Shown piece by piece: positions 1-53,893 of a stretch of 53,893 bases of DNA. Both the position numbers and the translations under genes were made by a program. Below the pieces are notes generated by a model. That model saw only the letters and a list, made by a program, of their open reading frames with translations, had not been told where the DNA came from and made no database searches. The stretch is from Ignavibacteria bacterium (GTDB lineage Bacteria; Bacteroidota; Ignavibacteria; Kapaibacteriales; UBA961): contig CANLII010000014.1 of assembly GCA_947491315.1 (NCBI GenBank), positions 1 through 53,893 on the forward strand, given 5' to 3'. The first letter of the stretch is position 1, and every line of letters starts with the position of its first letter.

Positions 1-70
1 GAAGTTAAGCCCTGTTGAGCCGATGGTACTGCATGCGTAGGTGTGTGGGAGAGTAGGTAGTTGCCGGGTT
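1..70 (+). rRNA. rrf: 5S ribosomal RNA, 3' part
   Basis: The window opens inside a 5S rRNA gene. The start GAAGUUAAGCCC is the conserved loop B/helix III region, and the stretch around GGUACUGC and GUGGGAGAGUAGGU is typical of bacterial 5S helices IV and V. The last bases, near GCCGGGUU, should be the 3' strand of helix I, whose partner lies outside the window. A rho-independent terminator follows within 20 bases, which fits the end of an rRNA operon. The exact 3' end is estimated. Confidence 0.93.
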
Positions 71-86
71 ATCTTCTTCGCAATAT

Positions 87-116
87 GCCTCAGTCCCTTA
101 AAGACTGAGGCTTTTT
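87..116 (+). terminator. Terminator of the rRNA operon
   Basis: A 9-bp perfect stem (GCCTCAGTC paired with GACTGAGGC) with a 7-base loop is followed by five T. It lies just after the 5S gene, so it is the likely end of the rRNA transcript. Confidence 0.85.
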
Positions 117-261
117 GCATTCATTGCCAACCACTTGCATAACTTTTGTTACAATTTAACATCCTTTCTTTCTATTTTGCATTGATTATTTTGTCATGTT
201 CACCACATGATATCCATAATGGATTCATTTTGACTTCCACTTGTCTGGTCTATGGTGAATT

Positions 262-936
262 ATGGCTTCTAAGAAGAATATTCAACCCTTCTACAAAAAT
301 TTTATCTTCTGGATACTTGTTGCAGTTGCAGTAGGTTACTTTTCAACAAGAGATACCAATAAACCCGCTCCTACTGTCGATTATATGACAGCCCTCAAAG
401 AAAAGGCCTTTTCTGACCTAGATAGTGGTATCGTCAGTGATAAATTACTCAATGCAACATCCTCTGAAGATGAAAGAGATGAACTGTTTGTTCGTATCCC
501 ACTCGAACGACTCAAACCCGGTACTGTATTAGATTTTGGGGTAAAAGATGATTCAACAAAAAACATAACCGTAACTATACTCTCTGAAAACTCAGCAGAA
601 GTAACTGTTTCTTCTCATACAACTCAAAATGATTCTGAAACCGGTACATATGCAATCCAAATATTTGAAGGATCACAAATTCTTACCGATAATATAGACC
701 ATCCTCTCATTCAAAAACCTGCAATTATTCTTGAAAACTTATCATATGGTGCAGATAAAGGTCATCCGGCATTGAGTAAAAAATTCTGTATTGCAAAATC
801 AAAAAATATTAATGGTACGGAATCTGCAGTACTTAGAATTTTCCCATGGTTCGATCCCATAAATTACCCAAGTAAATTACAGGAATTTTCATTCGCGGAT
901 AATCAGGTATTGTTTGGTCTTAGTGTAAAGAGGTGA
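262..936 (+). CDS. Membrane-anchored protein of unknown function
   Basis: Not recognised. The 224-residue product has one hydrophobic segment near residues 13-28 (FIFWILVAVAVGYFS), preceded by lysines, so it is probably an inner-membrane anchor or uncleaved signal with the rest in the periplasm. The remainder is polar, with no cysteine pairs or catalytic motif that I can name. It stands alone after the rRNA terminator and meets the minus-strand ABC permease tail to tail, 6 bases apart. The ATG at 262 places the hydrophobic segment correctly. Confidence 0.6.
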   Translation: MASKKNIQPFYKNFIFWILVAVAVGYFSTRDTNKPAPTVDYMTALKEKAFSDLDSGIVSDKLLNATSSEDERDELFVRIPLERLKPGTVLDFGVKDDSTKNITVTILSENSAEVTVSSHTTQNDSETGTYAIQIFEGSQILTDNIDHPLIQKPAIILENLSYGADKGHPALSKKFCIAKSKNINGTESAVLRIFPWFDPINYPSKLQEFSFADNQVLFGLSVKR

Positions 937-942
937 TTATTC

Positions 943-2103
943 TTATCGAAGTGCCGATAGAATTGACATTCTTGAGGCTTTTAATGCCGGTAAAAATCCG
1001 CCTATAATACCCATGAGGAGTGAAAATATCATTGATCCGGAAAAAACAGAGCTCGTCATTGAAAAACTAAATGATAATTCTGTGAATGAACCAAAATTCA
1101 ATGTTGATATGGAAAAGAATTGCAATATTGAAGCCAATCCAATTCCTATGATTCCTCCCAATAAAGCCGTAATAATTGATTCTATCAAAAATGCCGTCAA
1201 GATTGAACTTCTTCCAAATCCTAATGCTCGTAGTGTGCCGATTTCTGTAGTACGATTCGCAACTGCCGCATACATCGTGATCATGGCTCCAATCATCGCG
1301 CCAAGGCTGAAAATCACGGTGATGGTAATTCCTAAAATCTGAATGAACATCCTCATTGCTTCCGACTGCTTTTCAAAATATCTTCTCTCATTTTCAGGTT
1401 CATATTGATTCAATCGTTTGTCACCTGCAAACATAATCTTCATCATTTCAATATCAGCATCAGATGTTTTTCGAAAAGTCAATGTTGAAAATGCATCTCT
1501 GTTCATTGCCAATTGTAATTGCCTTACATCACACCATAGCTCAGATTCAAATCCCGACTTTTCTGCTTCCATTTCTCCAACAATGGTCCAATCATCTCCA
1601 CCGAATTTTATCTTGTCCCCTATATCTATTTTATCGAATGTCTTTACAAGCGCCGTTCCAACAATTAGTTCTCTCGAACCAAAGGTGAACATTCTACCTT
1701 TTACAATCGTAATTTTGTTTCGTATGCTCATTGCTGTTTCTGAAACCCCACGCACTGCAAGATTACTGATACCTCCGTCTTTTTTGGGTGCATTTATCAC
1801 TGTCACCCCATCATATGTCATCAGCGCATTCCCTTTCTCATCTTTCTGCACAAATTGTAATGTTGATATCAAATCTGCCGTTGTTCGATCTATGATACTC
1901 GTTATCTCACCAGTTGATGACTTCCTTGTTATGACCACATTGTCTTCTGAACCCGTTGTTGCCAATGTCTTTCTGATTCCATCAGCCATCATAAGAACTG
2001 CTGCAAAAACAAAAACAACTAATGCAATACCACCTATGGTGATTCCTGCAGTAAGTTTTCTTGCAACAAAGTTCTTGAGAATATAATAGAATGGAATATT
2101 CAT
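943..2103 (-). CDS. FtsX/MacB-type ABC transporter permease (last gene of the run)
   Basis: A 386-residue permease of the MacB/FtsX class. It has one N-terminal membrane helix near residues 17-40, a periplasmic domain of about 210 residues, then three helices near 255-283, 300-327 and 350-378. The TLRALGFGRSSIL stretch before the third helix is typical of the FtsX coupling region. It follows a second permease by 2 bases and is the last gene of the mreCD/exporter run. Such permeases work as dimers with a MacB/LolD-type ATPase and drive a periplasmic adaptor; here two different permeases suggest a heterodimer. The substrate is unknown. Confidence 0.88.
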   Translation of the reverse strand: MNIPFYYILKNFVARKLTAGITIGGIALVVFVFAAVLMMADGIRKTLATTGSEDNVVITRKSSTGEITSIIDRTTADLISTLQFVQKDEKGNALMTYDGVTVINAPKKDGGISNLAVRGVSETAMSIRNKITIVKGRMFTFGSRELIVGTALVKTFDKIDIGDKIKFGGDDWTIVGEMEAEKSGFESELWCDVRQLQLAMNRDAFSTLTFRKTSDADIEMMKIMFAGDKRLNQYEPENERRYFEKQSEAMRMFIQILGITITVIFSLGAMIGAMITMYAAVANRTTEIGTLRALGFGRSSILTAFLIESIITALLGGIIGIGLASILQFFSISTLNFGSFTELSFSFSMTSSVFSGSMIFSLLMGIIGGFLPALKASRMSILSALR

Positions 2104-2105
2104 GA

Positions 2106-3266
2106 TTAACCCGTAAATCGAAGTCCGTCAACAATCTTCATTGTCAGGGCCCGATACAGTGGAATGATTGCGGCAATGACTCCAACTATCAAAGCTGAAG
2201 AACCTGCCAACACATAGGTGGAAGTTTCTATGATGAATACAGGAAACCAACCACGCGGAAGAAATGATTCAAAACCTTGAACAATTGGAATGAGTAATGC
2301 AATACCAATTCCGGCACCAAGCATTGAAATTGTCAATGCCTCACCTGCAATGAATGCAAAGAGATGTCCACCAGTAAAGCCCAATGATTTAAGCACTGCA
2401 TATTCTCTTGTTCTCTCTCGCGATGTCATGATCATAGTATTGCACAATACAAGCAAAATGATGCCAATAATAAGATAAGACATGATATTGATTGCACTAA
2501 TGATTGCACCAGATGATGATACAAATCCTTGCTGGAATTGCCCCTCGGTTTCTGTCTTTGTCTCAGCCGCTGAATTTTTGAATAACTGATCTATCTTTTG
2601 TGAGATTTCCGCTGAGCGCGAAGGATCATTGATTTTTACCACATAATATCCAACTTGATCCGCACGCGTAAGATCATCTTGTTTCATGCGCTCATTCAGA
2701 TACTCCCAATGAAAAAACATTTGCGTTGCATCATCTGTCTTTGAACGAGGAATATAAATTCCACTCACGGTGAATTGCCATGATCCCGGATAAATATCAC
2801 CTTCCATGTTCATGATATCACCAATCTTCAAACCATAGCGTTTCGCGGTTTCAATACCAACAATACAAGCACTTCGATCAGTTTTGAATGCTGAGATTTC
2901 TTTCGATGTTAAGGTATACTCGGGATATAAAGACAATAAGGTTTCTGGATCGCATCCTTGTCTTGCAAAAAATTGATCTTTGTCAATATATGTTCCACCA
3001 AACCAGTTCAGCCAAGAGACTGCACTCACACCGGGTATGGCAGCAATCTTTTCTTTATAGGAATAGGGTAGCGGAAAAATGAATGACACCGCTTGGCGAA
3101 CAATCAAACGATTGGGGGAAGAAGCCGCAACGCCGGAATTCCATGCAGTGACAACAGTACGAAGCATTCCGAATGCAACAACCGCAACAGATATTCCAAC
3201 TATCGTCAAAAGAACACGCAATGTATGACGAAATGCATTCTTCACGATGAGTTTGGTCATGCTCAT
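2106..3266 (-). CDS. FtsX/MacB-type ABC transporter permease (upstream of pair)
   Basis: A 386-residue permease with the same four-helix plan as its neighbour: a helix near residues 15-35, a long periplasmic domain, then three C-terminal helices. [13 protein letters not shown] before the third helix is the FtsX-like coupling segment. Its start overlaps the end of the ATPase gene by 4 bases (ATGA), indicating translational coupling. The two permeases have the same length but clearly different sequences, so they look like old paralogues that form a heterodimer. Substrate unknown; lipids, lipoproteins, peptides or drugs are all possible for the family. Confidence 0.88.
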
Positions 3267-3949
3267 GATTGACCCTGAGGAATGAGATCACCCTTGTCTA
3301 AATGATGAATGATGCGCGCACGATTGGCGGCACTAGGATCATGCGTAACCATCACGATTGTCTTTCCGAATTCTTTGTTCAATCGATTAAGCAAAGTGAG
3401 AATTTCTTCTGCTGAAACACGATCCAAATCCCCTGTCGGCTCATCGGCAATGAAGATATCAGGATCAGAAGCAATCGCGCGAGCAATCGCAACTCTTTGT
3501 TCTTGTCCGCCCGATAATTGTCGCGGATAATGATCCATGCGGTCTGCCAAACCAACGACACTCAAAGCCAATTCCACTTGTCTTCTTCTTTCAGATTTGC
3601 TGAGCGGCGTGAGCATCAAAGGCAATTCCACATTTTCAAATGCAGTGAGAACAGGAATCAAATTATAGAATTGAAAAATGAATCCGATATGTCTGGATCT
3701 CCATTTGGAAAGTTCGGTTTCTGAAAGCACTCCAATATTTGTTCCAGCGATTATCACCTCGCCTTGCGTTGGCCGATCGATTCCAGCAATGATATTCAGA
3801 AGTGTGGTTTTGCCTGAACCGGATGGACCCATCAATGCAACAAAGTCACCTTGTTCGATATCTATGGATACATCTTTCAAGACCGTGATTTCTTGCTTGT
3901 CTCGCTTATATGTTTTCGTCAAATGCGAAATTGAGATGAGTGCGGACAT
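3263..3949 (-). CDS. ABC transporter ATPase of the MacB/LolD class
   Basis: A 228-residue ATPase with every diagnostic motif: Walker A GPSGSGKT (41-48), Q-loop Gln93, signature LSGGQ (145-149), Walker B FIADE (166-170) with D-loop GDLD, and switch His203. Length and the [19 protein letters not shown] stretch match the MacB/LolD mechanotransmission family. It is cytoplasmic and should power the two downstream permeases. It starts 3 bases after the adaptor gene and overlaps the next permease by 4 bases, so ATPase, permeases and adaptor are probably made together. Confidence 0.93.
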
Positions 3950-3952
3950 GAT

Positions 3953-5179
3953 TTATTCCTTCTCCATTGTAATGGAAGTGCCGGTCGATAATTCTTCCAT
4001 TCCGGAAGTGATCAATGTTGCTCCCGGCGCAAGACCTGCAATGACTTCATAATAATCACCAAATGTTTTTCCGGTTTTTATGACTTGCTCTTGGGCTTTG
4101 GAACCGGGGCCAACGATGAAGACCAACATCTTGCCATTCACATTGATGACGGCACTTTTTGGAATGAGAATTTTCGGCGTTTCTTTCACGGTATTTCCTG
4201 CATCATTGCGCAAGAAATTTACTTTTGCGGCCATTTCGGGAAGTACTTTATCATCGATTTCATTAAATCGGATTTTTACTTTTACTGTGCCTTTGCCTCT
4301 ATCTGCGGTAGGTATAATTTTGCTGACAAAACCGGGATATCGTTTGTCTGCAATTGCACTCACTGAAATTTCCACCGGTTGATTCTGCGAGATTTTGGAA
4401 AGCGAAGATTCGGATACATCCGCTTCAACTTCAAGTGATGACATATCGGCCAAAGTCACCACCGCACCTCTCGCACCTGCCGCGGCACCGAGAGCTGTAA
4501 TCACTTCCCCGACATTTGCATTTTTGGTCAAAACGGTTCCATCGAATGGAGCACGAATCACTGTGTTTTCCACTTGTACGCGAGCTGCTTTGATGGCAGC
4601 ATCTTGTGCCTTCAATTGAGCTTGAACAGATCTGATTTGTGCTTGTGCTCTCTTCAAACGTGCTTGAGCCATATCAAATTCTGCCTGTGTCCCCGCACCG
4701 CCGGATAGTAATGATTGCTGTCTGACAAATGCGGTATTTGCTTCATCATAATCCGCCTGAGCATTTGTCAAAGAAGCATTGATCACATCCACTTGAGCCT
4801 GCTGTTGTGACATAAATGCCCGGACATCATTGCTTTCAATTTTACCAATAATATCACCTGACTTTACTTTGTCACCCTCAATCACATACAATGCTTCGAG
4901 TCTCCCGGTGGCTTTCGATGAAATGGCAGCTTTTACTTGCGCAACCACATATCCTTGTCCGGTCAAGATTGCATCCTGTCCCGAAAGTGAAGAAGATGTA
5001 ACAATCAATGTCTTGACTTTGACAGAGGAATCACTGAAGAAAAAATATCCCCCAATCAGAACAATCAGAATCATGATGATGAAATACGTTCTTTTCTTTG
5101 ATGATGCTGTATTTCCATCTCTATCAATTTTGAGAGTGGATAAATCAGCAGTTGAGGCGATTTGATTCATGATATGCAT
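3953..5179 (-). CDS. MacA/HlyD-like periplasmic adaptor of the ABC exporter
   Basis: A 408-residue membrane-fusion protein. A membrane helix near residues 32-49 (YFIIMILIVLIGGYFFF) anchors it; then come half a lipoyl domain, an alpha-hairpin/coiled coil near 115-200 rich in Gln and Ala, the second lipoyl half (IRAPFDGTVLTKNANVGEV) and beta-barrel domains to the end. This is the RND/MacA adaptor plan. It bridges an inner-membrane transporter and an outer-membrane channel; no TolC-type gene lies in the window. The gene lies 18 bases after mreD. A second ATG three codons downstream (5170) could also be the start. Confidence 0.9.
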   Translation of the reverse strand: MHIMNQIASTADLSTLKIDRDGNTASSKKRTYFIIMILIVLIGGYFFFSDSSVKVKTLIVTSSSLSGQDAILTGQGYVVAQVKAAISSKATGRLEALYVIEGDKVKSGDIIGKIESNDVRAFMSQQQAQVDVINASLTNAQADYDEANTAFVRQQSLLSGGAGTQAEFDMAQARLKRAQAQIRSVQAQLKAQDAAIKAARVQVENTVIRAPFDGTVLTKNANVGEVITALGAAAGARGAVVTLADMSSLEVEADVSESSLSKISQNQPVEISVSAIADKRYPGFVSKIIPTADRGKGTVKVKIRFNEIDDKVLPEMAAKVNFLRNDAGNTVKETPKILIPKSAVINVNGKMLVFIVGPGSKAQEQVIKTGKTFGDYYEVIAGLAPGATLITSGMEELSTGTSITMEKE

Positions 5180-5197
5180 TCAATATGTGAGTATGCT

Positions 5198-5725
5198 CTA
5201 ATTCTGAACATTACGAGATTTCACCAGCATCGGGAAAAGTGCTGCTACTGTTGTATATAAAGTGGAAGCAATGCCATATCTGAAGAAAAAACTCCAGAAT
5301 GTCATTTCCGTCGGTCGAATATAAAAGAAGAAATAAATCAGATTATGAACAAAAGAAGAAGCAAGAATTGCCAAGATGAAGTATAAGCTACCCAATGTCA
5401 ATTCATTGTTCTTTTCTTTATAAAAGAAACCCGCGGTAAAACCGGCAAATGTTTTGGCGAGTGCATTTGTGCCAATAACATCATATGAAACAATGTCGAA
5501 CAGAAATCCGCACATGAATCCAGCAATGATTCCGGTGAATTGTCCTTCACGAAGTGCAATCCACACAACCAGAATTGTCAATAAATCAGGTGTGATTCCA
5601 CTCACGGAAATCAGATTCAATGCAATGACATGTGCGAGAGCGAGCATCAATCCTATTATGGCATAAATGACATAACGCAGATTATACCAAGATTGGGCAA
5701 TGCTTCTTTCTTGAAATTCCGACAT
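5198..5725 (-). CDS. mreD: Rod-shape-determining protein MreD
   Basis: A 175-residue, very hydrophobic protein with about five membrane helices. The family-typical stretch SGITPDLLTILVVWIALREG, followed by GFMCGFLFDIVSYDVIGTNAL, identifies MreD, the inner-membrane part of the elongasome that organises lateral wall synthesis. It starts 1 base after the mreC stop codon. MreB is not in the window. Confidence 0.9.
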   Translation of the reverse strand: MSEFQERSIAQSWYNLRYVIYAIIGLMLALAHVIALNLISVSGITPDLLTILVVWIALREGQFTGIIAGFMCGFLFDIVSYDVIGTNALAKTFAGFTAGFFYKEKNNELTLGSLYFILAILASSFVHNLIYFFFYIRPTEMTFWSFFFRYGIASTLYTTVAALFPMLVKSRNVQN

Positions 5726-5726
5726 T

Positions 5727-6590
5727 TCATCTATCCTTTACTTGGGGAATCATTGGTTTTCCAACTTTCTTATTTTCGCGCTCCAGTAAAACACGCTCAA
5801 GATTTGGAAGAAGTTTTATAACGAATACCTGTTCCAGTGTGATGAAATTCACGGCCGGTTTCACGAGAATTCTACGAAAGAGCGAGGTCCCATCATCACG
5901 CGTTTCCATCACGGTTCCAATCTTGATATTGGATGGATATCTATTGGAATAACTTGAGGTCAATACTTCATCTCCAACTTGAACATCATAGGACTTAGGT
6001 ATATTTTTCATCGTCAAAGCATCTTCTCCATCCCAAATCAAAATACCATCTATCCGAGAACGATGAATTTTTCCTGTGATTCTGCTTTCTCGATTGATGA
6101 GCAATCGCACAACAGAATAATCATCGGATGTTCCAACCACCAATCCTACAAGACCGGCATCTGTCACAACAGGCATGCCGACTTCCACTCCATCACCTTC
6201 ACCACGATTGATTGTGGCATAATTCCTTGCTTCAGTTGTTGTTTTCCCTACGATATCAGCTGTGATCAATGGAATTGTTGATGCCTTCTTAAATTCCAAC
6301 ATCTTCCGCAATTTGGCATTTTCGATGATGGATTGCCTGATCTTTGCTCGCTCATCGCTCAATTGCAAATTGAGTTCACGCAAAGCCGCATTCTCATTTT
6401 TCAATGCTATCGGATTTGGAATCCATGAAAATGCACTCTGCATCCACCCGATTCCACCGACGACGATAGAACGGTAGCCACCCAATTCCGTGGTATTACC
6501 AAAATTCATTATGATCAATGAAATGAAGGTAAATCCACAGAGAGCTGCATATTCTTTGAATCTAAAGAGAAATTCAAGCAGTCTACGCAT
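5727..6590 (-). CDS. mreC: Rod-shape-determining protein MreC
   Basis: A 287-residue bitopic protein. It has a short cytoplasmic N-terminus, a membrane helix near residues 15-32, a coiled coil near 60-95 that drives dimerisation, then the beta-rich periplasmic core. The core carries the family hallmarks NYATINRGEGDGVEVGMPVV, GLVGLVVG and a later GDEVLTSSYSNRYPSNIKIG. MreC links MreB filaments to penicillin-binding proteins. It lies between an exonuclease fusion gene (11 bases upstream) and mreD (1 base downstream), all minus-strand, so probably one transcript. Confidence 0.93.
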   Translation of the reverse strand: MRRLLEFLFRFKEYAALCGFTFISLIIMNFGNTTELGGYRSIVVGGIGWMQSAFSWIPNPIALKNENAALRELNLQLSDERAKIRQSIIENAKLRKMLEFKKASTIPLITADIVGKTTTEARNYATINRGEGDGVEVGMPVVTDAGLVGLVVGTSDDYSVVRLLINRESRITGKIHRSRIDGILIWDGEDALTMKNIPKSYDVQVGDEVLTSSYSNRYPSNIKIGTVMETRDDGTSLFRRILVKPAVNFITLEQVFVIKLLPNLERVLLERENKKVGKPMIPQVKDR

Positions 6591-6601
6591 GATTGATCAG
6601 T

Positions 6602-8356
6602 TCAGTCATCAATGGAACAAGACAATTGATTGTAATCACTCGGAATCTCATTGATTTCCGAATGAGTATTGCGAATCGTATATGAAAATTCTTCTTTTAA
6701 CTTTTCGCTTGATCGATGCTCAGCATATAAAATAGTCGCCGATGTGGAATGTCTGTGAATCCATGATGTGATGATTTGGATTTCATCAACTTCGATTGGA
6801 TCGAGTCTTTCGACAATATCATTGACCGGTCCGCTGGAATCCGTATAGTATAATTCTTCCATCAATGCATGAAATCGAGAAAGATCGGCTTTTCTTCCAA
6901 TGATTTCTTGATGAGCGAGTTTTCCGGCTTTGATGAAAAACACTTCGATGGTTTTGTCTCGTGAATTCGCATCTACAATAATGATGGTATTATTATGAGT
7001 CACCGAAGTTGAAACATCGGCTCTGCGATCAAATAATCTTCGTAATTCATTTAAGCGATTCCTGAGCATAGTGGCATTTTCAAATCTCAATGCCTCAGAT
7101 TCAAGGAGCATTTCTTCCTCCATGCGCTCGAGTAAACCACCGCCTGAACCACTCAGAAAATGTCTAGCTCTATCCACTTCCTGCAAATATTCTTCGCGAG
7201 ATTGAATCTCGGCGCAAGGAGCACCACAACGCTTGATCTGATGATAAAAGCAAGGTTGCTTCTCAATAGATGGCTGAAGCGTTTCAGTGCATTGTCGCAA
7301 ACCAAATGAACGATAAACAGTCTCAACAACTTCGCGAGCAAGTGTTCCACTTCTAAATGGACCGAAATATTCCGCGCCGTCATTCATGATTGTGGGTGAC
7401 CATTCAAGTCGAGGAAATGGATCATTCACATTGAGTCGTAAAAATGGAAATCTACGGATCTTCTTACTTGCAGTATTGAACTGAGGTTTAATGCGTTTTA
7501 TTTCTTTTGATTCAAGTAAAAGAGCCGCAAGTTCTGTACCTGTCACTTCATGATGTATAGCATGAACTTGTTTTACCATCCTTGCAATTTTCTGCGGATG
7601 CTGTGCACCTGCTTGAAAGTATGATCTGACACGCTCTCTTAGATTCTTTGCTTTACCGACATACAAAATAGTATTGTCTTTATCGAGCATCTTATACACG
7701 CCCGGCTCATCGGGTAATTCTGCAAGGGTTGACTCAACTCTTTTGATTGCTGCAGGAGGCGTATGAAATTGCTCTATGCGTTTGTTTTGGAATCGAAGTA
7801 ATTCATCAATGGTTTCAATATCGTATTCATTGTCAAGTGACTCCAAAAATTGCAAAAGAAAGAGTGCTGTTGCTTTTGCATCACCAAGTGCTCGATGTCG
7901 ATTCTTGATTTCAATGCCGAAATGTGAAGCCACGGCCCCCACATTTTTTTTGAGCGACATCGGAAGTATTCTTCTGGCCAATTTGCATGTGCACAATTGC
8001 GGTATGAGCGGTATGGATAAATTCAAACGACGCAGTGATCGCTGAATGAAATTCCAATCAAAACTCACATTATGTGCCGCAAAAATGGCACCGGGCATCG
8101 CGAGCATTTCAGAAATCGTGGGCATGATTTCATGTGCTTCTGATCCGGTGGCCGCCATAGAATTACTAATACCCGTCATTTTTTCAATGAATGGTGGTAT
8201 GAATTGATGAGGATTTATGAGTTCCGAATATTCCTTGACTATTTCACCGCCCTGAATCACCACGCATGCAATCTCCATGATGCGGTGATCTTCGGCATCG
8301 TGACCTGTTGTTTCAACATCCACGACAATAATTGGGACTTCCCAAAATGATTTCAT
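6602..8356 (-). CDS. DnaQ-like 3'-5' exonuclease fused to a UvrC-like GIY-YIG nuclease
   Basis: A 584-residue two-domain protein. Residues 8-175 are a DEDDh exonuclease: Exo I DVETTG (Asp13, Glu15), Exo II HNVSFDWNF (Asp100), Exo III His154 and Asp159. Residues about 212-290 are a GIY-YIG endonuclease: PGVYKM, LYVGKAKNLRERV, then RIKPQFN. The part beyond matches the UvrC middle region with Cys residues near CFYHQIKRCGAPC, but the UvrC RNase H-like half and HhH motifs are absent. Fusions of this sort are known in Actinobacteria and Bacteroidota as a Cho-like or epsilon-like protein; the role is probably DNA repair incision and trimming. It heads the mreCD run; the join with cell-shape genes is probably incidental. 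Confidence 0.88.
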   Translation of the reverse strand: MKSFWEVPIIVVDVETTGHDAEDHRIMEIACVVIQGGEIVKEYSELINPHQFIPPFIEKMTGISNSMAATGSEAHEIMPTISEMLAMPGAIFAAHNVSFDWNFIQRSLRRLNLSIPLIPQLCTCKLARRILPMSLKKNVGAVASHFGIEIKNRHRALGDAKATALFLLQFLESLDNEYDIETIDELLRFQNKRIEQFHTPPAAIKRVESTLAELPDEPGVYKMLDKDNTILYVGKAKNLRERVRSYFQAGAQHPQKIARMVKQVHAIHHEVTGTELAALLLESKEIKRIKPQFNTASKKIRRFPFLRLNVNDPFPRLEWSPTIMNDGAEYFGPFRSGTLAREVVETVYRSFGLRQCTETLQPSIEKQPCFYHQIKRCGAPCAEIQSREEYLQEVDRARHFLSGSGGGLLERMEEEMLLESEALRFENATMLRNRLNELRRLFDRRADVSTSVTHNNTIIIVDANSRDKTIEVFFIKAGKLAHQEIIGRKADLSRFHALMEELYYTDSSGPVNDIVERLDPIEVDEIQIITSWIHRHSTSATILYAEHRSSEKLKEEFSYTIRNTHSEINEIPSDYNQLSCSIDD

Positions 8357-8608
8357 GCTGAATTGTGCTTTCCGGGGAAATCCCCGCTTTTCATATCACT
8401 TCATCAAATTCATGATGAAAGGATATAGTGTGATTCTCAACTGTATTCCAATCTGAAATCCATTGAGAAAAAGTGTGTGTGTTCAGAAACTCTTATTGTA
8501 TTCAATCTTGCTGAACAATTCCGGGATTATATGCTGCAATACACCAAGAATTGCCCCAAAGATACGAAAGTTTCGCGCCCTATGTTCAGGTAGTTCTTGA
8601 GTGTATGA

Positions 8609-9286
8609 TCATTCTTCAACTTCTATTCCGACTCTTTTGTAAAAATCAAGATAGACATTGTTTTGAATACTATTTTTTGGTGTCAATCCATTTATGATAG
8701 TCAATCGACCCATCTCTCTGTTTCTGATATCCAGATACTCTATCGTGGACTTCATTCTCATGCGAAGAGCTTCCGCCGGCATATTCGGGGCAGAACCAAT
8801 GACATATAGTCGAGCGGGTAAAGTGTCCGATGTGATGATATCCACTACCTTGGAATGCAAGAGATTCTGTATTTCTATGTCAGCAGGTCTTGCGCGAACA
8901 GCGGCAGTATCTATCAATCTTCTGAATTCATCAGCAGAGGTACAATGCTTATACACGGCGGTACCACCAACAACCATTTTCACTCGTATTGAATCTTTAC
9001 CAATATCCCGCTTGATGGCCCTAGAAATGGAGTCTGCCATCGTAACCGGAATTGGTGACAGAATTAGTGCATATACACTTCGAATTTTCGGAATTCTTCT
9101 TTTTGCCAGAACTTCGCTCTTCTTTGGCAATTGTCTATATACCAATCCTATGATTCCGCTTGCTATTCCTAAAACGATCAAAAACATATAAATCGCTTTC
9201 CAGCCCCAAGTTGGTCTGGGAATATGCTGGTCATGATCTTGAGGTTCCATTTTTTGTGAGGACTGATCTTGCATTGGATTCTTCAT
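8609..9286 (-). CDS. Membrane-anchored protein of unknown function
   Basis: Not recognised. From the ATG at 9286 the product has 225 residues. A charged N-terminus rich in Gln and His is followed by one membrane helix near residues 30-50 (AIYMFLIVLGIASGIIGLVY) and a polar, probably periplasmic, domain of about 170 residues. An upstream in-frame start at 9412 would add 42 residues but overlaps the divergent thioesterase gene, so the shorter form is preferred. The gene stands alone, divergent from the thioesterase operon. Confidence 0.65.
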   Translation of the reverse strand: MKNPMQDQSSQKMEPQDHDQHIPRPTWGWKAIYMFLIVLGIASGIIGLVYRQLPKKSEVLAKRRIPKIRSVYALILSPIPVTMADSISRAIKRDIGKDSIRVKMVVGGTAVYKHCTSADEFRRLIDTAAVRARPADIEIQNLLHSKVVDIITSDTLPARLYVIGSAPNMPAEALRMRMKSTIEYLDIRNREMGRLTIINGLTPKNSIQNNVYLDFYKRVGIEVEE

Positions 9287-9378
9287 GTGATTAAGTGTGT
9301 AAATGCAAAATATGGAATTGCAAATGCACAAAAGGCGGGAATTCCATAAATTCCGCATAATTCCTAAGAGTAATCTCC

Positions 9379-9828
9379 ATGAACAAGAAAGAAACACTGC
9401 AAATTCCCCCATATGCCATCAAAGCCTCGGAAAGAATTCGTTGGAGCGATCTCGATGCGGCGGGAATAATGTATTTCGGGCAATATGTTAGACTCTTTGA
9501 AATCGGTGAAACAGAATTTTTTCGAACACTTGGATTTCCCTATACAAATACTCAATTCGAGGATCTGGGAGTCTGGATGCTTCGCGTGAATTTCTCATGC
9601 GATTTTCACTTTCCAGCTTATATCGATGATCTGCTGTCTATCTATTGCTGGGCAGAATCAATCGGAGGCGCTTCAATCAAACTTCGATTTGCCGTTGAAA
9701 GAGACTCGGTACTATTGGGTGATGGTTCCTGTACCATTGTTTCCGTGGATAGAATCAATAAGAAAGCAGTGAAAATACCCGATATATTACGCTCGGCTTT
9801 GGAAAAAATGCAGATGGGGAAATTGTGA
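9379..9828 (+). CDS. Acyl-CoA thioesterase, 4HBT/YbgC-like hotdog fold
   Basis: A 149-residue single hotdog domain. The signature RWSDLDAAGIMYFGQYVRLF (21-40) carries the catalytic Asp (Asp26 by alignment to 4-hydroxybenzoyl-CoA thioesterase) and the alpha-helix of the fold. Members hydrolyse acyl-CoA or aryl-CoA thioesters in the cytoplasm. Substrate cannot be told from sequence; the menaquinone pathway uses a related enzyme (DHNA-CoA thioesterase), and menA is in this window but 30 kb away. Its stop overlaps the next start (GTGA), so the two are coupled. Confidence 0.85.
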   Translation: MNKKETLQIPPYAIKASERIRWSDLDAAGIMYFGQYVRLFEIGETEFFRTLGFPYTNTQFEDLGVWMLRVNFSCDFHFPAYIDDLLSIYCWAESIGGASIKLRFAVERDSVLLGDGSCTIVSVDRINKKAVKIPDILRSALEKMQMGKL

Positions 9829-10502
9829 GAACAATTATTCTAACAGGCGCGACAGGACTGATAGGCGAGACCTTCATCAATCTCTTCTCGATGCCAAGAA
9901 ATGCCAAACTCATCATAGTAACAAGAAAAAAACCTGATTTTGAATTACCAAAAGGAGTGGAAGTCCGAATCATTTCTGACTTCTTCGATGAAGATGCGCT
10001 ATGCGAAGCTCTACACGGTGGAAATGAAATGATTTGTTGCATTGGAACAACAATCAAAAAAGCAGGAAGCAAGAAAGCATTTGAGAAGACCGATGTCGGC
10101 ATTATAGAACTTCTCGCTCAATGCTGTTCGGAGCTTGATTATGATGGTTTTCATTATGTCAGTTCCATCGATTCCTCAATTGCATCCAAGGCATTCTATT
10201 TGCAATGCAAGGGAAGAGCCGAAATGGCGATTCAACTCAGAAAATTCAAAAGAATCAGCATTCTCAGACCATCATTATTGCTTGGAAAGCGTAGAGAATA
10301 CAGACTTGGAGAGAAAATCGGGATGACTTTCAGTGTATTCTTTCCTTTTTTCTTGGTCGGACCATTAAAGCGATATAGACCAATTCAAGCAGATACGGTG
10401 GCAAAATGCTTATTGTACCGTGCAATGTCTGACAATGAAGACAAGATGATATTCGAATCTGAAGAAATCAAGACATATACCACATTAACCATCAATTTTT
10501 GA
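9825..10502 (+). CDS. NAD(P)-binding atypical SDR, HTATIP2/TIP30-like
   Basis: A 225-residue Rossmann protein starting at GTG in a 4-base overlap with the thioesterase stop. The dinucleotide motif GATGLIG lies at residues 8-14, and VSSIDSS followed by FYLQCKGRAE gives a YxxxK pair in the place of the SDR active site. The ILRPSLLLGKR stretch is typical of the TIP30/NAD_binding_10 group. Its reaction is not predictable; it may be a reductase or a regulator. It is followed one base later by a GroES-like gene, so the three form one operon. Confidence 0.78.
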   Translation: MRTIILTGATGLIGETFINLFSMPRNAKLIIVTRKKPDFELPKGVEVRIISDFFDEDALCEALHGGNEMICCIGTTIKKAGSKKAFEKTDVGIIELLAQCCSELDYDGFHYVSSIDSSIASKAFYLQCKGRAEMAIQLRKFKRISILRPSLLLGKRREYRLGEKIGMTFSVFFPFFLVGPLKRYRPIQADTVAKCLLYRAMSDNEDKMIFESEEIKTYTTLTINF

Positions 10503-10503
10503 C

Positions 10504-10881
10504 ATGATACTTGATATTCATGAATTTGATCGCATACATGTAGTGGGTGATCGTGTATTGATCAAACCAAGACCCGAGGATGAACAAACGCGGTCGGGTT
10601 TATTTTTGCCTCCCGGCATTGAAGAACAGGAAGAGGCGGCCAGCGGTTATATCATCAAGGTGGGTCCGGGATTTCCATTGGCCTCCAATCAAGATCACGA
10701 ATCTTGGAAATATGCTGAAGAAGAAGTGAAGTATATTCCACTTCAGGCAAAAAATGGTGATTTGGCAGTGTATATGAGAAAACAGGCAATCGCAATTCAA
10801 TTCAATGATCAGCAATATGTGATTGTTCCTCAACATGCTATTTTGATGCTGTACAGAGATGATGGACTCTTTGATGCATGA
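10504..10881 (+). CDS. GroES-like co-chaperonin family protein
   Basis: A 125-residue Cpn10-fold protein. GDRVLIKPRPEDEQTRSGLFLPP matches the GroES start, and the mobile-loop region (about 25-40) and IIKVGPG and VPQHAILMLYRD at the end are also in place. It is longer than the usual 97 residues because of an insert around DHESWKYAEEEVKYIPL. No groEL is adjacent, and it sits in an operon with a thioesterase and an SDR, so it is probably a second, divergent Cpn10 rather than the main GroES. The start is the ATG one base past the SDR stop. Confidence 0.8.
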   Translation: MILDIHEFDRIHVVGDRVLIKPRPEDEQTRSGLFLPPGIEEQEEAASGYIIKVGPGFPLASNQDHESWKYAEEEVKYIPLQAKNGDLAVYMRKQAIAIQFNDQQYVIVPQHAILMLYRDDGLFDA

Positions 10882-10939
10882 TGGTATCTCCACATAATTC
10901 TGTACATTATCCTACTGAATTTCCTCATATACGCACTTC

Positions 10940-13186
10940 ATGAAAAGTACTACTAACATAAAAGAAGAAGAATTAGGTAAAGATCCCGAAGCGGATCTTG
11001 CGCTCCTTTTGTCCGAATGCAAAAAGAGTTTGTCTAAAGTTGATGAAGATCTCATCACAAGGGCATTCAATTTTTGTGTGGAAATTCATAAGAATGACAA
11101 AAGAGCTGATGGGAGACCTTATTATTCGCACCTTTTGGCAACTGCATTGATTGTTGTTCGAGAGATTCCACTTGATGATATATCTGTTGCCGCTGCTCTA
11201 TTGCACGATGTTGTGGAAGATCATGAACCTCGTGTTTCTCTTTCGGATATCCGCAGGGATTTTGGCGATACGATTGCTGAAATCGTGGATGGTGTGACGA
11301 AGATTCAGGATATTTCAAAAAGTAAGGAAATCACCAGAGCTGAGAGTTACCGCAAACTATTACTCTCGCTTGTGAATGATGTGCGGGTGATCTTGATCAA
11401 ATTTGCCGATCGACTTCACAATATGCGTACGCTTGATCATTTGTCACCCGAGAGCAGAAAGCGCATAGCCAATGAAACAATGGAAATCTATGCGCCATTC
11501 GCACATCGTTTCGGGCTCGGTTCCATCAAATGGGAATTGGAAGATTTGGCTTTCAAACATTTGGACAGAGAGCATTATGATGAAGTGAAGAATGGCTTGA
11601 AGAGCACTCGCAAGGAGCGTGAGGATTTCATCAATGCTTTTATTGCTCCCATTGCTGAAAGACTCACTGCAAATCACATACAATTTGAAATTTCGGGTAG
11701 GCCAAAACATATCTATTCCATATTCAACAAAATGCGGGTTCAGGAAAAGCGCATTGATGAATTATATGATTTGTTTGCCATTCGGATTATTCTTGACACC
11801 GATGACAAAAATGAAAGTTTCTTTGTCTATGGAATCGTTTCTGAGTTTTATACGCCCGTACCGGAACGATTCAAAGACTATATTTCTGTCCCAAAGAAAA
11901 ATAATTATCAATCCCTACACACAACCGTGATCAGCAATGATGGTAAGCGTGTCGAAGTACAGATTCGTACTCGCTCCATGCATGAAATTGCTGAAAAAGG
12001 TGTGGCTGCACACTTCAATTATAAAGCGGAATCGCTCGGCAAAAAGATTTCATTCGGCGGTAAAGATCTCGAAGAATGGGCCAATTGGATGCGAGATGTT
12101 TTTGATAATGCAGGCGGTGGCGATGAAGCAGTGCAACAATTGCTCGAAAGTTTCAAACTCAATTTGTATCAGCAAGAAATTCAAGTGTTTACTCCCAAAG
12201 GCGAATTACGTGTGCTTCCCGTGAATTCCACTCCGGTGGATTTTGCATTTGATATCCATTCTGCGATCGGATTGCATTGCATTGGGGCAAAAGTGAATGG
12301 TCGCATCGTCTCGCTCGACTATAAACTGCAAAATGGCGAGCAAGTGGAAATCATCACTTCGAAGAATCAGACTCCCAATCGGGATTGGGAGCGATTTGTC
12401 ACCACGCACAAAGCAAAACAGGGAATCAAAAAATTCCTCAATGAGGAAAAGCGTACACTCACTGCCGAAGGGAAGGAAATTTGGGAGAAAAAATCTAAGA
12501 AGGCAGGTCTGCACATCGATGAAGACCAATTGGAGAAGATCATTCTTTCGCTTCGTTTCGAGCATCGAGGTGATTTCTTTCATAAACTCGCCACTGGTGA
12601 AGCAAATCTTGATCTGACATTAGCGCTCATCAAAGAAAAAGTAAAACCGGGTGCTCGCGAACAAGAGATACAACAAACGGATTATTCAACTGATGAGGTG
12701 TATCAAGCCGTTCGAGGTGATGGTTCAAATGGCGTGTTTATCATTGGTAGTCCTGAAACCTCCAAAGGTATTCTCTATGATTATGCTAAATGCTGCAATC
12801 CTCTTCCCGGAGATCATATTATTGGTCTTGTTTCAACTGGAACCGGCATTAGAGTGCATCGAAAAACATGCAGAAATATCATGGATTTGATTGAAAAAAG
12901 AGATGGTCGTATCATGTCTTTGCAATGGGTAACTGTCCAACAAGGAGAGTATATCGCAGCAATTTCACTTGAAGGTGAAGATCGAGCAGGTTTGCTGAAT
13001 GAGATCACAAATGCAATCGTAGGTTTTAACAATACGAATATTCGAAGCGTGAATATCAATGCTGCCGGAACGCATTTCAAAGGTTTAGTCACGGTATTTG
13101 TAAAGAATACAGAGCATCTGCATCGTATTTTCGACCGATTGCGCAAAATCAAAGGTATTTCTTCCATAGAGCGTTTTGAAGGCTAA
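10940..13186 (+). CDS. rsh: Bifunctional (p)ppGpp synthetase/hydrolase (RelA/SpoT)
   Basis: A 748-residue long RSH protein. The HD hydrolase domain carries YYSHLLATA (His64), LLHDVVEDHE (His89-Asp90, Glu93-Asp94) and KFADRLHNM (about 154-162). The synthetase domain follows, with GRPKHIYSIFNKM (253-265), ELYDLFAIRI and YISVPKKNNYQSLHT (314-328). Then come a TGS domain (about 413-475), a region with YAKCCNPLPGDHIIG, and a C-terminal ACT domain (about 670-745). Complete hydrolase motifs suggest a bifunctional enzyme that both makes and degrades the stringent-response alarmone. It starts 58 bases after the GroES-like gene. Confidence 0.95.
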   Translation: MKSTTNIKEEELGKDPEADLALLLSECKKSLSKVDEDLITRAFNFCVEIHKNDKRADGRPYYSHLLATALIVVREIPLDDISVAAALLHDVVEDHEPRVSLSDIRRDFGDTIAEIVDGVTKIQDISKSKEITRAESYRKLLLSLVNDVRVILIKFADRLHNMRTLDHLSPESRKRIANETMEIYAPFAHRFGLGSIKWELEDLAFKHLDREHYDEVKNGLKSTRKEREDFINAFIAPIAERLTANHIQFEISGRPKHIYSIFNKMRVQEKRIDELYDLFAIRIILDTDDKNESFFVYGIVSEFYTPVPERFKDYISVPKKNNYQSLHTTVISNDGKRVEVQIRTRSMHEIAEKGVAAHFNYKAESLGKKISFGGKDLEEWANWMRDVFDNAGGGDEAVQQLLESFKLNLYQQEIQVFTPKGELRVLPVNSTPVDFAFDIHSAIGLHCIGAKVNGRIVSLDYKLQNGEQVEIITSKNQTPNRDWERFVTTHKAKQGIKKFLNEEKRTLTAEGKEIWEKKSKKAGLHIDEDQLEKIILSLRFEHRGDFFHKLATGEANLDLTLALIKEKVKPGAREQEIQQTDYSTDEVYQAVRGDGSNGVFIIGSPETSKGILYDYAKCCNPLPGDHIIGLVSTGTGIRVHRKTCRNIMDLIEKRDGRIMSLQWVTVQQGEYIAAISLEGEDRAGLLNEITNAIVGFNNTNIRSVNINAAGTHFKGLVTVFVKNTEHLHRIFDRLRKIKGISSIERFEG

Positions 13187-13253
13187 TTCATATCTTTTGA
13201 GTGTTTTTCATAATTTCGTCCATTCTATTTTACCAAATCTTACAAGGTGTCCC

Positions 13254-13778
13254 ATGGCTATTCAAGGCGCATTCAATTTCAAAACATGGATTGATGAACA
13301 TCGGCATTTACTCAAACCACCGGTTGGAAATGCCACTGTGTATGAGGATACAGATTTCATCGTAATGGTTGTGGGCGGACCGAATTCCAGGAAAGATTAT
13401 CACTATAATGAAGGTGAGGAATTTTTCTATCAACTTGAGGGGGATATCACCGTTAAAATCATAGATGATGGAAAGCAGAGAGACATTCACATAAAGGAAG
13501 GCGATATTTTTCTGCTCCCACCAAGAACATCGCATTCGCCGCAAAGAGGGCCCAATACTGTTGGATTGGTCATGGAACGAAAGCGTAATGACAATGAATT
13601 GGACGGCTTCATGTGGTTCTGTGAATCTTGTACTTCAAAGCTTTACGAGGAGTACATACCGCTGAGTGATATCGTGAAACAACTACCTCCAATTTTCGAA
13701 AGATTTTATGGTTCACTTGAACATCGCACCTGCAAGCAATGTGGTAATGTGATGGAACCGCCACCAAAATTATCATGA
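13254..13778 (+). CDS. 3-hydroxyanthranilate 3,4-dioxygenase
   Basis: From the ATG at 13254 the product has 174 residues, the usual length of the bacterial enzyme. It opens the ring of 3-hydroxyanthranilate, giving the precursor of quinolinate. All known active-site residues line up with the Cupriavidus enzyme, shifted by one: Arg46, His50, Glu56, His94, Arg98 and Glu108 (iron ligands His50, Glu56, His94). The C-terminal rubredoxin-like site is also present as C123xxC126 and C160xxC163. Other kynurenine-pathway genes are not in the window. An extended frame starting at 13176 overlaps the RSH gene and is not favoured. Its stop overlaps coaX by 4 bases. Confidence 0.9.
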   Translation: MAIQGAFNFKTWIDEHRHLLKPPVGNATVYEDTDFIVMVVGGPNSRKDYHYNEGEEFFYQLEGDITVKIIDDGKQRDIHIKEGDIFLLPPRTSHSPQRGPNTVGLVMERKRNDNELDGFMWFCESCTSKLYEEYIPLSDIVKQLPPIFERFYGSLEHRTCKQCGNVMEPPPKLS

Positions 13779-14524
13779 AATATATTGCATTGGACTTCGG
13801 AAATTCGCGTGTAAAATGCTATGCGCAAGGTCCTCAATTATTGGGGACTTTTGCATATTCAGCCACGGAATGGGATTCAGAACTACATGCAATCATCATG
13901 AATTATGTTCAAGAAGAGGAATGTTTGATTGGGATTTCAACAGTTAATCCCGTCATGGACCAACAATTCAATCAGATTTTGGATACAATTCCGAGCTTAC
14001 AGCATATTCGCACGAAATCATTACTCATGAATTCCGGAATCATTGATTTTTCCGAAATTACCGGTATGGGTGAAGACAGAATGCATGGTCTATTTGGCGC
14101 TTTGACTCAATGCAAAGCCCCGCTCATCACGATTGATTGCGGCACGGCAATTACTTTCAATATTCTCGATGCGGAAAAGAAATGTCTTGGTGGTTCGATC
14201 ATGCCAGGTCTTTCCACGATGTACGAAGCTCTTGGAACAGTTACTGCTGGATTACCGAAATTGTCTCCAAATCCCACACTTTCATGCTCTGGAACGAATA
14301 CACATGATGCAATTCATGCTGGTATATCATCTGCAATTTCCGGTGCCATACTCAAATATCTTGGTCAGTTTCCGGATCTCTCCTTTTGCATTTTTGGTGG
14401 GGATGCTGAAGCAATCTTGGAAATCATGGATGATAATTCAAAAAAACGCCTTCAATTCAAGCCGGATTCGATAGCACAAGGAATCTTCAAAGCTCTTGCT
14501 TTGTCGATAGATGCACATCGCTGA
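13775..14524 (+). CDS. coaX: Type III pantothenate kinase
   Basis: A 249-residue ASKHA-fold kinase that phosphorylates pantothenate, the first step of CoA synthesis. Visible motifs are the N-terminal phosphate-binding DFGNSRVK (6-13), GEDRMHGLFGA in the pantothenate-binding region, and IDCGTAITFNIL, whose Asp is the catalytic residue in the family. GGSIMPGLSTMYEAL and the late IFGGDAE are also typical. It overlaps the dioxygenase gene by ATGA, so NAD and CoA cofactor genes are co-translated. Confidence 0.92.
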   Translation: MKYIALDFGNSRVKCYAQGPQLLGTFAYSATEWDSELHAIIMNYVQEEECLIGISTVNPVMDQQFNQILDTIPSLQHIRTKSLLMNSGIIDFSEITGMGEDRMHGLFGALTQCKAPLITIDCGTAITFNILDAEKKCLGGSIMPGLSTMYEALGTVTAGLPKLSPNPTLSCSGTNTHDAIHAGISSAISGAILKYLGQFPDLSFCIFGGDAEAILEIMDDNSKKRLQFKPDSIAQGIFKALALSIDAHR

Positions 14525-14534
14525 AAAGTTTTTC

Positions 14535-14565
14535 TTGTGTGAATACATAAAAACTCATACTTTCG
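14535..14565 (+). promoter_or_regulatory. Candidate Bacteroidota-type promoter for rplU-rpmA
   Basis: TTG at 14535-14537 and TACTTTCG at 14558-14565 are separated by 20 bases. This matches the Bacteroidota -33/-7 pattern (TTTG, 19-20 nt, TAnnTTTG) with one mismatch in each element. It lies about 50 bases ahead of rplU. Confidence 0.4.
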
Positions 14566-14614
14566 CAGTTCTCATTACGAGAGATCAGTTCATCAATTCA
14601 TCGACTGTACCAGC

Positions 14615-14926
14615 ATGTTCGCAGTAGTAGAAATAGCAGCCCAGCAATTCACGGTAAGAGCAACCGACACTTTGACAGTTCCACTGTTGGATGCGGAAAT
14701 CGGCTCAAGTGTTGAATTCGGAAATATCCTTCTTGGTGGCGAAGAATCCAATATATTGATTGGAAACCCCTATTTAAGTGGTTCCGTCACAGCAACTGTC
14801 CTTGCACACGGCAAAGGCGGCAAAATTCTTGTTTTCAAGAAAAAACGTCGTAAGGGCTATCGCAAATTGAATGGACATCGTCAGCATTACACGCAAATTC
14901 AGATTAATGATATAAAGCTCGGATAA
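14615..14926 (+). CDS. rplU: 50S ribosomal protein L21
   Basis: A 103-residue bL21. It begins [14 protein letters not shown], the usual start of the family, and ends with [20 protein letters not shown], the conserved basic rRNA-binding tail. The first gene of the usual rplU-rpmA pair; its stop codon overlaps the Shine-Dalgarno sequence of rpmA. Confidence 0.97.
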
Positions 14927-14930
14927 GGAG
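14925..14930 (+). promoter_or_regulatory. Shine-Dalgarno sequence of rpmA
   Basis: AAGGAG lies 7 bases ahead of the rpmA ATG and overlaps the rplU stop codon. Strong sites of this kind are uncommon elsewhere in the window. Confidence 0.75.
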
Positions 14931-14937
14931 TTATAGA

Positions 14938-15201
14938 ATGGCACACAAAAAAGGCGCCGGCTCTACCAAGAACGGCCGCGACTCAAATTCCAAACGACGT
15001 GGTGTGAAACGTTTCGGCGGTCAATCAGTTACAGCCGGAAGTATTCTCATTCGTCAATGTGGAACCCGTTTTCATCCGGGTAATAATGTCGGATTGGGCA
15101 AAGATTATACATTGTTTTCACTTGTAGATGGCATAGTGAAATTTGAGCGTAAAGACAGTACACGCTTGAAAGTTTCAGTGTATCCAGTCGCAATCGCTTA
15201 A
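14938..15201 (+). CDS. rpmA: 50S ribosomal protein L27
   Basis: An 87-residue bL27. The start [16 protein letters not shown] and the run [20 protein letters not shown] are the family signature. The protein begins directly with MAHKKG, without the N-terminal extension that Firmicutes remove with Prp protease. It sits 11 bases after rplU and is followed by a terminator. Confidence 0.97.
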
Positions 15202-15218
15202 TAAGCACAATGATTTTC

Positions 15219-15253
15219 AAGCCCCAATGCAGTATGGCATCGGGGCTTTTTTT
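15219..15253 (+). terminator. Terminator of rplU-rpmA
   Basis: A 12-bp stem with a single mismatch (AAGCCCC paired with GGGGCTT in its outer part) and a 6-base loop is followed by seven T. It ends just before the dUTPase start. Confidence 0.88.
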
Positions 15254-15267
15254 ATTTGGACAAAAAG

Positions 15268-15711
15268 ATGCTTTCTGTTCACATCATGAAATGCGGAGAA
15301 ATATCTGGTGTATTGCCCGCATATACTACGACAGGTTCCGCCGGAATGGATATTTCCGCTGCTCTTGCCGAGTCTATGATATTGGAGCCCGGTGCAATCC
15401 TCATGATTCCAACTGGAATTGCCATTGCGCTTCCACAAGGATTCGAATGTCAAGTTCGATCACGAAGTGGACTGGCTGCAAAGCATGGAATCTTTGCTTT
15501 GAATGCACCAGGCACGATTGACTCCGATTACCGCGGTGAAATCAAGGTGATTCTAGCCAATTCTGGCAAAACACCATATGCGATTCAACCCGGTGAGAGA
15601 ATAGCACAACTCGTGATCGCACGATACGAAACCGTGCAATGGGAACTCGTGAAATCACTTGATGAAACTGAACGAGGAACTGGTGGATTTGGCAGTACAG
15701 GAACTTTGTAA
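15268..15711 (+). CDS. dut: dUTP diphosphatase
   Basis: A 147-residue trimeric dUTPase; it hydrolyses dUTP to dUMP. All five family motifs are present: [32 protein letters not shown] (with the catalytic Asp and uracil-binding hairpin), PGERIAQLV, and the C-terminal [10 protein letters not shown] that closes over the phosphate chain. The ATG at 15268 is chosen; a TTG at 15256 would add four residues but lies against the preceding terminator's T-run. Confidence 0.95.
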
Positions 15712-15719
15712 TTTTTCTT

Positions 15720-15750
15720 TTTGCCATATCACAAAATACTCTTACATTTG
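15720..15750 (+). promoter_or_regulatory. Bacteroidota-type promoter of the L31/S18 operon
   Basis: TTTG at 15720-15723 and TACATTTG at 15743-15750, exactly 19 bases apart, are a full match to the Bacteroidota consensus TTTG-N19-TAnnTTTG. The predicted start of transcription is about 30 bases ahead of the 57-residue gene at 15788. Confidence 0.7.
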
Positions 15751-15787
15751 CAATCCTGTTGTTCATATCATTCTGTGCAAATAACAC

Positions 15788-15961
15788 ATGGCAAAGAAGC
15801 AAACATTCGGCGACAAAATGAGCAAAAAGGCTGCGGCCACAAGCATCAATGTTCGCGTAATTAAACCTTATCATACCGATAAAGGACATATGAAATACCT
15901 CGAGCGCTTCGTGAAGATCGGGGATTTATCAGAAATTGACAAAATTGACATTAATAGATAA
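15788..15961 (+). CDS. Small basic protein of unknown function leading the L31/S18 operon
   Basis: A 57-residue frame starting MAKKQTFGDKMSKK and ending in KIDINR. It is rich in Lys and has no cysteine or membrane helix. It lies 38 bases after a full-match promoter and 4 bases before rpmE, so it is very likely translated. Many Bacteroidota have a small basic protein (DUF4295) beside ribosomal protein genes; the MAKK start and size recall it, but I cannot claim homology. A ribosome-associated role is a reasonable inference from context only. Confidence 0.75.
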   Translation: MAKKQTFGDKMSKKAAATSINVRVIKPYHTDKGHMKYLERFVKIGDLSEIDKIDINR

Positions 15962-15965
15962 TCAC

Positions 15966-16205
15966 ATGAAAAAGAATCTTCATCCCTATTATCATCAGGT
16001 CGAGATTGTCATGACAGACGGTACAGTCTATCATACTCGCTCCTGTTATAAAAGCGATCGCATGGTGCTTGAGATTGATTCCAAGAGCCATCCATTTTTT
16101 ACAGGCAAACAAATGCTTGTGGATACAGCAGGTCGTGTCGAGCGCTTCAATAAGCGCTTTGAAAAAACTAAATCAATGAAAACTCAACCTGTTAAGGAAG
16201 ATTAA
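15966..16205 (+). CDS. rpmE: 50S ribosomal protein L31, form without zinc cysteines
   Basis: A 79-residue bL31. It starts [14 protein letters not shown] and carries [20 protein letters not shown], the family signature. The zinc-binding form has Cys at four positions; here only one Cys remains (in RSCYKS), so this is a C-minus, zinc-independent protein. A longer frame from 15936 overlaps the small upstream gene and is rejected. It starts 4 bases after that gene and ends 2 bases before rpsR. Confidence 0.93.
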
Positions 16206-16207
16206 TC

Positions 16208-16486
16208 ATGAGACAACAACCATTGAATGCGGTCAATAATCCTTTTTTGACTGGCAATCGTAATAAAAGAACACCAAATAAGAAGAAAGTCAATCCAATG
16301 GGTCAAACCCGTGTGATTGATTATTTAGAACCTAAGGCATTGCAAAGATTCATCAATGATCAAGGGAAAATTCTTCCTCGTCGTATCACAGGTGTTTCTG
16401 CTATTCAACAGCGTCAAATTGCTCTTGCAATTAAGTATGCTCGTCATTTAGCATTGATTCCATTTGTTAGCCAAGATGTTCGCTAA
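16208..16486 (+). CDS. rpsR: 30S ribosomal protein S18
   Basis: A 92-residue bS18. The core [20 protein letters not shown], then RRITG and [19 protein letters not shown], is the family signature. The N-terminus is about 20 residues longer than in E. coli and basic. It lies here with L31 rather than with its usual partners S6 and L9. A purine-rich AAGGAAG (16194-16200) lies 7 bases before the ATG. A terminator follows. Confidence 0.96.
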
Positions 16487-16509
16487 GAAAGTCTGTGAAA
16501 TTTTATTGA

Positions 16510-16538
16510 AGGACATGATTAATTCATGTCCTTTTTTT
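16510..16538 (+). terminator. Terminator of the L31/S18 operon
   Basis: Perfect 9-bp stem (AGGACATGA with TCATGTCCT), 5-base loop, then a run of seven T. Confidence 0.9.
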
Positions 16539-16578
16539 ATTTTGACTCTCCCTAATCTATCGGGAACAGAATGTAATT

Positions 16579-17646
16579 ATGTCTGAATTCGAAAAAGAAC
16601 ATATTCCTAAAGCTGAAATCACTGCACAAAGTAGAAGTCAATACTTTGAGTTAAGTAAGCATACATCCATTCAATATGTAGTGTATGCCGTACTGAACAT
16701 TGCAATTGTGGCACTCTTGCATATCATGATTGCTATGCCTTTAATGGATATGTTTTTTACAAAATTCATGCATGCAGATGTTGCTTCAAGTGGAGAAATA
16801 CTTGAATATCGCATCGCTGAGGGTGCACCAAAAGACGAAGTTGTAACGAATCGCTTTACGAATTGGGGTGTCATTGAGCGCATGGCCGGTGCGGAGAATG
16901 AGTTAGGGAGAAAACGATTGGCTCGTTATCTCTTCAACCCGACTCTTGCACTATTACCATTAGTTTTATTTATTGGATTTGGTCTCAGTACTTATTTCGT
17001 TGCATTTCTACCCAAGAGTATTGGCTTGCTCAGGCAAAAGATACAGCGCGAAATCATGAATATGCTCGATACGATTTCCATCTCATTGTATGGCGAGCAT
17101 ACAGATGAAGAAATCATGCATTTGCGTAATAGAGTTATGGAAGCTGATATAAGGGATTTGCATGATCTGGCAAAAGAGTATAAAATTACTGTTGATGAAG
17201 TGAAAAACTTGCAAGGAGCATTGCTTTGGCAGGAAGCGACAAGTCCATTAGAAATTTTCCTGCGAACTCAAGTTGCATTGCAATTCTATATGCGATCCTA
17301 TTTTTCCATACAATATGCTAATGCCATATTGGGAATGGTATATATGGGCGCCGCGGTACTGATTATTATTATCGGTATTCGAGGCTTGAAATTCATTCCA
17401 TCAAGTGAACCTTCAATTATTTTATTTGCACTGAGTCTTGAATTCATATTGCTGATCGTGTATGCGGTGATGCTCATTTTCTCACCCAAAGAAGATGATA
17501 GAGAACAATCGCGCTCTTCAAATGAGGGAGCCGGTATTTTCTCCATATTGGGAGGAAATACTCAGGATACAGGAGCCAGAAATGCTGAAGTAGAATCGTT
17601 GTTGAAGATTTTTATGACACAGCCACCGGATTCTAAGAAAAAGTAA
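16579..17646 (+). CDS. Polytopic membrane protein of unknown function
   Basis: Not recognised. A 355-residue protein with membrane helices near residues 32-58, 120-145, 238-263 and 276-300. Between the second and third lies a soluble, mostly helical region (about 145-235) rich in charged residues (KIQREIMNMLDTISISLYGE and following), likely cytoplasmic. A polar segment (about 60-115) separates the first two helices and should be on the other face. The C-terminus is polar. No transporter or enzyme motif was recognised. It stands as a single gene after a terminator. Confidence 0.7.
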   Translation: MSEFEKEHIPKAEITAQSRSQYFELSKHTSIQYVVYAVLNIAIVALLHIMIAMPLMDMFFTKFMHADVASSGEILEYRIAEGAPKDEVVTNRFTNWGVIERMAGAENELGRKRLARYLFNPTLALLPLVLFIGFGLSTYFVAFLPKSIGLLRQKIQREIMNMLDTISISLYGEHTDEEIMHLRNRVMEADIRDLHDLAKEYKITVDEVKNLQGALLWQEATSPLEIFLRTQVALQFYMRSYFSIQYANAILGMVYMGAAVLIIIIGIRGLKFIPSSEPSIILFALSLEFILLIVYAVMLIFSPKEDDREQSRSSNEGAGIFSILGGNTQDTGARNAEVESLLKIFMTQPPDSKKK

Positions 17647-17729
17647 ACCGTCAACAATTTGGTTTTTTGTAGGAACCATGATTGCTCGATATTAGTTAGC
17701 GGTATATCATTCACAAGGAACAATCAATC

Positions 17730-18317
17730 ATGCAACAACTCAAGAAATTCTCAGCTTTCTTTGCAATATTCGGATATATGCTCATGACAACAATCGGATG
17801 TACGGCACAGGATCGTACTGTTCCAACAGGAACGGTTCATCAATTCAAGGTAAAAACCATTGATGGAACTGAAAAATCATTGTTGGAATATAAAGGTCGT
17901 GTACTCCTAATTGTGAATGTAGCATCACGATGTGGTTATACAAGTCAATATGCAGAACTTGAAGCATTACATAAAGCACATGCATCAAAAGGACTCAGCA
18001 TTCTCGGATTTCCTGCAAATAATTTTGGCGGACAAGAACCCGGAACAAATGCAGAAATCAAAGACTTTTGTTCAACAAAATTCAATGTTACTTTTGACAT
18101 GTTCGAAAAAATATCTGTGAAAGGTGGAGACAAAGATCCACTCTATGCATATCTCACCTCAGGTGGTGGTAATGGAGATTTATCTGGTGAGATTGGTTGG
18201 AATTTTGAGAAATTTCTTGTTGACAAAAATGGAAGAATCGTCAAGCGCTTCAAATCTGGTGTTGATCCACTTTCCGAAGAATTGATCCAAGCAATCGAGC
18301 AAGAAGAAGCCAAGTAA
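17730..18317 (+). CDS. Exported glutathione peroxidase-like protein
   Basis: A 195-residue GPx-family thiol peroxidase. NVASRCGYT holds the peroxidatic Cys68 (Cys, not selenocysteine); the other catalytic residues are Gln102 (FGGQEPG), and Trp157-Asn158 (GWNFEKFLVD). Bacterial members usually use thioredoxin rather than glutathione. An N-terminal hydrophobic segment ends in TIGC (Cys24), a plausible lipobox, so the protein is probably a periplasmic lipoprotein that removes peroxides there. It is a single gene with its own terminator. Confidence 0.92.
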   Translation: MQQLKKFSAFFAIFGYMLMTTIGCTAQDRTVPTGTVHQFKVKTIDGTEKSLLEYKGRVLLIVNVASRCGYTSQYAELEALHKAHASKGLSILGFPANNFGGQEPGTNAEIKDFCSTKFNVTFDMFEKISVKGGDKDPLYAYLTSGGGNGDLSGEIGWNFEKFLVDKNGRIVKRFKSGVDPLSEELIQAIEQEEAK

Positions 18318-18345
18318 ATGAAGATGAATATATATATATCCAGAA

Positions 18346-18375
18346 AATGTCTTGAGTTTCAAGGCATTTTTTTTT
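18346..18375 (+). terminator. Terminator after the glutathione peroxidase gene
   Basis: A 10-bp stem (AATGTCTTGA with TCAAGGCATT, one G-U pair), 3-base loop and a run of eight T. Confidence 0.85.
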
Positions 18376-18428
18376 GCATAATTGTGATTCCCATAGCTTA
18401 ATTTGTTCAACTCATAAACTGATCACAA

Positions 18429-20264
18429 ATGGTACTTGCTATGTTACTGTCTGAAATTAAAGAAGAACTGAAATATCTGGAATCATTGGTGATTGAAGGG
18501 ACAAATTTTCAGTTTGTCATAGAAAAAGGTACGGCATTGCTTGATGAGATTGTAGTTCAAGAACATCATGATTTACGAGCATCTATTGTACTCGTACTTG
18601 TTAATGCCCATTTTTATCTAGGAAATATTCAACAGGCAAAATCTTTATGTGAATATATACTTAGCATAATGACTGCTGTTGAAGACAAGCTTATATATGC
18701 CAAAGGCCTTATTGCATTGGCGAATATTCATAAGCATGAGCATGCGTTCGTGGAGGCAATAGAAATTTGCTTTCAAGCAGAAGCAATTTTTCAACATGAG
18801 AATAATACTATAGGACTTGCCACAACATACACAAATGTTGCCGTAATGTACAGACTACTGGCTGAATACAAGAAATCTCTGGAATACATGGACAAAGGGA
18901 GAAGATTATATGAAGAATTGGGAGATGAACATGGTATTGCAGCAAATACAGGGAATATAGGCAATGTTTATTTTACCATGGGACAACATGCCAAGGCTCT
19001 TGAATATTTACATACTGCATTACACATTCATGAAAATATAAATAACCTTCGTGGCATTGCTAACAATTGTATGACCATAGGAGGGGTTCATTTGTTGACA
19101 TGTGACTATGAGCTTGCAGATTCATACTTCCAAAGATCATTAGAAAACTTTACATTACTGAATGATAAGGTTGGTGCATCTCATGTAAAAAGTAATACAG
19201 GGATATTGCTGGAATATCTCGGAAAGTTTGATGAAGCGCATAAAACTCATCAAGAGTTACTAGAGTTTTCAATTGAAACACAAGATACATTAGCCACTGC
19301 AACGCAGTATGGTAATCTTGGACAACTCTTTATGAATCGAGATAATCCCAGTTATAATCTGATTCAAGCAGAAGACTATCTCCTGAAAGCATTGAGCATA
19401 CGAATTCAGTTACATATAAGGCAAGATGAAAGTTCTAATCATAAGTGTTTAAGTGAACTATATGAGCTTACTCTAGAATGGGAAAAAGCCCTCAAACATT
19501 TGAAACGCTTCAATGAACTCCAATCCGAATTATTGTCTGAAGATACCCAGCAGAAAGCTGAGCTATTGGAGCAACAAAGAAAAGTAGATATACTTGAGCA
19601 ACAGAAGCTTGTGCAGATTACCAGATATCAAGAACAAGAGAGAATGTTGCATAATATTTTGCCAAGTACTATTGCCGATAGAATATTGGAAGGTGAACAT
19701 AATATTGTTGACTATGCACAGGATATCAGTATCTTCTTTTCGGATATTATGGATTTTACTTCAATGACTTCTTCTTTGTCCCCGGAGATATTGATTCATG
19801 ATTTAAATATACTGTTTACAGAATTCGATAGAGTAGCTAAGAAGCACGGAATAGAGAAGATAAAGACCATTGGTGATGCCTATATGGCAGTGTGCGGAGT
19901 TCCAATCAAAATACATGATCATGCAATCTGTTTGTCAAACTTTGCTTTGGAAGTACTTGAAACGTCAAAAAAATATACTTTAGGTGGTTTCCCGATTCAT
20001 TTGCGAATTGGATTGCATGCAGGTGACGCAATTGCAGGTGTGATTGGAACAGATAAATATAGTTATGACTTGTGGGGAGATGCTGTGAACATAGCCAGCA
20101 GAATGGAAAATACCGGTGAAAAGGGTAAAATTCAGATTACTGAATATTTCAAACAATTGATTGATGGTCATTCACATCTACAATGTACTTCACGAGGTAT
20201 GATCGACATTAAAGGAAAGGGACAAATGGAAACTTTTTTCATGCATCATTCAAACAACTCTTGA
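18429..20264 (+). CDS. Class III adenylate cyclase with N-terminal TPR repeats
   Basis: A 611-residue soluble protein. Residues about 50-365 are tandem TPR-like helical repeats, for example [21 protein letters not shown] coiled coil (370-405) rich in Gln and Glu leads to the cyclase domain (about 430-608). Visible catalytic residues: metal-binding Asp439 (FFSDIMDFT) and Asp483 (TIGDAYM), substrate-selecting Lys479 and Asp547 (YDLWG), and transition-state Asn554 and Arg558 (VNIASR). Lys/Asp at the selecting positions predict ATP, hence cAMP, rather than cGMP. There is no membrane helix. Its 3' end overlaps ruvB by 19 bases in the convergent sense. Confidence 0.93.
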
Positions 20265-21277
20265 TTGTTTCGGCCTTCCTTTCCAAAATGTTTATAGCAC
20301 AAAGCTGTTGCCTCTCTACCTCTTTGCGTTCTCTGAAGAAATCCCTGTTGGATTAAAAAGGGTTCATAGACCTCTTCTAAAGTTCCAGCTTCCTCACCAA
20401 CAGCAACCGCCAAAGTGCCCACGCCGACGGGACCTCCATTGAATTTGTCAATGATTGCAAGCAGAATGCGCTTATCCATCTCATCTAGTCCATACTCATC
20501 CACTTCCAATGCTGAAAGTGCTATATGTGAGATTTCTTTTGTGATTATTCCATTGCCTTTGATCTCCGCAAAATCTCTGGTTCTTCTGAGCAATCTATTG
20601 GCAATTCTAGGGGTGCCTCTGGATCTTCTGGAGATTTCTTGTGCACCATATTCATCAATAGGAACATTCAAAATATTTGCGGATCGAACGATCACATGAT
20701 AGAGATCTTGATGAGAATAATAATCCAATCTGCTCACCACACCAAATCGTGAACGCAATGGTGCTGTAAGAAGACCGGCACGAGTTGTAGCACCCACCAA
20801 AGTAAATCTCGGGATGGTGATTTGTACGGAGCGTGCCGCCGGACCCGATTCAATCATGATGTCCAGCACATAATCTTCCATCGCTGAATACAGATATTCT
20901 TCTATAACGGGAGATAATCTGTGAATTTCATCGATGAACAGTATATCGCCCTCTTTCAAATTTGTGAGAAGTCCGGCAAGATCACCGGGCTTTTCCAATA
21001 CAGGACCCGATGTTGTTTTTATGTCAGCCTTCATTTCATGTGCGATGATATGACTGAGCGTGGTTTTTCCCAAACCCGGAGGACCCGTCAACAATACATG
21101 ATCCAATGCCTCTCCACGATTTCTCGCAGCGGCAATGAATACCTTCAAATTTTCAATAATTTTTGCCTGCCCCGTGAAATCATCAAATGAAGATGGACGA
21201 AGCGTGATGTCTGTCTCATCCTCGTGTGAACCTTGATTGCTGACAATGTCTGATTGCCTATCTGTGTGTTTTGCCAT
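20246..21277 (-). CDS. ruvB: Holliday junction branch migration ATPase RuvB
   Basis: A 343-residue AAA+ motor. Walker A is GPPGLGKT (65-72), Walker B FIDEIHRL with Asp116-Glu117, sensor 1 [10 protein letters not shown] and arginine finger region PLRSRFG. The C-terminal winged helix ends with [16 protein letters not shown], the usual DNA-binding signature. It works with RuvA and RuvC, not seen here. The tail overlaps the adenylate cyclase gene on the other strand. Confidence 0.97.
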
Positions 21278-21424
21278 GACGAGTAGATTAATTATTTGTC
21301 AGAATGACTCTTATCCTTTGCTTTCACTCATCGGATTGGTAATTTCCAATCAAATAGAGCATTGAGAGTGCAAAATATAACTTCACAATGCCATCCTAAA
21401 GTTTTTTGTTTTGGTGTGTCTGCA

Positions 21425-22444
21425 ATGTCTTTTCTTCGAGTATCTCGGCTTGTCACCATTGAACGACATATCGCTGAAGAACAGGGATTTCACCCTTCTG
21501 CAACAGGGGAGTATTCTGGGTTGTTACGAGACCTGACTCTCGCATTGCGCATTATTGCTCGTGATGTTCGTAGAGCCGGATTGAATGATGTGCTTGGCAT
21601 CACCGACTCCATCAATGTGCATGGTGAAACAGTCAAGAAACTCGATGAATTTGCGAATGAAGTCATTTTTCGCGCGATGGATCATGGTGGACATCTCTGC
21701 GTTATGGCTTCGGAAGAATCTAAAGGAATCATTAAAATTCCCGATGAATATGCAAAAGGAAAATATGTGTTGCTTTTTGATCCTTTGGATGGTTCCTCTA
21801 ACATTGATGTAAACACAACCATAGGCACTATCTTCTCGATTTATCGTCGACTCGATCCTCAATCCACGGAAGATGGAGATGAACGCGATGTTCTACAACC
21901 CGGATATAAACAAGTTGCCGCGGGTTATGCATGTTATGGCAGTGCAACCACATTGGTGTATACATCCGGACATGGAGTTGATGTTTTCACCTACGATCAA
22001 ACCATCGGCGATTTTCTCCTTACGCATGAAAAAGTACGCATGCCGAAACAAGGTAAGATCTATAGCGTGAATGAAGGCAATTACACATTGTGGTCAGATG
22101 GAATGAAACGCTATGTGGACCATCTGAAAAAACAAGAGCATGGCAAACCATATTCACTCCGATATATTGGGACCGCAGTCGCCGATATTCATCGCACTTT
22201 GCATTATGGCGGTATCTTTATGTATCCTAGTGATAGCAGATACCCGAATGGCAAATTGCGCTTACTCTATGAATTGAATCCTCTTGCAATGATCATCGAA
22301 CAAGCCGGTGGGAGAGCAACCGATGGAATGAATAGAATTTTGGATATCATTCCAACAGAAATTCATCAGTGTGCGCAGGCATTCATGGGATCAGAACTTG
22401 ATGTGCTCGAAGCGGAATTATTCGTCAATGGACATCATTCTTGA
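21425..22444 (+). CDS. fbp: Class I fructose-1,6-bisphosphatase
   Basis: A 339-residue enzyme that hydrolyses fructose 1,6-bisphosphate in gluconeogenesis. The metal site motif DPLDGSSNID is intact, SEESK and GYACYGSATTLVY are typical, and the sugar-phosphate region includes RYIGTAVADIHRTL and YPSDSRYPNGKLRLLYE. The ATG at 21425 fits the family length. A TTG at 21362 would add 21 residues without known counterpart. Its stop is adjacent to the end of queA on the other strand. Confidence 0.95.
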   Translation: MSFLRVSRLVTIERHIAEEQGFHPSATGEYSGLLRDLTLALRIIARDVRRAGLNDVLGITDSINVHGETVKKLDEFANEVIFRAMDHGGHLCVMASEESKGIIKIPDEYAKGKYVLLFDPLDGSSNIDVNTTIGTIFSIYRRLDPQSTEDGDERDVLQPGYKQVAAGYACYGSATTLVYTSGHGVDVFTYDQTIGDFLLTHEKVRMPKQGKIYSVNEGNYTLWSDGMKRYVDHLKKQEHGKPYSLRYIGTAVADIHRTLHYGGIFMYPSDSRYPNGKLRLLYELNPLAMIIEQAGGRATDGMNRILDIIPTEIHQCAQAFMGSELDVLEAELFVNGHHS

Positions 22445-23671
22445 TCATCTCCACAAGAGAGAGGAATCTCCATAACTCAAGAAACGATATTCATTGTCAA
22501 GTGCTGATTGATATGCTTTTTTCCAGCGTTCAATTCCAAGAAAAGATGAAACGAGAAAAAGCAGAGTGCTCTCCGGTTGATGGAAATTCGTGATCAATCC
22601 CTCAATCATACCCCATGTATATCCTGGAACTATCATCAATCGTGTTTGACCCTCAATCACTTTGAGAGCATGTTCATTCATCCAATGTAGAATTGCCCGG
22701 AATGATTCCTTGGGTGATACCGCATGTTCAAATAATGCATAAGAATCCCATTGACCTAGTGTGAATCGACCCGTCTTCCAAGCAGGAAATTCCGGATTGC
22801 ATAGTGCGACCCCAAACCAATAGAGTGATTCCATTGTCCTACATGATGTGGTTCCAACAGCCATGCAGGCACCTCTGTATTCTTGCGAAAAGAAAGCAAT
22901 GCAAGATTCAATCACTTCCTTTCTTACAATGATGTTCTCGGGATGCATTGAGAATTCATCCACTTCTTCAGCATCAAATGGCTTGAATGTGCCCAGTCCG
23001 ACATGTAATATCAATTCTTCGATATGAATGTTCTTATTCTTCAATTCTTCAAATACTGTGTCAGTGAAATGCAAACCCGCGGTTGGTGCCGCTACCGATC
23101 CTTCGTCTTTTGCATAGACAGTTTGATAACGCTCTTCATCTTCCTCCTCCGCTTCTCTATTCAGATAAGGCGGGAGTGGAATCTTTCCGATTTTTTCGAG
23201 AATGTCTGATAGAGTTTGAACTCCATTCCATTGCAATCTTACTATTGCATCCATTCCATGTTTTTCGAGAACTTCAATCTGTAAATCAGCTTGTTCATCG
23301 AGTGTTTGAAGCATCATTCCTGCTATGATCTTCTTGCCACCAATGATGCATTTCCAATCGCTTTGTCCGATATGTAGCATTGCATCTGCGGGAGCACCCA
23401 GAGCTGGTTCATTGAGAAGTACTTCAACCATTCCACCGCTTTCTTTTTTGCAGTGAATGCGAGCATGAATTACTTTGGAGACATTTACGAACATCAAGGA
23501 ATCAACGGGAATCAACTTGGAAATTTCGTGAAAATGCGCATTCAATGGAGCGTCTTCACCTTTGGGCATGATGAGTAATTTACTTTGATCTCTTTCGGGC
23601 AATGGATACAAAGCGATACGATCTTCGGGAAGATCATAATTCACGGTTTTGGGATCAAAATGCTGTTTCAT
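22445..23671 (-). CDS. queA: S-adenosylmethionine:tRNA ribosyltransferase-isomerase
   Basis: A 408-residue enzyme that transfers ribose from SAM to preQ1 in tRNA, giving epoxyqueuosine. Diagnostic stretches: YDLPEDRIALYPLPERD at the start, SGGMVEVLL, VAAPTAGLHFT, and GLITNFHQPESTLLFLVS. It is about 50 residues longer than the E. coli enzyme; the extra length seems spread through the N-terminal half. The ATG at 23671 is chosen because an upstream start at 23722 would begin inside the nrdJ terminator. Confidence 0.95.
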   Translation of the reverse strand: MKQHFDPKTVNYDLPEDRIALYPLPERDQSKLLIMPKGEDAPLNAHFHEISKLIPVDSLMFVNVSKVIHARIHCKKESGGMVEVLLNEPALGAPADAMLHIGQSDWKCIIGGKKIIAGMMLQTLDEQADLQIEVLEKHGMDAIVRLQWNGVQTLSDILEKIGKIPLPPYLNREAEEEDEERYQTVYAKDEGSVAAPTAGLHFTDTVFEELKNKNIHIEELILHVGLGTFKPFDAEEVDEFSMHPENIIVRKEVIESCIAFFSQEYRGACMAVGTTSCRTMESLYWFGVALCNPEFPAWKTGRFTLGQWDSYALFEHAVSPKESFRAILHWMNEHALKVIEGQTRLMIVPGYTWGMIEGLITNFHQPESTLLFLVSSFLGIERWKKAYQSALDNEYRFLSYGDSSLLWR

Positions 23672-23680
23672 GATATCGTA

Positions 23681-23708
23681 AAAAAAAGCCCTGAAAAAAT
23701 CAGGGCTT
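23681..23708 (-). terminator. Terminator of nrdJ
   Basis: Read on the minus strand: a 9-bp stem (AAGCCCTGA with TCAGGGCTT), 5-base loop of T, then a T-run. It lies between nrdJ and queA. Confidence 0.88.
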
Positions 23709-23732
23709 AAACATAATAACAAATGTTAAAAC

Positions 23733-26700
23733 TTATGAGCAACCGCTTGTGGTTCCACAATCTTCGCAGACGGTACAAGAACCATTTCTTTTCACGCGCA
23801 TTGAACTACATGTGGAACATTGTTCACCGGTATATCCCTTTGCTACCGCTTCAAATATTTTTTGAGTACCATTGCCTGCATTTACTTTGACTTTTACCAT
23901 GGCATTTGCCATTGCAGGTTCAGTGACTTCAATCACTTTCTTTGAAACAGAAGCGGATAGAACTGGATTACCTGCAGGTGATTTTGTTTTTGCATCTTCA
24001 TCTACTGCTTGTACATGCACAAAATCTGTACGATTCAAATAATCATAGCCGAGTGAGCGGAAGATATAGTCGAGTACAGACGTTGCATTTTTTATTGCAT
24101 CATGACCGTGCACGGGACCAGCCGGCTCGAAGCGAGTGAAGGTGAAAGTATCAACCAATTCTTCGAGTGGAATGCCATATTGCAATGCCTTAGAGGCCAG
24201 CACAGCAAAGCAATTGAGAAGTCCTTTGAAAGACGCACCTTCTTTGTACATATCGATGAAAATTTCACCGAGCGTGCCATCTTCGAATTCGCCTGTACGG
24301 AGGAAGACTTTATGTCCACCAACATTCCCTTCACGAACAAAACCACGACGCTTCTTGGGTAATCTTCTGCGTTCTGCTCTATGATATACTCTCTCTACGA
24401 TACGCTCTTGGACTTCTTTTGGTCCTTGAGTTTCATCAAGTGTATATTCATCGCCGAGAAGGATTACTTCATCGAGATCTTCATCATTAGATGCATTGAG
24501 TGGTTGAGACAATTTGGAACCATCACGATAGAGAGCGATCGCCTTCACGCCTGTATTCCATGCTTCATGATATACTTGACCGATCTCGGTCACTTTTGCA
24601 TCAGAAGGCATATTCACTGTCTTGGAGATAGCACCGGAAATGAATGGCTGAGCTGCAGCCATCATGCGCACATGAGCCATGTGTTGGATATAACGCTTGC
24701 CTTTTGTACCACATTTGTTTGCACAGTCAAAAATTGCAAGATGCTCATCTTTGAGATGTGGAGCGCCTTCAATTGTCATTGTCCCGCAGATATAATCATT
24801 AGCCACTTTGATTTCAGATTTGGTAAATCCTAATTCTTTGAGCATGTCTAAGGAATAATCATTCAATTGGTCTTCTGTAAAGCCAAGAGACTTGCAGAAT
24901 TCTTCGCCGAATGTCCATTTGTTAAACGCAAATTTCACATCAAACACATTATCCAATTGACTATTAACTGCTTCAATCTTATCATCGGTAAAGCCTTTTT
25001 CTTTGAGACTTTGACGATTGATTGCAGGGCATCCGATCAGTGTGCCATGTCCTTTGCAGTATTTCTCGATATCATCAATTTGTGTTTCGGTATAACCCAA
25101 ATTCACGAGTGCTTTATGCACGGATTGATTCACGATCTTGAAATATCCACCACCAGACAATTTTTTGAATTTAACGATGGCAAAATCGGGTTCAATACCG
25201 GTTGTATCGCAATCCATCACAAGACCGATTGTACCTGTTGGAGCAATCACGGATACTTGAGCATTACGATAGCCGAATTCTTCGCCGAGTGCAAGAGCCT
25301 TATCCCAGGCTTGTTGGGCTGCAGTGATCAAATCTTCTGAAACGAATGTTGGATCAATACCCATTGGGAAAATGGTGAGTGCTTCATAATCTGCATTTGC
25401 TGAATTATATGCTGCCAAACGATGATTACGAATAACGCGGAGCATATGATCTTTATTTGCTTCATAGCGAGGGAATGGCTTTACATCGCGCGCCATTTCA
25501 GCACTTGTTGCATAGGATTCACCGGTCATGATCGCAGTGATCGCACCGCACATTGCCAATGCCTCAGGTGAGTCATATGGAATGCCATTGATCATGAGGA
25601 TGGTACCGAGATTTGCATAACCCAAACCAAGCGTACGGAAATCATAACTGCGTTGAGCAATATTCTTGGATGGGAAATGTGCCATCAATACGGAAATCTC
25701 AAGAACGATTGTCCAAAGACGGGTCGCATGACGGAAATCATCAATACGGAATGCACCTTCTTCATTGATAAATGTGCCAAGATTCAAGCTTGCAAGATTA
25801 CATGCCGTATCATCGAGGAACATATATTCAGAACATGGATTGGAACCATTGATTCTACCATCAACCGGACATGTATGCCACTCATTGATTGTGGTGTCAT
25901 ATTGCAATCCGGGATCAGCAGATTGCCATGCACTGAGATTGATTTTATTCCAAAGATGGCGCGCTTTCACAGTGCGTGCAATGCCCTTGCTCGTGCGCCA
26001 TGTAAGATTCCAATCTTCATCATTCTCAACAGCTTTCATGAAAGCATTTGTCACGCGGACTGAATTATTCGAATTTTGCCCGCTGACAGTAACATAGGCT
26101 TCCGATTCATAATGCGTGTCGAATGTCTCAAAATTGAGTGAGGTAAATCCTTGCTCAATAAGAGAAAGAACACGGAAGATATAACTCATCGGAACACCGC
26201 GATGCAATGCATTTTGGATGAGCGTATTCAATTGATCATTGGTTTTGCGATCTGCGCCATTGGCAACTGCTTCTTCAATGATGGCTTTCAAAAATGTGGA
26301 CGACACTTTGGAACCCGCAACGAGAGATGCTACTTTGTCCTCTTCACGAGCTTTCCATTCGATAAATTCCTCTATATCGGGGTGATCGATGTCAACAATC
26401 ACCATTTTGGCTGCACGCCTTGTAGTTCCCCCTGATTTGATTGCTCCAGCCGCTCTGTCAAAAATCTTGAGGAAGCTTATGAGACCGGAAGAGTTACCTC
26501 CTCCGGATAATTTCTCGCCCTTGCCACGCAAATTCGAAAAGTTCGAGCCGGTGCCTGATCCATATTTGAAGATGCGAGCTTCGCGGGTCACGAGATCGAA
26601 AATACCGCCTTCATTCACCAAATCATCGCTGACAGACTGAATAAAACAAGCATGCGCCTGTGCACGAGAATAGGCATCTTGTGAAAGTGTCAGTTTTTCG

Positions 26701-27194
26701 GACTTGGGGTCAACATAGTGATGTCCTTGAGGACTTCCGGTAATACCATATGCAAAATGCAGACCTGTATTGAACCATTGCGGTGAATTCGGTGCCGACA
26801 TCTGCTTGAGAAGCATATATGAAATCTCATCATAAAATGCTTCGGCATCTTTCTTGGAATCAAAATATCCGTGCTTCTCACCCCAATGTCTCCAGCATCC
26901 TGCCAAGCGATGAACAACTTGTTTGATGGATGATTCAGGACCCGTGACCTGCTCTCCATTCTCATTCAATTGCGGAGTTCCATCGGCATTCAATTGAGGA
27001 ACGCCCGCCTTACGAAAATACTTCTGCGCTAGGATGTCGGTAGCCACTTGCGACCACTGAGCTGGGACTTCTATATTATCCATCTGAAATACCGTGGAAC
27101 CATCTGTATTACGCAATACAGATGAACGCATGGTATATTCAACTTGGTCAAATGGACTCTGTCCCGGCTGGGTAAAGCGTCGCACTATATTCAT
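23733..27194 (-). CDS. nrdJ: Vitamin B12-dependent (class II) ribonucleoside-diphosphate reductase
   Basis: An 1153-residue NrdJ. It reduces ribonucleotides to deoxyribonucleotides with adenosylcobalamin as radical source, so it works with or without oxygen. Visible marks: HACFIQSVSDDL (first redox Cys), NPCSEYMFLDDTACNLASLNL in the active-site barrel (radical Cys), APTGTIGLVMDCDTTGIEPD, and a C-terminal zinc-ribbon-like tail with cysteines in CSTC, CTVCEDC and GCS, which is typical of this subgroup and shuttles electrons. No nrdAB or nrdDG is in the window. It is monocistronic, with its own terminator and a 577-base upstream gap. Confidence 0.95.
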   Translation of the reverse strand: MNIVRRFTQPGQSPFDQVEYTMRSSVLRNTDGSTVFQMDNIEVPAQWSQVATDILAQKYFRKAGVPQLNADGTPQLNENGEQVTGPESSIKQVVHRLAGCWRHWGEKHGYFDSKKDAEAFYDEISYMLLKQMSAPNSPQWFNTGLHFAYGITGSPQGHHYVDPKSEKLTLSQDAYSRAQAHACFIQSVSDDLVNEGGIFDLVTREARIFKYGSGTGSNFSNLRGKGEKLSGGGNSSGLISFLKIFDRAAGAIKSGGTTRRAAKMVIVDIDHPDIEEFIEWKAREEDKVASLVAGSKVSSTFLKAIIEEAVANGADRKTNDQLNTLIQNALHRGVPMSYIFRVLSLIEQGFTSLNFETFDTHYESEAYVTVSGQNSNNSVRVTNAFMKAVENDEDWNLTWRTSKGIARTVKARHLWNKINLSAWQSADPGLQYDTTINEWHTCPVDGRINGSNPCSEYMFLDDTACNLASLNLGTFINEEGAFRIDDFRHATRLWTIVLEISVLMAHFPSKNIAQRSYDFRTLGLGYANLGTILMINGIPYDSPEALAMCGAITAIMTGESYATSAEMARDVKPFPRYEANKDHMLRVIRNHRLAAYNSANADYEALTIFPMGIDPTFVSEDLITAAQQAWDKALALGEEFGYRNAQVSVIAPTGTIGLVMDCDTTGIEPDFAIVKFKKLSGGGYFKIVNQSVHKALVNLGYTETQIDDIEKYCKGHGTLIGCPAINRQSLKEKGFTDDKIEAVNSQLDNVFDVKFAFNKWTFGEEFCKSLGFTEDQLNDYSLDMLKELGFTKSEIKVANDYICGTMTIEGAPHLKDEHLAIFDCANKCGTKGKRYIQHMAHVRMMAAAQPFISGAISKTVNMPSDAKVTEIGQVYHEAWNTGVKAIALYRDGSKLSQPLNASNDEDLDEVILLGDEYTLDETQGPKEVQERIVERVYHRAERRRLPKKRRGFVREGNVGGHKVFLRTGEFEDGTLGEIFIDMYKEGASFKGLLNCFAVLASKALQYGIPLEELVDTFTFTRFEPAGPVHGHDAIKNATSVLDYIFRSLGYDYLNRTDFVHVQAVDEDAKTKSPAGNPVLSASVSKKVIEVTEPAMANAMVKVKVNAGNGTQKIFEAVAKGYTGEQCSTCSSMRVKRNGSCTVCEDCGTTSGCS

Positions 27195-27771
27195 GTGAGT
27201 GCCTCTAAATAAAAGGTGTTTTTCAAGGTAAAAATGCTGCTTTCAGATTGGGGAAATCCGGAGAGCAAATTAGCTGAAAAAACTAGAATCACAAAAAGGA
27301 TTCTTTATGTTATCAAATAAAAATTTCAAAACTTATAGCGAAATGGCGTATTCCCGCGGATTTTATCTTTGGACATATGCTTCGGGAGGCATAAACACGA
27401 AAGTGTCAACACCCAGTTCCAAGTAATCCGGATTAATGCAATCTTCCAAGCGGTAGATTTAAGTCATTTGGGGGAGGCAATTACAATATGCTTCAGTGCC
27501 GTGTTTCAAAACTACATTTTTGACTCACATGAACAATGCCTGTGGAAAACTTTTGCGAATGTGAATAAGAATATTTGACTTGCTTCAAATTGTAGATTTT
27601 ATGCGGGTTTCAGGACTTTTACCATGCTAATGACTGCATGATTTCGTAATAGGTTTTTGCGTGATATATTTTGTTGTTTAACCAAGGGAAATCTTCGATT
27701 GTTTTGTTCGTCTTTGGGACGTGTTTTTCGTAGTTTTACGCAAGATTTAATGGGTATTTTCAGGTGCGCGC
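27195..27771. other. 577-base intergenic region between divergent nrdJ and the large peptidase-barrel gene
   Basis: I see no convincing gene. It should hold the promoters of both flanking genes. No cobalamin riboswitch is seen ahead of nrdJ (no B12 box on the minus strand). A short open stretch on the minus strand ending at 27363 reads NPDYLELGVDTFVFMPPEAY, which looks protein-like, but stops in all frames lie just upstream; it could be a gene remnant. One sequence matching a DnaA box (TTTTCCACA, minus strand, 27541-27549) occurs alone. Confidence 0.5.
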
Positions 27772-30700
27772 ATGTTTTATAGAATCAGTGTTTTTTCCAT
27801 TATGCTTTGTGCATTGTTGGCTTGGGAATTTCCCATGCATGCTCAACAATTTGGAAAAAACAAGGTTCAATACAGGGATTTTTCCTGGAAATTCATCAAG
27901 ACCAAACACTTTGATATATACTTTCATGAGGAAGGGGAATATCTTGCTCGTTATGCGGGAATTCATGCCGAAAGAGCGCTTGCTTCAATTCAAAACAGAT
28001 TAAAATATTCCATCTCAAAAAGAATTTCTCTGATTGTGTATAATTCACACAATGATTTTCAGCAAACGAATGTTGTTGGTGAATTCATGCCCGAAGGAGT
28101 GGGCGGTGTCACTGAATTATTCAAGAATCGCGTGACGCTTCCTTTTGAAGGTCGCTATGATCAATTCAGACATGTGATTCATCATGAACTAGTGCATGCA
28201 GTGATCAATGACATGTTTTATGGTGGCTCGGTGCAAAGTATGATTTCAAATAATATTCGTACTGAATTGCCTCTTTGGATGAATGAAGGCTTTGCCGAAT
28301 ATGAGGGCAATGGTGGTTATGATACGAAAACAGACATGTTCATGCGTGATATTGCTTTGAGTGAATATGTGAAGGGATTTGATAATCTCACCGGATATTA
28401 TGCATATCGTGGCGGACAAGCATTCTACTGGTATGTAGCTGAAAAATATGGTGAAAGAAAAATCGGTGAATTGTTGAATAGACTCCGTGCTTCGGGCACG
28501 CTTGAAAATGCATTCAAGGGATCATTTGGTAAATCAGTTGAGGATTTCTCTGAGGAATGGGTCAGAGAAATGAAGAAGAAATATCTACCGGATCTTGAGA
28601 AGTTTGAGAATCTGGATGATATGGCTATTCGCATCACGAATCATAAGAAAGATCAGAGCTTTTATAATTCCTCACCCGCTCTCTCTCCATCGGGCGATTC
28701 ACTCGCTTTCATTTCCAATCGTGATGGACAATTCGGTGTTTTTCTCATGCAATTGAATGCGAAAGTCAAAGAACCAATTGAATTGATCAGCAGTGGAAGA
28801 GCGGTGGATTTTGAAGAATTGAATATTCTCACCCCGGGAATATCTTGGTCGCCAAATGGAAAAAAGATTGCTATCTCCGCAAAGTCAGGTGGTGAAGATG
28901 CACTGTATATTGTTGATGTGCAATCTGGTGATTATGTGAAACATGAATTCGGTATCAAAACCGTGACTTCAGCGATCTGGTCTCCCGATGGTGCATCCAT
29001 CGCCTTTGTGGGAAGCGTTGCCGAGCAAATGGACATCTGGATTTTTGATGTGAAAACCGGGAGTATTTCCCGTGTCACAGATGATGTATTTTCCGATGCA
29101 CATCCCGTTTGGTCTCCTGATTCACGCATGATCTATTTTGTGTCCGATCGAGGCGATTATGTGAATGGTGCATTTAAAGCTGAAGATTTCAATATGTGGA
29201 AACATGATGAACGAATTTCGGATATCTATCAGATTGATCTTGAAACTGGATTGATGGGTCGATTGACTTTTGATCCAACTTCTGATAAAACCTCACTTGC
29301 AGTCACGAATAATGGCTCATCATTGGTATTTGTTTCCGACAATAATGGCATCGGAAATCTCTATGAATTACAACTTGAATCCGCGAAACTCATACCGCGC
29401 ACGAATGCGCTCAATGGCATCACGCAATTGTCCATGAGCATGGATGGATCGACATTGGTATTCACTTCGCAAAACAATGGTGGTTATGATTTGTTTCAAA
29501 TGCGCTATCCATTGGAGCGTAGAGCATATGATTCACTTCCATTGACCAAATTCATGATGTCCAAAAGAGAATCGGGTGCAAATACAGTCTCAAACCAAGA
29601 TATTGTGCAGTATAGTCCCCCACAAGAAATCAAAGGATATGGTCAGGGAATCGAGATTGAATTCTCTCGGCAGCAACTCATTCAGCCGAATCAGGACATT
29701 GCACGATATCAGCAAGAGGAATTGTCTTCTCCAATACTTGGAATTGTAAGAGCAAAGATGGAGGAAGAAATCGCGGATCCGATGAAAACTCCTGCGCAAG
29801 AGTATAAAATTGCTTTTTCGAATGATGTGATTTTGGCAAATGCGGGTGTAAATACATTCTGGGGTTATCAGGGCGTGGCACAAATGCTGTTCAGTGATTT
29901 GCTGGGTGATCATCAGATCTATGTGCAAGCCAATCTGTTCTTTGATATCAGAAATAGCAATTTCCTCATTTCTTATTCCTATCTCCCGAATATCATAGAC
30001 TGGCAAATCACCGCAAATCATAATGTGGGATATGGTTTGGTGCGAAGCGACAATGCTCCGTATGATTATTTCTATCGTTTTAGAAATTATGGCATAGGTG
30101 GTATTGCATCATTGCCAACATCTCGATTTCGTCGTTTTGAACTCGGCATGAGTTATATGCGACTCACAAAAGAGAATATTGAATTTCCGCAAGAGCCGAT
30201 AACATCGCGTGATATGATTGTTGCCCAAACAGGTTTGGTCTATGACAATACTCTTCCTGGATGGTATGGTCCAAATCGAGGTACAAGATATTCGATGTCC
30301 TTACAAGCCGCACCTCGCTTACAGGAATCAGGTCTTGGTCTTGCAGTGCTCGACATGGATTTCAGGCAGTATTTCACACTTACGGAAAATTTTCTCTTCC
30401 TTGCTTTGCGTGGTGCAGGTGGAATAGGTACGAGCACAAATCCTAATCAGCAATTCTTCTTTCTTGGTGGAACCGATAATTGGATTAATCGTTCTTTTGC
30501 TCGAGGTACATTGCCATTTAGAAGTCCTGAAGATTTTGCCTTCTTGAATTATGTCCTTCCGCTTCGTGGCTGGGATGTCAATGAGCGATTCGGAAGACAA
30601 TATGTGATGATGAATGCAGAATTGCGTTTCCCATTGTTTACGGCATTATTGGCAGGACCAATTCCTGTATTGTTCCAAGCATTTCAGGGTTCACTTTTCA

Positions 30701-30927
30701 TGGATATTGGAACTGCATGGAGTGATACTGTTTCATGGAATCTTGCGCAAAGCGGAGATTATGCCCGTTTTCGTTATCCGGATTCCGGTGATTTGATGAT
30801 GAGCATGGGTGTGGGCATTCGATCATTTCTCTTTGGATTGCCGATTCGTGTTGACATCGCTTGGAGGAATGAACATCTTGGTTGGTCGGTGCCACAATGG
30901 CTTTTCTCTCTCGGTGGTGATTTCTAA
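27772..30927 (+). CDS. Peptidase MA-like / TolB-type propeller / outer-membrane barrel fusion protein
   Basis: A 1051-residue exported protein. A signal peptide (about 1-25, ending MHAQQ) leads to a gluzincin peptidase-like domain: HHELVH gives HExxH (His138, Glu139, His142), and WMNEGFAEY supplies the third ligand Glu172, as in M1-type enzymes. Residues about 290-590 are WD40-like PD40/TolB repeats, seen as recurring SPDG/SPNG and IAFVG/LAFIS units. Residues about 700-1051 resemble a D15/Omp85-like outer-membrane barrel, rich in alternating aromatic strands. Such composite proteins occur in Bacteroidota relatives, function unknown. A surface or periplasmic protease tethered to the outer membrane is the plain reading. 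Its end overlaps the CapA-like gene by 4 bases. Confidence 0.85.
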   Translation: MFYRISVFSIMLCALLAWEFPMHAQQFGKNKVQYRDFSWKFIKTKHFDIYFHEEGEYLARYAGIHAERALASIQNRLKYSISKRISLIVYNSHNDFQQTNVVGEFMPEGVGGVTELFKNRVTLPFEGRYDQFRHVIHHELVHAVINDMFYGGSVQSMISNNIRTELPLWMNEGFAEYEGNGGYDTKTDMFMRDIALSEYVKGFDNLTGYYAYRGGQAFYWYVAEKYGERKIGELLNRLRASGTLENAFKGSFGKSVEDFSEEWVREMKKKYLPDLEKFENLDDMAIRITNHKKDQSFYNSSPALSPSGDSLAFISNRDGQFGVFLMQLNAKVKEPIELISSGRAVDFEELNILTPGISWSPNGKKIAISAKSGGEDALYIVDVQSGDYVKHEFGIKTVTSAIWSPDGASIAFVGSVAEQMDIWIFDVKTGSISRVTDDVFSDAHPVWSPDSRMIYFVSDRGDYVNGAFKAEDFNMWKHDERISDIYQIDLETGLMGRLTFDPTSDKTSLAVTNNGSSLVFVSDNNGIGNLYELQLESAKLIPRTNALNGITQLSMSMDGSTLVFTSQNNGGYDLFQMRYPLERRAYDSLPLTKFMMSKRESGANTVSNQDIVQYSPPQEIKGYGQGIEIEFSRQQLIQPNQDIARYQQEELSSPILGIVRAKMEEEIADPMKTPAQEYKIAFSNDVILANAGVNTFWGYQGVAQMLFSDLLGDHQIYVQANLFFDIRNSNFLISYSYLPNIIDWQITANHNVGYGLVRSDNAPYDYFYRFRNYGIGGIASLPTSRFRRFELGMSYMRLTKENIEFPQEPITSRDMIVAQTGLVYDNTLPGWYGPNRGTRYSMSLQAAPRLQESGLGLAVLDMDFRQYFTLTENFLFLALRGAGGIGTSTNPNQQFFFLGGTDNWINRSFARGTLPFRSPEDFAFLNYVLPLRGWDVNERFGRQYVMMNAELRFPLFTALLAGPIPVLFQAFQGSLFMDIGTAWSDTVSWNLAQSGDYARFRYPDSGDLMMSMGVGIRSFLFGLPIRVDIAWRNEHLGWSVPQWLFSLGGDF

Positions 30928-32258
30928 AAGTTTTCTTCTTTCAGAATTGAATCTCGTATGATTTCTCTTTCCTTCGAAGATGCGATGTCAGGTTCCTTTG
31001 TTGATCGCATGAATGTGTATACAGGTTTTGTTTGAATCAGGCGACCATTATAAAAAGCACATTGCAGAAAAAATGCTCTTCGAACTTCAGGTGTATAGGT
31101 TTGATCAAAGAGAAAATTTCCCGTTCCATAAAATAGCATCTTTCCTTTATGCATACCGATCTCTTGTACGACATGTGCCTGTGAACCAATGAGAATATCC
31201 GCTCCATAATCAATCAATCTTTTTGAAATTGTTCTCTGTGCAGTATGCGGTGTATATCCATCCACTTCACTGAATTGCACGCAAGCGATGATTGTATTGA
31301 TGCCTGCTTTTCTTAATGAATCAATCATGGATTTTGCTTTTGCATCTGAATATCGATTGGCTCCCGGCCCAATATCCGCGCATTCACCGAGGGGACATCG
31401 TTCATTGAATCCAATCCATGCGATGCGAGTGGAATCTTTGAGTGTAAGTATGAGTGGTGAATATGCCTCATTGGAATTCGCTCCACCACCGAAGTATTTC
31501 ATATCATTTTGTTTATACCAATTCAATGCCTTGAGATATGGTGGGATGCCACGATCCAAATTATGATTGCCGGTAAGCTCAATGATATTTGCTCGCAAGG
31601 CTTTGAGCACATCCATGTGTATTGTTTTCGTGAGAAAGGAGAGTCGCATTCCGGTATAAGAACAAGTATCGTCAATTGATACTTCATTGCTAATATGTAC
31701 AAGTTCCGATGATGCAAAGTATGGCTTGATGTATTGGATATACTTCTCAATTGGATTCTTGTCGAGATAGATTCCCGTGGAGCGCGTCAGAGCAGTCACG
31801 CCTGTGTGAATATATGTCGTGATATGCTTCTCGAATGAAAAAGCATGTTTTGATTTCAAGTGGAGTGGATAGGTTGTTGGATTCGTGAAATAATCCATGG
31901 AATCAATTGCAAGTGGAAGGAATCGATTGGAAAGAGAGTCAATACTCATGAGAATAAGACCATTTCGAGAGCGATCATTCAAGTCTATCAATATTTGGAT
32001 TTTGGGATTTGAGATATTCCAATTTGATTCCACGAAATCTCGAATATCACTTGTGATAGCGATTCTGCCGGACTTCACACCTTGAATTATCTCATTCATG
32101 CTAATAGAAGTCTGATCTTGTAGATATGTTCCCACGATGAAAAGTGGGATGCTATCATTGAGCGAATTTTGCTCGACAACTTTCTTAGTTTTCTCTCGTT
32201 CCTTTCCTGTACAAGATAGCAATTGACTGAATAGTATAATGCAGACAAGAATATGCAT
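30924..32258 (-). CDS. CapA-family (metallophosphatase-like) lipoprotein
   Basis: A 444-residue protein. A short signal ends in the lipobox LLSC (Cys16). After a 100-150 residue N-terminal part comes the PGA_cap/CapA domain, a calcineurin-like fold: ELTGNHNLDRG is the metal-binding NHxxD block, IGSQAHVVQEI the late His block and YGTGNFLFDQ the family end signature. CapA takes part in poly-gamma-glutamate export in Bacillus, but most homologues have no known role. It lies 51 bases after the DUF1566 gene and may be the last gene of the multicopper oxidase cluster; it lacks a T9SS-type tail. Confidence 0.82.
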   Translation of the reverse strand: MHILVCIILFSQLLSCTGKEREKTKKVVEQNSLNDSIPLFIVGTYLQDQTSISMNEIIQGVKSGRIAITSDIRDFVESNWNISNPKIQILIDLNDRSRNGLILMSIDSLSNRFLPLAIDSMDYFTNPTTYPLHLKSKHAFSFEKHITTYIHTGVTALTRSTGIYLDKNPIEKYIQYIKPYFASSELVHISNEVSIDDTCSYTGMRLSFLTKTIHMDVLKALRANIIELTGNHNLDRGIPPYLKALNWYKQNDMKYFGGGANSNEAYSPLILTLKDSTRIAWIGFNERCPLGECADIGPGANRYSDAKAKSMIDSLRKAGINTIIACVQFSEVDGYTPHTAQRTISKRLIDYGADILIGSQAHVVQEIGMHKGKMLFYGTGNFLFDQTYTPEVRRAFFLQCAFYNGRLIQTKPVYTFMRSTKEPDIASSKEREIIRDSILKEENF

Positions 32259-32309
32259 GCTGTCCTCCCAAATGAAGGATGCAAACTACAAAGGAATTTG
32301 GACATGTAC

Positions 32310-33491
32310 TTAGGGAGCAATGATAGCTGTATAAGTTTGGATTGTAGTTCCATCTTTCAGCTGAATGAAATATATCCCCGAAGATAATATAGGACTATGC
32401 CATTCATGGGATTGGTTGCTTGCAGTAAGAATACGATTGCCGAGTATATCAAAGACATCAATAGAGTTCTGCTTATGATTAACATTCACTGAAATGACAT
32501 TATTATGTGTATACATCGCCGATTCTGGTGAACTTTCATCAATAGCACTTATCGATTGAGCATTTCTTACCATAATCACTTTCAATCGTTGTGTTTTTAC
32601 CGCATAGGTTGTGATACCATAGCGTGAATCCATATACCATGCTTTATCATTTTGATTTAACAAGGTTGTTGATGACCAATACATCGTATTTGCACTTGTG
32701 ATTCCAAATATAGGATGTATCGAAGGTGATGAATGTGCTTGACTTGTCAATGAAAAAAGTTCTTTGATATTTGGCATTCGCCAATCATCATGTGATCCCA
32801 TATTCGACTGTTCGGAAAATTGCAAGGCTTGCTCCCATGTTATGCTGTCGGGGGAAGGTGTTGCAAACCATTCGAGATTTGTTCGTTTATCAATAATGCT
32901 TCCATACATTGTTCGAACATGGACTTCCGATAGAATTTCGGGTGCACTTGCATCACGGATAATTCTCGCATGTATTTTATTTGTTCCACCTGCCGAGATT
33001 GTTTCCTTTTTCAAATGATTGCCGATACCTCCGCCTGCATTGGTGACCCATATTTTAGAAGCATCATTGTATTGAGGAAGATTTGTCCACCAATATTCTG
33101 CAGTTGAAGGAGCAAATGCGGTGAGATCAAGTGGAGGTCTGTTTTTACTCAGCAAAGTGATGGAATATGCTTCGAGAGGATTCGGCAAGCGCCAGTCCGT
33201 GAAGCCACCCAATGTAGATGTATCGGCATAGACAATTGCTTGTTCATAAGTCATTTCACCTGCATCAGCTTTTTGCCATTGCAATCCTGTCACTTTATCC
33301 AATACAATTCCATTATTCATATCAGAATAATTCGGAGGATAAATGGTATAATCTGCATCTTCACCGAATACATTCGTATATCCCGTGTTTTGTCCTGTAT
33401 CGGGAAAATCTTTCATTGTCTTGAGTAATTCCTGTGATTGCATTGTCAAGACTTGCAATACAAACAAAGTGGTACCAAGTAGTAATTTCAT
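32310..33491 (-). CDS. Exported DUF1566-domain protein with T9SS-type sorting domain
   Basis: A 393-residue protein with a signal peptide (about 1-20). Two DUF1566 (Lcl C-terminal-like) modules follow: the first has DKVTGLQWQKADAGEMTYEQ and GGFTDWRLPNPLEAYS; the second has DKRTNLEWF and SHDDWRMPNIKELFSL. The last 80 residues (VFDILGNRILTASN to SSGIYFIQL) form a type A T9SS C-terminal domain, so the protein should be secreted and anchored at the cell surface. Function of DUF1566 is not established. Its start overlaps the YHYH gene by 4 bases. Confidence 0.85.
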   Translation of the reverse strand: MKLLLGTTLFVLQVLTMQSQELLKTMKDFPDTGQNTGYTNVFGEDADYTIYPPNYSDMNNGIVLDKVTGLQWQKADAGEMTYEQAIVYADTSTLGGFTDWRLPNPLEAYSITLLSKNRPPLDLTAFAPSTAEYWWTNLPQYNDASKIWVTNAGGGIGNHLKKETISAGGTNKIHARIIRDASAPEILSEVHVRTMYGSIIDKRTNLEWFATPSPDSITWEQALQFSEQSNMGSHDDWRMPNIKELFSLTSQAHSSPSIHPIFGITSANTMYWSSTTLLNQNDKAWYMDSRYGITTYAVKTQRLKVIMVRNAQSISAIDESSPESAMYTHNNVISVNVNHKQNSIDVFDILGNRILTASNQSHEWHSPILSSGIYFIQLKDGTTIQTYTAIIAP

Positions 33492-35083
33492 GGATGATGA
33501 TGAATTGTATGCATGGTGGGAATCGGAGAAAGTCTCAAAAAGTACAACCCTTTTTGTAGTCCATTCATGAGCATAACATCGCCTTGTTGTTCTCTGATTA
33601 AGCGTCCTTGCAAATCATAGAGATGTAGAGCAAGAATTGAAAGCATGTCATTGTTTGCAATGACGCGTATGGACTGTCCATCATATCCAATAGTCGGTTG
33701 TTGAAATTCTTCTTGAACAGATGTCGCAGGTATCGTACAAATTGAATTTCCTTTATAAGTATTTACTCTATTGCCATTCTGATCATTGAACACATAGGTA
33801 TAATTTCCTTCCGGTGTCCAAGAGTAATCGAGTGAATATGTTTGACCATTCAATGTATATTTTAATCCATATCCTGAATTAGAGCCATTCGGTGTAAGTG
33901 CAGTTATTGTGGCACCTTTGAGCGGAGTTAAAGCAGGTCTTACTCCTTTGGCAGCGGCTTGTGGAATCAGTTGATAGGTGGAATCTTCAGTGACTTCTCC
34001 TGCGAATGAGGCGATTATATATGGTGCTGAATATGTTCCATGATAATGATATATGCCCGAAGCATCGGCATGCCCATGATGTGAATCAAGTGTTTTCATC
34101 ACAGAACCGTCTGGTTCAAGTGCTCCATATATTGCAAATCCATCAAATGCATAGGCGATGGGTTTTGCTATGGAAGTGAATGCATATAAATGTACCGGTG
34201 CGATATGATAATGATAATCATCAGCTCTACCGGAATGACCGCCAAAATCGTCCAATTGACCATCCAAGTATGCATCGATTCCGGTATTGGTATATGGATT
34301 AAAAATCGGAATGCCATTGATTGCTATGGCAATTGCACCTCTTGTGAAATGTGTTTGATCCACGGGAATCGAGTTTTGAGCCATCACCGGATTTAATGGA
34401 ATGCTCCATGCATTTGCATTGAGATAACATTGTGGAATCGGTAGTTGTTGTTGCCAAGTTGTGATGCCTTTCATCATCTCATGAGTTTTTGCAATACCGA
34501 TTGATCCAACTCTGAAATAAGTATTATCCCATGATGTTACGACTTCGCTTTTGAACGGAATAAATGCCGAGTCAATGGTCAGAGGATTTGTCTGAACCAT
34601 CTTGAGAGCTTCATAACCATTGTTGAATCCATATCCGATTAATCCTATGAAAGCAATTCCTGACATCATGGCTAACTTTGGCGAAAATGACTTTGCAATA
34701 TAGATTCCGGAAAGAGAGATGATACCCAAGAGAATAAGAGTCAACGGAATATCTTGATTGATTTCATGAGAGAGATGTTCCACAGAATTGTGATTTCGGG
34801 GGAGATTGAATCTTCTTATCATTTCATATCTTTTGTCAACAAATTCCCTATCGGATTGACTGAGTGTTGCATATGGAACAGAAAAAAGATCATTCTTTCT
34901 TTCAATATATACCATGCCACTTTTCATGAAAGACAATGCGCCAATTATATGTTTGTTTGCACTCTTCCAGTGTCTCTCATTGGGAGAAGCAGAAGAATGG
35001 GCATGTGAATGTGTATTGTGAGCAAATATACTTGCCGATGAAAGGAGAGTACTAACGATGATGATGAGCGTGAACTGTTTCAT
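33488..35083 (-). CDS. YHYH-domain protein with His-rich ends and a T9SS-like tail
   Basis: A 531-residue protein. A signal peptide (about 1-21) is followed by a His-rich stretch (HNTHSHAHSS). Two hydrophobic segments lie near residues 113-131 and 136-155. The YHYH domain follows: GHSGRADDYHYHIAP, AYAFDGFAIYG, then SHHGHADASGIYHYHGTY. The C-terminal 60-70 residues (LHLYDLQGRLIREQQ, GLYFLRLS) resemble a T9SS sorting domain but end in a His-rich tail. The YHYH family has no firm function; the many His suggest metal binding, fitting the multicopper oxidase in the cluster. It lies 18 bases after the upstream gene and overlaps the next by 4. Confidence 0.85.
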   Translation of the reverse strand: MKQFTLIIIVSTLLSSASIFAHNTHSHAHSSASPNERHWKSANKHIIGALSFMKSGMVYIERKNDLFSVPYATLSQSDREFVDKRYEMIRRFNLPRNHNSVEHLSHEINQDIPLTLILLGIISLSGIYIAKSFSPKLAMMSGIAFIGLIGYGFNNGYEALKMVQTNPLTIDSAFIPFKSEVVTSWDNTYFRVGSIGIAKTHEMMKGITTWQQQLPIPQCYLNANAWSIPLNPVMAQNSIPVDQTHFTRGAIAIAINGIPIFNPYTNTGIDAYLDGQLDDFGGHSGRADDYHYHIAPVHLYAFTSIAKPIAYAFDGFAIYGALEPDGSVMKTLDSHHGHADASGIYHYHGTYSAPYIIASFAGEVTEDSTYQLIPQAAAKGVRPALTPLKGATITALTPNGSNSGYGLKYTLNGQTYSLDYSWTPEGNYTYVFNDQNGNRVNTYKGNSICTIPATSVQEEFQQPTIGYDGQSIRVIANNDMLSILALHLYDLQGRLIREQQGDVMLMNGLQKGLYFLRLSPIPTMHTIHHHP

Positions 35084-35101
35084 GAGATGATTTTGTATTA
35101 T

Positions 35102-36301
35102 TCAATAGGACATGATGCATTGCTTGAAAAACAAGGGAATGCCTTGTGACTCGAGTATCATCAATATAAGGTAATTACCTTTGGGAGGATTCATTGTTAT
35201 TTCTGCGGGAGCATCTCTTTCCAAGCGTGGAATGTTATATGAACCCAGGTTTTCACCGAGTACTGAATATAAATGTAGATTCACATCGGTATGAGAGGTA
35301 GAGCTTGCAATTCTAATATTATGATCTTGTAATTGAATGTCAAAAGAAGGAATCTCATTCATATAGTCAATCGTATTTGTTGTACCATATACTTGTTTGC
35401 GCAGTAAGACAAGATTATCGACCACAAGGTTTGATGTCCAGATAAATTGATTCTTTCCCCACAATGATGTGAAATCTATCCATGCAGGAAAATTTACTCC
35501 AACCGTTGTAGGTGCATATATTAATGCTTTTGGCCAATTTGAATCATCATATCCCGGAATCATCCAATTTGATGGAATCGGGAAGTGAGCCGCATAGCAA
35601 GAATCTCCACAAGAAATATTTCTAAGTAATTGATTAGTATATCGTGTGTTATCCGACTTGATTTGCACTGAATCGGGAGAGGCAATCGGACTGATATAGT
35701 AGACCTGGGCTTTCCATGTTGTGTCGGTTACCGTACCATCACTAAAGACTGCTATCAATCCTCCATCTCCGGCATGATAGGGATTGCCACTATTGTTTTC
35801 AGAACCCAAACCCGGCAATTCTTCCCAATCCACCGCCTGAATGGCAATAGTATATGGTTTCTTGACTCGAAATCTTGCAATCACAGAATTGAAGGGAGTA
35901 AATGGAACGGGATCTGTCCCGATCAGTTGACCATTGATATAGAGTTCGCAATAATTGTCACAAAGAATATAACCTGTGATCACTTCACCATCGGGATCTA
36001 TGGTTGTAACAGACATTTCAGCTAGCTCCACTTGAGACATTGATATTGGAGTGACTGATGCACATTGATTATAAAAATCATGGAAGCGTTTGCCACTAGA
36101 AAACTTGGTATCACTTGGCACAATAATGGTTGTACCATTTGGTCCACTGAAGGACCCAAGCGCAGCCGGACGAGAGCCTTGACATCCTGGTGAAATGTCA
36201 TTGGAGAGAATATTTGCTTTGCCCCTTGTGAAATATGGCTCATCTGCATGAAGAATTGAAAATGAAGAGAGAAGTATGATGAGTAATTGAAACATGTTCA
36301 T
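35102..36301 (-). CDS. Exported beta-rich protein with T9SS sorting domain, unknown function
   Basis: A 399-residue protein with a signal peptide (about 1-19). The middle part (about 95-310) looks like jelly-roll carbohydrate-binding modules, with LYINGQLIGTDPVPF, YTIAIQAVDWEELPG and MIPGYDDSNWPKA resembling galactose-binding-like folds. Four Cys lie in the motifs CDNYC and CGDSC. The last 80 residues are a T9SS-type C-terminal domain (LHLYSVLGENLGSYN, then PKGNYLILMI). No catalytic motif seen. It overlaps the redoxin gene by ATGA and precedes the YHYH gene by 18 bases. Confidence 0.75.
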   Translation of the reverse strand: MNMFQLLIILLSSFSILHADEPYFTRGKANILSNDISPGCQGSRPAALGSFSGPNGTTIIVPSDTKFSSGKRFHDFYNQCASVTPISMSQVELAEMSVTTIDPDGEVITGYILCDNYCELYINGQLIGTDPVPFTPFNSVIARFRVKKPYTIAIQAVDWEELPGLGSENNSGNPYHAGDGGLIAVFSDGTVTDTTWKAQVYYISPIASPDSVQIKSDNTRYTNQLLRNISCGDSCYAAHFPIPSNWMIPGYDDSNWPKALIYAPTTVGVNFPAWIDFTSLWGKNQFIWTSNLVVDNLVLLRKQVYGTTNTIDYMNEIPSFDIQLQDHNIRIASSTSHTDVNLHLYSVLGENLGSYNIPRLERDAPAEITMNPPKGNYLILMILESQGIPLFFKQCIMSY

Positions 36302-36903
36302 GGACTCCGATAGGTAATTTTACAACCAAAGGAACCAATTACTTCCTCAGGAATATTCTGATTGGAAAGAATGGCTTTAGCTGTGATTTCTAAATGTGGA
36401 ATTGCTTTCTCAGGATATTTGCCATTATCATCGATGATGCCTTGATAGACAATCTTCCACTCATTTGCTTTTCTTTGAATGACAAAAACCTGCGGAGTAA
36501 ATGCTGCATTGAATGTCCGCGCAATGCTTTGTGAATGATCTTGAAGATATGGATACACAATGATATCACGAATTACCTTTTTCTTCATTTCTTCCAAGGT
36601 TTCATCTTCATAAAGGATTGAATCCATGGGATTAATAGCAATGAGCGGGATGCCCATTGGAGCATATTCTCGGTAAAAGTCATTCATTCTTTGAATGTAT
36701 AACTCAGCAAAAGGACAATGGTTACAAGTGAATACAATCACAATTGCCTTTGCATCGGGGAATTGATCAAAAGTGAAATACTCACCTCGAGCCATTGGTG
36801 CCGAAAAAGGTGTAATAATTTTACCAATTATCGTTGAATCAATAGCTGAAGCGGGAATATATGCCAAGAAAGACATCAAAAGTGATAAGAAGAATTTTAG
36901 CAT
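36298..36903 (-). CDS. Exported thioredoxin-fold (redoxin/AhpC-like) protein
   Basis: A 201-residue protein with an N-terminal signal peptide (about 1-20). The thioredoxin fold has the active site FTCNHCPFAELYIQRM, a CxxC disulphide site seen in a common redoxin subgroup, followed by INPMDS and a beta strand with AFTPQVFVI containing the cis-Pro. It should be periplasmic, where it may reduce or form disulphides, or act in electron transfer or copper handling. It starts in a 1-base overlap with the multicopper oxidase stop (TAATG) and overlaps the next gene by ATGA. Confidence 0.85.
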   Translation of the reverse strand: MLKFFLSLLMSFLAYIPASAIDSTIIGKIITPFSAPMARGEYFTFDQFPDAKAIVIVFTCNHCPFAELYIQRMNDFYREYAPMGIPLIAINPMDSILYEDETLEEMKKKVIRDIIVYPYLQDHSQSIARTFNAAFTPQVFVIQRKANEWKIVYQGIIDDNGKYPEKAIPHLEITAKAILSNQNIPEEVIGSFGCKITYRSP

Positions 36904-38597
36904 TATTTCACAAATGAACGGATGATCGACAATTTGGATTTCATGTCTATCAACTTCACAGTATAGAATCCTTTTGGCAAGGCACTAATATCAATGGTTG
37001 ATCCTTTCTCAGGTTGAGGTAGCATCATCACGGTTTTTCCATTGACATTTTGAATTGTTGCATAGTAAATATCCATTTCACCTGCATCAATTTGTATGGA
37101 ATGTTCTGCGGGATTTGGAAAAACTCTCACTGATGAAAAGTCATTCACCGCATCTTCTACATTGCTTGGTGGAATGACAACAAATTGTTGCATCATCCCA
37201 TCATCTTCATGATTGGAAAAATGACAATGATACATGAAAGGGTGCAATGGGTCTGCATAATCAGCAAATTTGGCTATGAAGGTCGCAGATTCATTTCTAG
37301 GTAGATATAATACATCTTTCCAACCTGTTTCATGCTGACCGACCGCGGATGCATTTCCATTTCTTTCTATGATATTGAATTGCACATCATGAATATGAAA
37401 TGTATGACCAAATACATTACTATTAGTGATGGTCCATTTTTGCACGCTATTCAACGGAATTGATTTATCAACTCGACTGATATCGAATATTCCTCCGGTG
37501 AAATGGAATGGCATCGGACTATTTGGTACGCCACCCATCACTCGAATATCTTGTGTTCCTGTTACTGCATTTGCATCTATCCCTTGAAAAGGAATGAGTT
37601 TTTCAGGAATTGTCATAATTGGAGCATTGGTTTGTTCACCAAATGTGAAATGCATCATCGGAAAATTCTTGTTGTTCAACAAACTTCCGAATTGTCCATT
37701 CTGACCGGGTTCTCCACCGGGAAAACCAAATGGTTGATTTGCATTATATGCCAATAAGTCCACGCTTTTTCCTAGTTCATCTTTTGAGCAATCAACAAGA
37801 ATTTCATAGCGTTCTCCAACAGCTATGTGCAAGCGTTTTACGGGATATGGTTTATCGCGCAATCCTCCATCTGTTCCGATTACATAGAAGGTTCTATCAT
37901 CACTGAACCCAATATTATAGGAGCGTTCTACTTCTGCATTGAGTATGCGCAAGCGATTCACTTGTCGTGGGAGAGTGAACTCAGCATCATGAACTCCATT
38001 AGCCAAAAGATAATCTCCATATGCTGTATTCTGTACAATAAACTGATTATTGGTTGCATATCTTCTGCTTGTGAAGACCAAAGGAATATCATCGATACCA
38101 TATGTTCTTGGTAGTGGTAATGCAGATTCTTGTTCATCATTGACGATCAGTAATCCACCAATTCCTTTTGAGAGATGTTCGAGTGTCATTTCATGCAAAT
38201 GTGGATGATACCAATAGGTTGCCGCATTATTTGTAATCTTCCAGAAGGGCTTCCAAATGGTACCCGGTGGAATCACTTGATGTGGTCCGCCATCCATAAC
38301 GGCAGGTAAATGCAAGCCATGCCAATGTAATGTTGTGCTATCATTCAAATTGTTAATGACAGTCATTCGAATAGTATCACCTTTATTGACAAATATGGTC
38401 GGACCCCAAAACTGATGTCCATTAATTCCGCCAGTGATTGTCTGATTCCCAGTTCTCAATTGTGCGAATGTATCGACAATTCTCAATGTACATTCAGGAC
38501 CCTTTAAAGCCTCAGGAATTGGTAGTCGATTATAGGTTTGTGCCTGAACAAATACAATTGAACATAGGAATGCACATATTGACAATACATTGATCAT
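36903..38597 (-). CDS. Multicopper oxidase with T9SS sorting domain
   Basis: A 564-residue exported oxidase. Signal peptide about 1-19. All copper-binding blocks are visible: HWHG (91-94), WYHPHLHE (129-136), GHTFHIHD and MYHCHFSNHEDDGMM, the last with the His-Cys-His, His and axial Met of the T1 copper. Length and blocks fit CotA/CueO-like or laccase-type three-domain enzymes, which oxidise phenols, bilirubin-like pigments or metal ions (Cu, Mn, Fe). The last 80 residues (IQNVNGKTVMMLPQ, LPKGFYTVKLID) are a T9SS C-terminal domain, so it should be at the cell surface. First gene of a compact five- to six-gene cluster. Confidence 0.93.
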   Translation of the reverse strand: MINVLSICAFLCSIVFVQAQTYNRLPIPEALKGPECTLRIVDTFAQLRTGNQTITGGINGHQFWGPTIFVNKGDTIRMTVINNLNDSTTLHWHGLHLPAVMDGGPHQVIPPGTIWKPFWKITNNAATYWYHPHLHEMTLEHLSKGIGGLLIVNDEQESALPLPRTYGIDDIPLVFTSRRYATNNQFIVQNTAYGDYLLANGVHDAEFTLPRQVNRLRILNAEVERSYNIGFSDDRTFYVIGTDGGLRDKPYPVKRLHIAVGERYEILVDCSKDELGKSVDLLAYNANQPFGFPGGEPGQNGQFGSLLNNKNFPMMHFTFGEQTNAPIMTIPEKLIPFQGIDANAVTGTQDIRVMGGVPNSPMPFHFTGGIFDISRVDKSIPLNSVQKWTITNSNVFGHTFHIHDVQFNIIERNGNASAVGQHETGWKDVLYLPRNESATFIAKFADYADPLHPFMYHCHFSNHEDDGMMQQFVVIPPSNVEDAVNDFSSVRVFPNPAEHSIQIDAGEMDIYYATIQNVNGKTVMMLPQPEKGSTIDISALPKGFYTVKLIDMKSKLSIIRSFVK

Positions 38598-38670
38598 TAA
38601 CTTTCTCTGAATTATGGTTTGAGAGAAAATTACAAAGAATCTGTAAGAAAAGGTCGGAGCTGTTCTTTAT

Positions 38671-39849
38671 TTAACTTTTTTTGGCTTGCGATAGAAGGTA
38701 TAGAGCAATCACAACAGAAATGCAACCGATGAATGTATAGAGTGTCGTAATGCCGGACATCATGACGATCGGTTGAGCAATCACAGGTGACAAAAATTGT
38801 CCGAGATAGAGTGATGATGTAATCACCCCAACAGATCTTCCGCGAAGTGGTGGTGCCGCAATGCTGATCACCCAGAGTCGCATTGATGGCATGAGAAGTC
38901 CGATTCCTGCCCCTGCAAATAATGCAAAGACTATTGTAATGAAGAAAGTATTTGCAATGGAAAGTCCCAAAAATCCCATTGCGAGCAATGCGAATGCTCT
39001 TCCACCCAGACCAGAAAAATTGTGCAGTCGTTTGAGATATGGCATTGCATAGGATGAAAATCCTCCGGCCAATGTTGCAAGTGAAACCACTGCTCCTGCT
39101 TTTGCCGGTGAATCAATGCCATGGAGTGCAAGAAGAAATGGCAGTTGCGTGGGAATGGCATAGAAAAAGACCATTCCGGCAAATACGATCAATCCGATTC
39201 CTGCAATGTGAATCGGTTTTCCATATTGCATTTCAATTGAAGCGGATTTACCAATATTATTGAGATATGCTTCTCTTTCATGATGCACATCTGGCTCATG
39301 TATGTAGAAATATGCAGGAATGGCAAGAATGAGTGCAAGTGCATACAATGAGAATGGAAAACGCCAACTCATAAGAGTAAGAAATCCTGCGAGGGCAACG
39401 AATATCACACCGCCGAAAGATATGAATGTTCCTTGCAGACCCAGCATTTTATTGCGTTCTTCACCCATATAATAATCTGCTATAAGGGTTTGAGCAGATG
39501 TCATGATTCCGGCAACGCCAAGTCCCAAACATGCTCTTGCGATAATGAAATGTTGCAGACTTTCAAGATAAAGTCCTGTTGTACCCATAATTCCATAGAT
39601 AATGAGCGAGCTAATCAGGAGGATTTTGCGATGTCCTTTATCAATAATCATTCCTGCAATGGGTGCAAAAAATGCAATGATCAAGCTTGGAACGGTGAGC
39701 ATGAGTTTTACGAGAAACTCGGCATTCTCGATAGACTTAAATGCTTCTGCAATTTTGGGTAATGCAGGAGAAATAGCTGATACGGACATCACTGTCAAAC
39801 TACTTGCCATGAGCAAAACGATATTGCTTCTTAATGTGAGTGTATTCAT
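38671..39849 (-). CDS. MFS transporter
   Basis: A 392-residue, twelve-helix major facilitator. The loop between helices 2 and 3 has PIAGMIIDKGHRK, the usual MFS signature region, and the second repeat has GGFSSYAMPYLKRL. The N-terminal half with VSAISPALPKIAEAF resembles DHA1 drug:proton antiporters, but the substrate is not predictable. The start at 39849 is chosen because it overlaps the menA stop (ATGA); an upstream start at 39879 would overlap menA by 34 bases. Confidence 0.88.
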   Translation of the reverse strand: MNTLTLRSNIVLLMASSLTVMSVSAISPALPKIAEAFKSIENAEFLVKLMLTVPSLIIAFFAPIAGMIIDKGHRKILLISSLIIYGIMGTTGLYLESLQHFIIARACLGLGVAGIMTSAQTLIADYYMGEERNKMLGLQGTFISFGGVIFVALAGFLTLMSWRFPFSLYALALILAIPAYFYIHEPDVHHEREAYLNNIGKSASIEMQYGKPIHIAGIGLIVFAGMVFFYAIPTQLPFLLALHGIDSPAKAGAVVSLATLAGGFSSYAMPYLKRLHNFSGLGGRAFALLAMGFLGLSIANTFFITIVFALFAGAGIGLLMPSMRLWVISIAAPPLRGRSVGVITSSLYLGQFLSPVIAQPIVMMSGITTLYTFIGCISVVIALYLLSQAKKS

Positions 39850-40736
39850 TTCTGCATTCCAATATACATTGCAATGCAAAGTATGATTCCGAATGCGAAG
39901 AGATGAATCGCGGTTTTGAATACATAAGGATTCAATTTCTCTTTCTCAGTTTTGAGTACGCCTTTCGTGAGATATACGGCAAATGGAAGTAAAATCCACG
40001 GCAAAAGATAGACCGCATTATCCTGTATGCGTGCAAGAAGAAAGAGGAATATATAACTGAGTATCATGAGAAGGGCATAGAGCAATCGTGACTTCTTCTC
40101 TCCTAGCATTACCGCCAAAGTAATTTTTCCTGCGATGGGATCTGTTTCAATATCACGAATATTATTCACCAGCAAAATTTTGGCGGCGAATAAACCCATG
40201 ATAGTACCCGTTAGAATAACTTGTATTCTGAATACGAAATCTGGAGACTGGATATAATACGCACCCCAGACCGGAATGAGTCCATAGAACACAAATGCAG
40301 TGGCCTCACCAAGTCCATGATAAGCAAGTGGATAGGGTCCGCCTGTATATGCAAATGCTGCCCATAATGAGATGAGTCCGATGAAGAGTATAGGCCAACC
40401 TGCTATTTGTACGAGGATGAGTCCGATGAAGAAGGTAATCGTAAACAAGATCCATGACATCTTCATCATGGCCGATTCAGAAATCATTCCTGATGCTACT
40501 GCGCGGGGTGGACCAATCCTTTTGAGATCTGCGCCTTTTTTGAAGTCATAGAGATCATTGAGATAATTCGATGTTGTTTGTAGCATCATCGCACTAAGCA
40601 CGGTAATGCAGGCTGTGAAGAGATCAAATGCGCCATCAATGGCTGCAAGCATAATGCCTGCAATCGTTGGAATAGCACTCGCGGGTAAAATTCGCATGCG
40701 AGCGGCATAGATCCAATGTCTGAGGGTACTGCTCAT
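39846..40736 (-). CDS. menA: 1,4-dihydroxy-2-naphthoate polyprenyltransferase (UbiA family)
   Basis: A 296-residue integral membrane prenyltransferase, about nine helices. The two Asp-rich metal-diphosphate sites are NYLNDLYDFKKGAD (first) and NIRDIETDPIAGK (second). LKRIGPPRAVASGMIS after the first site is typical of MenA rather than UbiA. It attaches a polyprenyl chain to DHNA, giving demethylmenaquinone for respiration. The start overlaps the yebC stop (ATGA), and the end overlaps the MFS gene the same way, so yebC-menA-MFS is translationally coupled. Confidence 0.9.
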   Translation of the reverse strand: MSSTLRHWIYAARMRILPASAIPTIAGIMLAAIDGAFDLFTACITVLSAMMLQTTSNYLNDLYDFKKGADLKRIGPPRAVASGMISESAMMKMSWILFTITFFIGLILVQIAGWPILFIGLISLWAAFAYTGGPYPLAYHGLGEATAFVFYGLIPVWGAYYIQSPDFVFRIQVILTGTIMGLFAAKILLVNNIRDIETDPIAGKITLAVMLGEKKSRLLYALLMILSYIFLFLLARIQDNAVYLLPWILLPFAVYLTKGVLKTEKEKLNPYVFKTAIHLFAFGIILCIAMYIGMQK

Positions 40737-41443
40737 CAGGCGATATTATGATAGACATTTTGCACATCTTCATCTTCTTCGATTTTGTCTATCAATTTCA
40801 GTACTTCATCCATCTGTTCTTCAGTGAGAGTAACAGTGGTATTTGGTAAGCGTTGCATTTCTGCAGTTGATACTTCAATGGCTGATTCTTCAAGCGCTCT
40901 TTGCATATGCACGAAATTATTGAAGTCAGTATATGCGATGATTTCCATTTCATCGATCTCCACATCATCCGCACCGGATACGATGAAAGACATTTCGAGA
41001 TCTTCTGCGGATTTACCTTCCAGAGATGCTTTGAATACCCCTTTTCTTTGGAATAAAAATTCCAAAGAACCGGAAGTTGCGAGTGATCCATTATGCTTAT
41101 TGAGATAACTGCGAATATTCGCAACCGTGCGCGTGGGATTATCTGTTGCAGTTTCGATAACGATGGCAACTCCATGTGGACCATAAGCTTCATAAACGAT
41201 TTCTTGCAAGTTCAGAGCATCTTTTCCGATAGCTCTCTTAATCGCAGCTTCCACTCTATCTTTGGGCATATTGTTTGACTTTGCCGTCTGCATCGCAGCA
41301 CGCAATCGAGGATTACCTGCAGGATCTGAGCCACCCAATTTCACTGCGATTGCAATTTCTTTTCCAATTCTCGTGAATGCTTTTGCCATTTTGTCGAAAC
41401 GAGCAAACATCTTATACTTGCGCTTTTCAAAAATCCTTCCCAT
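40736..41443 (-). CDS. yebC: YebC/PmpR family DNA-binding or translation-linked protein
   Basis: A 235-residue member of the YebC/TACO1 family. AAMQTAKSNNMPKDRVEAAIKRA, YEAYGPHGVAI, TDNPTRTVANIRSYLNKH and LEFLFQRKGVF are family marks. The N-terminus usually reads AGHSKW; here it reads MGRIFEKRKYKMFARF, which fits the other Bacteroidota variants (IFEKRK). Members were described as transcription regulators, and recent work links some of them to translation of proline-rich stretches. The ATG at 41443 is chosen by family length; a longer start at 41488 has no counterpart. Confidence 0.92.
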   Translation of the reverse strand: MGRIFEKRKYKMFARFDKMAKAFTRIGKEIAIAVKLGGSDPAGNPRLRAAMQTAKSNNMPKDRVEAAIKRAIGKDALNLQEIVYEAYGPHGVAIVIETATDNPTRTVANIRSYLNKHNGSLATSGSLEFLFQRKGVFKASLEGKSAEDLEMSFIVSGADDVEIDEMEIIAYTDFNNFVHMQRALEESAIEVSTAEMQRLPNTTVTLTEEQMDEVLKLIDKIEEDEDVQNVYHNIA

Positions 41444-41571
41444 CGAAATTTCCGCATTATGTATTGAAATGTATGTGCAAAAATACAAAGAAGGGAGTAT
41501 CCATCAGGTATGATACGAAAGGAACTTCATTTGATGTAAATGGGGTTTTGTGCACTTTACTTGGAATGATC

Positions 41572-43032
41572 ATGAATACAGACAATATCGTCATCGGAGC
41601 CGGTTATGCCGGACTTGCAACGGCAGCACTTCTCGCAAAACAAGGGAAAGATATCATTTTACTCGAAAAACACTCTGCAATTGGAGGATGTGCTTCTTTT
41701 TTTCGTCGCATGCGATGTACATTTGATGTTGGGGCAACTACGCTGAGTGGTCTCCGACCGCATCAACCTCTCGGAAGGTTATTCGATGAATTGAATCTCA
41801 AGCCGGAAATCATGCATTGTGATCCGGGAATGGTGATTCATTTGGATGATCGTGCAATTGTGCGTTATTCAGATCTTGACAAGTGGATTACTGAAGCTGA
41901 ATCACATTTTGGAAAGAAGGGTCAAAGGGGTTTTTGGACTGAGATTCATGCGATTGATGAAAAGATGTGGACTGTGCTCCATCGCAATCCTGAATTTCCC
42001 CCGAAATCTCTCGGCGATCTCATAAAAATGGGAAGCAGAATATCGAATCTTTCTGCATTGCCATTGCTTCGTGATTTGTTCCGACCGATGGATGTGCTGA
42101 TTGAAAAACATGGGTTGAAGAGTAATGCACTCTTCAAGAAATTCATCAATGAGCAATTACTCATTTCAACGCAGAGTTTCAGTGATACCGCTCCGATTGT
42201 GACAGGAGCCATGGGTCTTGCATATCCGGCGGACACTTATTATCCCATCGGTGGAATCACAAAACCCGCTCAATTATTGGCTGAATATATTCGCAATAAT
42301 GGTGGGACAATCATCTTGAAGGAATCCGTGGAGTCAATCGACATTCAAAGTGATGATGCATTTATGGTAAAAACCACAAAAGGTAATGAATATCAAGCAA
42401 AACATTTGTTCAATAGCATTCCGATTTGGAATATGAAGCAGATCGCAAAAGGGAATGCAATTGGTAATCTTGCAGAGCAATATGCCTATACATTCACAAA
42501 AGCTTGGGGAGCATTCACCGCCTACTTTGCGATAGAAACAGAGTTTCATCCTGCATCGCCATATGCCCAAGTGCATACATTATCAAGAATTCCACATTGT
42601 GAGGGTGATTCTTTCTTTGTGACTTGGTCGCCAAAACAAGATACCGTCAAAGCCCCCGATGGCTGGAGTACAATCACGATTTCCACGCATACCGAAGCAT
42701 CGCAATGGTATGGATTGAGTGAAGAAGACTATGCTCGAAAGAAAGAAGAGACATTGTCATTCATTCTCTCTGAATTCAATCGAGTGTTTCCACAAGTTGC
42801 CTCACTCGAAAAACAGTATGTGGATGCTGGAACACCTACCACTTTTGAACATTATACCGGTCGACATCAAGGATTTGTGGGAGGTCTTCCGCATTCAGTC
42901 GAACTGGGTTTATTTAATCTCCCCAAAAACATCACTTCCATCAAAAACTATGCAGTGATCGGTGATACTTCTTTTCCGGGACAAGGAACGCCCGCTGTTG
43001 TGATGAGCGCTATGAATGCCGTGAAACAATAG
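41572..43032 (+). CDS. CrtI/CrtD/CrtISO-like FAD-dependent carotenoid desaturase or isomerase
   Basis: A 486-residue flavoprotein from the ATG at 41572 (41566 is also possible). The FAD site is VIGAGYAGLATAALLAKQG with Gly9, Gly11 and Gly14; GGCASFFRRMRCTFDVGATT follows and matches CrtD and CrtISO more than CrtI. The end has GRHQGFVGGLPHS and DTSFPGQGTPAVVMSAMNAV, the second FAD-binding block. It probably acts on carotenoids, but no phytoene synthase is present here. It is divergent from yebC. The TAG stop codon lies inside the first palindromic repeat, so the repeat abuts or has replaced the original 3' end. Confidence 0.85.
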   Translation: MNTDNIVIGAGYAGLATAALLAKQGKDIILLEKHSAIGGCASFFRRMRCTFDVGATTLSGLRPHQPLGRLFDELNLKPEIMHCDPGMVIHLDDRAIVRYSDLDKWITEAESHFGKKGQRGFWTEIHAIDEKMWTVLHRNPEFPPKSLGDLIKMGSRISNLSALPLLRDLFRPMDVLIEKHGLKSNALFKKFINEQLLISTQSFSDTAPIVTGAMGLAYPADTYYPIGGITKPAQLLAEYIRNNGGTIILKESVESIDIQSDDAFMVKTTKGNEYQAKHLFNSIPIWNMKQIAKGNAIGNLAEQYAYTFTKAWGAFTAYFAIETEFHPASPYAQVHTLSRIPHCEGDSFFVTWSPKQDTVKAPDGWSTITISTHTEASQWYGLSEEDYARKKEETLSFILSEFNRVFPQVASLEKQYVDAGTPTTFEHYTGRHQGFVGGLPHSVELGLFNLPKNITSIKNYAVIGDTSFPGQGTPAVVMSAMNAVKQ

Positions 43033-43152
43033 CCCCAGCGGGGCGGAATCCCAATAGCCCCAGCGGGGCGGAATCCCAATAGCCCCAGCGGGGCGGAATC
43101 CCAATAGCCCCAGCGGGGCGACATCCCAATAGCCCCAGCGGGGCGGAATGTA
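43028..43152 (+). repeat. Five tandem copies of a 25-bp palindromic repeat
   Basis: Five units of exactly 25 bp start at 43028, 43053, 43078, 43103 and 43128. Each contains the palindromic core GCCCCAGCGGGGC preceded by AATA. Units 1-3 are identical; unit 4 has two changes and unit 5 differs at its last bases. The core can form a 5-bp G/C hairpin with a 3-base loop. No spacer variety, so this is not a CRISPR. The first unit contains the stop codon of the desaturase-like gene. Confidence 0.95.
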
Positions 43153-43247
43153 TCATCGTTTTGAAATCAATTTTTGATTATTAATAATATCAAACTAGTG
43201 AGATCTTGATTGTAGTGCGAATGTGATGTTTGCATAATGACCTTTCT

Positions 43248-43338
43248 ATGGCGCCCCTCTGGGGCTATTATGATGTCGCCCCTCTGGGGCTATTATGATA
43301 TTGCACCCCGAGCGATGCCGAGGGGTGGGGCTATTATA
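43248..43338 (-). repeat. Opposed array of the same palindromic repeat family
   Basis: Two 25-bp units (43248-43272, 43273-43297) carry GCGCCCC/TCGCCCC then TCT and GGGGCTATT, the reverse complement form of the 43028 units. A third, diverged unit (43298-43338) has CACCCCGAGCGATGCCGAGG in its stem. It faces the first array with about 95 bases between, as in paired REP elements. Confidence 0.88.
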
Positions 43339-43440
43339 TTTTGGATTGTATTCCGAGCGAAGTCGTGTAACCATTTCTGATTTATTGTCTTTAATCTTCC
43401 GTAATTTGAATTCAAGTAAAACTTAAGACACTACAAACCC

Positions 43441-43944
43441 ATGAATGCTTTCAATACGCTCTTCACTACATATTATCATGAAATCAAGTTTGCCCTGATG
43501 TTTTCAGGATTGAATATACTATGGATGCTTGGGGAAAAACTTACCGGTTTACATGATGTGCATATTGCCGATCATGCTTTCTACACGAATTATTTCGCAA
43601 TTCCATCAATCTTGCTGTATGCTGTTGCCATGTACCAAAAGCAAACATTGCTTGGTGGAGAGATGAATTTTAAACAAGGATTCATGTCTGGACTTGGCAT
43701 CACAATGATTGTCACTGCATTAACCCCTGTCGTACAATTCTTCATTCATACAATCATCACTCCTGAATATTTCATCAATGTTCGTGCATTCTCAATTCAA
43801 GAGGGAATGAAGCCTGAAGTTGCAGATACTCACTTCACATTGAACAGCTATATCTTGCTTTCTGTATTTACCGGATTTGTGTATGGTATCATCACCACCA
43901 TCTTCACAACCATCATGATTCGCTATATAAGGATGAAGCGATGA
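43441..43944 (+). CDS. DUF4199 family membrane protein
   Basis: A 167-residue protein with four membrane helices (about 15-32, 48-63, 80-103 and 138-162). Its size and motifs, such as the short loop GGEMNFKQGFMSGLGITMI after the second helix, match DUF4199, a family largely of Bacteroidota with no known function. Its stop overlaps the heparinase-like gene by ATGA. The ATG is the first after the palindromic repeat region. Confidence 0.75.
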   Translation: MNAFNTLFTTYYHEIKFALMFSGLNILWMLGEKLTGLHDVHIADHAFYTNYFAIPSILLYAVAMYQKQTLLGGEMNFKQGFMSGLGITMIVTALTPVVQFFIHTIITPEYFINVRAFSIQEGMKPEVADTHFTLNSYILLSVFTGFVYGIITTIFTTIMIRYIRMKR

Positions 43945-46538
43945 GATATCTGTTCATTTTTCTGTTTGCGATTTCATCAATTCAAGCGCAACAGCGACCA
44001 TTTGGGATTATTACATCTTCCGAATGTGAGCAATTGCGTTCAAAACATGAATATGCAAGTCTCATTGCAGGTATTCATGCATCGGCAAAACAGGGGATTC
44101 CGGCGGGAAATCAAACCACAAGCGATCGAAGAGTGCGCGCGGGACTCGCAAAAAACTCTGCATTCATTGCATATCTGAATCGCACAAATATGGGTGATAC
44201 ACTTGGCGTTTTATCCATTCAAGAAAGAGAAATCCTCATCAATAAATGTTTGACGATACTTCGAGAATGTCAAATAACTATTCCCCAACTTTCTCTCACC
44301 TCACCAAATGCCTATGAAGATTGGCAATGGCATTCCAAAGAATTCATTGACCAACTCTCGGCTTATGATATGCTTCGGGGGATACCCGAGATTTCATTGT
44401 CAACGCTGGACTCCATCGAAAAACGACTCGGAATATTTGCAATTACTTTTCATAGAGAAGCCACGAAATCCATTTTTGGTTTGACTTTTTTTGGAACAGT
44501 TCGCAATAATCATGCTCTCATGACAGCCGGTGCAATCGGTATGGCTGGGGTGATTTTGAGAGATTATAAAAGTTTGATTCCGGAAGATCAACCAATCTTT
44601 TGGCTCAATACGGCATTGAATGCAATTGATGATATCATGTTCGCCGGCAATCAAGCTCAATCGAGCAGAGATGGCAAGGCGGGCTATGCGGAAGGTCCTC
44701 ATTATTATCGTTATGCAATGCTGAATATGCTCCCATTTTTCCGCGCATTGCATCATGTGAATCGCGACACGGTATTTCGCATATATCAAAAGTCGATTAG
44801 ACATCCCTATCATGATCCTCGATTCATGGAATGCACGAAGTGGTTCACCTCGATATTACAACCCGATGGCACATATCCGGCTCTTGGCGATACCTTTTTT
44901 GGTATGGGTTTTCCTGAACTTGCTTTGGCGGGAGATTCGAATATTGTCTATCCATTTGCTCCCACGGATCTCGCTTCTCAGCTTAATTCAACGGTGGACA
45001 TGCGTGCAAATTATTGTGCTTCACTCACTCCTGCGAAATTGATATTCACACAGGAACTCATGGTGAATAAAGAGTCAGGTGCAATCGTATTTCGTAAGCC
45101 CGAATGGTATGGACATGTGATCGCTAAGAATGGAAATGCGCGTACAGCAGGTGCGGGACATTCGCAGTCGGACATGACTTCCTTTTTGCTTTGGACACAT
45201 GGCATTCCGATTGTGCTCGATCCGGGGTATTTGCAGTATTCCATGCGTGATCAAGTTGGCAATGCACAACAACATAATGTGATTTTGGTGAATGGACAGG
45301 GTCCGCCAAATGGCGCTCCACTTCAGCCCGGTGGGGCAGATGCATTTGTACAAGAGAATTTCTCCATTCCCGGTTTGGATTATACATTGGTAGAAACTTC
45401 TTACTTAGGCGCGCAAATCAAAAGACACTTTTTCGGAATTGCTGATAGTGTCTTTTTGAACATAGATCAATGCAGCACTCAAAATCCTACTTCATTTTCA
45501 CATCAAGTGCATGGAAATGGATTTATCAATGGAAATGAACAAACAGGATTGGCTTATTGGCAAAATAGTGGTCCAAGCACCACGATTTCTTGGGAAAGAG
45601 ATTCCGCAAGAGTGGATGCATTTTGGTCTGCCATTCCACTTGAAACATTTACGGCAGATTCATCCGTGCATGAAGAAGGATATCGAAAAACGGGAATTCA
45701 TACGGCATTGCGCACCCACACTAAACCTACGAATACAGCAATATTTGCCGGGATGCTGATTCCAAGAGCAAGAAATTCAATGAGTTCAATTGTGCCTTCA
45801 CTTGTCACAAAAGATGCTTCCACGCTTGGCATTGCATTCGATTATACTCCGCAAAGTGGTGCGATGTTCATTGCGAAAAGTGATACTACTTTCCGCGAAA
45901 TATCAGGATGGAGCAGAGCAGATATCGGATTTCAAGCAAAAACCGATGCGCAATGTGCGGGTATTTGGCAAGGACCCAATGAAACCGATTTCGCGCTCTT
46001 CATGCATGAGGCGAGTCGATTTGTGAATGTGGAATCCAATACCGAGATCATAGCTTCAAACAAAAAAACGACACTAGCTTTTTCAGCAATTGAAAATGGA
46101 TTCATCCTCTATGCCGGAGATTCCTGTACAATCACCCATGATGTTTTGGCTCTTGTTCCTTATGCAGAGAGCGAAGGGTATGTGATACGAGATGTACAAG
46201 GGAATATCAATGCTTGGACTCAGCAGACCATTTCGATGAAAGGAAAAGGATATGCAACGATCTCGTATGGAAAGCCGGTTTCCGTGAAAGACAAGCATGT
46301 AATTGAGTCATATTCAGTCATGGCAGGAAATACATTGCATATACCCCTCAATTGGGTGACGCAGAATGCTGAATTGCGAATGATGGATCTAACAGGGAGG
46401 GAAATATCACTTTCTGAACTCGAAAGCGGTATAAATATGGTGAATATCGATATAAAACGCCTATCACCTGGAATTTACATTCTCAGTATCAGGGATGATA
46501 ATCAAGCCAAACATTGCATGATTCACATAGATGGATAA
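43941..46538 (+). CDS. Secreted heparinase II/III-like protein with T9SS sorting domain
   Basis: An 865-residue protein. Signal peptide about 1-17 (ending IQAQ). The N-terminal half is an alpha-helical toroid, with EGPHYYRYAMLNMLPFFRAL and TSILQPDGTYPALGD. The central beta-sandwich starts near GHSQSDMTSFLLWTHG, with VLDPGYLQYSM and AQQHNVILVNGQG, the heparinase II/III pattern with catalytic-type Tyr and His. Members cleave acidic polysaccharides such as heparin, alginate or glycosaminoglycans. The last 80 residues (LRMMDLTGREISLSELE, SPGIYILSIRD) are a T9SS domain. It is coupled to the DUF4199 gene. Confidence 0.85.
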   Translation: MRYLFIFLFAISSIQAQQRPFGIITSSECEQLRSKHEYASLIAGIHASAKQGIPAGNQTTSDRRVRAGLAKNSAFIAYLNRTNMGDTLGVLSIQEREILINKCLTILRECQITIPQLSLTSPNAYEDWQWHSKEFIDQLSAYDMLRGIPEISLSTLDSIEKRLGIFAITFHREATKSIFGLTFFGTVRNNHALMTAGAIGMAGVILRDYKSLIPEDQPIFWLNTALNAIDDIMFAGNQAQSSRDGKAGYAEGPHYYRYAMLNMLPFFRALHHVNRDTVFRIYQKSIRHPYHDPRFMECTKWFTSILQPDGTYPALGDTFFGMGFPELALAGDSNIVYPFAPTDLASQLNSTVDMRANYCASLTPAKLIFTQELMVNKESGAIVFRKPEWYGHVIAKNGNARTAGAGHSQSDMTSFLLWTHGIPIVLDPGYLQYSMRDQVGNAQQHNVILVNGQGPPNGAPLQPGGADAFVQENFSIPGLDYTLVETSYLGAQIKRHFFGIADSVFLNIDQCSTQNPTSFSHQVHGNGFINGNEQTGLAYWQNSGPSTTISWERDSARVDAFWSAIPLETFTADSSVHEEGYRKTGIHTALRTHTKPTNTAIFAGMLIPRARNSMSSIVPSLVTKDASTLGIAFDYTPQSGAMFIAKSDTTFREISGWSRADIGFQAKTDAQCAGIWQGPNETDFALFMHEASRFVNVESNTEIIASNKKTTLAFSAIENGFILYAGDSCTITHDVLALVPYAESEGYVIRDVQGNINAWTQQTISMKGKGYATISYGKPVSVKDKHVIESYSVMAGNTLHIPLNWVTQNAELRMMDLTGREISLSELESGINMVNIDIKRLSPGIYILSIRDDNQAKHCMIHIDG

Positions 46539-46705
46539 CTTATCCACAATGGTGGAAAAGATTGGGTGAATAAATTTTGTTTATGTACGGTTTCAAACAT
46601 GAATTTGGGGCTCATTTTTACTATTTTTGTCAATTCAAAATTTGGGGTAATTCCCCATTTTTCATACGATTAAATACATTTTACAGATATATGATCAGGA
46701 AACCC

Positions 46706-49700
46706 ATGAAAAGGCTTCTCCTTCTTTGTTTTTTGCTTTGCATGTCCGGATTGACCGCACTTGCTCAGCTTACTTATCCAAGTGCGCACAATCTTGGGTC
46801 GGGTCCATACACATTTACAGATTGGGCTAGTACCAATGCGGCGGGAACATATCCAACGAGTATGATTTTCCATAGATATGGAATTATTGATGGTGTTTTA
46901 GCTAGTCAAGAAAGTTTGAACTATACTTTGAGTTATGCTCAATCTGGTGGTATTAAAATCAATGGTCTTGGAGCTAATGGAATTGAATTCGTTAATTCCA
47001 GTGCAACTCAATCCGTCGGAATGGCAGTGGTGGCTTTGAATACAGTAAACAGAAGTGCTATCAGAGTTAACTTTTCTGCTCAATTCACTGCATGGAATGG
47101 TTCTGCTCCAACGCCCCCAAGAAGAGAATGGGGTATTCGATTACAATATCTTATTCCTGGCAATACTTGGACCGATGTAGCCGATGGTTTGGGAAATCCT
47201 GTAGAATATGCTACAACAGGTAAAAACCCATTACATCCTGTTGAAATATTTTCCAATATCGCTTTGCCTCCCGCACTTGAGAATCAATCACTGGTTTATG
47301 TTCGATGGAAATTCTACTATCTTAGTACAGGTGGAGGATCCCGTCCCCAAGTAAGACTTGACGATATTTCCATTACAAGTCAGGCGGCAAATATTGTACC
47401 CACAAAGCTTGCAATTCCATCCATTACACCTTCAACGGTTTCATCCACAAGTCCATTTAGTGTTCTTGTTCAAGCACAAGACAATGCCGGATTAAGTGGA
47501 AATGTGAATCAAAACACGAATTTCTCATTAAGTGTGCATACAGGAACAGGAACACTTGCCGGTACTATTACAGGTACAATTCCTGCCGGTCAAAATTCAA
47601 TAACTGTAACAGGTGTTCGCTATGTCACCATTGAAAATGGTGTGCAAATCAAAGCAAGTGTGACGAGTGGCATGACATTGACAGATGCAATCAGTGCGCC
47701 ATTCAATGTTGTGCAGGGTGCGACTGCCATCTCAGCGACAGATCTTGTTTCCAAAGTACATGTCAATAAACCACTTCGTCCATTCACGATCAGTGCTGTA
47801 AAGCCAGATGCAACAGTAGATGCAGGATATTTGGGAACAGTAACAATTGTTCAAACCGGTGGACCAGGAATTGTCACAGGAACATTGTCCAGACCATTCG
47901 CAAATGGCATTGCACTCTTCAATGATATAAAATTCTCACAAGTGGGTACATATACATTTACCATCACAGGATCGGATCTTCCTCAAATCAATCATACTGT
48001 ACAAGTTGCTCCTGCAATGACAATGACAGAAATGATTGTACCAAGATTCATCAAATCCAATGTTGCAAATGATCGCGTACCTGCTTTTGCATTGGTAAAG
48101 TTTGACAATCTCATGCCGAATACAGAATATCGATATTTCACAGGTGCTGTAACATCAAGTGCGCCTTCCGCTACCATAGGTGGTGGAAATAATTATCACT
48201 ATGATGCAAATACTGGGACATATATCTACAGTTTTTCTAGATCCTTGACCACCACTACAAGTCCTGCTACATATTCGAATTTCACAACAGGCTCCAATGA
48301 AACATCGAGAACCATTTGGTTGAATTTGGTTCCAACAAGTAATTCTGCATTCGCCGCGAATGCAACAATGTATTGGAGAGTCATCATGAATGATCATCCA
48401 ATCATTGGATATCAAGCTGATACAATGCATACCACAAGCTTCACAACTCCAATCAATCTTGGTGCTGGTGCTGGTGATGCAACCGGTATTTATGATTCAC
48501 AAAGTGGTTTGGCACAAAAGACTTTTGTATTGCTTTATGACAATGAAGACGGAACTGGTCGTCCAATTTCCACTGCTCATGTTCAAGATGATGGAACATT
48601 GAGTGATACAGTTACATTCGCACAATTCTACAAAAATCTCGATAATGTCCCTACATCATGGGCAACTCTGATCCCCAATAATTTACCCGGTGGCGTGAAG
48701 CGCATTGAACATCGCGATATGCAAGGTAATTTGGTAAAGCATTGGACAGATCTTGATGGTATTTGGGCAGGTGTCAATACTGTATATCCTACTTCAGGAA
48801 TCAATGCGATTGATTTCAAGACACCACAATTGACTATGCTCACTCCAAGCACGAATCAAATTCATTGCCAAGGCAAGCCCATGAATATCACATGGACTTC
48901 TCGCGGAGTTGAAAAACTGAACATTGAATATGCATCCGGATATTCAACCGGAAATACATATTATGAAATTCGATATAATGCAAATTCAAATCCGGCATCA
49001 TTTACTTGGGTGCCAAATGACTTCAAAGATTCAAGTACATATATGAGTGTGCGCATCACCGATGCAGAACATCCAACAGCGCAATCAGAAGTAAAGCCGA
49101 TGACAATCTTCTTGCCACCTGTAGTACAGATTCAACCAAAATCTCGCAATACTTGTATTGGTGATACTGTGACATTATATGCTACAGCAAGTGGTACATC
49201 AGTCAAGTATCAATGGTATAGAGATTTCAGACCGCTTACTGGTTCAATATCACCTGTTCTCACATTCACAGGAATTCGTGAAACTGAATCAGGACTCTAT
49301 CATTGCATCATGACCGGTCTCGCGCCATGTGATGCGGTTTCTTCAGATACTGCAGTATTATATATCAATAGACCAATTGATGTGTTGAGACAACCCGAAA
49401 GTAAAATTGTAAGTAAGGGTTCAACAGTATCTTTCGAGGTAACAGCAAATGCAAATTATGTGATAGCATATCAGTGGAAGAAGAATGGTATTGATATTCA
49501 GAACAGCATGCGCATCAGCGGTGCTCAATCACCAAGTCTTGTCATTCGTGATGTTGATATTGCTGATACAGCACAGTATTCATGTCTTGCAACAGGTCCC
49601 GGAAATTGTGGTTTCATTATTTCTGAACCGGCAAAACTCAGTGTATTAAGTGTTGGAATCACAGCTTCACCGGAAGATGTTTCAGTATGCGAGGGAAGTA

Positions 49701-50734
49701 CTGCCATTATGAATGTCGGTGCACAAGCTTCACCTGCCGGAACAAGTCTTTCCTATCAGTGGTATAAAGGTAGCGTTCCAATTGATGGCGCGACAATGGC
49801 AACACTTCAAGTGCCCAATGTGAAGATCACCGATGCAGGTCAATATTCCGTTGAAGTGTCCGCAGTAGGAAATATCGTTGGAAAAGCCATGGCGATTTCA
49901 GCACCTGCAACATTGACAGTGAAACCATCATTGGCGATAACCACTGAACCACAAGCTGTACAGCAAGGTTGTTTTGGTGATACATTGCGCGTTAGTGTTT
50001 CTGCAATAGGAAGCAATGTATCATATCAATGGTATGCAAATGGCACCGCATTGACAGGTGAAACAGGACCTACTTTTGCACGCATACTTGATAGTACAAC
50101 ACTTCCGATTGAAAAAGATTATATCTGCATTGTAACCAGTGATTGCGGAATTGATACAACGCGTACAGTTCGATACATAACATTACCATTTGTTTCTTTC
50201 GTAACAACATATCCTACAGAGGGTGTCAATGTAGATTTCGGAAAGGATTATGTTTTCACTGCAAATGTCACCGGTAGTAATCTCAAATACAAGTGGTTCA
50301 GGAATGGCATTGAGATTCCGGGTGCAACACAATCTTCTTATACATTGGTGAATGCAACACGCGCAGATCAGAATTCGAAGTATAGCATTGAAGTCACAAG
50401 TGATTGTGGAACCATCACATCCAAAGATATTAATGTCACTGTGGTTGGTCCTGCTAGCATTGATGATGAAGCAACCGCATGGATGCTGAGTAGCAAGCCA
50501 AATCCAAATAATGGAGATATGACTATTCAATTCGCGGTTACAAAACCTGGCATGACATCTCTCTTCATTCGAGATGCGATTGGCCGTGAGATTGCACGCT
50601 TTGACGCTGGCATGATGGACATCGGAAATTATGAGCATGCATTCTCATTGCAGAATGTGGGATCTGGTTTGTATTATATAACAATGCAAAATGCGGGTCA
50701 GACAATCACTCGTTCGATGACAATTATCAAGTAA
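46706..50734 (+). CDS. Large secreted Ig-repeat protein with T9SS sorting domain
   Basis: From the ATG at 46706 the product has 1342 residues; a start at 46691 is nearly as good, and one at 46577 would bury the signal peptide MKRLLLLCFLLCMSGLTA. N-terminal about 230 residues are a beta-rich region, then a region with several fibronectin-like strands. Five Ig-like domains follow, each with a YQW or YKW tryptophan near 49205, 49468, 49750, 50024 and 50285 and a downstream AxYxC-like element. The last 80 residues (SKPNPNNGDMTIQF, GLYYITMQN) are a T9SS domain. Function is likely adhesion or matrix, by inference. Confidence 0.88.
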   Translation: MKRLLLLCFLLCMSGLTALAQLTYPSAHNLGSGPYTFTDWASTNAAGTYPTSMIFHRYGIIDGVLASQESLNYTLSYAQSGGIKINGLGANGIEFVNSSATQSVGMAVVALNTVNRSAIRVNFSAQFTAWNGSAPTPPRREWGIRLQYLIPGNTWTDVADGLGNPVEYATTGKNPLHPVEIFSNIALPPALENQSLVYVRWKFYYLSTGGGSRPQVRLDDISITSQAANIVPTKLAIPSITPSTVSSTSPFSVLVQAQDNAGLSGNVNQNTNFSLSVHTGTGTLAGTITGTIPAGQNSITVTGVRYVTIENGVQIKASVTSGMTLTDAISAPFNVVQGATAISATDLVSKVHVNKPLRPFTISAVKPDATVDAGYLGTVTIVQTGGPGIVTGTLSRPFANGIALFNDIKFSQVGTYTFTITGSDLPQINHTVQVAPAMTMTEMIVPRFIKSNVANDRVPAFALVKFDNLMPNTEYRYFTGAVTSSAPSATIGGGNNYHYDANTGTYIYSFSRSLTTTTSPATYSNFTTGSNETSRTIWLNLVPTSNSAFAANATMYWRVIMNDHPIIGYQADTMHTTSFTTPINLGAGAGDATGIYDSQSGLAQKTFVLLYDNEDGTGRPISTAHVQDDGTLSDTVTFAQFYKNLDNVPTSWATLIPNNLPGGVKRIEHRDMQGNLVKHWTDLDGIWAGVNTVYPTSGINAIDFKTPQLTMLTPSTNQIHCQGKPMNITWTSRGVEKLNIEYASGYSTGNTYYEIRYNANSNPASFTWVPNDFKDSSTYMSVRITDAEHPTAQSEVKPMTIFLPPVVQIQPKSRNTCIGDTVTLYATASGTSVKYQWYRDFRPLTGSISPVLTFTGIRETESGLYHCIMTGLAPCDAVSSDTAVLYINRPIDVLRQPESKIVSKGSTVSFEVTANANYVIAYQWKKNGIDIQNSMRISGAQSPSLVIRDVDIADTAQYSCLATGPGNCGFIISEPAKLSVLSVGITASPEDVSVCEGSTAIMNVGAQASPAGTSLSYQWYKGSVPIDGATMATLQVPNVKITDAGQYSVEVSAVGNIVGKAMAISAPATLTVKPSLAITTEPQAVQQGCFGDTLRVSVSAIGSNVSYQWYANGTALTGETGPTFARILDSTTLPIEKDYICIVTSDCGIDTTRTVRYITLPFVSFVTTYPTEGVNVDFGKDYVFTANVTGSNLKYKWFRNGIEIPGATQSSYTLVNATRADQNSKYSIEVTSDCGTITSKDINVTVVGPASIDDEATAWMLSSKPNPNNGDMTIQFAVTKPGMTSLFIRDAIGREIARFDAGMMDIGNYEHAFSLQNVGSGLYYITMQNAGQTITRSMTIIK

Positions 50735-50751
50735 TATTGATGAATCAATAC

Positions 50752-50786
50752 ATGCTCCGCTTTCATGAAGAGAGCGGAGCATTTTT
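50752..50786 (+). terminator. Terminator after the Ig-repeat gene
   Basis: A 10-bp stem (ATGCTCCGCT with AGCGGAGCAT), 11-base loop and a short run of T before the next start. Confidence 0.85.
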
Positions 50787-50792
50787 ATATCT

Positions 50793-51467
50793 ATGGAATT
50801 ATTCCCACCCGAAATAGAGATCATTCGCAAACGCGTCAAACGCCTATCACTCAAAGTGAGAGCGGAAGATGAGCGCATCATTTGCACGATTCCGTTGTTT
50901 GTTACAAAAGCTGATACACTTGAATTTATTCAAAAAAATAGACCCTGGATTGAAAAGCAAAAGCAGAAAATACGTCAGCTTCGATCGATGCATATTCATC
51001 GTGAGCCGGGATCACTATTGTATATGGGAGGATCATATCGAGTGGTTTCTGTTCCGAGTGCCACAAATCCCGGTATTGTGAATCACGAAGAGAAGATCAT
51101 CATCAGTTCAATCAATGCTGATGATATTTCACACAGAAAAGAGTGGTATCGATTGCAAGCATATGAAGTTCTTCCTCCATTGATTCATGAATCTGCGAAG
51201 CAATATGGTTTTGCATACAAGAAAATCAGCATCAAACATCAGAAATCAAAATGGGGAAGTTGTTCCATCAATGGCTCACTAAATTTCAATGCAAAAATGA
51301 TGCTCACACCCGAACATGTTATTCACTATCTCATCATTCATGAACTTGCTCATACCAGAGAGTTTCATCACGGAGGTAAATTCTGGCAGCTTGTTGAAGA
51401 ATGCTGTCCGAATTATCTTGAAGCAGAGAAATATCTTCGAACAACAGGGCGTATCCTTGAGATATAA
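50793..51467 (+). CDS. YgjP/SprT-like M48-type metallopeptidase (DUF45)
   Basis: A 224-residue protein. The C-terminal zinc site HYLIIHELAHTREFHHGGKFW gives HELAH plus a later His, the YgjP/SprT-like gluzincin-type pattern. SKWGSCSINGSLNFNAKMMLTP before it is the family mark. The N-terminal 90 residues are beta-rich. Function of this group is not firmly known. It lies just after the terminator, and palindromic repeats begin directly after its TAA. Confidence 0.88.
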   Translation: MELFPPEIEIIRKRVKRLSLKVRAEDERIICTIPLFVTKADTLEFIQKNRPWIEKQKQKIRQLRSMHIHREPGSLLYMGGSYRVVSVPSATNPGIVNHEEKIIISSINADDISHRKEWYRLQAYEVLPPLIHESAKQYGFAYKKISIKHQKSKWGSCSINGSLNFNAKMMLTPEHVIHYLIIHELAHTREFHHGGKFWQLVEECCPNYLEAEKYLRTTGRILEI

Positions 51468-51621
51468 CATACCCCTCGGCTGGGCTCGGGGTGCAATCCA
51501 ACATGATATTCCCCTCAGCGAGGGGAATATCACTCATAGCCCCAGCGGGGCGGTATCATCATAGCCCCAGCGGGGCGGTATCATAGTAACGGCCAACCTC
51601 TCGCTGAGGGGAATATCACTC
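51468..51621. repeat. Third cluster of the palindromic repeat family
   Basis: Starts right after the preceding stop codon. It has a GC-rich palindrome (51470-51496), a perfect 11-bp inverted repeat with a 5-base loop at 51505-51531 (GATATTCCCCT with AGGGGAATATC), two 25-bp units with the GCCCCAGCGGGGC core (51535-51559, 51560-51584), and a half copy of the 51505 palindrome at 51598-51621. The 25-bp spacing equals that of the 43028 array. Confidence 0.9.
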
Positions 51622-51725
51622 GCAAGCCTCAAAACCAAGAGCATTTAGTCCATACTGGAAATGTTCCAAATGGTACCTATTTACTTCGAGTCAATAACAT
51701 TATACAGAGCATTGGAATTATGTGA
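51621..51725 (+). pseudogene. Relic of a T9SS C-terminal sorting domain
   Basis: The plus frame from 51621 to a TGA at 51723 reads HLVHTGNVPNGTYLLRVNN and then IIQSIGIM. This is the typical end of a T9SS domain (a xxxLPNGxYxLRV strand followed by a final strand). No start codon or upstream protein remains; the palindromic repeats replace it. It is best read as the 3' leftover of a deleted secreted-protein gene. Confidence 0.65.
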
Positions 51726-51816
51726 TAAATCGAATGCAGCAAGAAGGGTAGATGATTGTGATATGGGAGGGAAATCTAATCGGAAATATGGAGAAGGAAT
51801 GCTAGAGACAATACGA

Positions 51817-52005
51817 TTAGCGTTTTTTGCGAATGAAGAATCCTGCGATAATCAAAGCCACGCCAAGTATCAGGAGAATGATCGTTCCGGTGACAAATCC
51901 TTTGCCATACATGGTTAATGCATTGAAATCAAAAATATACCGATACCCCTGCACGAATCCCATTATTGAGAGTATTATACCAATGATGATCAAGACATAT
52001 TTCAT
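51817..52005 (-). CDS. Small two-helix membrane protein
   Basis: A 62-residue protein with two hydrophobic helices (about 3-19 and 38-58) and a basic tail FIRKKR, the plan of many small inner-membrane proteins. A GAGGAAAT site precedes the ATG by a few bases. No family was recognised. It lies beyond the terminator of the Bor-like gene, so it probably has its own promoter. Confidence 0.55.
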   Translation of the reverse strand: MKYVLIIIGIILSIMGFVQGYRYIFDFNALTMYGKGFVTGTIILLILGVALIIAGFFIRKKR

Positions 52006-52017
52006 ATTTCCTCAGCT

Positions 52018-52055
52018 AAAAAAAAAGTCAGGGCTCTGTTACACATAACCCTGAC
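52018..52055 (-). terminator. Terminator of the Bor-like lipoprotein gene
   Basis: On the minus strand: GTCAGGG and CCCTGAC form a 7-bp stem, with a 15-base loop, followed by nine T. It lies 22 bases after the gene's stop codon. Confidence 0.8.
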
Positions 52056-52077
52056 ATACATAATCTACAGAACCGCG

Positions 52078-52371
52078 TTATTTTGTAACGGTTGTTGATG
52101 TTGGTGTGTACAATCCACTGGTCAAACTAGCTATCAATCCATCAATGAAGGAATGCTGAGTATTAACCGTATAATCTTTTGCTCCACCGGCCATCTTTGC
52201 TGGATCTGATGTCCCAATATCTATCAATCCGAAAATCAAATAATGATTCTTTGCGGATTCCGATACTCCAGCTTGCGCACCTTGACCAACCTTATAGGTG
52301 AGCGAATAGCATGATGAAAGTATCATGACCAAGCAGACAGAAAAAATAGTATTGAGTATACTCTTTTTCAT
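52078..52371 (-). CDS. Bor-family lipoprotein
   Basis: From the ATG at 52371 the product has 97 residues, the same length as phage lambda Bor. A signal peptide ends in the lipobox LSSC (Cys21). The rest matches Bor: HYLIFGLIDIG, DPAKMAGGAKDY, and FIDGLIASLTSGLYTPTS, paralleling the lambda protein's HHFFVSGIG, DAAKICGGAENV and FVNGLLGFITLGIYTP. Lambda Bor gives serum resistance; chromosomal relatives in Bacteroidota are unstudied. The longer start at 52440 is not favoured. A TAATTTTG -7-like box (52423-52430) lies about 50 bases upstream. Confidence 0.82.
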   Translation of the reverse strand: MKKSILNTIFSVCLVMILSSCYSLTYKVGQGAQAGVSESAKNHYLIFGLIDIGTSDPAKMAGGAKDYTVNTQHSFIDGLIASLTSGLYTPTSTTVTK

Positions 52372-52422
52372 AAAAACTCCATAAAAAGTAATGATAGAAA
52401 GCCGCATAACTTGGCTTGCTAA

Positions 52423-52430
52423 CAAAATTA
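52423..52430 (-). promoter_or_regulatory. Candidate -7 element of the Bor-like gene
   Basis: TAATTTTG on the minus strand fits the TAnnTTTG consensus, about 50 bases ahead of the start codon. No clear TTTG lies 19-20 bases upstream, so this is only a weak call. Confidence 0.35.
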
Positions 52431-52515
52431 TGTAATACACAACAGAGTGCTACACATCATTTACATGTTCGAAATTAGATAAAATATTGTCTAATTCACA
52501 AGATTATTTTGATTG

Positions 52516-53061
52516 TCAGGAGGATACTACATTCGGATACTTGAGTGCATAATGCACCTGCACCAGCCCTGAAGAAAATGACTTTGAACCCAAGAGATTG
52601 AATATAATATCGTGATGATTTAGGAAAAGAGAAGTACCTCCACCGATAATCGTAGGAATGATTGATATAATGCATTCATCTATCATTTCCAACTTCAGAA
52701 GTGAGTCAATCAAATCCGCTCCACCATCACAATAGATATCTTTTCCTTGTTCACTTTGCAATCTCTTCATCAACTCATACAGATCTCCAGAATAGTACCG
52801 AGAGGATGTTTCGGACAATTGTGGATTTCTCGTGATGATATAGAGCGTCTTATCCTCATGGGGGATAATGCCTTGTTTGCAAACCCAATCATAGGTTTTG
52901 CGACCAATGATCACGGTATCAATAGTGTCAACAAAAGCATGATAGCCATAATCTTCACCTTCTTGTTCTACTATGGATAAAAAGGACAGATCATCGCCTT
53001 CTCCCGCGATATATCCATCAAGACTCATGGCTATATAGACAATGACTTTACGCTTATTCAT
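52516..53061 (-). CDS. RibD C-terminal/dihydrofolate-reductase-like protein
   Basis: A 181-residue single-domain reductase. AMSLDGYIAGEGDDLSFL opens the DHFR/RibD fold, VIIGRKTYDWV carries the NADPH-binding block, and IYCDGGADLIDSLLK with DECIISIIPTIIGGGTSLF complete it. Homologues include YyaP/YwjB; they bind NADPH but their substrates are mostly unknown. It is not next to riboflavin genes. It is transcribed alone, divergent from the last gene. Confidence 0.88.
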   Translation of the reverse strand: MNKRKVIVYIAMSLDGYIAGEGDDLSFLSIVEQEGEDYGYHAFVDTIDTVIIGRKTYDWVCKQGIIPHEDKTLYIITRNPQLSETSSRYYSGDLYELMKRLQSEQGKDIYCDGGADLIDSLLKLEMIDECIISIIPTIIGGGTSLFLNHHDIIFNLLGSKSFSSGLVQVHYALKYPNVVSS

Positions 53062-53196
53062 GGTATTCTTTGAACCTGATATTTTAGTACATATCCGAAA
53101 ATCACCATTTATATTCCTTGTTACAAACCCATGAAACTTTTGTCTACATAAAATTGGTTCAAAGCCCTGTATTGTTTCATTTTCTGATGAATTACT

Positions 53197-53893
53197 TTGA
53201 AAATATTATTTCTGACCCTCTTCTACCTTTTTACAGCAAGTTTTGCAACATTTGCCCAATTGGACACAAATAATAGGGGACCTATTGTCTATGGCACGCT
53301 TGTCGATATAAAGCCCGGTATCATCACCATAAAAGAAACATTACCGGATGGCACATTCGCAGATCGGGAAGTAGCTTATAATACTGATACGGAAATTGCC
53401 GGTTGCACAATTGATAGTGTGAAAAGAGGTGTTTTAACATTAGCAATGCTGAATAATCTTGATGTATTTCCTCCACTTGCTCAGATCATCAAATTTTATG
53501 GTTGCATCGCTTATGTTGATGTGATGTCGGTGGTCCTCGCCAAAACAAATTCTACTATTGAAACAAAAAGCACGAGCGAATCGATATTCGGTCCTGCCGG
53601 AACCACAATCACTTTTACATATGATGCACAATCTCAGGTGTATTCTTGCGATGGTCAGCCATTGAATATGAGTGATATCACGATTGGCGAGACTGTCAAT
53701 ATCCGTGCCTCAGAGAATGGTCAAATACCTTATGCTGCTTCAATTCAAGCAGTAAATGATTGTGTTCAAACTTCACAAATGGAAGCCACGCTCATCGCGC
53801 TGGAAGATTCAGCAATCATTGTTCAACCTGATAATTCAACAGATACACTCAGAATTTCCATCAGTACTGATTTCTTATGGAATTGGGTTCCTG
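53197..53893 (+). CDS. Exported protein of unknown function, cut by window edge
   Basis: An open frame from a TTG at 53197 to the window end gives at least 232 residues. The N-terminus KILFLTLFYLFTASFATFAQ is a clear signal peptide, which supports the TTG start; the first in-frame ATG is 80 codons further on. The body is beta-rich and repeats a short unit starting VYGTLVDIKPGIITI and MEATLIALEDSAIIV, which resembles DUF5666-like beta-barrel repeats. No function is proposed. Later part, possibly a T9SS domain, is outside the window. Confidence 0.7.
   Translation, partial: MKILFLTLFYLFTASFATFAQLDTNNRGPIVYGTLVDIKPGIITIKETLPDGTFADREVAYNTDTEIAGCTIDSVKRGVLTLAMLNNLDVFPPLAQIIKFYGCIAYVDVMSVVLAKTNSTIETKSTSESIFGPAGTTITFTYDAQSQVYSCDGQPLNMSDITIGETVNIRASENGQIPYAASIQAVNDCVQTSQMEATLIALEDSAIIVQPDNSTDTLRISISTDFLWNWVP

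Follow-up and report, generated by a model that had tools for sequence, protein, structure and literature searches.

We have identified a compact five-gene cassette in which the genes are gained or lost together as one unit, and we consider the chances about even that its role is the handling of copper beyond the inner membrane. Its genes encode a multicopper oxidase (MCO), a redoxin (RDX), a predicted beta-rich protein (BETA), a YHYH-domain protein (YHYH_B) and a DUF1566 protein (LCL). The set divides into modules that are conserved across families, namely MCO-RDX, YHYH_B-LCL and BETA-YHYH_B. Copper handling is the best-supported role because, in other genomes, these modules connect with MbnP/MbnH and further YHYH genes with SCO1; it is suggested by gene context, and the roles given below for individual proteins are likewise predictions.

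Organization and extent of the cassette

The window, the whole 53,893-nucleotide stretch of DNA analyzed here, comes from a genome of 2.3 Mb, in which it constitutes contig C14; a congeneric genome carries the name Candidatus Kapaibacterium. The five genes all lie on the minus strand between positions 32310 and 38597. MCO (36903..38597; 564 aa) is a three-domain multicopper oxidase with a signal peptide and a T9SS type A tail, and RDX (36298..36903; 201 aa) is an exported AhpC/TSA-type redoxin lacking such a tail. BETA (35102..36301; 399 aa) belongs to an unnamed family and is predicted to be beta-rich and exported, with a T9SS-type tail at residues ~318-399. YHYH_B (33488..35083; 531 aa) comprises a signal peptide, an SHD1-like domain, a transmembrane hairpin, a YHYH domain and a T9SS-type tail, and LCL (32310..33491; 393 aa) combines DUF1566/Lcl_C (PF07603) with a T9SS tail. 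Neighboring genes overlap by 1, 4 and 4 bases, with a single 18-base gap. Gene calls, families and spacing thus match the sequence-only reading, which had described five compact minus-strand genes of these types. It had also assigned T9SS-like tails to four of the proteins and a signal peptide to the fifth, and this was borne out: C-terminal sorting domains were recovered in MCO and LCL by profile and in BETA and YHYH_B by predicted structure, while in RDX no T9SS tail was found, only an N-terminal signal-like segment. Scans for promoters and terminators gave matches no commoner than in shuffled sequence.

The limits of the unit are defined by the sister genome G003, where CapA and MFS genes lie 28 bases apart and the five genes are precisely absent between intact flanks. 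Homology between G003 and the window ends at 32161 and restarts at 38705, leaving the segment 32162..38704 without a counterpart. Loss of the cassette in G003 is the simpler reading, since by the identity of its flanks this genome ranks with the closest relatives. CapA and MFS are placed outside the unit because both remain in G003 without the five genes. A CapA-like lipoprotein (30924-32258) had been proposed as a sixth member; this is ruled out by the empty site, and CapA is also missing beside LCL in G001. MFS is excluded as a cassette member by the same site. In G006, the contig ends within MFS and the site is unreadable. All five genes occur in the same order on one contig of G001, and G002, G004 and G005 keep that order as far as their contigs extend, the clusters of G002 and G005 being cut by contig ends. 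Among 198 related genomes, the complete set was seen in the window's genus only. A single-protein scan of genome contigs returned only two close relatives.

Conserved modules among related genomes

Co-occurrence was counted over the 198 related genomes, with bit-score cut-offs for orthologues chosen from the matches listed. The tail portion of profile A1 matches many T9SS tails in the phylum, and BETA was counted only if the match reached the N-terminal part. YHYH_B occurred in 19 genomes and BETA in 15, and orthologues of LCL, MCO and RDX in 15, 17 and 12, respectively. With relatedness ignored, YHYH_B was present in 15/15 genomes with an LCL orthologue (Fisher p = 3e-19), an MCO orthologue was present in 12/12 genomes with an RDX orthologue (p = 1e-15), and BETA and YHYH_B occurred together in 13 genomes (p = 4e-14). 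Of the 15 LCL-orthologue genomes, 14 had YHYH_B and LCL in a common cluster. When genomes were collapsed to genera, in a version of the test that is likewise not tree-aware, 9 of 10 family pairs reached p ~3e-3 or lower, the exception being LCL-RDX (p = 0.085). Co-occurrence beyond chance had been set as the test for the five families; it holds for the modules, and the full set is confined as described above.

MCO and RDX are adjacent in six genera (the window's genus and those of G009, G055, G100, G103 and G193), a tight linkage. Electron supply by the redoxin is the role that had earlier been suggested for it. BETA lies next to YHYH_B or a short distance from it in families f1, f3 and f8, and likewise in one far member of the phylum. 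Arrays of BETA-like paralogues surround YHYH_B in the f8 genomes (L025, L026 and L028). At L106, in the distant genome G329, BETA and YHYH_B adjoin each other, and ahead of them are genes for a TonB-dependent receptor and another YHYH protein as well as two short genes resembling ArsR-type regulators. Paired calcineurin-like T9SS phosphoesterases adjoin YHYH_B at L032, L096, L100 and L104.

Association of YHYH genes with copper proteins

The classic YHYH proteins are here called YHYH_A. Of their 45 gene locations, 21 have MbnP within 6 kb, and some of the others are possibly unlinked through contig ends. The gene order is YHYH_B-LCL-YHYH_A-MbnP-MbnH in G085 and G047. In G051 and G041, MbnP, MbnH, YHYH_A and MCO occur together, followed by a TonB-dependent receptor and, in G051, accompanied by a sulfatase. 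G009 has the order YHYH_A-MCO-RDX-sulfatase, and YHYH_A-MbnH-MbnP is found in G207 and G232, in two families that do not belong to the taxonomic order. Several further YHYH_A loci in the phylum lack this arrangement. WxW was present in every inspected MbnP, and two CxxCH heme motifs in every MbnH except one interrupted by N; the MbnH and MbnP proteins tested scored below NCBIfam cut-offs and are divergent members. The window's genome carries a second YHYH operon on contig C23 (L033) with YHYH_A, MbnH and MbnP, which also encodes a weakly ligand-gated-channel-like protein and a sulfatase with a CSPTR motif. The window's cassette itself contains neither MbnP/MbnH nor HupE.

SCO1/SenC provides a further context. 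Across Bacteroidota, 13 loci carry genes for a short YHYH lipoprotein, a MORN-like protein and SCO1/SenC in this order as a three-gene cluster (L160-164, L166, L168-173 and L175), with the MORN-like gene not recovered in L172. L165 and L174 have the short YHYH gene and the MORN-like gene without SCO1/SenC. The YHYH lipoprotein of L166, L167 and L176 adjoins a ~210 aa protein with an A-H boundary at its N-terminus, which in L167 gave a DUF6702 match just under the cut-off (23.4 versus 24 bits); a DUF6702-like gene also lies beside YHYH in G326. A HupE/UreJ_2 permease is encoded as a separate gene beside YHYH_B in G001, G004 and G100 only. Sulfatases with the CSPTR motif and calcineurin-like phosphoesterases also occur beside YHYH genes. 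A plasmid location for YHYH_A was considered and dropped, with one weak Deinococcus match only.

Features of the encoded proteins

YHYH_B is a divergent member of PF14240, scoring 45.3 bits against a cut-off of 25 over profile positions 2-110 only. Its predicted first mature residue is His22 (codon at 35018..35020, minus strand; all features that follow are on the same strand). All 18 homologues with a complete N-terminus have His at this position, and the residue before it is invariably A, S or G; a simple (-3,-1) cleavage scan included the site in most members and allowed other sites in several. In YHYH_A, the likely signal-peptidase cleavage site is followed by Q (9/9). The YHYH protein had been described as having His-rich ends, of which the conserved first mature histidine stood and the remainder did not. 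Residues 34-89 (34817..34984) form a predicted match to Sla1 SHD1: the predicted structure aligns with 2hbp over 56 residues (Z 8.1, rmsd 2.3), and five of 29 members match PF03983, the best with E 0.0012. A transmembrane hairpin follows at residues ~112-150 (34634..34750), and this hydrophobic element was recovered in nearly all YHYH_B members and is absent in YHYH_A.

The first YHYH motif (residues 290-293; 34205..34216) is invariant in both groups, Y292 excepted, and D278, H283, H291, H293 and D314 are invariant in 29 YHYH_A and YHYH_B sequences, so that the His triad and Asp of the family are in place. A metal site has been predicted in the YHYH family, and a Zn-dependent hydrolase fused to lectins has been proposed (PMC7824862). 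The second YHYH motif (residues 345-348; 34040..34051) is conserved in 19-20 of 20 YHYH_B sequences and absent from YHYH_A. The C-terminal tail resembles the NucA CTD (Z 9.0, rmsd 1.7) and is present in some lineages. For the YHYH core fold, Foldseek found no match at E <= 0.001, and the later structure comparison covered the tail and the SHD1-like part only. Since the transmembrane hairpin is conserved, YHYH_B is probably membrane-tethered rather than simply surface-exported. The pairing of a T9SS-type tail with this hairpin is topologically odd, and the hairpin argues against simple export.

MCO matched Cu-oxidase_3, Cu-oxidase, Cu-oxidase_2 and Por_Secre_tail, the last at 38 bits (Pfam cut-off 27). 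All four copper-ligand motifs are present (HWHG, HPHLH, HTFHIH and HCHFSNHEDDGM), and orthologues keep all or most of them. Bilirubin oxidase and laccases are among its sequence relatives. CueO is a multicopper oxidase with a Met-rich insert; no such insert was found in MCO, residues 285-365 containing five Met in the window protein and 0-3 in orthologues, and MCO scored 340 bits against the NCBIfam CueO equivalog, below the cut-off of 525. RDX belongs to AhpC-TSA, with C60-N-H-C63-P and C194 invariant within the MCO-linked subfamily. In G037, the MCO orthologue and a tyrosinase gene share a four-base overlap (L132:7937-10815), and in G055 an intradiol dioxygenase-like T9SS protein is encoded downstream of MCO-RDX.

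Profile searches gave no significant family match for BETA, and sequence comparison with solved structures gave useful matches to T9SS tails only. In its predicted structure, the tail resembles the CTDs of RemA (Z 9.5) and NucA (Z 9.2), with rmsd 1.8-2.0, and there is a weak resemblance to GH2-type jelly-roll domains. The Cys pairs previously noted in BETA did not prove to be conserved redox features of the family (C114 in 3/15, C118 in 5/15, C231 and C235 in 7/15); the conserved pair is instead C40/C80 (14/14 with a residue there). LCL matched PF07603 and, through its tail, TIGR04183 (33 bits; cut-off 23). A DUF1566-containing Lcl-CTD binds sulfated glycosaminoglycans (PMC11162425), and, with the jelly-roll resemblance of BETA also considered, BETA and LCL might bind glycans or anchor other members.

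Discussion

In the copper-handling reading, the hairpin would hold YHYH_B in the inner membrane, and copper would be bound by the N-terminal His of this protein together with the His/Asp cluster in its YHYH domain. YHYH_B may hand the metal on, in some genomes to the neighboring HupE/UreJ_2 permease. At the cell surface, T9SS-exported MCO would oxidize a small reductant, either Cu(I) or another, with RDX keeping cysteines reduced or helping to metallate MCO. The folds of BETA and LCL are similar to sugar-binding modules, and these two proteins could retain the exported parts within the surface layer. The cassette had previously been interpreted as a surface redox or metal-handling complex. Of this, a unit that handles metal beyond the inner membrane is retained, and copper as the likely metal, suggested by gene neighborhoods, refines that claim; a single surface complex is doubtful and the locations may differ, because of the YHYH_B hairpin and the lack of a T9SS tail on RDX. 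Against copper stand the Zn hydrolase prediction for YHYH, the missing Met-rich insert of MCO and the absence of MbnP/MbnH and HupE from the cassette. HupE/UreJ proteins are also best known for nickel and cobalt, which counts against copper (PMC4284471).

Several known systems can be compared. The surface copper systems MbnP/MbnH (also CorA/CorB and MopE/SACCP) likewise consist of exported copper-related proteins, and MopE/CorA proteins with peroxidase partners offer a precedent (PMC3912023). In related genomes, the genes for MbnP/MbnH directly accompany those for YHYH proteins and an MCO of the window type; they are missing from the window's cassette while present with YHYH_A on contig C23. 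In the anglerases Ang-1/Ang-2 (Nat Commun 2025), an N-terminal-His domain is fused to a HupE/UreJ_2 permease and binds Cu (PMC12537917). YHYH_B would resemble them in its predicted N-terminal His, export and membrane tether, and in three genomes HupE/UreJ_2 adjoins it; unlike the anglerases, it is not fused to a permease, has different domains (SHD1-like, YHYH) and a metal role that is predicted, and the window's cassette has no HupE. CueO-type enzymes are the closest solved relatives of MCO and share all its copper-ligand motifs, whereas MCO lacks the Met-rich insert and has a T9SS tail and a partner redoxin. YHYH_B keeps the His triad and Asp of PF14240, a predicted phage metal hydrolase, but adds the second YHYH motif, the hairpin, the SHD1-like domain and copper-related neighbors.

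Other functions were weighed against the same neighborhoods. MCO could be a laccase that oxidizes phenols or aromatics at the surface, with RDX aiding its maturation, BETA and LCL anchoring it and YHYH_B as an accessory. The missing Met-rich insert, the bilirubin oxidase and laccase relatives, and the tyrosinase and dioxygenase-like genes beside MCO orthologues agree with this, although each of those partners was seen once; nothing ties YHYH_B, BETA and LCL to aromatics, and they are often present without MCO, and the MbnP/MbnH and SCO1 links are left unexplained. Phenol oxidation stays a fair rival for MCO; as an account of the cassette we regard it as unlikely. It is rather improbable that the unit shapes or degrades surface polysaccharide, with YHYH_B as a metal-dependent hydrolase and LCL and BETA binding glycans. 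The lectin-fused Zn hydrolase prediction, the glycosaminoglycan binding of Lcl-CTD, the jelly-roll resemblance of BETA, and the CSPTR sulfatases and calcineurin-like phosphoesterases beside YHYH genes would fit, yet the cassette contains no glycosidase or polysaccharide utilization genes, and the repeated links to MbnP/MbnH, SCO1 and MCO would be unexpected.

The same kind of metal-capture unit might instead serve nickel or cobalt, given HupE/UreJ_2 beside YHYH_B in three genomes and the DUF6702-like gene beside YHYH in G326, a DUF6702 protein having bound Ni with picomolar Kd (PMC12537917). We give this little credence: MCO, SCO1 and MbnP/MbnH are copper proteins, and the lack of HupE in the window's cassette weighs here as well.

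Conclusions

Full-text searches of an open-access paper collection returned no paper tying the YHYH family to copper. We tentatively propose, at somewhat less than even confidence, that YHYH proteins are general extracytoplasmic copper proteins in Bacteroidota that partner MbnP/MbnH, SCO1 or multicopper oxidases, and that YHYH_B is a new membrane-tethered copper-capture protein with an N-terminal histidine. Three separate contexts (MbnP/MbnH, SCO1 and multicopper oxidase) converge on one testable function for the uncharacterized YHYH family. If true, the Bacteroidota would gain a copper system linked to T9SS along with a new extracytoplasmic protein for copper capture.
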